From: Desulfopila aestuarii DSM 18488
GTDB taxonomy: Bacteria > Desulfobacterota > Desulfobulbia > Desulfobulbales > Desulfocapsaceae
Direction: 5' to 3'
Length of the DNA: 49,507 nt
Assembly (NCBI GenBank): GCA_945863875.1
Contig: CAMBBS010000034.1
Location: 1-49,507 of the forward strand
Shown here piece by piece: positions 1 to 49,507 of this stretch (its first letter is position 1; each line of letters begins with the position of its first letter). Under the pieces are notes generated by a model. It was not told where the DNA came from and searched no databases. It saw nothing but the letters and a program-made list of their open reading frames with translations. A program made the position numbers and the translations under genes.

Positions 1-1
1 T

Positions 2-403
2 TTCGCCCTTGTCAGCAATCAGGCCATGGACACATTTACCGCACTTGAAAATTATCGGCTGCGAGAAAAAATCGAAGAACTCTTTGCCGTGCAAAAAGGG
101 AGGCTCGACGGTGCCAGGCCGCGCACATGGCACCCGGACAATCTGCGTAGAAGACAATTCGCACAATTTATCTCGCTGGGCTATCACTGTTTCCTGACGA
201 AAAAAATAAAGCAAGTACAGGCCAAGCTCGAAAAGAAACGAGAAAACTGGCTTTCGCAACGTTCCCTCGCTCAGATCCTGGATTGGTTCGACTGCATTGA
301 AACCACAAAGGTACAGACGGTCATGGGCAGTTATCGATGGTCCACCGAATCAGTGGCCAGAGACAGATTGTTCTTGGAGTACTTGGGAGTAGACACCAAA
401 TAG
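2..403 (+). CDS. IS1634/IS4-type transposase, C-terminal part (cut by window edge)
   Basis: The frame is open from base 2 and ends at 403, so the protein starts outside the window and about 133 residues remain. The segment YRLREKIEELF followed by a basic stretch and QFISLGYHCFL matches the C-terminal end of IS4-superfamily (IS1634-like) DDE transposases, where a Y-x-x-R-x-x-I-E-x-x-F motif carries the last catalytic glutamate. It would act in transposition of its own element. No terminal inverted repeat could be recognised after the stop. Whether the rest of the gene is intact cannot be seen. Directly downstream lies a relic of a regulator gene, which fits an insertion-prone boundary. The family call is by motif only. 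Confidence 0.72.
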   Translation, partial: FALVSNQAMDTFTALENYRLREKIEELFAVQKGRLDGARPRTWHPDNLRRRQFAQFISLGYHCFLTKKIKQVQAKLEKKRENWLSQRSLAQILDWFDCIETTKVQTVMGSYRWSTESVARDRLFLEYLGVDTK

Positions 404-427
404 TGTACGCTTTATCCGACTTTCAGG

Positions 428-558
428 TTAATATGGGTTGGCCTCGGTCAACCCATACTCCTGCACCTTGCGACACAGGGTAACCCGGGAAATACCTGAC
501 CGCCTGACCGTCTTGGCCATATTCTTTTTGCACGCACTCACTGTTGTAGTCACCACGA
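428..558 (-). pseudogene. Relic of sigma-54 activator C-terminus (Fis-type helix-turn-helix)
   Basis: Read on the minus strand, a 40-codon stretch ends at the stop 428-430 and encodes ACKKNMAKTVRRSGISRVTL then [15 protein letters not shown], the typical last helix-turn-helix of a Fis-family sigma-54-dependent activator. No AAA+ domain precedes it: the reading frame loses all resemblance above about 558. A second, longer relic with a closely related C-terminus lies at 14827-16005 on the same strand. The fragment has no start and is too short to work alone, so it is a remnant. The parent gene would have lain on the minus strand, divergent from the CoA-transferase gene that begins at 817. Confidence 0.6.
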
Positions 559-816
559 TCAACAATCCGGCTTGCCAAAGCAAAGCCTCCAACCTCGCAC
601 ATTTTGACGTGCATTCCTTAGTCTCTGCTTCTTCCCATTTACAGGGCTTAGGTTATAAACTTAGATCTTCTCAGAAAAACCCCCGCTCGATAATCAGTCT
701 CCAGCCGATTGCGAACAAGTCGGCAAATATTCTATCTTTATAGCGACTGAAAATGGCCCCTTATCCCCGTGGCTGATGGGTGAAAAGATATATATACCAT
801 GTAAAAGGAGATTGCC
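559..816. promoter_or_regulatory. Leader region of the CoA-transferase gene
   Basis: No gene is visible between the helix-turn-helix relic and the CoA-transferase start. A possible sigma-70-like promoter is TTGCGA at 709-714 and TATCTT at 733-738, 18 bases apart. The match is weak. A clear ribosome site AAAGGAG (804-810) sits before the GTG start at 817. Confidence 0.25.
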
Positions 817-2142
817 GTGAAATACGCCAAGACATACAACAGCAAGTTGATGACGTCCAGTGAAGCAGTGCAGACAATTGAATCCGGCGACTGGGTCGAT
901 TACGCCTGTTTTCTTGCCACTCCTATTACGCTCGACAACGAACTTGCCAAAAGAGCCGGGGAGGTTGAGAATGTCAAAATCCGCGCGCTTGGGTTCCCAG
1001 GTCGCGCAGCAGTAGCCAAAGCGGATCCGGAAGGACACAGTTTCAGCTACAACAGCTGGCATTTCACCGGAGCCGACCGCAAACTCCATGACTCGAAGGT
1101 CTGTAACTATATCCCGCTGCTCTATCATGAGGGACCGGGCTATTATGAAAAAAACGATATTTCCACCGATGTCATGCTGCTTCGCACCACGCCCATGGAC
1201 AGCAAGGGAAATTTCAATTTCGGAGTTTCCAACTCTTTTACCAGGGCACAGATCAAGGCGGCAAAAAAGGTCATCGTCGAGGTCAACGAGAAAATGCCCT
1301 ATTGCTACGGCGGCAATGAAGAACAGGTGCATATCTCCGAGATTGATGCCATTGTCGAAAGTGATAATGAGGATTTATTCTGCCTGCCCGAGCCGACTAT
1401 CACCGACATTGACCAGCAGATCGCCGAAATCGTCGTTTCTCAGATCGAAAACGGCTCCTGCCTCCAGCTTGGCATTGGAGCCATGCCCAATGCCATCGGC
1501 AAGTTGATCGCCGCCTCGTCATTGCGCGACCTCGGGGTGCACACGGAAATGCTCTGTGACAGCTTTGTCGATATCTACGAGGCCGGCTGTATCTCTAACC
1601 GCAAAAAGAAACATGACGCCGGGAAATTTGTCTATACCTTTGCCCTTGGTTCAAAAAAACTCTACGATTTTCTTGACCACAATTCGTCCTGCTGCAGCTT
1701 TCCGGTGGACTATACCAACGAGCTCGGAAAAATATCCGCCAACGACAAGGCCATTGCCATCAATAACGCTCTGGAAATCGACCTGTTCGGCCAGGTTTCT
1801 TCTGAATCGTGCGGCACCAGACATATCTCCGGGACCGGCGGGCAACTGGACTATACCTACGGCTGTTACCACTCCCGCGGCGGCAAGGCCTTCATCTGTC
1901 TTACGTCCTCGGTGGTAGAAAAAGACGGCACCAGGCGGTCACGGATCAGACCATTCTTAGATCCGGGAACAATTACTACCCTGCCGCGGGTTATGGTTAA
2001 TTACGTCGTCACCGAATACGGTTTGATCAATCTCAAAGGAAAGTCGACCATTGAACGGGCCAAGGCACTGATCTCCATCGCCCATCCTGATTTCCGTGAC
2101 GAGCTTAACGAACATGCCAAAAGAATGAATATTCAGATGTAG
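817..2142 (+). CDS. Acetyl-CoA hydrolase/transferase family CoA-transferase (butyryl-CoA:acetate type likely)
   Basis: The 441-residue protein belongs to the family of 4-hydroxybutyrate and butyryl-CoA:acetate CoA-transferases. The family active-site block is clear: QVSSESCGTRHISGTGGQLD, with E330 as the expected glutamate that forms the glutamyl-CoA thioester. Near the end, YVVTEYG and AHPDFRDEL are the usual family signatures. Start is GTG at 817, supported by AAAGGAG seven bases upstream. It is a cytosolic enzyme that would move CoA between a short-chain acyl group and acetate. With the acyl-CoA synthetase, thiolase, hydroxyacyl- and acyl-CoA dehydrogenases and ETF downstream, it fits butyrate activation or release. 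The exact acyl substrate is an inference. A two-component system follows on the same strand after a 306-base gap. Confidence 0.88.
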   Translation: MKYAKTYNSKLMTSSEAVQTIESGDWVDYACFLATPITLDNELAKRAGEVENVKIRALGFPGRAAVAKADPEGHSFSYNSWHFTGADRKLHDSKVCNYIPLLYHEGPGYYEKNDISTDVMLLRTTPMDSKGNFNFGVSNSFTRAQIKAAKKVIVEVNEKMPYCYGGNEEQVHISEIDAIVESDNEDLFCLPEPTITDIDQQIAEIVVSQIENGSCLQLGIGAMPNAIGKLIAASSLRDLGVHTEMLCDSFVDIYEAGCISNRKKKHDAGKFVYTFALGSKKLYDFLDHNSSCCSFPVDYTNELGKISANDKAIAINNALEIDLFGQVSSESCGTRHISGTGGQLDYTYGCYHSRGGKAFICLTSSVVEKDGTRRSRIRPFLDPGTITTLPRVMVNYVVTEYGLINLKGKSTIERAKALISIAHPDFRDELNEHAKRMNIQM

Positions 2143-2448
2143 GAAGTGTTTCCGCGTCCCGGTTAATGAGCTGGGCCTTCCAGGTCATGAAGGGCAGAGA
2201 CGATGCAAGCACCTTTGGTAATAATTCCATCCACCGACCAAACGGCAATCAAATCGTCCCTGCCCTTCATTTTCCAATCGCTCTTGTTCTTCTGGAAAAC
2301 CCGTACAAGGCGAGCAACGGTCCTCCGTTGCACGGGAAACCTCTTGACGACGGGAAGTGACGAATTCTTTTACCGGCCTCCGTTTTCTGTTAAGTTCCTT
2401 CCTTGTTAATAGATAATAATTTCCTTTCAAGAACAGGATACGGAAGAT
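2143..2448. other. Gene-free gap with a long inverted repeat
   Basis: No convincing reading frame lies here. The gap holds an 18-base inverted repeat with one mismatch (2187-2204 and 2253-2270) that encloses a second, perfect 6-base inverted repeat (TTTGGT 2214-2219, ACCAAA 2237-2242). A ribosome site GGAAG precedes the kinase start at 2449. No run of T follows the repeat, so it is not a plain terminator. Confidence 0.5.
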
Positions 2449-4647
2449 ATGTTTGCTTTGACACGGATTCGCCATAAGCTCCTTTTTTACTATACCCTTC
2501 TTTACGCCCTTTCCCTCTTCGTTGGTTTTGCTACCATCTATGTCATACTCCGCGACTCCCTGGAAAAAAATATAGAAAGCGAACTGCAAAACACCACCAC
2601 AGCAATCTACAATCTGGTGCAGACCTCTGCCAACGTATCGATTAAAAATTACCTCCGGGCCGTGGCCGAAAAAAATGTCGAAATAATCGACCAAATTTAC
2701 CGGGAGAGCCTGAACGGGGCACAGACCGATGCAGAGGCCAGGGAGAAAGCGGCGACCGTGCTACTAAGCCAGACCATTGGCGAGTCCGGCTACATTTATT
2801 GTCTCAACAGTAAAGGAAGGGTTGTTGTCCATCCGCAACGTGCTCTGCTCGGCTCGGATGTTTCTAACTATCCTTTCGTGGGAGACGTGTTTGAACGAAA
2901 AAAGGGCTATCTCGAGTATGACTGGAAAAATCCCGATGAACATATCGCCAGACCAAAGGCATTGTATATGCTACATTTCGAACCCTGGGACTGGATCATT
3001 GCCGTCTCCTCCTATCGCGAAGAATTCAAGGATCTGGTAAACGTCGACGACTTCAAGCAGAGTGTCCTGGACCTCAAGTTCGGCAAAACAGGATATGCCT
3101 TTGTTGTCAATACGGAAGGGAAGGCAATCATTCATCCCAAACTCGAGGATGTCAATATTCTGTCGGTGGATGGCCAGTCAAACGAATATCTCGCCGAGAT
3201 CATCAAAAAGAAAAACGGCCAGATTACCTATCCCTGGCAAAATCCCGGCGAGCACAAGTCCAGGCAAAAGTTATGTCTTTTTAACTCGATAGAAGAGTAC
3301 GATTGGATTGTCGCGACAGCCAGTTATCTTGACGAATTTTACCAACCGCTTCGGACCATCGGCACACTGGTGCTGATTACTTTCCTATGCACCATGCTGC
3401 TGGTCCTGTCACTCTCTTATAAGATCAGCAACTCAATCACCAACCCGCTGCATGAGCTGATGGGTTACTTGGACAATGCCGGCAAGGGTGATTTCAGCCT
3501 GCGGATGGCGGTAACATCGAGCGATGAAATAGGCAAGCTCGCCGGGTTTTTCAACCGATTTATGGAGCAGCTCGGCCAGTACCACAGCGACCTGAAGCAA
3601 CAAATACAGGTGAGGCAAGAGACGGAAAACAGCCTCAGGCAAAGCGAACAGCGCTATCGCTCGGTGATGGCCTCCGCTGCCGATCCGATTATCACCTATG
3701 ACATGGCAGGCCGGGTGACCTATTTCAATCCAGCATTTCATCAGGTCTTCGGCTGGAGCCTCGCCGAGTGTCTCGGGCGGAAAATGGACCATTTCGTGCC
3801 CCAGGAAAACTGGCCAGAAACCAAGGAGATGATAGCTGCCATAAAAGGCGGCAGGGTTCTGTCGGCAACCGAGACGAAACGCTCCACCAAGTCAGGAGGT
3901 ATCCGCCATGTCAGCATCAGCGGCGGAGCTCTCAAGGATCATAACCAGCAGCTTTCCGGCAGTGTGGTTATTCTCCGCGATATAACCGAGACCAAAAAAT
4001 TGACCAAACAACTGATGGATATCGGCGATAACGTTCGTCAGACCATTGGACAGGATCTCCACGATGATCTTTGTCCTCATCTCATTGGTATTGGTGGGCT
4101 CGCCTCGGTGCTGCACGCGACCCTGAGGGAAAACAACAGCGGAAGTGCCGCCCTGGCGGAAAAAATCGTCAGCCTGATTGGTGATGCCGCGAATAAGGCC
4201 CGGGGGCTTTCGCAGGGCCTCTGCCCCGTGCATCTTGTCGCCTACGGCCTACATTCGGCGCTCAACCAGATTGCCGAGCACACCGAGATGACGGCGGGGA
4301 TCAGCTGCACCTTCAGCGGAGATGATTCCCTGAATATCACGGATAATACCCTTGCCACGCACCTCTACTATATCGTGCAGGAGGCGGTAAACAACGCAGT
4401 GAAACATTCCGGGGCCTCGGCCATCGACATTTCCCTTGGCGAGCGAGATGAATATCTTCACCTGTTGATCACCGACGATGGTCGTGGTATTGATGAACAA
4501 CAGAGCGGAAAAGGCATGGGCATACAGATCATGAAATACCGGGCGCTGGTCATCGGCGCCTTTCTCGAAGTCATCAGCTCTGAGACAAAAGGGACTACTG
4601 TTCATATATTTATGAAAAAGTCGGACATGATCCAACACCAAGAGTGA
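2449..4647 (+). CDS. Membrane sensor histidine kinase (Cache-HAMP-PAS-HisKA_3-HATPase)
   Basis: The 732-residue sensor has a first membrane segment near residues 13-33, a periplasmic part to about 300 and a second membrane segment near 303-325. The outer part carries two Cache-like repeats, each with a G-x-x-G-Y pattern (GESGYIYCLN, GKTGYAFVVN) followed by HP and a W-x-NP motif. HAMP follows, then a PAS domain at about 395-510. The HisKA_3 dimerisation helix DLHDDLCPHL puts the phosphorylated histidine at H538, and the C-terminus is a HATPase domain (DDGRGID, GKGMGIQIM). The architecture is that of a NarX/LuxR-type kinase that pairs with NarL-type regulators, and such a regulator starts 25 bases downstream. 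Cache domains usually bind small organic acids or amines, so a role in sensing the fatty-acid substrate is plausible but unproven. Confidence 0.9.
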   Translation: MFALTRIRHKLLFYYTLLYALSLFVGFATIYVILRDSLEKNIESELQNTTTAIYNLVQTSANVSIKNYLRAVAEKNVEIIDQIYRESLNGAQTDAEAREKAATVLLSQTIGESGYIYCLNSKGRVVVHPQRALLGSDVSNYPFVGDVFERKKGYLEYDWKNPDEHIARPKALYMLHFEPWDWIIAVSSYREEFKDLVNVDDFKQSVLDLKFGKTGYAFVVNTEGKAIIHPKLEDVNILSVDGQSNEYLAEIIKKKNGQITYPWQNPGEHKSRQKLCLFNSIEEYDWIVATASYLDEFYQPLRTIGTLVLITFLCTMLLVLSLSYKISNSITNPLHELMGYLDNAGKGDFSLRMAVTSSDEIGKLAGFFNRFMEQLGQYHSDLKQQIQVRQETENSLRQSEQRYRSVMASAADPIITYDMAGRVTYFNPAFHQVFGWSLAECLGRKMDHFVPQENWPETKEMIAAIKGGRVLSATETKRSTKSGGIRHVSISGGALKDHNQQLSGSVVILRDITETKKLTKQLMDIGDNVRQTIGQDLHDDLCPHLIGIGGLASVLHATLRENNSGSAALAEKIVSLIGDAANKARGLSQGLCPVHLVAYGLHSALNQIAEHTEMTAGISCTFSGDDSLNITDNTLATHLYYIVQEAVNNAVKHSGASAIDISLGERDEYLHLLITDDGRGIDEQQSGKGMGIQIMKYRALVIGAFLEVISSETKGTTVHIFMKKSDMIQHQE

Positions 4648-4672
4648 TAAGAAAAACCCTGGGGGAGAACCG

Positions 4673-5335
4673 ATGGTTCCACGAAAAAAATTCAAAGTGC
4701 TGATTATCGATGATCATCCCATTTTCTGCCTCGGCATGAGCGAACTGATCAACAAGGAGTCCGATCTCATGGTCTGCGGCGCCATCGAGTCGATGCGAAA
4801 GGCCTGCGCGGCTATAACCGAACTGACACCCGATCTGGTCATCATCGATATCTCCCTGAAGGATGGCAATGGCCTCGATCTTGTACAGGAGATCAAAAAA
4901 GAGCATGAGGGCCTACCGACCCTGGTTTTGTCCATGTATGACGAATCGCTCTATGCCGAGCGTGCGCTGCTCGCCGGGGCTTACGGCTATATCATGAAAC
5001 AGGAGGCGATACCCAAGGTCGTCGAGGCAATCCGCCATGTCTTGAAAGGCGAAATCTACGCCAGCAATAGCGTCAAGGAGAAGGTGTTCAAACGGCTGAT
5101 GAACCCGCATAGCGCGAACAGCAAATCCCCCCTCGATATCCTCACCAATCGCGAGCTCGAGGTCCTGCGGCTGATCGGCCAAGGCTACTCAACCAAGGAG
5201 ATTGCCGACCGGCTCCATCTCAGCATCAAAACCATCGGCACTTATCGTGAGAATCTGAAAGAAAAGCTGGAACTCAAACACTTTACCGGTCTGGTTAAAT
5301 TCGCAGTACATTGGTCTGACAAGATCCTGCTGTAA
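4673..5335 (+). CDS. NarL/FixJ-type response regulator
   Basis: The 220-residue protein has a receiver domain at about 6-122: acidic pair D13-D14, phospho-acceptor D59 in VIIDIS, and a lysine K108 in IMKQE. A LuxR-type helix-turn-helix follows at about 155-212 (LTNRELEVLRLIGQG, STKEIADRLHLSIKTI). It is the cognate partner of the upstream histidine kinase, 25 bases away on the same strand, with a GGGGGAG ribosome site. It would bind DNA after phosphorylation. The acyl-CoA synthetase gene begins 286 bases downstream, which suggests the beta-oxidation genes as targets; this is inference from position. Nothing unusual is seen in length or motifs. Confidence 0.92.
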   Translation: MVPRKKFKVLIIDDHPIFCLGMSELINKESDLMVCGAIESMRKACAAITELTPDLVIIDISLKDGNGLDLVQEIKKEHEGLPTLVLSMYDESLYAERALLAGAYGYIMKQEAIPKVVEAIRHVLKGEIYASNSVKEKVFKRLMNPHSANSKSPLDILTNRELEVLRLIGQGYSTKEIADRLHLSIKTIGTYRENLKEKLELKHFTGLVKFAVHWSDKILL

Positions 5336-5518
5336 TATTTCGGGACAGCCCGTCGACAAAGGCATCCTTAGCATCACATCGATTGCGATCTGGATCAATT
5401 GGTTTCCTCCGCCCCCTTTTTTTCCTTCCGTCTAGGTTCTGAGCCTATAGCAGATCAGTTTTTTCTGCAGAGACAAATAGGCTTTATGCCGATTGTTCGG
5501 CACCCTGCCATACATTAC

Positions 5519-5558
5519 TATCCCGGTTACATAAAATGTTGCCTGAAGTGCCGGGATA
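5519..5558. repeat. Inverted repeat upstream of acyl-CoA synthetase gene
   Basis: TATCCCGG at 5519-5526 and CCGGGATA at 5551-5558 form a perfect 8-base inverted repeat with a 24-base centre, about 64 bases before the acyl-CoA synthetase start. It could be a binding site for the preceding regulator or a leader hairpin. No promoter was recognised with confidence. Confidence 0.35.
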
Positions 5559-5621
5559 CTCCCCTGCCTTTCAGCTTGTTTCAAAATCCATTCGAGTCAT
5601 CCTCGCAAGGAGCGCCGATCG

Positions 5622-7235
5622 ATGTGCAGGCCAGAAGTTAATCGAGATATACTCAGTCCGGTTTCATTTCTCAACCGCAGTGCCGGTGTCTATCCGGACA
5701 AGATCGCCGTGGTCTATGGTGACAGACGTTTTACCTATCGTCAGTTTCAGAGCAGGGTCCACCAGTTGGCCAATGCCCTGCTTGCCAGAGGGATAGAGCG
5801 GGGTGACAAGGTGGTCTTCGTCTGTCCCAATACTCCTCCCATGCTCGAAGCCCATTTTGCCATTCCGATGATCGGCGCCGTCCTGGTCTGCGTCAACACC
5901 CAGCTCTCCAGCCGGGAATACCGGTATATTATCGATCATTCAGATGCGAAAGCAGTTTTTGTCGACAATGAGTTCGCCGCCCAACTCCAGGCGATCGCTG
6001 AGGAATTAGAGAAGGTTTCGTTTTTTATAAATATCTGTGACGGTGGCTGCACACTGCTGTTGAAGGGAGCCGAATATGAGTCTTTTCTGGCAGGTGCCCC
6101 GGCGACGACGCCCGAGATAGCCGAGACCTGGGATGAAAACAGTGTTATCGCCATCAACTACACTTCGGGTACCACCGGCAGACCAAAGGGGGTGATGTAC
6201 AGCCATCGAGCCACCTGTCTGCAGACTCTGGGTGAAATCATTGAAGCAGCCCTCCGACCCAACTCCATCTATCTCTGGACCCTGCCGATGTTTCATTGCA
6301 ACGGTTGGAGTTTTCCCTGGGCGGTAACGGCTGTCGGGGCAACCCATGTATGCCTGCGGCACTGTATGCCAAAAGAGATTTTTCATCTCATCGAGAGAGA
6401 AAACGTATCGCATCTCTGCGCATCGCCCAATGTACTGTTGATGATGATCTGTTTTCCAGGGGCGACCGCGGTGAAATTGCACCGCCCCCTGCAGGTGCTC
6501 ACCGCTGGAGCCTCTCCTTCCCCGGTTATCATTAAGGGCATGGAAGATATCGGTGCCGATGTTACCCATGTCTACGGCCTCACTGAACTGCATGGACCAT
6601 ATAGCATCTGTGCCTGGCAAGCGCCCTGGGTTGAGCTCGATCCGGAAAGCGTTTCCAGAATGAAGGCACGCCAGGGGGTAGCTTCTATTACCAGTCTGCA
6701 TCTGGCGGTTATCGACCCTGAGACCATGCAGCCGGTACCGCATGACGGCCGGACCATGGGGGAGGTGGTGATGCGCGGCCACAATGTCATGCTTGGTTAC
6801 TATAAAGATAAGGAGGCAACCGATTTTGCCTTTCGCGATGGCTGGTTCCACAGCGGCGACCTGGGGGTTTTGCACCCCGACGGATATCTCCAGATAACCG
6901 ACCGGGCCGGCGATGTCATCATCAGAGGTGGAGACAAGATTTCCTCGATCGAAATCGAGGAAATAATTTATCAGCACCCGGATGTCCTTGAGGTGGCGGT
7001 TGTATCAACCCCGGACCCGGTCTGGGGTGAAGTCCCGAAGGCCTTTGTCGTACCCAAACGGGGCAGGACACCGACGGCTGAAGAGATTATCGAGTTCTGC
7101 CGCAGCCACCACGCCCAGTTTAAGGCCCCGAAAACCGTAGAATTCGGTCAATTGCCCAAAACCGCGACCGGTAAAACCATCAAGGCCAAGCTGCGCAATC
7201 GCGAATGGCTCGGCCTAGAACGTAAAGTCAGTTGA
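5622..7235 (+). CDS. AMP-forming acyl-CoA synthetase
   Basis: The 537-residue enzyme activates a free fatty acid to acyl-CoA with ATP. The AMP-binding loop TSGTTGRPKGV lies near residues 178-190, the second signature VYGLTE near 322, the hinge block GWFHSGDLGVL and DRAGDVIIRGGDKISSIEIE near 407-445, and the C-terminal catalytic lysine sits in PKTATGKT at about 518. Length and motifs are normal for the short/medium-chain acyl-CoA synthetase group. Start ATG is preceded by AAGGAG at a good distance. It opens a run of beta-oxidation genes on the same strand and so probably supplies their substrate. A broken second copy of this enzyme type lies at 14060-14490. The chain length of the substrate cannot be read from the sequence. 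Confidence 0.9.
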   Translation: MCRPEVNRDILSPVSFLNRSAGVYPDKIAVVYGDRRFTYRQFQSRVHQLANALLARGIERGDKVVFVCPNTPPMLEAHFAIPMIGAVLVCVNTQLSSREYRYIIDHSDAKAVFVDNEFAAQLQAIAEELEKVSFFINICDGGCTLLLKGAEYESFLAGAPATTPEIAETWDENSVIAINYTSGTTGRPKGVMYSHRATCLQTLGEIIEAALRPNSIYLWTLPMFHCNGWSFPWAVTAVGATHVCLRHCMPKEIFHLIERENVSHLCASPNVLLMMICFPGATAVKLHRPLQVLTAGASPSPVIIKGMEDIGADVTHVYGLTELHGPYSICAWQAPWVELDPESVSRMKARQGVASITSLHLAVIDPETMQPVPHDGRTMGEVVMRGHNVMLGYYKDKEATDFAFRDGWFHSGDLGVLHPDGYLQITDRAGDVIIRGGDKISSIEIEEIIYQHPDVLEVAVVSTPDPVWGEVPKAFVVPKRGRTPTAEEIIEFCRSHHAQFKAPKTVEFGQLPKTATGKTIKAKLRNREWLGLERKVS

Positions 7236-7288
7236 GGAACACCGGACACAGAGAAATCCATCCAAGGTAAAAAAGGAGTTAATGCAAA

Positions 7289-8584
7289 ATGAATAAGGTT
7301 GTCATAGTCAGTGGATGCAGAACGGCGGTGGGGGCATTTGGCGGCGCCCTGAAAGATGTTCCGGTGGTTGACCTGGGGGCGACGGTTCTCCGGCAGACTC
7401 TACACAAGGTCGGGCTGCGGCCGGTCCGTGGAAAAAACTTTCAAAAGAATGTCCCAGGAAAACTGGCCGGACAGGCAGAGCTGGAACTGGAGAGGAAGTA
7501 TGCAATGTGGCCCGGTGATGCCAGAGAGCTGGCCATCGACGAAGTGATCATGGGCAACGTCCTGCAGGCCGGCCAGGGGCAAAACCCGGCCCGCCAGGCG
7601 TTGATCCGGGCCGGTCTCTGCAAAGAGACTCCGGCATTTACTCTCAACAAGGTCTGCGGCTCCGGCCTCAAGGCGATTGCCATTGGCGCCCAGTCGATCA
7701 TGACCGGCCAGGCCGAAGTGATCCTCGCCGGCGGCCAGGAAAATATGAGCCAGGTGCCCATGGCACTGATGCAAGGACGCTGGGGCTACCGCATGGAAGT
7801 GACCGGCATAGGCGAGATCCACGACCTGATGGTCTACGACGCGTTGTACGAGATTTTTTACGGCTACCACATGGGCGTTACCGCTGAAAACATCGCCAAT
7901 ATGTACCATATCAGTCGCGCGGATCAGGACCGTCTTGCCTGTATGAGCCACAGCCGGGCTATCGAAGCGATGGAAAAAGGCTATCTTGCCGAAGAGATCG
8001 TGCCGATTAAGGTGACTTCACGCCGGGAAGAGATAACAGTCGACCGGGACGAGCGGCCCATGGTCACCAGTCTGGAAAAACTTGCCCGACTTCGTCCTGT
8101 CTTTGCCAAAGACGGAACGGTTACCGCCGGCAACGCTTCCGGCATCAACGACGGGGCGGCAGCGGTGCTGCTGATGAGTGAGGAAAAGGCCCGGCAGCTT
8201 GATCTCAAACCGCTGCTCACCATCGAGAGTTTTGCCTCGGGCGGCCTTGACCCGGCTTACATGGGTCTTGGGCCGGTACCGGCTATCCGCCAGGCTCTGC
8301 ACCGGGCTAAAATGACTCTCGCTGATATCGATTTGATCGAACTGAATGAAGCCTTTGCCTCCCAGGCCATCGGCTGCATGCTGGAGCTTGGCATCGAGAT
8401 TGAGAAACCAAATAAACAGGGCAGCGCCATCTCCATGGGCCATCCCGTCGGCTGTACCGGCGCGCGACAGATGATCACCACCATCCACCAGATGCGGCGC
8501 GGCAACTTCGGCACCGGACTGATCAGCATGTGCATCGGCGGCGGTATGGGCATGGCCATGGTGGTCACCAACAACAGCAAATAA
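7289..8584 (+). CDS. Acetyl-CoA acetyltransferase (thiolase)
   Basis: The 431-residue thiolase carries the nucleophilic cysteine C123 in NKVCGSGLKA and the C-terminal pair of signatures GHPVGCTGAR and CIGGGMGMAM with the second catalytic cysteine. It is longer than the usual 390-395 residues because about 35 extra residues (roughly 45-80, PVRGKNF to ARELA) sit before DEVIMGNVLQAG. As I recall, some deltaproteobacterial thiolases carry a similar insertion, so it is probably a subfamily trait. A GGAG ribosome site precedes the start. The gene lies 53 bases after the synthetase and 14 bases before the hydroxyacyl-CoA dehydrogenase start, so the three are likely one operon. Role: thiolytic cleavage of acetoacetyl-CoA or 3-ketoacyl-CoA, or the reverse. 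Confidence 0.92.
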   Translation: MNKVVIVSGCRTAVGAFGGALKDVPVVDLGATVLRQTLHKVGLRPVRGKNFQKNVPGKLAGQAELELERKYAMWPGDARELAIDEVIMGNVLQAGQGQNPARQALIRAGLCKETPAFTLNKVCGSGLKAIAIGAQSIMTGQAEVILAGGQENMSQVPMALMQGRWGYRMEVTGIGEIHDLMVYDALYEIFYGYHMGVTAENIANMYHISRADQDRLACMSHSRAIEAMEKGYLAEEIVPIKVTSRREEITVDRDERPMVTSLEKLARLRPVFAKDGTVTAGNASGINDGAAAVLLMSEEKARQLDLKPLLTIESFASGGLDPAYMGLGPVPAIRQALHRAKMTLADIDLIELNEAFASQAIGCMLELGIEIEKPNKQGSAISMGHPVGCTGARQMITTIHQMRRGNFGTGLISMCIGGGMGMAMVVTNNSK

Positions 8585-8598
8585 CAATGGAGAGCAGC

Positions 8599-9453
8599 AT
8601 GCAAGAAAAAACAACAACCTTTGGCGTCATCGGCGCCGGTCAAATGGGTGCCGGCATTGCCCAAGTTGCCGCGGCAAGCGGTATGAATGTCATTCTTCAC
8701 GATATTTCCTCGAACTTTGTTGAACGGGGCCTGGCCACCATTGCCAAAAACCTGCAGCGCAGTGTCGACAAGGGAAAGCTGGCAGAAGAGGCAAAACAGG
8801 CCATCATAAGGCGGATCACTCCCAGCACGGATATCGTCGACATGGGGTCCGCCGATTTTGTCGTCGAGGCCGCCTCCGAGAACGAGGAGATCAAATTCAA
8901 AATTTTCGCCCAGCTTGACGAGATCTGCCCATCCCATACGATCCTCTCGTCGAACACCTCCTCCATTCCGATCGGCCGTATCGCCTCGCGAGCAAAAAGA
9001 CCGGACAAGGTGATCGGTCTGCATTTTATGAATCCGGTGCCGGTAATGAAACTGGTCGAGGTGATCCGCGCCCTGCCAACCTCCGAGGAGACCTTTCAGA
9101 TCACTGTGGCGCTCGCCGAACAGATGGGTAAAACCCCGGCGGTGGCCGCCGATTTTCCTGGATTCATCGCCAATCGGATTCTTCTGCCGATGATCAATGA
9201 GGCGATCTTCTGCCTCTACCAGAGCGTCGGTGACTGTGACGCTATCGATACGGTAATGAAACTGGGCATGAACCATCCCATGGGGCCCCTGGCCCTGGCC
9301 GATCTTATTGGCCTGGATACCTGCCTGGCTATTTTAAACACCCTGCATCAGGGCCTTGGCGATCCGAAATACCGCCCCTGTCCCCTTCTCCGCCAGTATG
9401 TCGAAGCGGGCTGGCTGGGCCGAAAAACCGGCAGGGGATTTTACAGCTACTAA
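8599..9453 (+). CDS. hbd: 3-hydroxybutyryl-CoA dehydrogenase
   Basis: The 284-residue cytosolic dehydrogenase has an N-terminal NAD-binding loop GVIGAGQMGAGIAQ at about 8-21, the family signature HFMNPVPVMKLVEV at about 139-152, and a C-terminal helical domain ending GWLGRKTGRGFYSY. Length matches the family (282-286). The start at 8599 was chosen over in-frame upstream codons because GGAG at 8589-8592 gives a good spacing and the protein then begins seven residues before the Rossmann strand. It interconverts 3-hydroxyacyl-CoA and 3-ketoacyl-CoA between the thiolase encoded just upstream and a crotonase. No crotonase (enoyl-CoA hydratase) gene is present in the window, so that step must be encoded elsewhere. 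Confidence 0.93.
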   Translation: MQEKTTTFGVIGAGQMGAGIAQVAAASGMNVILHDISSNFVERGLATIAKNLQRSVDKGKLAEEAKQAIIRRITPSTDIVDMGSADFVVEAASENEEIKFKIFAQLDEICPSHTILSSNTSSIPIGRIASRAKRPDKVIGLHFMNPVPVMKLVEVIRALPTSEETFQITVALAEQMGKTPAVAADFPGFIANRILLPMINEAIFCLYQSVGDCDAIDTVMKLGMNHPMGPLALADLIGLDTCLAILNTLHQGLGDPKYRPCPLLRQYVEAGWLGRKTGRGFYSY

Positions 9454-9658
9454 ATGAGGTCGACCTTGGTCGATGGTGGAGCAGCAACCGCGATGGACTT
9501 TGAAATTCGCGGTAGGGTGACCGGGTCATCATCGTCCAGATCCCTGACACGGCGCAGCTGTAACTAAAAATGACTAACTAACGATATTTCTCCGATCCGT
9601 GCAGGGTCGATGGCTGAGTAACATTTCTCGTTAAAAATACAACAATTGGAGTAATACC

Positions 9659-10804
9659 ATGAACTTCGAACTGACAGAAGAGCAGAATCTCATTCGCGAA
9701 ATGGTCCGAGGCTTTGCCGAGGCCGAGGTTGCGCCGTCGGCCACCCAGCGTGATGAGGATGAACATTTTGACCGTGACCTGATGTTCGCAAGGCTTGCCG
9801 ATCTCGGCCTGACCGGTATCGTTTTTCCCGAGGAATACGGCGGCGCCGGCGCTGACTACCTGAGCTATGCAATCGCCGTCGAAGAGTTGTCGAGGGTCTG
9901 TGCCTCGACCGGCGTCACCCTCTCCGCCCATCTTTCCCTGGGCTCCAACCCAATCTATCTCTTTGGCACCGAGCGGCAGAAAAAACAGTTTCTCACCCCG
10001 CTGGCCCAGGGCGAGGCAATGGGCGCCTTCGGCCTTACCGAACCCTCAGCCGGTTCCGATGCCGGCGGGACCAGGACCTTTGCGGTACGGGACGGCAATG
10101 ACTGGATCGTCAACGGCAGCAAAATCTTTATCACCAACGCCGGGGAGGCGGAAATTTACGTAATTTTCGCCAGGACGGACAAGGCAGCGGAAAAACATCA
10201 CGGTATCAGCGCCTTTATTGTCGAGAAAGGTACCCCCGGATTCACCTTCGGCAAAAAAGAAAAGAAGATGGGCATCCGCTCCTCTCCGACCATGGAGCTA
10301 GTCTTCGAGAATTGCCGCATACCGCATGAAAACATGCTGGGTGAGGAGGGCAAAGGTTTCAAAGTGGCCATGAAAACCCTGGATGGGGGTCGAATCGGCA
10401 TCGCCTCCCAGGCCTTAGGGATCGCCCAGGGTGCACTCGACGCAACCACGACGTATGTCAAAGAACGGCAGCAGTTCAACAAGCCGTTGAACGCCTTCCA
10501 GGGCGTACAGTTCCAACTGGCGGATATGGCCACCCAGGTCGAGGCGGCCCGGCTGCTCGTCTATAATGCTGCCTATCGGGCCAGTGCCGGACTTTCCTAC
10601 TCACAGGAGTCGGCCATGGCGAAACTGTTTGCCAGCGAGACGGCGATGCGGGTGACCACCCAGGCGGTCCAGCTGCACGGCGGCTACGGTTATACCCGGG
10701 AATTCCCGGTGGAGAGAATGATGCGCGATGCCAAGATCACCGAGATCTACGAAGGTACCAGCGAGATCCAGCGTATTGTCATCGGTGCGGCGCTGACCCG
10801 GTAG
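9659..10804 (+). CDS. bcd: Short-chain acyl-CoA dehydrogenase (butyryl-CoA type)
   Basis: The 381-residue FAD enzyme shows the two classic acyl-CoA dehydrogenase signatures, [15 protein letters not shown] near residues 121-135 and [20 protein letters not shown] near 337-356. The catalytic glutamate is E365 in [10 protein letters not shown], the position used by short- and medium-chain enzymes. Start ATG follows TTGGAG. It oxidises acyl-CoA to enoyl-CoA and hands electrons to the ETF encoded by etfBA 1.5 kb downstream. A 205-base gap separates it from the hydroxyacyl-CoA dehydrogenase gene, and a strong terminator follows, so it closes the first transcription block. Chain-length preference is inferred from context. 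Confidence 0.93.
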
Positions 10805-10851
10805 TGCCAGGAGCCTCTCCGAGAAACAAACTTATCCCGTTTATCCTGGAT

Positions 10852-10882
10852 AAAAAAGGGGAGTTCTCCCGCCCCATTTTTT
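10852..10882 (+). terminator. Rho-independent terminator after the acyl-CoA dehydrogenase gene
   Basis: GGGG (10858-10861) pairs with CCCC (10872-10875), extended by A-rich sequence before and ATTTTTT after, with an alternative inner stem GGGAG/CTCCC. The T-run follows the stem on the plus strand, as expected. Confidence 0.8.
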
Positions 10883-10957
10883 CGGTGGGTATGGATACTG
10901 GGGTGCCGTCTCGCGCTGTTTTTTATCTGTAACTTGCAAATTTCTTTCCGGTAACAA

Positions 10958-12307
10958 ATGAAGACAGCGATGGAATTTATCCGTGAAATATACTGGAATA
11001 TCGGCCATGGACCCGGAACACTGGTGCCGATGCATCTGTTCGCCGCCCTGGCCCTCGTCGTTCTTGTCTTTGGATTTGTCAGGCGCCTGAAAATATATCA
11101 GCCATTAGCCCGGTGGGGGGAGATGATGCGCACCATGCTGCTGCAAACCAAGGTCCTGAGGGTAAGAGGGCCGGAACTGGCCCACGCCATGTTCTTCTCG
11201 GGTTTTTTCGTGCTCTTTCTCGGCACCGGACTGATAGTCATCCAAGCCGATTTCACCGACCTGTCCTTCGACTATGTTTTTCTCAAGGGCGCCGTTTACG
11301 AGCCTTTCAGCATGAGCCTCGATCTCGCCGGGATGTTCGCAATCATCATGCTTTTAGGCCTGCTTGTCCGGCGCTGGGCGGCACGACCCGAGGGGCTGGA
11401 GACGAAAGTGGACGATGCCATCATGCATTGGCTGCTGCTGGCCATTCTTCTCACCGGTTTCGTGGTCGAAGGTGCGCGGATGACGGTCACCGAGCTGGGT
11501 ACCCCGCTTGCTCAGTGGTCTCCTGTCGGCCTGGTTATCGCCCGGGGATTTTCAGGCACGAACCCGGAGCTGCTTCTTGCCCTGCAGAGAGGATTATGGT
11601 GGTTTCGTCTGGCCCTGGCAATGCTGTTTATCAGCCTGATCCCGCTCTCCAAATTTCGCCATATTCTGACCACCAGCGCCAACTATTTTTTTGCTGACAG
11701 GGGGCCGGTAGGCCAACTCATTTCTCTCGACCTGGAAAACGAGGAGACAGAAAGGTCCGGTGCGGCCAAAAAAACCGATCTTAGCTGGAAGGATCTGTTC
11801 GATGCCGGCGCCAGCACCACCTGCCCGCATTGCTTCAACACCCTCAGCAAAGACTACCGCGGCCTCGGCCTCGACTGTCAAGTCCAGTCCCATCCGGAGT
11901 TTCTCGCCGAACTGATTACCCAGGGCAGGCTTGCCTTAGGTGGGCAGCTGTTTGCTTGTACCTACCACGATTCCTTCTATCTCGGGCGCCATAACGGCAT
12001 CTACGACCCGCCGCGTGAGCTCATCAAGGCGGCGGGTGGAAAGATTGTCGAGATGACGAGAAGCCGAGATCAGGCATTCTGCTGCAGTGCCGGCGGCGGG
12101 CGGATTCTTGCTAAAGAAAAACCCGGCACGAGGATCAATATCAAACGGGTGGAAATGGCAGTGGCAACCGGGACCAACCAGCTGCTCTCCAACTGCCCCT
12201 TCTGCCTGGCCATGTGCGCGAAGACGGCGTCAAGGGTGCGAATGTCGAAGAGAGCATGCGGCCACGTGATATCGCCGAAGTGCTGGCGGAACGACTCCAT
12301 TAAATAA
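10958..12307 (+). pseudogene. Membrane Fe-S oxidoreductase of the ETF:quinone type, internally deleted and frameshifted
   Basis: The N-terminal 260 residues form a five-helix membrane domain like the cytochrome-b/NarI-type module of Fe-S oxidoreductases that link ETF to quinone. In full-length relatives this is followed by a 4Fe-4S ferredoxin pair and then two CCG (heterodisulfide-reductase-like) domains. Here WKDLFDAGAS runs straight into TTCPHCFNTLSKDY at about 11810-11835, so the ferredoxin cysteines and the first CCG half are absent without breaking frame. Near the end, after NCPFCLAMC at about 12211-12217, the frame shifts: the expected tail (EDGVKGANVEES, RPRDIAEVLAERLH) is read in another frame ending at 12303. 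The gene sits 24 bases before etfB. It is likely non-functional, unless the consensus sequence itself is wrong. Confidence 0.8.
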
Positions 12308-12330
12308 TATTTTTCGAGGGAGAAAGACAG

Positions 12331-13101
12331 ATGAAACTTCTTGTATGCATAAAACAGGTTCCGGACATGGAATCAAAATTCAAGGTCGGTGCCGAAGGGC
12401 TCTGGTATGACCGCCACGATCTCGCCTGGCTGATGAACGAGTATGATGAATACGGCGTCGAGCAGGCTGTTCAGCTCAAGGAACAGACCGGGGCCGATCT
12501 GACCGTGCTCTCTATCGGGCCGGAACAGGTGAAAGAGACCATAAAAAAGGCCTTGGCGATGGGCTGTGACCGCGGTGTCCATATCGTCGACGACCAGGCC
12601 CACCTGAAAGATCCCTTTGAAATCGCCTCGATGATCGCCGAATTCGCCGGGGATAAAGGCTTTGACTTGATTTTCACCGGCATGCAATCCCAGGACCGCG
12701 GCAGCGCGCAGGTTGGAGTCATGGTTGCCGAGCTGCTGACCATCGCCGCAGTGACGACAGTCGTCGATTTCGCTTTCGTCGACGGCCAGGTTACCGTCAA
12801 ACGCGAACTTGAGGGCGGCGTCAAGGCAAAGGTTGCCAGCAAACTGCCGGTGCTGATTACCTGTCAATTGGGACTGAACGCCCCGCGCTATCCGACTCTA
12901 CCGAATATCATGAAGGCAAAAAAGAAAGAAATGCTCAGTCTACCCGCAACCGACCTACGCAAGGCTGCGGCCTTGCAGGAAACAATGAAAATCGAGTTTC
13001 CGGCAAAAAGGAGCGGGGGCCTGTTTCTCGAAGGCGAGGTGGCAAGCATTGCCGACCGCCTAATCAGGATACTTAAAGAAAAAACCACCGTGCTGGCGTA
13101 G
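12331..13101 (+). CDS. etfB: Electron transfer flavoprotein beta subunit
   Basis: The 256-residue protein begins MKLLVCIKQVPD, the standard ETF-beta start, and carries LIFTGMQSQDRGSAQVG at about 110-126 and the family signature VKRELEGGVKAKVASKLPVL at about 153-172. Length is normal. Ribosome site GAGGGAG precedes the ATG. With EtfA, encoded 33 bases downstream, it forms the soluble FAD/AMP heterodimer that accepts electrons from acyl-CoA dehydrogenase. Its usual membrane partner gene lies immediately upstream but is damaged, so the destination of electrons in this organism is uncertain. Nothing suggests that etfB itself is broken. Confidence 0.95.
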   Translation: MKLLVCIKQVPDMESKFKVGAEGLWYDRHDLAWLMNEYDEYGVEQAVQLKEQTGADLTVLSIGPEQVKETIKKALAMGCDRGVHIVDDQAHLKDPFEIASMIAEFAGDKGFDLIFTGMQSQDRGSAQVGVMVAELLTIAAVTTVVDFAFVDGQVTVKRELEGGVKAKVASKLPVLITCQLGLNAPRYPTLPNIMKAKKKEMLSLPATDLRKAAALQETMKIEFPAKRSGGLFLEGEVASIADRLIRILKEKTTVLA

Positions 13102-13134
13102 TCCGCTACAAGCTACGGTACGAAGGAGAATGTC

Positions 13135-14055
13135 ATGAAGATGTTATTGGTTGCGGAATACAGACAGGGAGAGTTACTGGAGAGCTATACCGAGCTGCTG
13201 GCCTTTGCAGGAATCATGGGCGCGGAAAGTGCGATGTTCCTCACGGCCGGCACGGCTGGAGAGCTGCCAAAATTTTCCGGCAGGCTCTATCTGGCCGAGG
13301 TTGCCGAATTTGGAGAATACAATCCGGATGTCCATAAACAACTGCTCCTTGAGGTGGTGGAGAAGGAACATCCGGAGATGATCGTCTTCTCGCACAGCTC
13401 CTACGGCTGGGATCTTGCCCCGCGTCTTGCCGTCAGCCTCAAGGCGGGGCAAATCTCCGAGGTGGTTGCGCTGCAGGATGGCGCCCTGGTTGCGCCGGTC
13501 TGTAACGGCAAGCTGCGCCGGACCATGAAAAGTCGTGGCCGCATAACGGTTGTCACCCTCCAGGCCGGGGCCTTTGGTCTTGCCGATGCCGCCGTTGGTG
13601 TGCCGACCGTTATCCCGGTCACAGGTAACGCCAAGGGCAATATTGACCTTCAGGGCTATGAAATGGCGGAACATGGCGGAGTCGACTTGAGCAAGGCCGA
13701 GATCATCGTCAGCGCCGGACGCGGGGTGGGAAAACCGGAAAACATCGCTCTGGTCGCAGGACTGGCCAAGGCCCTGGGCGGCGAATATGGAGCCAGTCGG
13801 CCGGTGGTTGATTCGCTCTGGGTGGAACACAACCGCCAGGTCGGTACTACCGGCCTGACCGTCTCCCCGAAACTCTATGTCGCCTGCGGCATTTCCGGGG
13901 CGGTGCAGCACCTCGCCGGGATGAAAAAATCCGAGTTCGTGGTGGCCATCAATACCGACAAAGATGCCCCGATCGGCGACATGGCCGACGTCTTTGCGGT
14001 GGCGGACCTCAAACAGCTCCTGCCGCTACTGATCGAAAAGCTGCAGGCGCTGTAA
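13135..14055 (+). CDS. etfA: Electron transfer flavoprotein alpha subunit
   Basis: The 306-residue protein shows the ETF-alpha FAD-binding C-terminus: RPVVDSLWVEHNRQVGTTG, then SPKLYVACGISGAVQHLAGM, then AINTDKDAPIGDMADVFAVAD. The start ATG follows AAGGAG. It pairs with EtfB. The N-terminal half is the usual variable domain. Two features argue for a straightforward dehydrogenase-linked ETF: normal length and no fused ferredoxin. It is the last intact gene of the beta-oxidation block; minus-strand relics begin within a few bases of its stop codon. Confidence 0.95.
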   Translation: MKMLLVAEYRQGELLESYTELLAFAGIMGAESAMFLTAGTAGELPKFSGRLYLAEVAEFGEYNPDVHKQLLLEVVEKEHPEMIVFSHSSYGWDLAPRLAVSLKAGQISEVVALQDGALVAPVCNGKLRRTMKSRGRITVVTLQAGAFGLADAAVGVPTVIPVTGNAKGNIDLQGYEMAEHGGVDLSKAEIIVSAGRGVGKPENIALVAGLAKALGGEYGASRPVVDSLWVEHNRQVGTTGLTVSPKLYVACGISGAVQHLAGMKKSEFVVAINTDKDAPIGDMADVFAVADLKQLLPLLIEKLQAL

Positions 14056-14059
14056 AAAA

Positions 14060-14490
14060 AATCACCTCAGGTGCGGTTTTTGGTAGTTTACAAAAGACAA
14101 CCTCCTTGGGGGCCTTAAACCGGGCGAGATTCGCCTTACAGAATTCGATGATTTCCTCGGCTGTCGAACTCGTTCATGGTTTAGGTGTAGCGAAGGCCCT
14201 GGCGACTTCCCCCCATTTGCCATCGGACGAAGAGACGACGGCCACTTCCTGCACCATGGAATGACGGTAAATGACGTTTTCCACCTCAATTGACGAGATG
14301 TTTTCGCCCCCATGGTCTTGCCGTCCCGCGGCACGGGTTCCAGAGTGGCCATATCCAGCACATCCATATACAGGGCGGTGACCTAGGCAACCCCCTGACG
14401 TGATTTTATCAGGATAGACTGCGCATAACCTGGTGTGTTGAGCAAATCGAGAACTGCCGAAGAAAACCCGACATCTGCTGCATAAAGCAG
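14060..14490 (-). pseudogene. Decayed second copy of an acyl-CoA synthetase, C-terminal part
   Basis: On the minus strand, pieces in different frames line up in order with the C-terminal third of the intact acyl-CoA synthetase at 5622-7235: SSAVLDLLNTPG, SRQGV, DMATLEPVPRDGKTMG, GGENISSIEVENVIYRH plus EVAVVSSSDGKWGEVARAF, and AEEIIEFCKANLARFKAPK followed by CKLPKTAPE. Large stretches between the pieces are missing and at least two frame changes occur. The end of the enzyme, including the catalytic lysine region, is lost where the fragment meets etfA. It is a related but distinct sequence, not a copy of the upstream gene. No product is expected. Confidence 0.75.
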
Positions 14491-14826
14491 ACAGCCGATG
14501 GTCGTTTAAATCCCGGCGCCGAATTGACCCACATCCAGGCCGGCGATCATCCAAAGGACGAGGTCGAGAAGCAGAACTATCAAGATTAAGGGAACAGGAC
14601 TTTTCAGATAGGCTGGGGTGACGGCGGTGAGGAAGGCACTAAAAAACGAAAAAGGGGCCTTAGGTGATGAGCCTAACCGGTGAAATAAAGCAGGGAACGG
14701 GACGAGCGTATCAACCCATTTCGACAACGCCGGGGTTCATGGCTGAATTGAACGGGAATCGCCTTCTTGCTTCAGGACATCGCAGACTTCGGGGCTTTCG
14801 ACAAAAGTCGCCTTGCCCTGGTCTTT
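14491..14826. other. Decayed stretch between two relics, membrane-like fragment
   Basis: A minus-strand frame (about 14506-14727) encodes one strongly hydrophobic helix, SPVPLILIVLLLDLVLWMIA, and could be a scrap of a transporter. I do not recognise the family, and there is no ribosome site or conserved start. The rest shows nothing that reads as a gene on either strand. Confidence 0.3.
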
Positions 14827-16005
14827 TTATGGGTTGCCCTCGGCCAGGCCATATTCCTGCACCTTACGATACAGGGTCGCCCGGAAAATACCTCAACACT
14901 TGGCCATCTTGACCATATTCCTTTTGCACGTACTCAGGGTTGTGTCAATCATCTCCTGCTCCATCTGCTGCAGGGTGCCGATTTTTCCTTTCATCAGGCT
15001 GGGGGCTTTACGCTCTATGGCGATATGGGCCGCCTGCAGTTTCTTGTTATCACAGAGAGGCAGCCCGCGCTGGATGGTGTTTTCCAATTCCCGCACATTC
15101 CCCGGCCAGCCGTAACTGACCAGCTTATCCAGGGCTCCGGCAGTGAGCGGAGTGCCGGGGCAGTACCGTTTGATGAAATGGAGAGCTGGGGCTTCAATAT
15201 CTGCCACGCCTCTTTCCCGAAGAGGCGGCAGAGTGATTTCGATGATGTTCAACCGATAAAAAAGATCTTTGCGTTGGTCCTGGTACCCTTGCGGCCGCCG
15301 ATTCGCTCGACTTCTCCGGACTGCAATACCCTCAGGAGTTTGACCTGCATGTCATGCGGCATATCGCCGATCTCATCGAGGACAATTGTCCCGCCATCGG
15401 CCAGTTCAAATTTACCCGGTCGGCCAGTTTTCGAGGCGCCGGTGAATGCTCCGTCGACATAGCCGAAAAGCTTACACCCCAATTATTCGCCAGGAATGGC
15501 GCCGCAGTTCATCGGTACGGACGCCTGATTCCGCCGCTTACCGCCGTTGTGGATGGCCTGGGCCATGGCTTTTTTATAGGCTTCCCTGTTTTCCGAAAAC
15601 AGGCGCGGCGGCACTGGAAAAACCGTGGGCGTGCAGACAATAATGATCCTGATCATTGAGCTGGATGGAGAATTGTCTTTTCAGGCAGATGCTTATCGCG
15701 GAAGTACCGACGTCTTTTTCCGTCCAGCGGTATCCGGGCGAGCAGTTTCTTTCGCCAAAGACGACCTTTATCGCCTCACCGTCGGCAAGGAGCAGTATAT
15801 AGCCATCACTACTGGCATAGGCGACCATGAAGTCTTCAGGTGAGAGCATCTCGTAAAATTCTTCAATGTGGGCGATCACCACATCGAGCAGGGCTTTTTT
15901 TCTCTCCCTCTTGTCCTCCATTTCGATGGGGGACGCCTTGGCCTGATTCTCATTACGTTCTTCGCGGCAAATACCATATTTCCGGAAACGGCTTAGAAAA
16001 TCAAT
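14827..16005 (-). pseudogene. Decayed sigma-54-dependent transcriptional activator (GAF-like, AAA+, Fis HTH)
   Basis: Minus-strand pieces run in the order of an AcoR-like activator. First comes an N-terminal sensor (RKYGICREERNENQAK, then EDFMVAYASSDGYILLLADG, then the RWTEKDVGTSAI motif). AAA+ fragments follow (PMNCGAIPGE, then the GAFTGA loop in [20 protein letters not shown], then [19 protein letters not shown] and the RIGGRKG sensor). Next is [15 protein letters not shown], and last a Fis-type end ([11 protein letters not shown], stop, [21 protein letters not shown]). The Walker A region is missing, several stops and frame changes intervene (near 15495, 15575, 15245 and 14893), and an R-finger stretch is gone. 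It would have been the natural regulator of the adjacent fatty-acid genes, but is now dead. Confidence 0.85.
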
Positions 16006-16025
16006 TTACACGAAGTATAATATTG

Positions 16026-16075
16026 AAACGGTTTTGCCTTAACAGAAAAGGTTAATACTAACGAAAAAACCGTTT
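16026..16075. repeat. Nested inverted repeat in the leader of the four-gene unit
   Basis: AAACGGTTTT (16026-16035) and AAAACCGTTT (16066-16075) are perfect 10-base arms; inside them TTAAC (16039-16043) and GTTAA (16051-16055) form a second pair. It lies 160 bases before the 782-residue gene and just beyond the activator relic. It could be an operator or a transcript hairpin. Confidence 0.45.
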
Positions 16076-16234
16076 AGTGTATCAATATGAGACATAAAGG
16101 AAGGAATTGATCTTTTCATTTTAGACAACTGAAAAGGCCTAAGAGGGATGTCTAACGAGGAACCAACAATCTCCTAACTATTTTCTTACCGTATTTTAGC
16201 ACCGGCCTAATATGCCGGGGATACAGTTCCCGGT

Positions 16235-18583
16235 ATGAATACAAACAGATACCCACTTGCCCCCATATATGATGCCGAAGCAGACGTCAGTCTCTTTCTT
16301 GATGCCATAACGGCCCGCGGCCTCCAGCCCTTTGCCGGAGAAGATACCAGCGTCGGCATGGAATACGAGCTGCAGGTGGCCGTTGAGGGTGATCATCAGG
16401 ATGTCGACCTGGCGGCAACCATCCGCAATTCCAACTATTTTAAAAATATCACAAAGCGTACCACGCGCGGCGATTTACCACCCGCCTGCCTCGATTCGCT
16501 GAAAGGTTTCCTCTACAGCAACGATACGGGTGTGTGGGAAAACAGCTGGGTTCGCTTCCCTGAATATCGCTTGACCCCGTGGACCCGAAAACTGCTTGCC
16601 CGGGATTTTCTGGCCGACAAAAGCATCCTCCATCCCCGACAGCGAAGCGATGTACAGAGATTTCGCTGCATGCACAAGGGAGAGACCCACCTGCGGCTGC
16701 CGATCAGTTACCTGCTTAAGCTTTCTCTGGCTAATGTCATAAGTGTCGACGATTCTCTTTCGCCGGTCCTCTTTAAGACCGGTAAAAGTTTAATGGACAA
16801 CTATATCAGCGACAATACCTCGCCGGAGGTCCTCAGCTTCACTATTCCCACGGCGGCACAGGGCAAAATTGGCGATCTTGCCGCAGCAGAAACGGCCAGA
16901 ACCCTGCTTTTCAGCCAACTGCTCATCCAATATGCCAACAAAAGTTTCGGCCTCGAGGCGTCTGGGCAGAAATGCCTGCTCTACTGCGCACCCCATGCAC
17001 CATTGCGGCAAAAACAGCTCAACGAAGTGGTGCCGGACGGCTTCTATCGCCATCTGTTTATGAGCCCCTGCCTGTCAGGTTGGGATAAAGGTGAAGAAAA
17101 GCATCGCTACATGGAGATCTGTCACAAAACCCTCTCCCGCAGCCAGTTGAACACCATCGGCAAGCTAAAGGATGCCGGCATCATCACCAACAACTTAGTC
17201 GTTCTGCCGAATACCTCGAACACCTGCTTGGCCAACAACGGCACCCATGTCTCCCTTGGCAGCCGGCTGCTGACCTCGCTGGCCACTGATCGGGAATCGA
17301 TGTTTACCCCCGGGGTGGAAAAATATTACGGCGATCTGGTCATCAAGATCGTCGAACACTTCCTGCCGCTGTTCGTCAACACCTACAGCGCCGCCCCCTA
17401 CCGCCTTGATTTTGCCGACTTTCATCCGGAAAAGGTACTTGGTTTCTTACCCCATGAACTCGATTACACGCACCTGCGCATGATCTGGCGAAGGTGGAAG
17501 AAAAAAGCCGATATCAGCTTTCTTGGCCGGACTATTACCCCCTTTGGCCCGCGCTGGCTCGACCGAACTCTCGCCGACCTGCTTGGTCTGAAAGGCGACC
17601 TGGTGCCGGACTTCCGTCTCATCGACTATCTGGTCACCCTGCTGTCCACTGAGATCTGTCCCGGATTGAATGGAACACCGGGCAATCACGAACGTCTAAA
17701 GGCCGAACTTTCCGAGATGGGCATTTTTGATCCGCGAATGTCCATCTACCTTCTTTACCGGCAGCGTCTCTTCGCCTCTTCCGGCTACGCCGGATTCGAG
17801 GGACGGAGTTACTCTCTTTTCCACAGTCTGGGTGAAGATATGGCGGAAGCGGTGGGCCTGCAGAATCTGGTGACCGCTCTGGCCTGTCGATATATCCAGG
17901 AAGGCCGGGTCCACCATCATGATATCCCGGACCAGCCGTCTATTGAAAGCGAACGGCGGCAGATTTTCTTTGCCGGCGCCGTCGGCATCCCGACTTTTTA
18001 TGTGCGCGCCGAAACCGGCAACAGACTGCTGCGCAAGATTCTCACCCATGTGCAGACCCAGCGCAACAGCCTGCGATACAAAGGATATGTCCGCGTAAAA
18101 ATAGACGATTACAACCTTGCCCTGCTGCACATACTCGAATCCGATGGGGCGGCGCTCATCGAACAGCTGGGGCTTGCACCGCAGATGCAGTCCCTGCGCA
18201 GACGCCTGACCGACAGCACGGCTTCGACCTACGCCAAGATCATGACCGCCGTCCAAGGAGAACTGCCGCGACGACGCACGCCGATGAAAGTTTCCGCCGG
18301 CGAGTTCAATGCGGCCACAGAACGCTATTACCGCACCGGGCTGAAACAAAAGCATCTCAGCGAATCCATTGCGGTTTTTATTGATGACTGCAAGCGCCTG
18401 GAGCGCCTTGAAGACCCGCACTTCAAACAGGTCATGGCCGCAATAGGCCAGGACATCACCGCTGCCGATTTTATAGCAGCACATCAGGAAACACTGATCC
18501 GGGAGACCGCCGGGCCGGAAATCCTGCTGCACATGCTGCGCCTTAACCTGGCCATTATCAACCACGAACGCAACTCCAACTAA
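16235..18583 (+). CDS. Large uncharacterised protein, first gene of a lipid-type operon
   Basis: I do not recognise this 782-residue family. The protein looks soluble: no signal peptide and no membrane helix. Near residues 41-50 a GMEYELQV motif resembles the substrate/ATP-site start of glutamate-cysteine-ligase-like enzymes. Other notable blocks are THLRLPISYLLKLSLANV (near 155-172), SDNTSPEVLSF (near 191), and NTSNTCLANNGTHVSLGSR (near 325-345). These look like conserved catalytic patches, but assigning a reaction would be a guess. The stop is 15 bases before a phosphatidylserine-decarboxylase-like gene, so the two are co-transcribed and probably act in one pathway. The start at 16235 has only a weak GGGGA upstream, inside competing hairpins (16202-16233). 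Codon use and GC look like the neighbours. Confidence 0.8.
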   Translation: MNTNRYPLAPIYDAEADVSLFLDAITARGLQPFAGEDTSVGMEYELQVAVEGDHQDVDLAATIRNSNYFKNITKRTTRGDLPPACLDSLKGFLYSNDTGVWENSWVRFPEYRLTPWTRKLLARDFLADKSILHPRQRSDVQRFRCMHKGETHLRLPISYLLKLSLANVISVDDSLSPVLFKTGKSLMDNYISDNTSPEVLSFTIPTAAQGKIGDLAAAETARTLLFSQLLIQYANKSFGLEASGQKCLLYCAPHAPLRQKQLNEVVPDGFYRHLFMSPCLSGWDKGEEKHRYMEICHKTLSRSQLNTIGKLKDAGIITNNLVVLPNTSNTCLANNGTHVSLGSRLLTSLATDRESMFTPGVEKYYGDLVIKIVEHFLPLFVNTYSAAPYRLDFADFHPEKVLGFLPHELDYTHLRMIWRRWKKKADISFLGRTITPFGPRWLDRTLADLLGLKGDLVPDFRLIDYLVTLLSTEICPGLNGTPGNHERLKAELSEMGIFDPRMSIYLLYRQRLFASSGYAGFEGRSYSLFHSLGEDMAEAVGLQNLVTALACRYIQEGRVHHHDIPDQPSIESERRQIFFAGAVGIPTFYVRAETGNRLLRKILTHVQTQRNSLRYKGYVRVKIDDYNLALLHILESDGAALIEQLGLAPQMQSLRRRLTDSTASTYAKIMTAVQGELPRRRTPMKVSAGEFNAATERYYRTGLKQKHLSESIAVFIDDCKRLERLEDPHFKQVMAAIGQDITAADFIAAHQETLIRETAGPEILLHMLRLNLAIINHERNSN

Positions 18584-18598
18584 GATGGCATTTTCCCT

Positions 18599-19624
18599 AT
18601 GACTCTTTCAACCATGCCGCACCAGTATATAGACAGAAACTCCCTGCAGGTTATTACCGAAAAACCAATTGCCGACCGTAGTATACAATTTCTCTATACG
18701 ACGCTGCGAGAAAACGCTCCGGCGATGTTCCGGGCCCTGACCTCGGGGCGAATGTCCAGTCTGCTGGGTTATTTTCACTACGATATGCCGGGAAAAAACC
18801 GGAACTGCGGCAAGGATCTTTTCAATCGTTTTGGCGCTGATTGGCAGGAATGTATCAACCCGGTCGGGTTCTACGATTCCCACCGCAAATTTTTTGAGCG
18901 GCAGATTCGCTATTGGGAAACCAGGCCGATGAACCGGAAACAGACGACGATAGTCTCTCCAGCCGACTCGCGGCTCCTGATCGGCAGTTTTACCGAGACC
19001 TCTACTCTTTTTATCAAGGACAAATTTTTTGATCTAGCGGAACTGCTGGGGCCGGACACTTCCTGGCATCGCCGCTTTCTCGGCGGGGATTTTGCGGTCT
19101 TTCGGCTCACCCCGGATAAATACCACTATAATCATGTGCCGGTGGATGGCCGGGTGGTCGCCATCTACAACGTCGACGGCCGCTACCATTCATGCAACCC
19201 ATCCGCGCTCATCACCACCGCCTCCCTTTACTCAAAAAACAGAAGGGTGGTGACCATCATCGACACCGATGTTCCCGGGGGAACCGCGATTGGCCTGGTG
19301 GCGATGGTGGAAATTGTCGCGCTGATGATCGGCGACATCGTCCAGGCCTACAGCGAAGAGCGTTACGACCATCCCCAGGATATCCGTCCGGGGCAAATGG
19401 TCAAAAGGGGCTGTCCAAAATCTCTTTTTCGGCCCGGCAGTTCGACCGACGTCGTCATCTTTGAACCGGGGCGGATTGCTTTTGCCGAGGATCTGGTCAA
19501 CAACTCACAACGCCGTGATGTACAAAGCAGATTTACCAGCGGCTATAATCGGCCCCTGGTTGAAACCGATGTCGCGGCACGTTCCTCCATCGCCGAACCA
19601 TTGCGGCAAACACAACAATTTTAA
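18599..19624 (+). CDS. Phosphatidylserine-decarboxylase-like protein
   Basis: The 341-residue protein carries the three family landmarks in order: SPADSRLL with D123 (the conserved aspartate of P-A-D-G), LTPDKYHYNHVPVDGRV with H176/H179 (the catalytic histidine region), and FRPGSST with the self-cleavage site between G280 and S281, which would generate the pyruvoyl group. All three catalytic positions are thus kept, though the motif is GSS rather than the LGST of classical enzymes and P-A-D-G is P-A-D-S. It should process itself into two chains and decarboxylate a serine-type head group or a related amino acid. It lies 15 bases after the 782-residue gene and 15 bases before an Lgt-like gene, which points to dedicated lipid chemistry rather than the housekeeping enzyme. 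Confidence 0.85.
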   Translation: MTLSTMPHQYIDRNSLQVITEKPIADRSIQFLYTTLRENAPAMFRALTSGRMSSLLGYFHYDMPGKNRNCGKDLFNRFGADWQECINPVGFYDSHRKFFERQIRYWETRPMNRKQTTIVSPADSRLLIGSFTETSTLFIKDKFFDLAELLGPDTSWHRRFLGGDFAVFRLTPDKYHYNHVPVDGRVVAIYNVDGRYHSCNPSALITTASLYSKNRRVVTIIDTDVPGGTAIGLVAMVEIVALMIGDIVQAYSEERYDHPQDIRPGQMVKRGCPKSLFRPGSSTDVVIFEPGRIAFAEDLVNNSQRRDVQSRFTSGYNRPLVETDVAARSSIAEPLRQTQQF

Positions 19625-19639
19625 GAGAGGGAGACAGTC

Positions 19640-20689
19640 ATGAACGATCTACTTTTCCTGTTCGGCCTCGGTTTTGTTCTGGCCCATTTTCTTGGTTGGG
19701 GCTTCAAACATCTGCCGGGTGAGCGCTGGCAGATGCTCGCCGTAGTCCCGGTGAGAAAAGGAGGCGATGACCACTGGCAGGGTGCGAACCTGACCTATTA
19801 CGGTTTTTTTATCGCCACAAGTCAGCTCATCGCCCTGGCGCTTCTTCTTATCCTGCTCGGCGCGATGGGACTGTCGATCCCCGCAACCATGCTCGCAATC
19901 CTGCTTGTACTGGCCTGCTGTATTCCGGCGGCCCGGCTAATGGCCATGCTCGTCGAGAAAAAACGCCATACCTTTACCATCGGCGGCGCCTCCTTTATCG
20001 GCATCCTGCTCGCCCCCTGGTCTATTCAGCTGAGCAACAGTATACTTCCGGCAAACCATGCCGAGCTGCCGCTCATCCCCGTCCTTGCCGCCATGGCCAT
20101 TGCCTACACACTCGGCGAAGGGCTCGGCAGACTTGGCTGTATCAGTTACGGCTGCTGCTATGGCAAACCGCTCAAAAATTGTAATAAGCTGCTACAATGG
20201 CTCTTTGGCCGGATTAATTTCATCTTTTACGGCACAACCAAAAAAGTCGCCTACGAAGCAGAGCTGGCCGGCGAAAAACTGATCCCCATCCAGGCCATCA
20301 CCTGTGTGCTGTACACCTTTGGCGCTCTTGTCGGCAGTTATCTCTTTCTTGTCGGCCTGTTCACACCGGCACTTCTCTTCACCATCGCCCTGACCCAGCT
20401 CTGGCGTATTCTCTCCGAGACCATGCGCGCTGATTTTCGAGGGTTCGGCAACATTTCCGCCTATCAGAAAATGGGCATCCTCAGCGTGCTGTACATCTTC
20501 GGCGTGATCTATTTTGTCCATGCCGCCCCCTATTCCGATCCGGAGATCCTCAACGGCATAGGTGTTTTATGGAATCCTTCGGTGATCATCGGCCTGCAAC
20601 TCCTCTGGCTCGTTTTCTTTTATACCTTCGGCCGCAGCACCGTCACGACGTCGACGATTTCCTTTGCGCTTATCAGAAAACATATCTGA
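19640..20689 (+). CDS. Lgt-like (prolipoprotein diacylglyceryl transferase family) membrane protein
   Basis: The 349-residue protein has about seven to eight hydrophobic segments and Lgt-type motifs in order: LTYYGFFIA (near 51-59), FTIGGASFIGILLAP (near 112-126), and GEGLGRLGCISYGCCYG (159-175), which corresponds to the Lgt signature G-R-x-G-N-F with the asparagine replaced by cysteine. Classical Lgt is about 260-290 residues and moves diacylglyceryl from phosphatidylglycerol to lipobox cysteines. The extra length, the CC pair and the altered signature suggest a paralogue with another acceptor. Ribosome site GAGAGGGAG precedes the start, and the stop overlaps the next start codon by one base. 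The neighbours (decarboxylase-like and exported protein) support a membrane-lipid task. Confidence 0.8.
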   Translation: MNDLLFLFGLGFVLAHFLGWGFKHLPGERWQMLAVVPVRKGGDDHWQGANLTYYGFFIATSQLIALALLLILLGAMGLSIPATMLAILLVLACCIPAARLMAMLVEKKRHTFTIGGASFIGILLAPWSIQLSNSILPANHAELPLIPVLAAMAIAYTLGEGLGRLGCISYGCCYGKPLKNCNKLLQWLFGRINFIFYGTTKKVAYEAELAGEKLIPIQAITCVLYTFGALVGSYLFLVGLFTPALLFTIALTQLWRILSETMRADFRGFGNISAYQKMGILSVLYIFGVIYFVHAAPYSDPEILNGIGVLWNPSVIIGLQLLWLVFFYTFGRSTVTTSTISFALIRKHI

Positions 20690-21429
20690 TGTTTGCAGCC
20701 GGATATACCACAAGGCGTTTTTTAACCTTACGCCGTGTTCTATGTACCCTGTTGCTGCTTATTTTTCCTTTCACTGTTCAAGGACAGGTCACTCCCGCTC
20801 CTGTGCACAGCTACCGTGAGACAGTGGACAATGCATCCACTTACTTTTACTGGCGGATGGAAGAAAACGGGCAACAGAGAATAATTTTCGTCCAGGAGAA
20901 AAACAAAACCTTTGTCATATCTTGTTCAGATAACGGTGAGACCAGACGGTACCAGGTCAAGGACAGTAACATTCACCACGACATACTGGCTGAAAGGCAG
21001 GATGACGAATTGAAAATTTCCGGCATTCGCCATGGCAAAGCGTATAGTGAGACGGTAAAGCTTGATAAACGACCATGGTACCAGGCGCTCTCGTATTCCC
21101 TGAGGACGTTTCTTGAATCGGAGGACGGCACAATGACGTTCTGGACGATTCGCAACGATACCTTGAAAGTCACCAGCCTGCAGGCTGAAAAAGAAGGCGA
21201 GGAAGAGATTCTCGTCCATGGCAAAAAAATAGCCGCCCACAGGGTAGTGCTACGCGCGGACGGCTTTTATGCGTCCTTCTGGCATGGTACCTACTGGTAC
21301 AGAAAGGGCGATATGCTCTTTCTCATGTACCGAAGTGTCCATGGTCCGCCGGGGACTGCGGAAACCGTCGTGGAGCTGCTGGAAGAAGCTGCGGTACCAG
21401 GAAAATTTCTTTTTACCGACGGACAATAA
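20689..21429 (+). CDS. Exported protein of unknown function
   Basis: The ATG at 20689 shares one base with the stop of the Lgt-like gene, so translation is probably coupled. The 246-residue product has a signal peptide (RRFLTLRRVLCTLLLLIFPF, cleavage near QG-QVT), no lipobox cysteine at the cleavage site, and no further membrane helix, so it should be periplasmic. The mature part is rich in beta-type sequence, with blocks YFYWRMEENGQQ, FASFWHGTYWYRKGDMLFLMY-like aromatic runs near 195-216, and GPPGTAETVVELLEE near 220. It resembles lipid- or polysaccharide-handling beta-sheet proteins in general shape only. I cannot name the family. As the last gene of the four, it may receive or carry the product of the membrane enzymes. 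Confidence 0.75.
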   Translation: MFAAGYTTRRFLTLRRVLCTLLLLIFPFTVQGQVTPAPVHSYRETVDNASTYFYWRMEENGQQRIIFVQEKNKTFVISCSDNGETRRYQVKDSNIHHDILAERQDDELKISGIRHGKAYSETVKLDKRPWYQALSYSLRTFLESEDGTMTFWTIRNDTLKVTSLQAEKEGEEEILVHGKKIAAHRVVLRADGFYASFWHGTYWYRKGDMLFLMYRSVHGPPGTAETVVELLEEAAVPGKFLFTDGQ

Positions 21430-21452
21430 AATTTTAGCTTTGAAGCGTTACG

Positions 21453-23339
21453 TCAACGATCCGCCTCTGGCTCCTCGACAAACTTGGCCTCCAGGTAGAT
21501 CATCGTGCCCTGGGAAACCGCCTTTACCTCATAATTGAGGCTGTTAAAAAGTTTCACCATCCGTTTGTTCTCTTTTGCTGTATAGGCGGTGAGACCCTTC
21601 ATGCCGTTTCCCTTGGCCGCCTCGGCCAATTTTTGAATAAGGATTGACGACAAGCCCTTTCCCTGCCAGTCTTTTTCGACGGAAAAGGCGATCTCCGCCA
21701 TCTCGGTTTCCGGATTGAGGTAGTACTCGCCAACGGCAAGAATCCGCTCATAACCGGACTGTCCTTCAACGGCGACGATGGTCATATCCTTGTGGTAATC
21801 GATGATAAAAGTGCGCTCGATCTGTTTGCTGACAAAACTTTTTTTCTCGTGGAAAAATCTGGAGATGACATCGGTACTGTCCAGTCGGTAATAGTGCTCC
21901 TGGATACCTCGCTCATCGATCAGCTTCACCGGTCTGAAGGTGATCTTCTTTCGATCAACGATTCTCGTCTCCTCAAGCATAAGAGGATAGACCGAGCGCA
22001 TTTCCTCACGCAGGGTTCGCTCCGGTCCGAGCAGGCCGAGTGTTTTTGCCTCGTCGAATAACTGGTCGCGGAAATCGGGATGGGCGATGGTGATCAGGGA
22101 CAGAGCCCTTTCCTGAATACTCTTGCCAAAGAGATTAACCGAGCCGAACTCCGTCACCACGTACTGCACCTCGCTGCGCGGCACGACCACCGCCTTGTTC
22201 TGCAGCATCGGCACGATACGGCTCTGTCTGCCGTCATCCCTTGTCGAGGTGAGCATCAGGATCGACTTGCCCTTTTTCGACATCGCCGCACCCCGGAAAA
22301 AATCGAGGATCCCGGTGACTCCGGAAAAGTAATTAAAGGGCAGTGCATCGGCGGCCACCTGGCCGGTGAGATCGATCTCCCGGGCCGTATTCATTGCCAC
22401 CATTTTCCTGTTTTTAGCTATTTTCCGAGGATCATTGACATACTTGGAAGGATGAAACTCGACGGCGGTATTATAATCGAGCAAATCGTAGAGATCCTGA
22501 TTGCCGATGGCATTACTGCAGATAATCTTGCCGTTGTTAAAGCCTTTTTTCCGGTTAGTGACCACGCCCATGGCCATAAGCTTCATGACCGTATTCGTTA
22601 CATACTGGGTATGAATGCCCAGATCATTTTTACCCAACAACGCCTCGATATTGGCTTCAGACGTCCCCCCAAGCGACATCTGCATCGTCGAGCCATCATC
22701 CACCAGCCGCGAGACATAGCGGGCTATCTTGCCGGCGGATTTAACATCCGGATAGTGACCGATCTCGATCAGGTTTTCATCATGCTCGACAAAATAATCG
22801 ATATCGTTGACGTGGATCGAACTCCTGCCCAGCACCCGCGGCATCTTACTGTTCACCTGGGCGATAACCAGATCCGCGCCAGCCGCAGCCGAAGCGGTTA
22901 CATCAACGGAGATGCCCAGGCTCATCCAGCCGAAATCATCCGGGGGAGAGACCTGAATGAGGGCGACCTGGATGGGCAGCATTTTCGATTTGATCAGCTT
23001 GTGGACATCGGAAAGGTTGATGGGGGTGATAAAACGCAGATCCCCCTTGAAACTGTTCGAGTTGGCCGAACCCAGATAAAAAGAGCGAATATTGAGATTC
23101 TGGGATTTCGATTTTTCGGCAATCTTCGACAGTGAGGTACTTTCCCCGCTGAACATTCGAACAATTTCAAGATCAGTGAAGGTGAGACTGGCGTCAGCCA
23201 GCCCTTTTACCAGCCGTTGCGGTTCACCGCACGACGAGCCGATAAAGATTCGCTGCCCCGATTGAATCTTGGCAATGGCGTCTTCAACAGACAGCTTGTT
23301 TCTCTGATAGTTATCCGCCCAATATCCTGACTCACGCAT
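21453..23339 (-). CDS. Acetyl-CoA hydrolase/transferase fused to a GNAT acetyltransferase domain
   Basis: The first 460 residues are a CoA-transferase family I-type fold (IGSSCGEPQRLVKGL at the start; YVVTEFGSVNLFGKS and AHPDFRDQLF near the end). The last 150 residues are a GNAT domain with the acetyl-CoA loop DWQGKGLSSILIQ and a preceding AEIAFSVE strand. Such fusions occur in deltaproteobacteria, and their substrates are not known to me. The active-site segment reads QVAADALPFNYFSGVTGILD, where the 817-2142 enzyme has QVSSESCGTRHISGTGGQLD. The glutamate is thus replaced by aspartate, and the GGQ is lost. The start was set at 23339 because GGGAG lies eight bases upstream; longer in-frame starts lack a site. 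It could couple acyl-CoA level to protein acetylation. Confidence 0.87.
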   Translation of the reverse strand: MRESGYWADNYQRNKLSVEDAIAKIQSGQRIFIGSSCGEPQRLVKGLADASLTFTDLEIVRMFSGESTSLSKIAEKSKSQNLNIRSFYLGSANSNSFKGDLRFITPINLSDVHKLIKSKMLPIQVALIQVSPPDDFGWMSLGISVDVTASAAAGADLVIAQVNSKMPRVLGRSSIHVNDIDYFVEHDENLIEIGHYPDVKSAGKIARYVSRLVDDGSTMQMSLGGTSEANIEALLGKNDLGIHTQYVTNTVMKLMAMGVVTNRKKGFNNGKIICSNAIGNQDLYDLLDYNTAVEFHPSKYVNDPRKIAKNRKMVAMNTAREIDLTGQVAADALPFNYFSGVTGILDFFRGAAMSKKGKSILMLTSTRDDGRQSRIVPMLQNKAVVVPRSEVQYVVTEFGSVNLFGKSIQERALSLITIAHPDFRDQLFDEAKTLGLLGPERTLREEMRSVYPLMLEETRIVDRKKITFRPVKLIDERGIQEHYYRLDSTDVISRFFHEKKSFVSKQIERTFIIDYHKDMTIVAVEGQSGYERILAVGEYYLNPETEMAEIAFSVEKDWQGKGLSSILIQKLAEAAKGNGMKGLTAYTAKENKRMVKLFNSLNYEVKAVSQGTMIYLEAKFVEEPEADR

Positions 23340-23606
23340 CAGATCACTCCCTTGTCGAGATTTATTTAATTCTTGTCCTTGCCTAAAAGAAGTCCAGGAG
23401 AAGATCATTAAACTGTATTGGTTCCTGGCCCGTTAATCAAGACTGCTTATCCTTCATTCCTTTTTTTCGTGGTTTACGTAAAATCACATATTTCCGGTTT
23501 ATTTCCTACATATTTCCATACACCCGGACAAAAACCATTTGCCTGCAGCGTATTTATTCTGATAGGTTGCAGTGAGGCAACTCCCCCATCGGAAAAAGGC
23601 TCAAGA

Positions 23607-24965
23607 TTGAAGACGCCACTGGAAACAATATTGCTGTTTGGTCTGTCTGCTGCCGAAAAGACCCTTGTCAAACGGCTGGTGTCGTCCTTTGAAATTGACC
23701 TGGTGCCGCTTTCCATCCGCACCATTCGTCATTTCGTCCAACGCTTTCCCGAAAAAAAAATCTGCCTGATAATCATGCATGTCGATGCAGAACATCCTCG
23801 ACCGGACCGGGTCATTCGACTGATCCGCGATTTTGTCGGCCCTTTCGTCCCCTTTCTCCTTCTTGTGCCGGAAGCAAAAGAAAGGGAGATTAAAAAATAT
23901 CTCGATGCCGGTGCCGATGATTTTATGGATATCCCCCTCAATGAGGATAGATTCGCCATAAGTTTCCTGATTCTGCTTGAGATGGGCCAGGCCGAAACCC
24001 GGCCACAGGCGAGAACGCCTAGGGCACCAGTCGACGACGCACAGCCCGATCGTGACGTCCTTAACCGGCAGGTGGGCTTCAACCGACTGATCGTCTATTT
24101 CCAAGAGGGCTTGAGCTACTTTGCGCCGAAATCTCTCATCAAGAGAGTACGCCCGGAAAAAATCTCAGACCGATGGGAGCAGGTGCGACTCCTTGGCTCC
24201 GGCGGCTTCGGTGTTGTCTGGCTGGTAAAAGAAATCGGCAGCGGCAGGCTGGCGGTGGCCAAGACACCCCACTCGGCGCAGATGAACATCAGGGTCCTGC
24301 GCTCGGCCGCCATTCTCAAGAGACTGGTGCACCACCCGAATATCGTGCAGCTGCTGGAAATCGTCAAAGACGGTGGTAAGTTTATTATGATCCAGGAATA
24401 CGTCGAAGGCTCGACGCTGCAGCAGTTACTGGAACAGGGCATTTCACCCCTGGACAGGGAGGCCATCTTTCTGCAGCTCGTCTCGGTCATTTCCTATGCC
24501 CATAAACATAAAATCCTGCACCGGGACATCAAACCAGAAAACATCATCATCAGCAAGAGCGGACGGCTCAAGCTGCTTGATTTCGGTATCGCCCGGGACC
24601 TTTCCTGGCAGAGTCCGGGTACGGGTTCCGAAGGCACCGTCAATTTTATGCCGCCGGAACAGTTCGAGGGTCGAAGCTGCATCGCCAGCGACGTCTGGGC
24701 CCTGGGCGTCATCCTCTACATCTTTGCCACCAATGCCGTGCCCTATTTCCAGCTGAACGACAAATACCCTCTGGATATCGACACCACCTTGGAAAGCAGG
24801 GCTCCGCGCAAAATCAACCCCCAGCTCGACATCAATCTTGAGCGCATCATCATGCGCTGCCTGCAAAAGGATCTGGAGCTGCGCTACCAGAATGCAACGG
24901 AACTGCTGGAAGATCTGCGGACCTCCCTGCCACTGTTTGGTCGGGGGGAATTGCTGCCAAAATAG
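23607..24965 (+). CDS. Serine/threonine protein kinase with receiver-like N-terminal domain
   Basis: About 120 N-terminal residues resemble a response-regulator receiver (ETILLFGLSAAEKTLVKRLV, then ICLIIMHVD, then FVPFLLLVPEAKE and KYLDAGADDFMDIPL), but the usual phospho-acceptor aspartate position appears as histidine/valine (IIMHVD). From residue 190 there is a complete Hanks-type kinase: LGSGGFGVVW, the ATP lysine in VAKTPH, HRDIKPENIII, LLDFGIARD and a PPEQF activation-loop end. No membrane helix follows, so it is cytosolic. The start is uncertain: the frame is open from 23418, and no ATG occurs before the domain. TTG at 23607 has a nearby AAAAAGG and fits the domain start. It stands alone, divergent from the GNAT fusion gene. 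Confidence 0.85.
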   Translation: MKTPLETILLFGLSAAEKTLVKRLVSSFEIDLVPLSIRTIRHFVQRFPEKKICLIIMHVDAEHPRPDRVIRLIRDFVGPFVPFLLLVPEAKEREIKKYLDAGADDFMDIPLNEDRFAISFLILLEMGQAETRPQARTPRAPVDDAQPDRDVLNRQVGFNRLIVYFQEGLSYFAPKSLIKRVRPEKISDRWEQVRLLGSGGFGVVWLVKEIGSGRLAVAKTPHSAQMNIRVLRSAAILKRLVHHPNIVQLLEIVKDGGKFIMIQEYVEGSTLQQLLEQGISPLDREAIFLQLVSVISYAHKHKILHRDIKPENIIISKSGRLKLLDFGIARDLSWQSPGTGSEGTVNFMPPEQFEGRSCIASDVWALGVILYIFATNAVPYFQLNDKYPLDIDTTLESRAPRKINPQLDINLERIIMRCLQKDLELRYQNATELLEDLRTSLPLFGRGELLPK

Positions 24966-25005
24966 GGATTTTTCGTCCAGGAACGACTCGAATTCGGCAC
25001 AGCTA

Positions 25006-25025
25006 CCGGGCGTACTATTGCCCGG
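25006..25025. terminator. Hairpin between convergent kinase and transglycosylase genes
   Basis: CCGGGC (25006-25011) and GCCCGG (25020-25025) form a perfect six-base stem with an eight-base loop, overlapping the stop codon of the minus-strand gene. No T-run follows on either side, so its role as terminator is only suggested by its place. Confidence 0.3.
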
Positions 25026-26103
25026 GAATTCCAAGTGCCTGTATTGAAATGGCATTTCTTCCTTCTTCATACGCCAGCAGCCGCCCTTCCTTACGATCGA
25101 TGCGAAAGGCCAGGGCATAAGAAAGGACACGTATCGGGTAGTCACGGGGAAGCCGCAGCAGGTAGGGCTGGATGGTGGTAAAATCCGTCACGCCATACTG
25201 CTGCATGATAAAACGCAGGCCGCCATTGGCCGGCCCAATATTATAGGCGAGAAGGCCGAGGAACAGGTCATTGCGCATCTCGGTAAGATAATGACGCAGA
25301 GTGGCCGCACCCAGGAAGGCATTATACCGAGGATCGGCCATTTCCCGGCTGCCTGTCGGAAAAATTTCATCGACATCTTTTATGACCGCAGTCGGCACCC
25401 TGGTTATCTGGAAGAGTCCGTGACCGCCATCCTTGCTTTTTCGCGGCAGATAGGAAGATTCGGCGGCGGCAAGGCCCTTGAGAAGATCGATGTCAATATC
25501 ATAGACCGCTGCCGCCTCTTCAATGGCCTTCGCATACTGTTCGGCCCGGCTGATCATTTTTCCCAACTGCCCAGTGTCATAGCGGCGATAGGCGGCATAG
25601 ACCTGGTGGGCGAGGACGACACGACCAGCTTCTTCCTTGCCGCCAACCAGGGTGCGGTAAGAGCCGTAGGCACGAGTGAAAAGTCCCTGCGGAATAAAAC
25701 TGCTTACCAGAAGAGTCAAAACGAGGACAATCGCCGGCGGAAGCAGGGGAGATCTGCCCTGCAGCCACCTGCGCAGTCTCTTCCAGACGAGCAGCAGAAA
25801 GGAACCCAGAACGATCAGGCCAAGGATTCCTCCGGCAAACGGCAGGAGGCTATTGAGAAAGTCAGTACCGGAAAACCAGTTGGCGAAATACCCCACGAGC
25901 GCAATGGTCCCGGCCACGCCGCTTATCGTCAGGCCGAGACACTCAAGACCGAGCAGCAAAAAATCTCGCAGCAGGGTGCTCTGCGGTTTTTTCTTTTTCT
26001 TACCGCCGCTCTTTTTCCCCGGATTGGACGGAGAGGTTTTCGCGCGATTCGAGGTGGTTCGCCGTTTCATTTTCGGCGGTGACGAGGCAAGTGGTTGGGC
26101 CAT
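25015..26103 (-). CDS. Membrane-anchored lytic transglycosylase (SLT domain)
   Basis: The 362-residue protein starts with a very basic cytoplasmic tail (KKSGGKKKKK), then about three hydrophobic helices (near 50-72, 83-106 and 122-140), then an SLT-type domain with the catalytic glutamate in LKGLAAAESSYLP, the GGHGLFQI motif, and AYNIGPAN. These are the hallmarks of soluble-type lytic murein transglycosylases that cleave peptidoglycan between MurNAc and GlcNAc. Here the enzyme would be held in the inner membrane facing the periplasm. No strong ribosome site is seen before the 26103 start; an in-frame ATG at 26070 is possible. It converges with the kinase gene. Confidence 0.88.
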   Translation of the reverse strand: MAQPLASSPPKMKRRTTSNRAKTSPSNPGKKSGGKKKKKPQSTLLRDFLLLGLECLGLTISGVAGTIALVGYFANWFSGTDFLNSLLPFAGGILGLIVLGSFLLLVWKRLRRWLQGRSPLLPPAIVLVLTLLVSSFIPQGLFTRAYGSYRTLVGGKEEAGRVVLAHQVYAAYRRYDTGQLGKMISRAEQYAKAIEEAAAVYDIDIDLLKGLAAAESSYLPRKSKDGGHGLFQITRVPTAVIKDVDEIFPTGSREMADPRYNAFLGAATLRHYLTEMRNDLFLGLLAYNIGPANGGLRFIMQQYGVTDFTTIQPYLLRLPRDYPIRVLSYALAFRIDRKEGRLLAYEEGRNAISIQALGIPGQ

Positions 26104-26560
26104 GCGACACGGGAAATAGAGATTGTCAACTTAAGACAAACCGGCAGAAGGATTTCTGAAAAACCAGGCGGTTAGTCGGTAGCTGTGCAAGCCTTTCTTT
26201 TTTTATTGAGCTGACCGAAGGCTCAGCAACCTTATTCGACGATGCGTTGATGGTCAATTATTATCTTTTCAGGAATTACCATTGGTTGAAGGGAGTCGAC
26301 TGCATATACTTGTTTTTCCATCACATGTTTTGCAGAAAGTTACCTTCTCACCTGTTTTACAGGTCGATATAATTCAGGATATTTTCCATCAATTTTATGC
26401 ACTTGCGCAAAAGATGCAGTAACACAACTCAATCGTGGCACAGAGAAAAATTCTGCCCCATGAGCTTGACTTCCTGCTTCTCCCACGTATAAAATCAAGG
26501 ATAGTTGATCGCCAGCCAATGATGCGGCGACGTAAGAGAAATATTGCACAGGAGGCAGTG
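26104..26560. other. Gene-free gap before the mini exported protein
   Basis: Nothing that reads as a gene was found on either strand. A short inverted repeat TGAGC (26207-26211)/GCTCA (26221-26225) follows a T-run, which is the wrong order for a plus-strand terminator. An excellent AGGAGG ribosome site lies at 26550-26555, just before the small gene at 26561. Confidence 0.5.
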
Positions 26561-26734
26561 ATGAAGAGTCTTTTGCTATTAGTACTTGCTCTAGCTTTTA
26601 CCGTGAGCCTGAGTGTTTCCCCTGTATTTGCAGGTGGTGACAAGAATCATGGGGATGTCGGGCAAGGCAGCTCGGATCAAGGCACTACTGCTGATGCTCC
26701 TGGTGACAATGCCCAAGACAATCAAGCACCTTAA
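26561..26734 (+). CDS. Small exported protein (57 residues)
   Basis: ATG at 26561 follows a consensus AGGAGG (26550-26555) and opens a 57-residue frame: MKSLLLLVLALAFTVSLSVS, then PVFAGG, a textbook signal peptide with an A-x-A-like cleavage site. The remaining 33 residues are hydrophilic, acidic and rich in Gly, Asp, Asn and Gln (GDKNHGDVGQGSS, DAPGDNAQDNQAP), with no cysteine. It is thus a tiny secreted or periplasmic protein of unknown role. Longer in-frame starts (from 26435) lack a ribosome site. Its Asn/Gln/Gly-rich tail recalls the Gly-rich mini-protein at 27683-27889, but no real homology is claimed. Confidence 0.65.
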   Translation: MKSLLLLVLALAFTVSLSVSPVFAGGDKNHGDVGQGSSDQGTTADAPGDNAQDNQAP

Positions 26735-26804
26735 TTTTGGTCAAAATGTGCGCGTCTCTAGGAATTCGTCCAAAGGAAGCTCCGACTACCGGATCGACCG
26801 CGAC

Positions 26805-27614
26805 TCAAATGCTGATCTCCATGCCCGCATATCCTTTGATGCAGTTAAATTCAGTCGCTAGATGGGCATAGGCTCGATCTCCCGTGCAATGGCAGGGAAC
26901 AATCGTGTTGATCTCAAACTTTTTCAGTTCGGTAATGACCTTTTGCAACTGCTTTTCCTGGGCATTGAGGAGATGTAGGCCGCCGATAAGGGTGTGTATT
27001 CTTGTCTCTCCAGTCAGCTCTATGATATACTGCAGCGTGTTGATGATGCCGGCATGACAGCACCCGATACAGACAATGAGTCCCTGTCCGGTCTTGATCC
27101 AGAAGGCCATATCATCCCTGATGGGATCAGCCCTTTTCCCGTCCTGGTCAAAATAGAAGGCCCCGCCGGTCGTCTCAAAGTCGTTGCTCCGGGGGATTTC
27201 CCCCGTTATACCGATACGATCGGTAATTTGTAACGATTTGGTAACCCAATGGACCTTGTCCTCGGCAAGGCTGTTCACACTGATCATCGCCTGAGGCACC
27301 ATTTTCACTGGTTTGGCAATCCCGTCCCTGATGCTGTAGCGAGGCAGGAAGGCCGCCGCGTGGCAATAGAGATGAATATGGTGTGGCGGGCGTAGAACAT
27401 CCGGCAGGCCGCCGGTATGATCATAATGACCGTGACTGAGGATCAACAGCTCGGTTTTGTCGAGGTCGACATGCATTGCCTGGGCATTATGCCGCAAAGC
27501 CGGACCCTGGCCGGTATCAAAGAGAATCTTTTTATTGTCGGCTTCAACCCACAAGGAAAAGCCGTGTTCCGCCAAAAGACCAGTGGCTGCGGCATTATCA
27601 ACCAGTATTTTCAT
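26805..27614 (-). CDS. Metallo-beta-lactamase-fold hydrolase
   Basis: The 269-residue protein has the metal-binding motif LSHGHYDHTGGL (near 55-66), a second ligand region CIGCCHAGIINTL and the later GGLHLLN and PCHCTGD blocks. This matches the branch of the fold annotated as 7,8-dihydropterin-6-methyl-4-(beta-D-ribofuranosyl)-aminobenzene-5'-phosphate synthase-like proteins, often simply called MBL-fold hydrolases. The start was placed at 27614 (MKILVDN, the usual family opening), with GAAG upstream; a second start at 27635 is possible. It lies downstream of the Gly-rich mini-protein and a MoeA-like gene on the same strand, so a role near pterin or molybdopterin metabolism is tempting, but the substrate is unknown. 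Confidence 0.85.
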   Translation of the reverse strand: MKILVDNAAATGLLAEHGFSLWVEADNKKILFDTGQGPALRHNAQAMHVDLDKTELLILSHGHYDHTGGLPDVLRPPHHIHLYCHAAAFLPRYSIRDGIAKPVKMVPQAMISVNSLAEDKVHWVTKSLQITDRIGITGEIPRSNDFETTGGAFYFDQDGKRADPIRDDMAFWIKTGQGLIVCIGCCHAGIINTLQYIIELTGETRIHTLIGGLHLLNAQEKQLQKVITELKKFEINTIVPCHCTGDRAYAHLATEFNCIKGYAGMEISI

Positions 27615-27682
27615 TGTTACTTCAGGAATAGTCATAGCTTACGCTTGCACGATGTGAATCAGGTTTTGGTTATGCAGATTAT

Positions 27683-27889
27683 TTATTTTTGACTGCGTCG
27701 ACCACCCTGACCACCTCCACCTCGGCCCTTGCCACCCCCGCTGCCATCCCGCCGACCGACGCCGCCACCTTGCCCTTTCCCTCTACCGCCACCACATCCG
27801 GCATTATTATTTTGATTGTCTTGCTGCTGATTCTGCCCACAGTTATCGGGATTGGCACACTTCCCTTTGCTGTCATTTTCTTGCGGCAT
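27683..27889 (-). CDS. Glycine-rich mini-protein (68 residues)
   Basis: A GGAGG ribosome site seven bases before the ATG supports this short frame. The protein begins MPQENDSKGKCANPDNCGQN, then a Gln/Asn-rich run and a C-terminus almost wholly of Gly, Arg, Lys and Ser (GGGRGKGQGGG, GGGGQGGRRSQK). Three cysteines (CANPDNC, AGC) could bind metal. The Gly/Arg tail suggests a flexible nucleic-acid- or metal-binding chain. Frames on the other strand and in shifted register also stay open because of the biased composition, so the ribosome site decides the choice. It lies between the MoeA-like and the MBL-fold genes. Confidence 0.6.
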   Translation of the reverse strand: MPQENDSKGKCANPDNCGQNQQQDNQNNNAGCGGGRGKGQGGGVGRRDGSGGGKGRGGGGQGGRRSQK

Positions 27890-28029
27890 CCTTCTTCCTC
27901 CAACAATTATTTTTTTGCTGCTTTACCCGTTTTATGGCAGACCTCGAAAAACTCATGACGTTGCCAATCACGCCATCTGTTTTAAGTATATACACATTAA
28001 CTCCGTCAAAATAAAGGCCGCAAAAAATA

Positions 28030-29232
28030 TTAACCTTGAGAAAAAATCCACGCTTCGGCCTGGCTCACCTCATTTATCACCGTGGTGCCCTCGGGTATCT
28101 CAACCAGGGCATTCGCCGCGGCCATAGCCTCAAGTCTTCCCATACTGCGCAATGGCATAGCGGTAACGACACCATCTTGGTAACTCACTCTGCTGTAGAC
28201 CAACTGCGTCCAGTTTTCCTGCCCGACGAGTTCTTCCGTCACCAGCACCCGCCTCTTTTGCGGCAGGAAATTACTCCATCCCATTAATCGACGAACACCA
28301 GGCAGGGCGAGTAAGAGCAGCGCTACATGGTTGGACGGCGGGCCGCCCGGCAGATTAAAAACTATCGTCTTGCCAATCCTTCCCATACAGGCGCCCTTGC
28401 CGGGGCCTATGCGGACACGATGAAAAATTTTCTCCATGCCGATCTGTTCCATAGCACGCATGGTCAGGTCCTTGTCTCCATCAAGTACGCCGCCACAGGT
28501 TATCAAAACATCAATCTGCCGCACAAGGTTCCCGAACTGCTCTTGCAGCTGATCAAAGTTGTCACGAAGAATTATAGTCGAAGCATCTATCCCGAGCGCC
28601 TGCAGTTCCGCAGACGCTGTTACCATATTACTCGCCGCCACCTTCCCAGGGGTGACAGGTTCACCGGGCCATACCAGCTCGCTGCCTGTTGCCGCTACGG
28701 CAATCTTCGGTCGTGCATAACAGATAACCTCACGCAGGCCGGCTGCAGCCAGCAGACCAAGGTGGGCGGGACCGAGCAAACTGTCTTTGGCCAGTAGCCT
28801 TTGGTCCTGCATAATATCACTGCCTTTGCGAAGGATATTCCTACCGGGCCAGGCGTCGGCAATGATCGCCACCGTATCGCCATTGACCTCTGCAAACTCC
28901 GCGGCAAGCACCGATGTTGCCCCACGAGGAAGAGGAGCGCCGGTCATAATACGAACTGCTGTTCCTGATTTAACACGAAATATATCAGCATCCCCAGCCG
29001 AAACAGTACCGACAACATTGAGTGTTACGGAATTGCCCCGTGACGCATTGGCGATGTCATCGGCAACAACGGCAAAACCATCCTTGAGTGAAGAATCAAC
29101 GCTGGGGCAGTTTGCGGCGGCATAGACATTTTCAGCACAAACCAAGCCAAGAGCCTGGTCAAGAGGAAGACAAACCGGCGGCAGCGGGTGCAGCATGCCG
29201 ATTAAGTTATGTGCCTGGTGCAGAGAAATCAT
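28030..29232 (-). CDS. MoeA-like molybdopterin molybdenumtransferase
   Basis: The 400-residue protein follows the MoeA plan: N-terminal segment with SSLKDGFAVVADD, the domain with VRIMTGAPLPRGATSV, the MPT-binding domain III (VAATGSELV, SNMVTASAELQALG, TCGGVLDGDKDLT) and FNLPGGPPSNHVALLLLALP. Typical MoeA has T-x-G-G-V-S-x-G-D and L-P-G-N-P; here these read TCGGVLDGD and LPGGPP, so it is a divergent paralogue. The family inserts molybdenum or tungsten into adenylated molybdopterin in the cytosol. No other molybdenum-cofactor gene is present in the window, and the immediate neighbours are a Gly-rich mini-protein and an MBL-fold protein. Confidence 0.87.
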   Translation of the reverse strand: MISLHQAHNLIGMLHPLPPVCLPLDQALGLVCAENVYAAANCPSVDSSLKDGFAVVADDIANASRGNSVTLNVVGTVSAGDADIFRVKSGTAVRIMTGAPLPRGATSVLAAEFAEVNGDTVAIIADAWPGRNILRKGSDIMQDQRLLAKDSLLGPAHLGLLAAAGLREVICYARPKIAVAATGSELVWPGEPVTPGKVAASNMVTASAELQALGIDASTIILRDNFDQLQEQFGNLVRQIDVLITCGGVLDGDKDLTMRAMEQIGMEKIFHRVRIGPGKGACMGRIGKTIVFNLPGGPPSNHVALLLLALPGVRRLMGWSNFLPQKRRVLVTEELVGQENWTQLVYSRVSYQDGVVTAMPLRSMGRLEAMAAANALVEIPEGTTVINEVSQAEAWIFSQG

Positions 29233-29261
29233 GACAGTACCATTATGGCCAGCTACTGGCT

Positions 29262-30779
29262 TTATATATTGTTTTCATTCGAAATAATTTCTTCGAGTAT
29301 CGTTCCAACATTAAACGTATCCTGCAAGCCATGGTGTATTCTCTTTCCGTCATCCAATGCATCCATAGTCCAGGTGACGTCGAGATCATTTTTGTCATAT
29401 TGATAAACAATAGCCGCCGCCTGCGCTTTGCTGTTATAGGCCACGCGTATCTGCGAAAGCAGAAAACCATTCTCAATCAACTGTGTAATGACATTGATCA
29501 AACTTTCCAGATGGGGAGCCACGACAGTAAAAACGACACCTCTTCTTTCGATAGGATAAATGTCAAAGTTCTTGACTTTTTTTATGATCTGAGACACCAG
29601 ATTGGTGTCATCCTGGTCGTAAATCCTATCCTTCGGACTTATGTGGGCCAGGTAAGCAAATTTTTCCGGTAATGCGGCGATGAGAGCCGTACAGGTGGAT
29701 ACCCCCCAGGTCTCCAGCGCTTCCTTGTTTTGCGCCTTTAAAAATTCATCCATATCCACTCGTAATGCACGTGGATGATTGGCGGAAGAAGACCCATTCG
29801 ATGGCACTGGAGGCTCTTTCTGGAGATATTTGACCAGCATGTCGCCATAGTATTTTTTATGACGTTTGTAATGATCGGTGGTTATCTCTTCCTTATCTAT
29901 TTTGGCGACCACCAGCCAACGCGTATCAAGAAAGGTAAACAGTTCAAACGAACTCAGGGCGACCGCCCCCCGATAATCGGTGACAACGCGGTGCCCTTTT
30001 TCTTCATTAAATTTGACCTTGATATTCCGATCATCAAGCTGTTCTCTAAGGATGGTTGACTGTCCCTTGAAATAAGACTCTGTCAGCATCAACCCGTGAC
30101 TGTTGACGAGAAAGGTTTCCCCCGATTGTCCAAGGTCGTCTGTCGCCGCAAAAATGGAATTTAGTTTATTGATAGGACATTGCAGGATGATCCACCCGAC
30201 CTGGACATTTTCTTTGTTAACCGGTTCGATAAAAAAAGCTGCTGGTTCAGAAGAAGGACCATAGTCATAAAAATCAATGAAAATTTCTTGATTCGGCTTC
30301 CTGGCAATTGCTTCACTGAGGCGCCCCAAAGACTTTTGGTCTTCGATCAGGTTCATATTCCTGTCCGTTTCCTTACGGAGGGTGTGCAATACTGAACCAT
30401 CCATATCGACAAACAGGATATCATAAAAAATAAAGTAGTTGGCTAAGTAATAGCCGTTAAAGTGCTGTCGTGCTTTTTCCACGTTCGCGCCAAGGGACAC
30501 AGGAGTTTCCGGGGACTTCACGGCATTGTGGTAGAGACGATTTATCTCAAAAAAGCTGACAAGTGTTTGATCTTTAGCAGCCTCCTGGGCGAGAGTATGT
30601 ATTCGCTGCATGAACCTCTCTAGCTGCTCAACCTTTTCTTGCAGGACATAGTCTAATTGGATATTCGCCCAGTCATAGGGCGTTCTTTGCGCCGATGCGG
30701 AAATGGCCCAAGCAACGACAAAGGTGTTCAACAGGATGCAGCTTATAATAATCGGCAGCTTAAATTTCATTTTTTTCAT
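29262..30779 (-). CDS. Membrane Cache sensor with CheD-like C-terminal domain
   Basis: The 505-residue protein has one N-terminal membrane helix (KFKLPIIISCILLNTFVVAW), then a large Cache-type sensor (FFIEPVNKENVQVGWIILQ, GQSGETFLVNSHGLML, DTRWLVVAKID). No second membrane helix, HAMP, kinase or GGDEF domain is seen. The last 150 residues hold GVSTCTALIAALPEK, AYLAHISPKD, with C363 and H379 sixteen residues apart, then a stretch of alternating helices and strands. CheD deamidases place their catalytic cysteine and histidine about 17 residues apart in a similar setting, so I suggest a distant CheD-like domain. That is inference. The start was set at 30779 (GGAAG upstream). A longer open frame to 30908 lacks support. 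Confidence 0.7.
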   Translation of the reverse strand: MKKMKFKLPIIISCILLNTFVVAWAISASAQRTPYDWANIQLDYVLQEKVEQLERFMQRIHTLAQEAAKDQTLVSFFEINRLYHNAVKSPETPVSLGANVEKARQHFNGYYLANYFIFYDILFVDMDGSVLHTLRKETDRNMNLIEDQKSLGRLSEAIARKPNQEIFIDFYDYGPSSEPAAFFIEPVNKENVQVGWIILQCPINKLNSIFAATDDLGQSGETFLVNSHGLMLTESYFKGQSTILREQLDDRNIKVKFNEEKGHRVVTDYRGAVALSSFELFTFLDTRWLVVAKIDKEEITTDHYKRHKKYYGDMLVKYLQKEPPVPSNGSSSANHPRALRVDMDEFLKAQNKEALETWGVSTCTALIAALPEKFAYLAHISPKDRIYDQDDTNLVSQIIKKVKNFDIYPIERRGVVFTVVAPHLESLINVITQLIENGFLLSQIRVAYNSKAQAAAIVYQYDKNDLDVTWTMDALDDGKRIHHGLQDTFNVGTILEEIISNENNI

Positions 30780-31119
30780 CAATTCTTCCAGTACCTTCTC
30801 GGCAAAGCCCAGTGAAAGTAAATGGTCCTGGCGCCTACAGACCAATGCAAAACGGCACTTTAGCTGGAGTTTCGTCTGATTTTTTCGACAATACTTCATG
30901 TCAGCCATTATATGCCAATCACCGACGAAATACTACCCATGCGAACGAACGGATACCGATTTTTCTCAGCTCTTCGTTATCTTATATGTTATGTTTTGAT
31001 CTTTTTGATGTAAAACCGTATCCTGAAATCGTATCCTCCAGTTGTGCTGGAGATCAACTCACTGCCCCCAGCAAAAAAGTCCCTCTTGCTGGCTCGATGT
31101 AAACCCTTGCAGGTGCTGT
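30780..31119. promoter_or_regulatory. Divergent intergenic region with two leader hairpins
   Basis: No gene fits here between two divergent sensors. Two perfect hairpins lie just before the cyclic-nucleotide-binding gene: CTCCAG/CTGGAG (31036-31041, 31047-31052) and CCAGCAA/TTGCTGG (31068-31074, 31086-31092). Both share the CCAG-CTGG core. They may shape the leader RNA or mark operators. Confidence 0.4.
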
Positions 31120-32208
31120 ATGAAAACGCCGGTTAATAAATTCAGTGATGCAGTTTTCCTCATCATAGCGGAGCAATCATGTCCCCTGTATAACGCGGGT
31201 GAAGAGCTTAAAGTAGAAAACTTCAGCCTGTCGGTGTCCTCCTATAAACCCGGTTGCCTCTATCTGGCAAAGAAAATTGCCGACATCGTTTCGACAAAAG
31301 AGAGCATCAGTGGATTTCCCCAGACGGGTGGTGGTCGAACCGCTCGTTTTGACTGCGGGGGGTGCGAAGGCATGATTCACTTTGAATATAAAAAGGAGAA
31401 GGAATTTGCCACACTGCAGATGAAATTGCTCCAAGAAACCGAACAACGGCGACGCAGGGCGCGTCTCGATAAATTTTTCGGCCAACTTCGCCAACTGACT
31501 CTCTTCAAACCGCTTGACGATAAGTCCCTCGGCGATCTGACCATGCTGCTCGAGGTAAAAAGCTTCCTCGCTGATAAGATAATTATCAAGAAAAGTGCCC
31601 CTGGCAGCCATCTGTATATCGTTTTGAAAGGATTGGTGGCGGTCATTGCCGAAGATGGTTCAAAAGTGGCCGAGATGGGACCAGATGAGATCTTCGGTGA
31701 AATGAGTCTTCTTACCAGCGAACCTGTGGCCAATTCCATCCACACGCTGGAAGGCACGCAAGTGGCAATGCTCAGTGTCAAAAATTTCCGAGATGCCCTG
31801 AAAAAATACCCGATATTGCAGATGTTTTTGCTGCGCATGCTCGTCGATCGGGCGCAAAAAATGGCCCTGCGATCAGGAAATATTTCTTCTGGCATGACCG
31901 GGGAGCTGTCAGAAATAAATGCAGTCGATCTCTTCCAGCTGATCAATTCCTCACAGAAAACGGGGATAATCGAACTCACCCTGCAACAGGGCAAGGCCAT
32001 TGTCTTTTTTAAGGAAGGGGAAATCATCTATGCCCGGTTTCTCAAGTTTCGACAAAAAGACGCAGTGTATGCTCTTCTGGGTGCGAAAAATGGTCGTTTT
32101 CGTTACACGAGGGGGATTCCTGAAGAGGCCGAAAAGTTGCCGCCCATCGGCGGCTTTATGGGATTGATGATGGAAGGCGTCCAGAGGATCGACGAACATC
32201 AGGCCTGA
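31120..32208 (+). CDS. Cyclic-nucleotide-binding (Crp-type) protein with cysteine-rich N-terminus and DUF4388/PATAN domain
   Basis: The 362-residue protein has three parts. Residues 1-90 contain spaced cysteines (EQSCPLY, PGCLYL, RFDCGGCEG), a pattern that could hold a metal. Residues about 125-260 form a cNMP-binding domain (LYIVLKGLVAVIAE, FGEMSLLTSEPVANSI). No DNA-binding helix-turn-helix follows; instead a DUF4388/PATAN-like domain (MTGELSEINAVDLFQLIN, KTGIIELTL, GEIIYARF) ends the protein. DUF4388 domains occur in signalling proteins of deltaproteobacteria. It probably joins second-messenger binding to protein contacts. The start at 31120 was chosen because the preceding in-frame 26 residues are unlike a protein; AGGTG lies upstream. 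Confidence 0.82.
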   Translation: MKTPVNKFSDAVFLIIAEQSCPLYNAGEELKVENFSLSVSSYKPGCLYLAKKIADIVSTKESISGFPQTGGGRTARFDCGGCEGMIHFEYKKEKEFATLQMKLLQETEQRRRRARLDKFFGQLRQLTLFKPLDDKSLGDLTMLLEVKSFLADKIIIKKSAPGSHLYIVLKGLVAVIAEDGSKVAEMGPDEIFGEMSLLTSEPVANSIHTLEGTQVAMLSVKNFRDALKKYPILQMFLLRMLVDRAQKMALRSGNISSGMTGELSEINAVDLFQLINSSQKTGIIELTLQQGKAIVFFKEGEIIYARFLKFRQKDAVYALLGAKNGRFRYTRGIPEEAEKLPPIGGFMGLMMEGVQRIDEHQA

Positions 32209-32221
32209 TGGTTCTGCAAAG

Positions 32222-32956
32222 CTATAATCCGTTTGCCAGCCTCCGGGCGTAGATCGCCGGCAATCCGGCCTCGAGAATCTTCTCTCCGGCCCGTTCGAAA
32301 TCATAGGCTACCCGGTAAAACTCAATACCTTTTTTTTGGGTATCATAGATAAGATAAGAGGCCCGCGGGTCTCCGTCTCTGGGCTGCCCAACGCTGCCGG
32401 TGTTGAAAATCTGTCGATTGAGCACTGCGGCGGGCACCACCATGCTATGCCAGGGCGACCTGATGTAAATGCAGAAGAAGTTTTTACGGGTTATAGCAAT
32501 CGGTACATGGGTATGCCCGACAAAGAGAATCTTCGCCTTCGAACGGGCAAATGAACTGGAGATATAGGTTTTCTCCGAGACATAATACCAGTTACGGGGC
32601 TTATACGGATTGGAATGACAGAAGGAAATATCGCCCCATTTAATGAGATCTTCCATTGCCCGCAGGAACACCATGCTTTTCTCGGTGAGGATCTCCCGGG
32701 TCCAGGCAATGACGCGCCGGGCATCCTGCTGCATATTACTGGGAATGCCCAGAACAGCGGCGTCGTGGTTGCCAAGCAGGCAGAAAAAATCAGGCAGGGA
32801 CTGCAGCAGTGCAATACATTCATTGGGATTTGCCCCATAGCCGACCACATCCCCCAGACAGACATACCTGTCAACTATCTGACGAAAAGCATGATCGAGT
32901 ACCGCTTCCAACGCTTCCAGGTTGGAGTGAATATCCGAAAAAACAGCGATTCTCAT
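32222..32956 (-). CDS. Calcineurin-like metallophosphoesterase (YfcE/MJ0936-like)
   Basis: The 244-residue protein begins MRIAVFSDIHSNLEAL, then CLGDVVGYGANP, LLGNHD and GHTHVP, with a C-terminal NTGSVGQPRDGDP. These are the ordered D-x-H, G-D, G-N-H-D and G-H-T-H motifs of calcineurin-like phosphoesterases that bind two metal ions. Small members of this group cleave phosphodiesters, or nucleotides; the substrate cannot be predicted. The start was set at 32956 because GAGGAA lies at a good distance; a longer open frame adds an unlike 23 residues. It converges with the cNMP-binding gene, with only 13 bases between their stops. Confidence 0.88.
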   Translation of the reverse strand: MRIAVFSDIHSNLEALEAVLDHAFRQIVDRYVCLGDVVGYGANPNECIALLQSLPDFFCLLGNHDAAVLGIPSNMQQDARRVIAWTREILTEKSMVFLRAMEDLIKWGDISFCHSNPYKPRNWYYVSEKTYISSSFARSKAKILFVGHTHVPIAITRKNFFCIYIRSPWHSMVVPAAVLNRQIFNTGSVGQPRDGDPRASYLIYDTQKKGIEFYRVAYDFERAGEKILEAGLPAIYARRLANGL

Positions 32957-33252
32957 TCGTTCCTCTTTTGATGCCGGCCTGCGAGGAATATCTCCCCTGC
33001 CGTGACAGCTAATGTACCTTTGCACAAATACAAATATATAAGCCAGTTTACGCTAACCCCGGTATACGGGAAATAAGCTGGGATAAGTACCTTGGGTACA
33101 GATTGTTTTTTTTCAAAGAAAAGAAAATAATCTGTAAGATACCAAATAGCAAATATCGGGTAAATTTCCCTTTTCTTCAGCTCGTTTTTCCGCTATTTGT
33201 GTGTGTGTAAACTCTCCCTCAAATCAATGCAAACAATAGGACCAATCAACCA

Positions 33253-34668
33253 ATGTTGACGGCTACAGAAAAGAAAAACCTGAAAAATCTCCTGGCTATG
33301 GCCGAGGACCCCGATAATACCTTCAGTTATGATGAATTACTCGGCTATATCTTCGGCCTGGCCATGACCCCTGCTCCTCTTGTACCCAGTGAATGGATGC
33401 CGACTATCTTTGGCGGCGAATTACCGACATTCACTACTCTAGAGCAAATGCAGAAAATGACCGGGTCGCTGATGGAGGTGTACAATAATTTTGTCTCCGC
33501 TTTCCATAACAACAAGCTCCATTTGCCGTTTAATATAGAGAAACTGAAAGAAAATCAGTTCGAAGCTCTTTACGAGTGGGTCTCTGGTTTCGAAGAAGCT
33601 ATTGCCCTGCACGAAGAGGTGTGGGACCCGGAGGAGTTCCCTGAATTAAGTGAGCGCAAAAAAGAGGACCTGTACCACAGCCTGATGACCATCCAGGGGC
33701 TGGTCGATCCGGTAGAGGTCATGGATTATTTTGAAGAACTGCCCGATGAGATGTTCCAGGAAGCCTTTGCCGGAGTGGATACGGAACAGGGCGATCGGGA
33801 GCTGCAGATCCAGGTCTTCCTTATGGCCTCCCTGCCGCTGGCAATCGACACGTTCCAGAAACATGCCCGCACAGTCGATAAAATACGGCAGAGAAGAATT
33901 ACCGGCGCCGATAGCCCAACGCCGATTCGCCCCATCAAGGTTAAGCGCAACGACCCACCGTGCAGCTGCGACAGCGGCACATGTTGCGGCGGCATTGCCC
34001 CTGCAAAGAAGGCCCCCTCCCCCACGTCAAAAAAAGGCGCAAATGTTATCAAGGTTGATTTCCCGCAGCATGGCAAAAAGCAGACAAGTCCTGTCCCCGT
34101 CTACCAGTTGAAGGTGGCACTGCAGGGTGCTAAGCCGCCGATCTGGAGGAGGATTCAGGTTCCGGGGAATTTCACCCTGGAACAGCTGCACGAGGTCATT
34201 CAGCTCTGCATGGGCTGGACCGACAGCCACCTGCATCAGTTTCTTATCGACCGGACCTGCTATTGCCTGCCGGACGAGGATGATTTATGGCAGACCAGCA
34301 GGCCGAAAAATGAAGCGAAGTACACCCTGCACAGTCTTGCCAGGAAAATTCAGCCGCAGTTCCAGTATATCTATGACTTCGGTGATGACTGGATGCATCA
34401 GATAACCGTGGAGAAAGTTCTCGCCCTGCATGAAGGGGCATCCCTACCGCTGCTCATCACCGGCCGACGTGCCTGTCCTCCGGAAGATATCGGCGGTATT
34501 TACGGGTACATGCATCTTATCGAGGTTCTTGGTAATCCGGAACATGAGGAATACAAAGAAATGGCCGATCTGCTCGATGTCGATTTTTTTGACCCGGCGC
34601 AGTTCAGCAAGGAAGATATCGCTGTGATCAATGCAAGCCTCGAGGAACTTTTTCGACAAGTCAAATGA
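33253..34668 (+). CDS. UPF0149 (YecA-like) / SEC-C-like / pRiA4b ORF-3-like fusion protein
   Basis: The 471-residue protein joins two known unknowns. Residues 1-215 are YecA/UPF0149-like (LLGYIFGLAMTPAPLVPSEW). A linker carries CSCDSGTCCGG, close to the C-x-C-x-S-G-x(n)-C-C core of SEC-C zinc motifs. Residues 280-465 match the plasmid pRiA4b ORF-3-like domain (KPPIWRRIQVPGNFTLEQLH, MGWTDSHLHQF, IYDFGDDWMHQI). The pRiA4b domain is found in plasmid and phage settings and its function is not known to me. The stop overlaps the start of the helicase gene by four bases, so the two are probably translated together and may act on the same DNA or RNA. Confidence 0.82.
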   Translation: MLTATEKKNLKNLLAMAEDPDNTFSYDELLGYIFGLAMTPAPLVPSEWMPTIFGGELPTFTTLEQMQKMTGSLMEVYNNFVSAFHNNKLHLPFNIEKLKENQFEALYEWVSGFEEAIALHEEVWDPEEFPELSERKKEDLYHSLMTIQGLVDPVEVMDYFEELPDEMFQEAFAGVDTEQGDRELQIQVFLMASLPLAIDTFQKHARTVDKIRQRRITGADSPTPIRPIKVKRNDPPCSCDSGTCCGGIAPAKKAPSPTSKKGANVIKVDFPQHGKKQTSPVPVYQLKVALQGAKPPIWRRIQVPGNFTLEQLHEVIQLCMGWTDSHLHQFLIDRTCYCLPDEDDLWQTSRPKNEAKYTLHSLARKIQPQFQYIYDFGDDWMHQITVEKVLALHEGASLPLLITGRRACPPEDIGGIYGYMHLIEVLGNPEHEEYKEMADLLDVDFFDPAQFSKEDIAVINASLEELFRQVK

Positions 34669-37151
34669 TGAATTTGGATAATCCTGAACTCCAGCTTGCC
34701 GATGAATTTGTCCGGGACACCGGCTGCAATATTTATCTGACGGGAAAGGCCGGAACCGGCAAAACGACCTTTCTGCACAATCTCAAAAAGGACAGTCCGA
34801 AAAGAATGGCCGTCACCGCCCCTACCGGCGTTGCCGCCATCAATGCGGGCGGGGTGACCTTGCATTCCTTTTTCCAGATGCCATTTGGTCCTTTCGTGCC
34901 GGGCAGTGAAGCGACGTTCAAGCAGAGATTCAACAGGGAGAAGATCAACCTCATCAAAAGCCTCGATCTTTTGGTGATCGATGAGATCAGTATGGTCCGG
35001 GCCGATCTCCTCGATGGCATCGACAGCGTTCTGTGCCGCTACCGTCGCAGCAGTCTGCCTTTCGGCGGCGTGCAGCTGCTGCTGATCGGCGACCTGCATC
35101 AGCTTTCCCCGGTAATCAAGGACGTCGACTGGCGCATCTTGAACCAATATTACGACTCGCCCTATTTTTTCAGCAGCAACGCCCTGCGCCGAACGGAACT
35201 GCTCACCATCGAACTGCAGCATATCTATCGCCAGGAAGACGACCACTTCATCTCGCTTCTGAACAAAGTCCGTGACAACAACCTTGACCAGGCCACCCTG
35301 GCAAGCCTGAACGTCCGCCACATCAAGGGCTTCGCCGACAGTGACCACGAAGGTGCAGGGTATATAACCCTATGTACCCACAACAGCAGCGCCGACGCCA
35401 TCAACTCCTCGAGGCTAGAGAAACTGACCCGGAACATACATCGTTTCGATGCCGAGATTGAGGGTGAATTTCCCGAGCACTCTTTTCCAACAGCGCTGAC
35501 ACTTGAGGTCAAACCACAGGCCCAGGTGATGTTTGTGCGGAACGATTCGTCGCCTGAAAAACGCTTCTTCAATGGAAAGATCGGTACAATCACCCGCATT
35601 TCCGACGGCAAGATCTGGATACAATGTCCCGACGATACGGATGAAATCATGGTAGAACCAGCCACCTGGGAGAACATCGAATACGCCCTCGATCCGGACA
35701 CCATGGAGATTACCGAGAATAAAATCGGCGCCTTCATCCAGTATCCCTTAAAACTGGCCTGGGCTATCACCATCCACAAAAGCCAGGGGCTGACCTTTGA
35801 CCGGGCCATCATCGATGCCCAGGCGGCGTTTGCCCACGGGCAGGTCTACGTTGCGCTCAGCCGCTGCCGGACCCTGGAAGGAATGGTCCTTAGCACACAA
35901 CTTTCGCCAAGGGCGGTAAAGACCGACAGTGCCGTGCTTCGATTCGTCCAACTGGCCGGGAAAAGCAGGCCAACCGTGGCACAACTGGCGATGGCTAAGA
36001 TCCGCTACCAGCAGCGATTGCTCCTGGAATGTTTTGACTTTCAGCAGCTGCAGGGGATTTTCGGCCGCCTGCTGTCCATCGTTGACCGGAATCCGGTTCT
36101 GCTGAGGATCCTCGGCGCAGGGGATCTCCAGGCTTTACGGCAAAAAACCGTCAGTGAAATATGTACAGTCGGCGCCAATTTCCGGCGTGAATTACAGAGG
36201 CTCTTTGCGGATAACGTTTTCCCGGCAGAAGATGCGGCGGTTCTTGAACGTATAGGCAAGGCTTCGGCCTATTTTCAGGAAAAAATCGACACCGGCCTTG
36301 GTGTCCACATGGACCTGCTGGAGGTAGAAACCGACAACAAGGAACTGCGCAAAAATGCCAAAAACCTGTGCAAGTTATTGCAGGAAGAGGCTGCCGTCAA
36401 ACTGGCTGCCGTCAGATGCTGTGCGACCGGATTCAGCTCACCCACATATCTTCGGGCAATTTCAGCAGCGGAGATCGAGGCCGCACCGAAAACCGACCGG
36501 GAAAAAAAAAGGGGGGCGAAAACCACACCCACCTACTCGGAAGCCGATATCGACCACCCCGAACTCTTCCATACCCTGCGGGAATGGCGGGCAGCCAAGG
36601 CCAAAGAAGCTGACCTGCCCCCCTTTCACATCCTGCACCAGAAGACCCTCATCCAGATTGTCGTCAACCTGCCCGACACAATTGATGCTCTGACGGGCAT
36701 AAAGGGTATTGGCAAGAAGCTGACGGAAAAGTACGGCGAGGAGCTGGTCGCCATGGTGGTCGATTACCGCGAAAAAAACCATATCGTTGACGTTATCCTG
36801 CCCAGCAAAATCGATGTACCGCCCGATGGAGTCAAAACAGATACCGGCACAGACACCAAGCAGCTCAGCCTCGACCTCTTCGAACAGGGCTTGACCTTTG
36901 CCCAGATTGCCACGCAGCGCGATCTTGTTCTCTCGACCATCGAAAGCCATCTAACGCATTTTGTGTCAAGGGGAGAGCTGGCCATCGGCAGACTGCTCTC
37001 CCCCGAAAAACTGCAGGCAATCAAGGAAAAACTGCAGGAGATGCCGGACAAAAAATACAGTGAAATAAAAGTGGCGCTTGGTGACGGCGTCAGCTACGGC
37101 GAAATCAAGATGGTCCAGGCCCATCTGCACCAATTGGCAGGCAAAGATTGA
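34665..37151 (+). CDS. PIF1/RecD-like helicase with HRDC and helix-turn-helix C-terminus
   Basis: The 828-residue helicase has Walker A GKAGTGKT (27-34), a Walker B-like LLVIDEISMVR, LLLIGDLHQLSPV, and motifs AWAITIHKSQGLTFDRAI and QVYVALSRC near 365-405, all of the superfamily 1B PIF1/RecD type. A variable middle follows. Residues about 630-700 form an HRDC domain (LPPFHILHQKTLIQIV, ALTGIKGIGKKLTEKYG). The end is a helix-turn-helix of the helicase-associated type (QGLTFAQIATQRDLVLSTI, ESHLTHFV). It would unwind DNA from the 5' side. The start ATG at 34665 overlaps the preceding stop (ATGA). Such helicases act in replication-repair or with mobile DNA. No nuclease domain is present. Confidence 0.9.
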   Translation: MMNLDNPELQLADEFVRDTGCNIYLTGKAGTGKTTFLHNLKKDSPKRMAVTAPTGVAAINAGGVTLHSFFQMPFGPFVPGSEATFKQRFNREKINLIKSLDLLVIDEISMVRADLLDGIDSVLCRYRRSSLPFGGVQLLLIGDLHQLSPVIKDVDWRILNQYYDSPYFFSSNALRRTELLTIELQHIYRQEDDHFISLLNKVRDNNLDQATLASLNVRHIKGFADSDHEGAGYITLCTHNSSADAINSSRLEKLTRNIHRFDAEIEGEFPEHSFPTALTLEVKPQAQVMFVRNDSSPEKRFFNGKIGTITRISDGKIWIQCPDDTDEIMVEPATWENIEYALDPDTMEITENKIGAFIQYPLKLAWAITIHKSQGLTFDRAIIDAQAAFAHGQVYVALSRCRTLEGMVLSTQLSPRAVKTDSAVLRFVQLAGKSRPTVAQLAMAKIRYQQRLLLECFDFQQLQGIFGRLLSIVDRNPVLLRILGAGDLQALRQKTVSEICTVGANFRRELQRLFADNVFPAEDAAVLERIGKASAYFQEKIDTGLGVHMDLLEVETDNKELRKNAKNLCKLLQEEAAVKLAAVRCCATGFSSPTYLRAISAAEIEAAPKTDREKKRGAKTTPTYSEADIDHPELFHTLREWRAAKAKEADLPPFHILHQKTLIQIVVNLPDTIDALTGIKGIGKKLTEKYGEELVAMVVDYREKNHIVDVILPSKIDVPPDGVKTDTGTDTKQLSLDLFEQGLTFAQIATQRDLVLSTIESHLTHFVSRGELAIGRLLSPEKLQAIKEKLQEMPDKKYSEIKVALGDGVSYGEIKMVQAHLHQLAGKD

Positions 37152-37176
37152 GTTCCTCAACGCACTTTGCAGGCTG

Positions 37177-38283
37177 TTATCCGACGACGCGTATCTCCCG
37201 GCTCATAGTGCTCAGCGACTCGGCACCATCCACCGTCACCAGCACATCGTCTTCGATACGCACGCCGTTGCGGCCGGTAAGATAGATGCCCGGTTCAACG
37301 GTATAGGCCATGCCCACCTCCAGCTGCTGCTCATTATCTCCACGCATATACGGTTCTTCATGGCATTCCATGCCGATACCGTGACCTGTCCGGTGGGTAA
37401 AAAAACGGCCATAGCCCGCCTCGTCGATGACCTTTCTCGCCGCTCTATCAACCGCCGCACAGGGTACCCCCGGCCGTCCCGCCGCCCGCCCGGCTGCATT
37501 TGCCTGCTGGACGATCTTGTGAATTTTTCCCGCCTCGCCATCAATCTCACCAACGGCAAATGTTCGTGTGATATCGGAGAGATATCCGGCATAACTTGCC
37601 CCCCAGTCGATGACCAGCAGATCGCCGGCAATCAGTTGCCGCCCGGAAGGCAGCGCATGAGGATTGGCACCGTTTGGACCACTGGAGACAATGGGTGGAA
37701 AAGGCAGGGAGGTTTCTGATCCCTGACGAACAAGCTGCAGGAAAAGTTCTCCGGCGATATCTTTTTCGGTCACACCGATCTTAATCACCTTCAGGGTCGC
37801 CTCCAGGGCAGCCTCGGCGATCATCACCGCCTGGCGCATCGCGGCAATTTCTTTATCATCCTTGATTGATCTGAGCGCCGAAAAGATTGCCGAGCCGTCG
37901 GTGAAATGGCCATCCCCGCAGGCAGAGCGCAGATAGTTATACTCGAGCAGGCGCAGTTGCCCGGGTTCCACGCCGATCTTTTTAGACGAAAGGTCGAGTG
38001 GTTGCAGTGCATCGCCAAAGGCTTTCGACCATTCGGCCGGACTCTCGCCGTAGGTATGCACCCGGGCCGGAAAAGACAGCTGGTCGAGTTTGGCCTGCTC
38101 CAGTTCCGGCAGAATGATGGTAGGCTCCTCAGCCGGGGTAAAAACGATAACCACCGGCCGTTCCATCAGGTGAAAATGCAAACCCGTCAGATAGGTAAGG
38201 CTCGGGCCGGCATTGACCGCGACAGCGGAAAATCCCTTTTCTTCCATGTACCCTTTCAAGCGGTGCAGCCGTGTTGCAAACAT
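37177..38283 (-). CDS. Xaa-Pro aminopeptidase (M24 family)
   Basis: The 368-residue protein has an N-terminal creatinase-like domain and a C-terminal M24 fold with the metal ligands in order: DWGASYAGYLSDITRTF (two aspartates), HRTGHGIGME (histidine), VEPGIY (glutamate) and RIEDDVLVT (glutamate). It should remove an N-terminal residue linked to proline from peptides in the cytosol, using two Mn or Co ions. The start at 38283 was chosen because GGAG lies eight bases upstream and the protein then opens FATRLHRLKGYM as in relatives. It converges with the helicase gene (25 bases). Nothing odd was seen. Confidence 0.92.
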   Translation of the reverse strand: MFATRLHRLKGYMEEKGFSAVAVNAGPSLTYLTGLHFHLMERPVVIVFTPAEEPTIILPELEQAKLDQLSFPARVHTYGESPAEWSKAFGDALQPLDLSSKKIGVEPGQLRLLEYNYLRSACGDGHFTDGSAIFSALRSIKDDKEIAAMRQAVMIAEAALEATLKVIKIGVTEKDIAGELFLQLVRQGSETSLPFPPIVSSGPNGANPHALPSGRQLIAGDLLVIDWGASYAGYLSDITRTFAVGEIDGEAGKIHKIVQQANAAGRAAGRPGVPCAAVDRAARKVIDEAGYGRFFTHRTGHGIGMECHEEPYMRGDNEQQLEVGMAYTVEPGIYLTGRNGVRIEDDVLVTVDGAESLSTMSREIRVVG

Positions 38284-38483
38284 AACATTCTCCAGCAATA
38301 AGAATTGGTAAACGGTTAGGTAAATTATATACAATCGGTGCATTGGTCAGTTTCCATTACCGAACTCTGCAGCACATGTCCCATACAAATGCACGTCTCA
38401 TTCAGAAAGAGGTGGGTTCCCGGGCCATTTCAGGATACACACCCCACCCTTCTACCCAATTGCCGACTTTCTAACTCAAGCTG

Positions 38484-39065
38484 TTACAATTCAATCTTCG
38501 CCCCCAGTATCTCGACAAATTTGGCCAGCCAGGCCGGATGGGCGGGCCAGGCCGGGGCAGTGACCAGATTACCCTGCACATGGGCGCTGTCCATTGCAAC
38601 CGCTACATACTTCCCACCGGCAAGATTGACTTCCACAGAACAGGCCGGATAGGCCGAACATTCACGGCCCTGCAGGACACCCGCGGCGGAGAGCAGCTGC
38701 GCCCCGTGACAGATGGCGGCAATCGGTTTTTCCGCCTTGGCAAAGTATCTGACAATGTCCAGTACCTTTTCGTTGAGCCGCAGATATTCCGGGGCCCGAC
38801 CACCGGGAATGAGCAGTCCGACATACTCTTCCTGCTGCACCGCGTCAAAGTCGGCATTGAGTGTGAAATTGTGGCCGCGTTTTTCGCTGTAGGTCTGGTC
38901 CCCTTCAAAATCATGGATCGAGGTTCGGACGAAGTCTCCGGCTTTTTTGTCTGGACAAATTGCATCCACCTGGTAGCCCAGCATCAGCAGTGACTGAAAG
39001 GGTACCATTACCTCGTAATCCTCAACATAATCACCAACGAGCATAAGAATTTTTTTCGCAACCAT
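38484..39065 (-). CDS. DJ-1/PfpI family protein (type 1 glutamine amidotransferase-like)
   Basis: The 193-residue protein has the nucleophile-elbow cysteine in [10 protein letters not shown], the G-G-R loop [14 protein letters not shown] and a C-terminal [19 protein letters not shown]. These are marks of the PfpI/YhbO branch of the DJ-1 superfamily, whose members act as deglycases, glyoxalases or proteases on stress-damaged molecules. The ribosome site AAAAGGAGG is excellent. It stands on its own, 200 bases after the peptidase start on the same strand. The likely job is defence against reactive carbonyls; the precise activity is open. Confidence 0.9.
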
Positions 39066-39125
39066 GCAATGCCTCCTTTTAAGTTTATTATTGAACCGCC
39101 GTTCGCCTAGACTAACGCTCTGTCA

Positions 39126-39144
39126 TTCCGGGCTTGACCCGGAA
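39126..39144. repeat. REP-like palindrome
   Basis: TTCCGGGCTTGACCCGGAA is a perfect seven-base inverted repeat around CTTGA. It starts within a GTCATTCCGGG sequence similar to small intergenic palindromes that occur many times in other bacterial genomes. Only one copy is seen in this window. Confidence 0.5.
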
Positions 39145-39307
39145 CCCAGTTCCAGAGACAACGGGAGCCCATTTTTCAATCATTAATCCCCATGACTTTA
39201 CCAGCCATTCCTGTATAATGCCAACGAACCATCTTGAAATCCGATTTTTTCATTTTCTTCAATGTGGTCTCGACAATATCCTATTAATTTTCATTACTTT
39301 CCGACAC

Positions 39308-39544
39308 ATGAACGAACAACAAGTCAAAGACCCCCTGCACGGCATCACCCTGGAACAAATGATGAACCTTCTGGTTGCCGATTATGGCTGGGAAAAATTA
39401 GCCAGATACATCAAAATCCGCTGTTTCACCAGCAACCCCTCCGTGCCGTCGAGCCTTAAATTCCTGCGGAAGACCCCCTGGGCAAGAGAGAAAGTTGAAA
39501 AACTCTATATCGCCAGCCAAAAGCGCGCACAAAAACGCAAATAA
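39308..39544 (+). CDS. VF530-family small DNA-binding-type protein
   Basis: The 78-residue protein matches the VF530 (DUF2132) pattern: KDPLHGITLEQMMN, YGWEKLARYIKIRCF, and NPSVPSSLKFLRKTPWAREK. Family members are about 70-80 residues and annotated as DNA-binding from structure; no pathway is known. The start was placed at 39308 (MNEQQVKDPLHGITLE), although the longer frame from 39134 stays open, because the upstream part does not look like protein. No good ribosome site precedes 39308. It stands alone between the DJ-1 and J-domain genes. Confidence 0.8.
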   Translation: MNEQQVKDPLHGITLEQMMNLLVADYGWEKLARYIKIRCFTSNPSVPSSLKFLRKTPWAREKVEKLYIASQKRAQKRK

Positions 39545-39607
39545 CCGAAAAGTTACGCTGTGATTTCATCTGCCCTAAGAATCAACGCTTGGGCTTTCCC
39601 TGCGCCT

Positions 39608-40279
39608 TCACTTAATTTTGAAATGTACATTGAGAAAGATCTTCCCCGCAGGTGATGGTCGCAGCACAAACTGCAGAGACTGATTATGCCTTATGCCGGC
39701 GGGATAACGCAGCAAGACGGTTTTTTCTCCCGGCAGAACACCCGCCCCATGACACCGGTGGCAAGTGGCATACCTGGAATAGCCCTGTCCGTGACACGAA
39801 GGACAAGCTATGCGGATGGGTACCGGCCGACGGAGCCGGCCGCCACTTTGTGCCTGTTCCGGAGTCAAGCTGACCTCAACGCTGACATCTTCAGGCCGGC
39901 TCGTTTGCGGCTGTTCGCGGCCCCTTGACGTACCGAAAAACTGGTCGAAGATGCCGTTGATTGATGTGTGGGGATGGTAACGAGAATCTCCCCTCGGCAC
40001 CAGAGGTTCAACTGTCTCCCGGTAATAACGACGACACACCGGTTGCACATTTTGCGCCTGCTGTTTCGGGGGAGTGTTCTGTAAGGCGTCATCATATATC
40101 CTGCGGCTATCCGGGTCGCTAAGGACCGAATACGCCTCCTGGAGAACCTGAAAAGGTTCATGGTTTTGTCCGTAATAATCCGGATGAAATTCTTTTGCGA
40201 GCCGCCGATAAGCGGCTTTAATATCGGTTTGTGTAGAATCGACAGGAATTCCTAAAATAACATAATAATCCTGAGACAT
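39608..40279 (-). CDS. J-domain co-chaperone with reduced zinc finger
   Basis: The 223-residue protein starts with a full J domain (DYYVILGIPVDSTQTDIKAA, with the HPD motif in EFHPDYYG), which stimulates DnaK ATPase. No G/F-rich linker is seen. A middle block has only two C-x-x-C-x-G-x-G units (CPSCHGQGYS, CHRCHGAG) instead of four in DnaJ. The end (GIRHNQSLQFVLRPSPAGKI) matches the substrate-binding region of the DnaJ/CbpA type. Length is well below the 370 of DnaJ. The GGAGG ribosome site is excellent. Hsp20 genes lie 1.5 kb away, so this is a proteostasis cluster. Confidence 0.87.
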   Translation of the reverse strand: MSQDYYVILGIPVDSTQTDIKAAYRRLAKEFHPDYYGQNHEPFQVLQEAYSVLSDPDSRRIYDDALQNTPPKQQAQNVQPVCRRYYRETVEPLVPRGDSRYHPHTSINGIFDQFFGTSRGREQPQTSRPEDVSVEVSLTPEQAQSGGRLRRPVPIRIACPSCHGQGYSRYATCHRCHGAGVLPGEKTVLLRYPAGIRHNQSLQFVLRPSPAGKIFLNVHFKIK

Positions 40280-40377
40280 CTCAGATCCTCCTGAAGTAAT
40301 TCCAATTTCACCAAGAATGTTCAGAACAATCCGTGTTCTCTATGCGGATACAGCTTTCTGCAGCGGTGGCTGGTAGT

Positions 40378-40965
40378 CTACCACTCCTCCATAGGCATGC
40401 CTTTTTCGATAATAGCCTGAACCGTCACAATGTTTTTTTGCGTGAGACTCACCTGTTTTTCCAGCATGTCATAGAGCACGTCATCTTTTCCGAGCAAATT
40501 TTGGGTTTTATCCAGAAGATTCTCACCAATCTTTAAATAATTTTTCATCTCTTTGAGAATTGTTTTCCGAATAATGTGTTTTTCCAGCTCAGTCTCAATA
40601 ATCGGCAAAAGTCGTTTGATGGAAATTTCCACCAGAGCATCCCTGGAAATGTTTTGTTTTTTAGCTATGTCATTGATTGAACGCAAAGAACTTCTACTTA
40701 TAACAAATGTCTTTTGCCGCCGCGTCGTCTGCTCTTCCTGCAACTGTTCATTTTCCTGAACCAGTTTGACCAGGACGGAAGTATCTTCGACGAGCTGATC
40801 GAGTAAAGACTTCTGCTTGATCCCCAACTGTCCGGCAATGACACCCAGGAGATCGATGATCTCCCCAGGAAGCTTGAATGTCGCTCGAACAGACTGTTTC
40901 TTGCGCAACGCATCAAAAGAAATTTCCCTGTCATTCAAAGCTGTTTCGTCCCTTTTCATATTCAT
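40378..40965 (-). CDS. Coiled-coil protein with two ribbon-helix-helix-like repeats
   Basis: The 195-residue protein holds two similar beta-helix-helix stretches: VRATFKLPGEIIDLLGVIAG through KSLLDQLVED near 26-61, and KTFVISRSSLRSINDIAKK then ISRDALVEISIKRLLP near 86-121. Each has a short beta strand and two helices, like ribbon-helix-helix DNA-binding domains. Between and after them lies a heptad-like coiled coil (VLVKLVQENEQLQEEQ; a long helical C-terminus). I do not know the family. It may be a DNA-binding regulator of the chaperone cluster. The ribosome site GGAG is good, and the frame starts 98 bases upstream of the J-domain gene on the same strand, so they may be co-transcribed. Confidence 0.68.
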   Translation of the reverse strand: MNMKRDETALNDREISFDALRKKQSVRATFKLPGEIIDLLGVIAGQLGIKQKSLLDQLVEDTSVLVKLVQENEQLQEEQTTRRQKTFVISRSSLRSINDIAKKQNISRDALVEISIKRLLPIIETELEKHIIRKTILKEMKNYLKIGENLLDKTQNLLGKDDVLYDMLEKQVSLTQKNIVTVQAIIEKGMPMEEW

Positions 40966-41262
40966 TTCGAGTCTCCTTTCGAGGAAATTATATCATTTGC
41001 ATTATTTTGTCAATAAATGACTAAAAAGTAATTTCTAGACAAAAAGTAATTTTTTTTATTTATGATATTGACATGGAATTTACCTGTATTTATTTTTTTG
41101 ACAAAGAAAGAAATCTTAAAGGATTGGTATATGATTTTTTGCAGTTTATTTGTAAAAAATTTGAACGAAATTGCGTCAAAATCCCTCCCTTCAGGCATGA
41201 GGCAAAGACGTATCATCATGAATTCATTCAAAAAAATATCGAAAAGCAGAAACGGGATAGAT
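40966..41262. other. AT-rich gap upstream of the TnpB relic
   Basis: The stretch is distinctly AT-rich (runs such as GACAAAAAGTAATTTTTTTT around 41039-41057), unlike the flanking genes. A frame is open here in continuation of the TnpB relic but has no domain likeness. It is presumably part of the mobile element's left side; no left-end hairpin was recognised. Confidence 0.4.
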
Positions 41263-41745
41263 ATGATACAAGGTCAGCTCAAACTCAAACTGACTAAAAA
41301 GCAGGAAACCGCAATCATCGAATGGCCTCCAAGGCTCACGTCTCTATGGAATTGGGCAATCCGTAAGAAAGAGTTGGAGGCGAAGGGTGGGATTTACTGC
41401 ACCCCGAAGGGATTTCAGAATCCTGCTTTCAGTAAAGATAGTATCCGTGGCCTGTCCAGAACTGGCCTTGGCAAATCCGTTGCTGCAGCCGCGCACGGAC
41501 AGCTTCGATCAATGCTTTCCTGCAAGAGACGTATAGGCGGTATGCAATACATCGAGGTTGCCAGCAAAGGTTCCACCAGGATCTGTTCTTCTTGCTGCGC
41601 CAGTGGGGGACCGCAAGGAAGTGCAGGACTGTCGGTAAGGCAAGGGACGTGTTCGGCGTGTGGAGCGCACCATGACCGCGACGTAAAGGCCGCGATCAAC
41701 ACGCTCATTGCTGCGGTTGGAATAACCGTCGAGTGGGCCGCTTGA
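41263..41745 (+). pseudogene. TnpB (IS200/IS605 OrfB) with central deletion
   Basis: The 160-residue frame has both ends of a TnpB but not the middle. N-terminal MIQGQLKLKLTKKQETAI plus TSLWNWAIRKKELEAKGGIY match the typical start; GLSRTGLGKSVAAAAHGQLR, the zinc-ribbon pairs CSSCC and CSAC, and HDRDVKAAINTL match the end, with the last RuvC aspartate present. Missing is the RuvC-I aspartate and most of the RNA-binding and RuvC-II part (about 200-250 residues) between CTPKGFQNPAF and SKDSIRG. The frame remains open across the joint. It cannot be an active RNA-guided nuclease. Confidence 0.8.
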
Positions 41746-41788
41746 GGCCCGTCAGGAATTCCCTGGATTCATCCATGGGGAGGTTCAA
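41746..41788 (+). ncRNA. Right-end / omega-RNA scaffold of the TnpB element
   Basis: Directly after the TnpB stop, CCCTGGAT (41761-41768) and ATCCATGGGG (41771-41780) form the usual imperfect hairpin, followed by AGGTTCAA (41781-41788). This resembles the 3' part of guide RNAs in IS200/IS605-type elements, with the guide beginning right after GTTCAA. The hairpin survives although the protein is broken. Confidence 0.55.
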
Positions 41789-41855
41789 ACCTTTTAGGTA
41801 GTGTCTTCTGTGACGAGAACCGCCCAAAAAAAACAAACGAACAGGAGGAACAGCT

Positions 41856-42302
41856 ATGTGGACAAGAATAGGTGATATTGATCGGATGTTCGATACCATG
41901 GACATGCTTCGTTCCAGGTTGAACAGAGTGTTCACGGAGTACGAAGGGCCCTATGGCGAAGATTATGGGTGGCAGGTATTCAATGGCTCTCCACGAACGA
42001 ATCTTTATGACAGCGGCGATTCATTTCAGATTATTGCCGAAGTTGCCGGGCTAACCAAGGAAGATCTTAATATCAGGATTCAAGGAAATTATCTGGAATT
42101 GAGTGGTAAACGTCGCCCCGATGCCCCGGAAGGCTATAAAGTCCATCGTGTTGAACGGGATATGACGTCATTCACACGTAGTTTCACCCTTCCTGCTGAA
42201 GTTAATGCCGATAAAATCGAAGCCGTATTACAAAATGGCCTGCTGACTCTCGTATTACCAAAAGCAGAAGCGGCAAAACCAAAGCAAATCAGCATCAGCT
42301 AA
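41856..42302 (+). CDS. Hsp20/alpha-crystallin small heat-shock protein (first copy)
   Basis: The 148-residue protein has the alpha-crystallin domain, with FQIIAEVAGLTKEDLNIRIQ near 60-80, LSGKRR, and the end FTLPAEVNADKIEAVLQNGL then LTLVLPKAEAAKPKQI. Small heat-shock proteins form oligomers and hold unfolding proteins. No I-x-I tail motif of the canonical type is seen after the domain, although KQISIS is close. The AGGAGG ribosome site is good. A second Hsp20 follows 39 bases later, so the pair forms one operon, closed by the terminator at 42823. This gene directly follows the TnpB relic; its promoter could not be identified. Confidence 0.93.
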   Translation: MWTRIGDIDRMFDTMDMLRSRLNRVFTEYEGPYGEDYGWQVFNGSPRTNLYDSGDSFQIIAEVAGLTKEDLNIRIQGNYLELSGKRRPDAPEGYKVHRVERDMTSFTRSFTLPAEVNADKIEAVLQNGLLTLVLPKAEAAKPKQISIS

Positions 42303-42341
42303 AATTCTATTAAGCTATACATACTTTTTCGGAGGTGAACT

Positions 42342-42728
42342 ATGAATGAGAAGACTGATCTGACGACAAGAAAGGAAAATATAGTGGCAAGAAGGCCGGA
42401 TATGCCGAGAGTAGCCCCGGTGGTCGATATCTATGAAAACGACAACGAAATATTACTGCAGGCCGACATGCCCGGGGTCACCAAGGAGCAAGTGTTGATA
42501 AACGTCGATAATGGCAAACTGGAAATATCCGGAATGCGCAAGTTACAAACAAAAGGTACCTCAACCTGGCAGGAATTTGGCGACGTTGAATATCGGCGTG
42601 TTTTTTCAGTTCCCCAGTCAATAGATGTCGGCAAGGTCAATGCGGAACTGAAAGAAGGGGTGCTTAAACTTCATTTACCCAAAACGGAAGCGGCTAAACC
42701 ACGAACCATCCAGATCAGCACATTATAA
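42342..42728 (+). CDS. Hsp20/alpha-crystallin small heat-shock protein (second copy)
   Basis: The 128-residue protein has the same fold: VVDIYENDNEILLQADMPGV, KLEISGMR, VFSVPQSIDVGKVNAELKEG, LKLHLPKTEAAKPRTIQI. The C-terminal R-T-I-Q-I tail is close to the I-x-I anchor that docks onto neighbouring subunits. A GGAGGTG ribosome site precedes the ATG. With the first copy it is a two-gene small chaperone operon. The two proteins share the domain but differ at the N-terminus, so they probably form mixed oligomers, as known for paired bacterial Hsp20 proteins. Confidence 0.93.
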   Translation: MNEKTDLTTRKENIVARRPDMPRVAPVVDIYENDNEILLQADMPGVTKEQVLINVDNGKLEISGMRKLQTKGTSTWQEFGDVEYRRVFSVPQSIDVGKVNAELKEGVLKLHLPKTEAAKPRTIQISTL

Positions 42729-42822
42729 AAGAAGGTTTTTATAACTGCGGATGGAGGAGCGGATGTATTGCCTGGAATGAGCCGCCGGCAGGCTGTTACA
42801 TCCTCACAGCGAATGAGCACAA

Positions 42823-42859
42823 GCGGGAAATCGTTGCACGACGGTTTCCCGCTTTTTTG
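42823..42859 (+). terminator. Rho-independent terminator of the Hsp20 pair
   Basis: GCGGGAAA (42823-42830) pairs with TTTCCCGC (42845-42852), followed by TTTTTT. A strong stem with a T-run, about 95 bases after the second Hsp20 stop. Confidence 0.9.
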
Positions 42860-42979
42860 TTAGAGAATCATATATCCAAAAAACACCAACCAATGATCCC
42901 TTGACATATCCTAAAATGATGTGCGACACTTATTTCGTTGATAGATGCACCTACTCACCCCTTTACTCAGGAGATATCG

Positions 42980-43870
42980 ATGCGAAATAAGATGCTTAGC
43001 ACTGCGGTTGCCACCCTTTTGATGCTCGGCTGTGTCTGTCATGCCGGAGCAGCTGTAAAATTTGGTGTGCTGGCCAAGGACGGAGCGGCCAAAGCCATGC
43101 AGCAATGGGCTGCGACAGGTGAATATCTCACCGAAAAAATTGGCCAGCCCGTGGAAATCGTACCGCTCGGTTTCGACAAGGTCTTCCCCACCGTGGAAGC
43201 GGGCGAGGTGGATTTTTTCCTGGTCAACTCCTCCATGTTTATCACCACCAAGGTAAAATACGGCGCAACGCCCATCGCCACCATGATCAACTCCCGCCAG
43301 GGAAAAGCACTCAATTCGTTTGGTGGCGTCGTCATTACCACTGCCTTTAACGAATCGATCAATTCCTTTGCCGACCTGAAGGGGAAAAAATTCGCCGCCG
43401 TTGCCAAATCATCTTTCGGCGGCTGGCAGATGGCCTACAAGGAATTTGTCGATGCCGGTATAGATCCATTCAAGGACTTTGCCTCCATGGAGTTTTCCAA
43501 CAAGCATGACAACGTGGTCTTTGCCGTACAGAACGAACAGGTAGACGCCGGCACGGTGCGCACCGATACGCTGGAACGAATGGCTGCCGCAGGCGCTATC
43601 ACCATGGCAGATTTCAAAATCATCGGCCAAAAAGATGCCGCCGCCTTCCCCTTTGTCTATTCGACGACTTTGTATCCTGAATGGCCGCTCGGCAAGGTTG
43701 CCGCCACCGATGACGCACTGGCTGCAAAAATTGTCACGGCCTTGAAAGAACTTAAACCCGAAGACAAGGCAGCCACGGCCGCGAAGATTGTCGGCTGGTC
43801 CGATCCTCTCGACTATGGTGGCGTCGACGCCCTGCAGCAATCATTGCACATCGGAGCCTACGCGGAATAA
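42980..43870 (+). CDS. PhnD-type periplasmic substrate-binding protein
   Basis: The 296-residue protein has a signal peptide (MRNKMLSTAVATLLMLGCVC then HAGAA). The sequence after it is a PhnD/SsuA-like solute-binding protein: VKFGVLAKDGAAKAMQQW, VDFFLVNSSMFI, FADLKGKKFAAVAKSSFGG, and DFASMEFSNKHDNVVFAVQN. It would bind phosphonate, phosphite or a related anion in the periplasm. No permease or ATPase gene lies near, so it may instead feed the chemoreceptor encoded next on the same strand. The start at 42980 fits GGAG eight bases upstream; a longer frame from 42938 does not look like a signal peptide. Confidence 0.88.
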   Translation: MRNKMLSTAVATLLMLGCVCHAGAAVKFGVLAKDGAAKAMQQWAATGEYLTEKIGQPVEIVPLGFDKVFPTVEAGEVDFFLVNSSMFITTKVKYGATPIATMINSRQGKALNSFGGVVITTAFNESINSFADLKGKKFAAVAKSSFGGWQMAYKEFVDAGIDPFKDFASMEFSNKHDNVVFAVQNEQVDAGTVRTDTLERMAAAGAITMADFKIIGQKDAAAFPFVYSTTLYPEWPLGKVAATDDALAAKIVTALKELKPEDKAATAAKIVGWSDPLDYGGVDALQQSLHIGAYAE

Positions 43871-43989
43871 TTTCGCACCGGATGACCATCGAAAAGCATC
43901 AAATGGAGGCGGAACTGCCATCCATTTGATGTGGCAGACAACTGACTTTTCTGCTCTTTGACAGAGCAGTTCCACTCACAGGGGGCACC

Positions 43990-46428
43990 GTGCTACAATC
44001 ATTACTGCGCAACAATTTTCGGGCACAACTCGTCGTTCCAGTTGCCATTGCCCTTCTCGTTATGATCATCAGTGCCATCACCTTTACTGTCTTCACACAA
44101 AAACGCAGCAGCAATGCTCTTAATACCCAAGTGCAGTCTTCCTTTGCCGATATTGAATCCTCGATTGCCACTGACCTGGGCGAACTGTCGAAACAGCTCG
44201 ACAATAACCTGCAGGGCATGCAGCAGGAAGTGTCGAACCAGCTTGCGGCGGCATCCTCCAAGGCTCTGCAGGCAACGGCCAATACCTTGCAGGATAATAT
44301 GCAGACCCTGCGGCGTCAGAGTGGAAATAACATGATCGAGCTCATGGCCATATCCGCAGTCAACTCGGTGCTGACAAAAGATTTTGCCACCTTGAATAAT
44401 TACGTTCGCAGCGCGCACCAGAATCAAGATATCGTTTTTCTTTTTTACCTGGATAAAGACAAAACCCCCTTGACACGTTTCCTCAATCGAAAGAACGAAA
44501 AACTTAAAACCTACCTGCCGCAAGATAAACCGGATATCTCAAAAATTATCCAGGCTGGAGAAAGCGATAAAAACGTGCTCGTATTGACCCAGGATATCAA
44601 ATCCGAAGGAGAGACCATCGGCAGCGTCATCTTGGCCATGGACATCACGCAGGCGCAGCAGCAGGCCCAGGCGATGAGTGCGCAGTTCGATACACTGGTC
44701 AGCGGCAACAGCGAACTTATAGGCACCGTCCTCGGCGGGAAAGCAAAGACCATCAACAATGACCTGCAGACCGTCGTTACTAATGTTCAACAACAAATCA
44801 CCAAAAGATCCGCCGGCACCGTGGGCGAGATCACCGCCAAGAGTAACAGTTTAAGCAGCCGCACGCGCAACACATTTGTCATTGGCGCAGTCGTCGGTTT
44901 TCTCCTTGTCCTTGGTATTCTCTTACTCAATGCCCGCTTAATCCTCAAACTGCTCGGCGGCGAACCGGGAGCCATGGTGCAACTCGCCCAGCGCATTGCC
45001 GACGGCAATCTTACAACAGCCGGCGAAAAGCGCCGTATACCCGGCAGTCTCCAGGCAGCTCTTCAGGAGATGAGTGAAAAACTGCACCGCTTGATCGGTA
45101 ACATCGTCGAAGAAGGCCGTGCACTCCAGTCCACCTCCACGGAGCTGGCGATCGCGGCTGAAAATATGACTGGCGGCGCGGAACAGTCCGCCTCCAGGGC
45201 CAACGCGGTAGCAACGGCAACCGAGGAAATGAGTGCCAACATGGGAACGATCACCATGGCAAGTGAACAGGCCGCACAGAATGTCAATGTCGTCGCCACG
45301 GCCATGGAAGAAATGACCGCGGCGGTGCAGGAAATAGCCCAGAATACGGCAAAGGCCAGTTCCATGACCAGGGACGCGGTCAACTATGCGAAAGACTCTT
45401 CGGAAAAGGTCAATCAGCTCGGACTGGCCGCCAAGGAGATCAGCAAAGTCACCGAGGTCATCACCGAAATTTCCGAACAGACAAATCTTCTCGCCCTCAA
45501 CGCCACCATTGAAGCCGCTCGTGCCGGTGATGCGGGCAAGGGATTTGCCGTGGTGGCTAATGAAATCAAGGAACTTGCCAAACAGACGGCAAACGCCACC
45601 AGGGAAATTAAAGCGAAGATTGAATCGATCCAGTCCTCAACCGATGGCACGGTTATCGAGATCACTGAAATCAGCAAGGTTATCAACAGCGTCAACGAAC
45701 TTGTGTCCACCATCGCCGCGGCCGCCGAACAACAGTCCGTCACCGTCGGCGACATATCCATCAATGTCAACGAAGCGGCAAACGGCATCAGCGAGGTTAA
45801 CGAAAATGTGGCCCAGGCCTCGATTGTGGCAAGTGAAATAGCAAGAGACATTGCCGATGTCAGCATGGTTTCCAGGGAGACCAAAGAAGGCAGTCTCCTG
45901 CTGCAGGAAAGCTCACAGGAACTTAAAGAGATAGCCCAGAGCATCAGCCGGGAGACGAGCCAGTTCAATCTCGGTGAGCGTGAACAAAAGAAGACAGGGT
46001 CCCGCTCCGTCTCAACATCTCGGCCTCTGTTGCGATGGTCGGAATCATTGTCGGTGGGCATTGACACCATAGACGAGCAGCACAAAAAACTTGTCGGCAT
46101 GATCAATGAACTGCACCGACAAATGCATACGGGATCGGCAAAGGAAGCTGTGGAAAAGACCCTTGACAACCTGATAAACTATACCGGCAGCCACTTTCAG
46201 TACGAAGAAAAACTCTTTGCCAAACACGACTATCCGGAACAGACGCGCCACAAGGAAATGCACGGCAAACTGGTCGGTCAAGTGCTGGATTTCCAGGTAC
46301 AGTTTAAAAAAGGTGACAGAGACGTAGGGATCAAGTTGATGGAATTTTTGAAAGACTGGCTCATCAACCACATCAAGAAAACCGACCAGCAGTATAGTTC
46401 CTTCCTGCTCAGCAAAGGGGTTGTTTAA
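43990..46428 (+). CDS. Methyl-accepting chemotaxis protein with C-terminal hemerythrin domain
   Basis: The 812-residue receptor has membrane helices near 13-36 and 296-320, and an outer part with coiled coils rather than a plain Cache fold. HAMP follows, then the MCP signalling domain with the tip near 495-535 ([19 protein letters not shown]). The last 130 residues (about 680-810) form a hemerythrin domain: all iron ligands are visible, in [24 protein letters not shown] and [10 protein letters not shown]. Such receptors (DcrH-like) sense oxygen through their di-iron site and steer anaerobes away from it. Start is GTG at 43990 with AGGGGG upstream. The neighbouring PhnD-like binding protein gene could supply a second, periplasmic input. 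Confidence 0.92.
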
Positions 46429-46486
46429 CAGGAATTACGGGATGTAGCAGATCCGCATACCAGTGGCGAGGTTGCGATGTGAAAAG

Positions 46487-46513
46487 AGCACGCCCGGTGC
46501 GAGGGCGTGCTTT
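46487..46513. terminator. Bidirectional terminator between the chemoreceptor and BI-1 genes
   Basis: AGCACGCCC (46487-46495) and GGGCGTGCT (46503-46511) are perfect nine-base arms with a seven-base loop, with an A-run before and TT after, so the hairpin can stop transcripts from both convergent genes. Confidence 0.85.
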
Positions 46514-46549
46514 GTAACTGCAGTGTTGCAACAACCGATCTTTGCGCGA

Positions 46550-47257
46550 TCAGTCTCTGCTGCCGCCGAAAAATCGAAGCAACATAAGAAACAGATTGAT
46601 AAAGTCCAGATAAAGCCGCAAAGCCCCCATGATCGAACCTTTGCGAATAGCCTCCTCGCCCTGGGCCATTATTCCATCCTCGCCTATTTTTTTAATCGAC
46701 TGCACATCGTAAGCGGTGAGAGCGGTAAAGATGAACACGCCGATCAGAGAGATCATCCAGTACATCCCGGAACTTTTCAGGAAAATATTGACGATTGACG
46801 CAATGATAATGCCGACAAGCCCCATAAAGAGAAAGGATCCCCATCCGGAAAGATCACGTTTCGTCACCAGACCGTAAACGGCCATTGCGCCAAACATGCC
46901 GGCGGTTATAAAAAAGGTCCCGGCAATGGACGAGCTGGTATAGGCGAGAAAGACCACCGACAGAGTAAGCCCGTTGAGCACCGAATAACCGACGAACAGA
47001 CTGGTAGCGGTTGACGCCTGAATTTTCTCGATCCGGGCGGACAGGTAAAAAACGAGTCCCAGTTCGCCTATCATCAAAATGAAGAACAAAGGGCTGCCGA
47101 TAATGGTCATGGCCAGGCTGGTATGGGCGGTAAAATAAGCAACAATCCCGGTGATTCCCAGGCCAACGGCCATCCAATTGAAAACTTTTGCAAGAAAAAT
47201 AGTCGAGGCCTCCTGCCGGGCCTGTGCTAATGGTATCTGTCTGGCATTTTCGTACAT
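46550..47257 (-). CDS. Bax inhibitor-1/YccA family membrane protein
   Basis: The 235-residue protein has seven hydrophobic segments (for example FVYLSARI-flanked helices, SLFVGYSVLNGLTLSVVFL, SSIAGTFFITAGMFGAMAVYG) and ends with the charged RLYLDFINLFLMLLRFFGGSRD, the BI-1/YccA signature. Bacterial members are inner-membrane proteins that leak calcium or help proteases such as FtsH. The start was set at 47257 because the GTG six bases earlier would overlap the AGAGGAA ribosome site. It stands alone, convergent with the chemoreceptor gene. Confidence 0.93.
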   Translation of the reverse strand: MYENARQIPLAQARQEASTIFLAKVFNWMAVGLGITGIVAYFTAHTSLAMTIIGSPLFFILMIGELGLVFYLSARIEKIQASTATSLFVGYSVLNGLTLSVVFLAYTSSSIAGTFFITAGMFGAMAVYGLVTKRDLSGWGSFLFMGLVGIIIASIVNIFLKSSGMYWMISLIGVFIFTALTAYDVQSIKKIGEDGIMAQGEEAIRKGSIMGALRLYLDFINLFLMLLRFFGGSRD

Positions 47258-48204
47258 AGTCACTTCCTCTCATTTAAAGGTTATTACTTGTCCTTTTGCT
47301 ACAAAGTATACGGGTATAGTAATCACTCGCCAAGAAGAAGGTAATACTTTTCGGCATATTTTATGGGCCCGGTCCTGCCGATTAATATACCTTTATATCG
47401 AGAACCGTTGGAATAGACGCGGTATTTGCTGAAACAGGTTTGCATTCGGCTGCTGCTTCGATTGAACTGTCTTACGACAATGATTTTACCTTCAACAGGA
47501 GTATCGGAGATAATCCTCGCGGCGGGCCGCGATCCCTCGCAGAATAAAAGATTAGCGCTCCACCCGGCCTGCGGAGGGGTTTATCATAAAGTTATTTGAA
47601 AGACGACGGGCCATTTAAGCTCCCACTCTCATCAACTTGGTAACCAAAAGCCGATAGGACTTCGCTCTGGCCCTTGCTGGGCGTTTCCAGGCTACGCTCA
47701 GCTGTCCGGCTCCTTTTTTTGCCCTCAGGACATTCTGTACTTAGAAGATGAGATACCTTTGGTTACACTTTTTCTGCAGATTCGCACCTCCGGGACTAAT
47801 CTTCGTCTCCATTTTCTTCTCTCTACAAGGCAAACCCGGCGGCCAGGTCGAAACGAGAGTTTTCACAGGATGCCTCCTCGACGGGATAGCCTGTTCTTTT
47901 TTGATAATCCGGCCACCGATTTTTTCATTTGTAAACAGCAAGCTGAGAAATCCATCTCTTTGCCATTTCGTCTTTTTTCTTTGCCAACTTTTGAAACTCG
48001 GAATGCCTGGCAGGCAGAAATGAACAAACTTCAGAACTCTTGATCTGGGTCTGTTCAGTTATCAATCACAATACCCAGCGTAGCGCCTGTTAATAAAGGA
48101 ATTATTTTAAAATTAACGTTCGAGAAATAAACCGTGCATCAGGAAATCGAAAAAAACACTCTCTACCCTGTCATAGATAGCAATTTAAAGAGGGAGAAGG
48201 TGCT
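47258..48204. other. Long gene-free stretch before the right-hand transposase relic
   Basis: No frame on either strand is supported by a start, ribosome site and recognisable family. A perfect hairpin TCGCGG/CCGCGA (47517-47522, 47527-47532) lies inside. On the minus strand, about 40 codons at roughly 47620-47740 remain open and encode a basic stretch (GQLSVAWKRPARARAKSYRL then LVTKLMRVGA) that may be the end of a lost gene. The rest looks like decayed sequence. Confidence 0.45.
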
Positions 48205-49507
48205 ATGAAACAACAGCTCATCTTGCCATCCATTCCTGCCGGCGCTACTGCAATCAATAATCGGGTCGGAGTTAGGCGTGAAAATGATCGATGGACATAT
48301 TTTCTCGGTGGCCATCCTATCTATTCGCATAAAGCAGACGACCTACGGATGTTTCGAATCGTTACCGCTCAATTGATTGAATCAGGCGGATGCCGGCAGG
48401 TTGATATTCCATAGCAGATCCGAAGCAGCCAGCAAACTCGGAGTGAAATACGATACTCTTCGAAAAGCGATAGGTGATGAGAGACTGAAAGAACCTCCCT
48501 CTCCTCAGACAATCACCACCAAATCATCGCGAAGTATTGTGGATACAGAAGCTGCCGGCGGATTGGGCACAGCGTGCACCAGAACGGAAGAGCGCATCGA
48601 CGATTACTGGGTGAACGATGCAGTCGGCAGGCCCTTTTCTGCCGTGGAGAAGACTGTTGATCCAGGAATGCTCAAAACCCTGGAGGAGGACATTATTCCC
48701 CGCTTGCTGCGCGATGTTCCTGAACAGCCCGGTTTGGAAAAACTGAAGGAGAACCCTTATCTCAGCAGGTTGATCCTGGTTTTTGACCGGGAGGGGTACA
48801 GCCCGGCCTTTTTTAAAAGAATGTGGAAAACATACCGGATCAGCTGCATTACCTATCATACGTTCCCCGATGATGCCTGGCCCGAAGAGTGGTTTGTTGA
48901 ACAGCAAGTTACCATGCCCCGAGGAGAGACAGTGGCCCTTCGTCTGGCCGAGATGGGTAGCTGAGTTGGTTCCGGCAAGGATGCCATGTGGATGCGGGAG
49001 GTTCGAAAGTTGACGAATTCCGGTCACCAAACCAGCTTGATCAGTACCGCCTATGCCTTGCCCCACATACATCTTGCGGCGCGAATGTTCAGCCGTTGGT
49101 GCCAGGAAAACTTCTTCAGTTACATGATGCGCCACTTTGCCATCCATAGACCTGCTTGCAGAATATGGGGTGGAGGATTTACCTGTCGACAAAGAAGTGA
49201 TAAATCCAGCCTGGCGGGAACTGGCTAAAATGAGAAACTCACTGCAGAGTAAACTCAGATACCGTCAGGCTCGATTCGCTGGGATGACAATACATCCACA
49301 AGCTGAAGAGGATACCAGGAAATACCGTGATTGGGTGCAAAAGAAGGCTGATCTCTTTGAGGAAATCCAGCATATTGAGCATGCTTTCCTGGAAATAAAG
49401 GCGAAAATTAAAGCAACGGCACACTACATCACCCGGGAAAAGCTGGAAAAGGACGACTCGTTTCAGCAATTAGTCCCGGGACGAAAGCGCTTACTGGATA
49501 CGATTAA
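48205..49507 (+). pseudogene. Decayed DDE-type transposase (cut by window edge)
   Basis: Pieces in several frames line up in order as one long transposase of a family with an N-terminal GATAINNRVGVRRENDRW block. The order is: 48205-48414 (MKQQLILPSIPAGATAINNR to the stop), GVKYDTLRKAIGDERLKEPP, then DDYWVNDAVGRPFSAVEKT, LILVFDREGYSPAFFKRMWK, WPEEWFVEQQVTMPRGETV, then a stop at 48962-48964, then MWMREVRKLTNSGHQTSLIS, and after a frame change near 49145 an open run to the edge (NPAWRELAKMRNSLQ, LVPGRKRLL). At least two internal deletions remove the helix-turn-helix middle and part of the catalytic core. The ribosome site GGGAGAAGG is intact. It is dead. Confidence 0.78.

Follow-up and report, generated by a model that had tools for sequence, protein, structure and literature searches.

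The stretch of DNA analysed here (the window, 49,507 nucleotides of a Desulfopila aestuarii contig) carries a beta-oxidation operon in which an intact etfBA pair follows a membrane oxidoreductase gene of reduced length. Does the operon still encode a membrane exit for its ETF electrons, and if it does not, what has become of the gene? The gene occupies 10958–12307 on the + strand as a single ORF of 449 codons, and Pfam and the tree place it with the EMO/EtfD-type ETF:menaquinone oxidoreductases. Very probably it is the operon's own EMO gene in decay, a pseudogene, for which an EMO set on another contig of the genome, C2, provides cover.

The initial annotation had described an ORF in which DAGAS joins TTCPHCFNT directly and in frame, and this is how the sequence reads. 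Pfam finds in the 449-aa product a Nitrate_red_gam domain at residues 31–245 and one CCG stretch at residues 335–419, and nothing else; in the orthologue from G003 the same search detects a pair of CCG stretches along with several models of the 4Fe-4S dicluster type. By Pfam and alignments, what is left of the b-haem membrane domain (Nitrate_red_gam) lies at 11048–11692 (+ strand) and what remains of the second CCG domain at 11960–12214 (+). Gaps were located by aligning the DNA of the window with that of G003, G033 and G009. An in-frame loss of 30 bp relative to the orthologues has its junction at 11096/11097 (+), and a second in-frame loss has its junction at 11814/11815 (+), a placement uncertain by a few bases. 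The second loss measures 621 bp, the length of the stretch in G003, and not the roughly 800–1000 bases expected before. The loss of the ferredoxin domain, proposed at the outset, stands as a description of part of the damage: both [4Fe-4S] cubane sites fall within the 621-bp gap, as does most of the first CCG domain, and the loss near 11096 had been missed. The tetranucleotide CACC is found at both ends of the 621-bp stretch in G003 and G033, but not in G009; such a pair of short repeats would be compatible with a deletion between them.

The third lesion is a frameshift, placed by alignments and frame translation at 12205–12217 (+), a zone without a long homopolymer. Beyond it the C-terminal tail of the family can be read at 12217–12303 (+) in a frame other than that of the ORF, which bears out the earlier statement that the last codons lie in another frame. 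Since the tail is still legible, the frameshift is probably the latest step, or else an error.

A profile of 33 full-length relatives (A1, window excluded) matches M. smegmatis EtfD (PDB 9ojn) with an E-value of 1.1e-117. The AlphaFold model of the G003 EMO (mean pLDDT 82) aligns with 9ojn over 620 residues with a Z score of 30.6 and an rmsd of 3.8. By profile match and predicted structure, the full-length family is EtfD/EMO. M. smegmatis EtfD (PMC13083937) and the full-length family share the arrangement of a membrane part, a 4Fe-4S part and two CCG parts, in that order. The window copy has none of the eight cubane cysteines and has lost the larger part of the first CCG domain. Its product retains the b-haem membrane domain of the family, though with changes at the positions of His 210 and His 217; the two cubane clusters are gone, and of the two CCG domains a single stretch is left. 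Its membership is one of descent, for the gene is orthologous to full-length EMO genes and shares its operon order with G003. In the tree it groups with nine orthologues (10 rows) with support of 100/99. Judged by sequence, its closest orthologue is the G003 copy, from the same genus and with the same operon order.

The ligands of M. smegmatis EtfD were matched to the family by hand counting on the profile alignment and then read out in the window; structural alignment with 9ojn yields no residue pairs. For the haem histidine of the last helix the profile alignment was used, from which the phmmer alignment differs at that point. Both haem ligand equivalents (His78 and His241 of M. smegmatis EtfD) are kept, as H76 and H235. 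Two of the four ligands of the linear cluster D1 remain, as do five of the six of the noncubane cluster D2, in which the equivalent of Cys637 is F340. None of the eight ligands of cubanes D3 and D4 is kept: seven of the cysteines are deleted, and one is aligned to Ser 286 or, depending on gap placement, deleted too. The electron path proposed for EtfD in the passages of PMC13083937 runs D1-D2-D3-D4-haem-menaquinone. With the cubane ligands of D3 and D4 gone, this path would be cut in the middle in the window product.

Cluster D1 itself may differ in the family. The family has a cysteine where M. smegmatis EtfD has Thr539, as in Hdr according to passages of PMC13083937, and D1 may accordingly be a noncubane [4Fe-4S] cluster there and not a linear [3Fe-4S] one. 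At the Thr539 place, C466 of the G003 EMO (locus L049) and its column in profile A1 are an invariant Cys.

Conserved columns come from aligning the window EMO with 34 further copies (two of an initial 36 were dropped as identical rows), the genome's own C2 paralogue among them. The window EMO keeps 144 of the 268 columns conserved at at least 95%; 103 are deleted, and another 21 carry substitutions, of which 11 fall no later than codon 418 and 10 after it. In a membrane helix, H210Q and H217R replace histidines present in 34/34 other copies. C340F in the second CCG domain affects a cysteine found in 31/31, and W81S a tryptophan found in 33/33. S286 is aligned to an invariant Cys (34/34) and sits at the gap edge, where the Cys may equally be deleted. 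The density of substitutions at conserved columns before the frameshift is 11/~155 in the window, compared with 20/270 in the full-length relative L045 and 3/269 in the median copy. On these alignments it is the kind, not the number, of the substitutions that falls outside the range of the family.

H217 corresponds to His223 of M. smegmatis EtfD, for which the passages of PMC13083937 on the structure name no ligand role. The EMO of Syntrophus aciditrophicus is described in parts of PMC8805022 as a membrane haem/FeS enzyme of an anaerobe that passes electrons from ETF to methylmenaquinone and has two b haems. It is likened here to the window EMO by role and gene context. In the window copy, by contrast, two membrane histidines that are otherwise invariant are missing. 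By analogy with this two-haem EMO, the lost invariant histidine at the H217 position may serve a second haem.

The gene has also evolved faster than its sister. With the frameshifted tail left out, its end branch measures 0.34, against 0.098 for the G003 sister (about 3.5 times), although the fork that joins the two has support of 93/64 and its bootstrap is not fully settled. Relative-rate tests of the window against G003, again without the tail, give 49 v 21 changes with G009 as outgroup (p = 8e-4), 50 v 16 with G017 (3e-5), 44 v 22 with G033 (7e-3) and 36 v 13 with G012 (1e-3), the four tests not being independent of one another. With the genome's own C2 paralogue as outgroup, the fifth one used, the difference was not significant (36 v 23, p = 0.09). 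For this gene, comparison of the window with G003 gives a dN/dS of 0.22, against 0.04–0.12 for eight neighbours; as these values include the tail and rest on a high dS (0.68–1.07), no weight is placed on them. The neighbours are mostly even in rate. Exceptions are the acyl-CoA synthetase (39 v 17, G033), the thiolase (30 v 16, G033) and etfB (20 v 9, G017), each of which is uneven with the outgroup named but even with its second outgroup.

These neighbours lie on the + strand on both sides of the gene. Intact etfB (12331–13101) deviates at 3 of 116 conserved columns and intact etfA (13135–14055) at 0 of 125; the acyl-CoA dehydrogenase (9659–10804) deviates at 0 of 256. By their sequences, the window etfBA and acyl-CoA dehydrogenase look constrained. 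Further upstream are a 3-hydroxyacyl-CoA dehydrogenase-like gene (8593–9453), a thiolase-like gene (7289–8584) and a gene for an AMP-binding acyl-CoA synthetase type (5622–7235), with 3/155, 8/254 and 8/291 deviations, respectively; the medians of 8, 7 and 5 relatives are 4, 6 and 14. On these counts the three are close to or below the medians of their relatives. The names of the acyl-CoA dehydrogenase, 3-hydroxyacyl-CoA dehydrogenase-like and thiolase-like genes come from sequence reading. A Cache/PAS histidine kinase and a response regulator with a GerE domain, recognised by Pfam at 2449–5335 (+), precede them in the same order as in G003.

Downstream of etfA lies a zone of decay. On the minus strand, 14062–15921 holds a fragment of the C-terminus of an AMP-binding enzyme and frame-broken pieces like a sigma-54-type activator, one of which matches AAA_lid_14; BLASTN finds no counterpart of this zone in the fetched G003 stretch L049. 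Positions 432–552 and about 14828–14947 of the window are 82% identical over 121 bp, so that the left end of the window may contain a relative of this activator. An ORF of 782 aa at 16235–18583 has no Pfam match at 0.01 and is followed by phosphatidylserine decarboxylase-like and Lgt-like genes.

Whether relatives carry a comparable short form was examined in 93 genomes, the organism's own included. At a cut-off of E 1e-40, 48 of them had a match. Besides that of the window there are 61 N-terminal matches by hand row count, one of them the own C2 paralogue. An open frame of at least 661 codons is present in 56 of the 61; of the five shorter copies, four run off their contig, and the fifth, in G084, was judged from its coordinates, 201 bases from the contig start. 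The short form is absent from the other family copies inspected (61 N-terminal matches at E 1e-40, G084 by coordinates), which speaks against a conserved short form in the family. The lesions of the window gene have no counterpart in its orthologues.

The initial annotation had suggested a search of the genome for a full-length paralogue next to another etfBA, and such a paralogue exists. On contig G000:C2 an intact EMO, an ORF of 661 aa, lies between an acyl-CoA dehydrogenase and etfBA. All 23 ligand-type positions compared are intact in it. It is 59 and 65% identical to the window copy over the two parts they share, and its acyl-CoA dehydrogenase is 83% identical to that of the window. The two EMO genes have the same flanking genes, an acyl-CoA dehydrogenase and etfBA, and differ in that the C2 copy has intact ligands and belongs to another part of the tree. 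No other strong, full-length paralogue was found in this draft assembly (93 contigs, 98.5% complete), which may still lack a further copy; among 25 CCG matches, the other CCG proteins match the query weakly, in its CCG part. An ETF-QO of the FixC type was rejected as the backup, for Fer4_ETF_QO has no match in G000 and was positive in 3 of 14 control genomes. In view of the intact C2 set, the idea that the pathway as a whole has lost its link to the membrane was rejected; the earlier suggestion that the beta-oxidation block is uncoupled from the membrane is hence not supported. The other early proposal, that an oxidoreductase elsewhere does the work, gains support from the intact C2 EMO, which the window ETF would presumably use.

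A course of decay consistent with these observations can be proposed. A 621-bp deletion, possibly between CACC repeats, would have removed the cubane clusters together with the larger part of the first CCG domain. In the absence of D3 and D4 the CCG clusters would have no electron connection to the haem, and ETF electrons could not reach menaquinone through the product. With selection relaxed, the 30-bp loss, the ligand substitutions and, probably late, the frameshift would then have accumulated, in an order that we infer. The acyl-CoA dehydrogenase-EMO-etfBA set on C2 would supply an intact EMO, so that the loss could be tolerated, and the window ETF, still constrained, most likely docks on the C2 EMO.

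Could the contig be wrong at one or more of the lesions, and the gene intact in the cell? The assembly is a draft in 93 contigs, and with the out-of-frame tail so well conserved, the frameshift, taken by itself, might be either an error or a very recent event. An assembly or sequencing artefact at that single site is conceivable. It would not account for H210Q, H217R, C340F and W81S, changes at invariant sites away from the gaps, or for the faster rate; such changes are rare in etfB and absent from etfA and the acyl-CoA dehydrogenase, and the frameshift zone offers no long homopolymer. Because the changes at invariant sites and the longer branch accompany the gaps, an assembly error is unlikely for the whole, and an intact gene in the cell is accordingly given a low probability.

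A reading in which the remnant has been repurposed, as a short membrane haem protein or as a translated spacer that keeps the expression of etfBA coupled, draws on the open frame, on the retention of H76 and H235, and on the two sizeable losses, each with a length divisible by three (a chance of about 1 in 9). The frame has stayed open over 449 codons, yet about 1.2 stop gains are expected for 28 excess missense changes, so that missing stops are unsurprising and the open frame counts weakly against decay. Invariant residues of the membrane part and a CCG cysteine have been lost, the last ~30 codons are out of frame, and the family search found no short form among relatives. This makes a new function for the remnant scarcely credible. 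Hardly more can be said for a combined version, in which the remnant is kept as a short haem-binding membrane protein or spacer and the ETF now works with the other EMO, the locus being one half of a reciprocal loss (EMO here, etfB in G005 and G009); we regard it as very improbable. The reading as a pseudogene covered by the C2 set is retained.

The setting of this loss can be seen in the relatives. Of the 10 rows of the clade, seven have etfBA behind EMO (window, G003, G012, G017:C22, G089:C191, G086 and G085) and three do not (G033, G009 and G005). Frame-broken remains of etfB lie right after an intact EMO in G005 (L052, ~11500–11790) and G009 (L051, ~11567–11870). Those of G005 were found by BLAST (39% over 67 residues and 59% over 27), and those of G009 were recognised by eye in a three-frame translation; BLAST found no etfB remains in G033, whose EMO protein is identical to that of a Desulfoprunum MAG (order Desulfobulbales). 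By hand tally, EMO-type etfB genes outnumber close EMO genes by one in G001, G003, G004, G006, G010, G014, G015 and G028, where an etfB of at least 60% identity and near full length was counted as EMO-type; the drafts are incomplete, and distant EMO-like genes may serve some of these. G011 and G022 also have an excess of etfB, in copies cut by contig ends, and G005 has one etfB fewer. On this rough tally, ETF and EMO come and go separately in the family. The intact etfBA next to the gene had been taken to make the loss striking, an impression weakened by eight relatives with an extra etfB and two with the opposite loss.

The loss is probably an ordinary gene loss covered by a spare, of an enzyme already known. 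On this reading the operon has lost its membrane exit for beta-oxidation electrons while the adjacent soluble ETF stays constrained. Together with the opposite loss in two relatives, this suggests that ETF and the membrane oxidoreductase are exchangeable between paralogous sets. For annotation it follows that an ETF operon may not carry its own working oxidoreductase.
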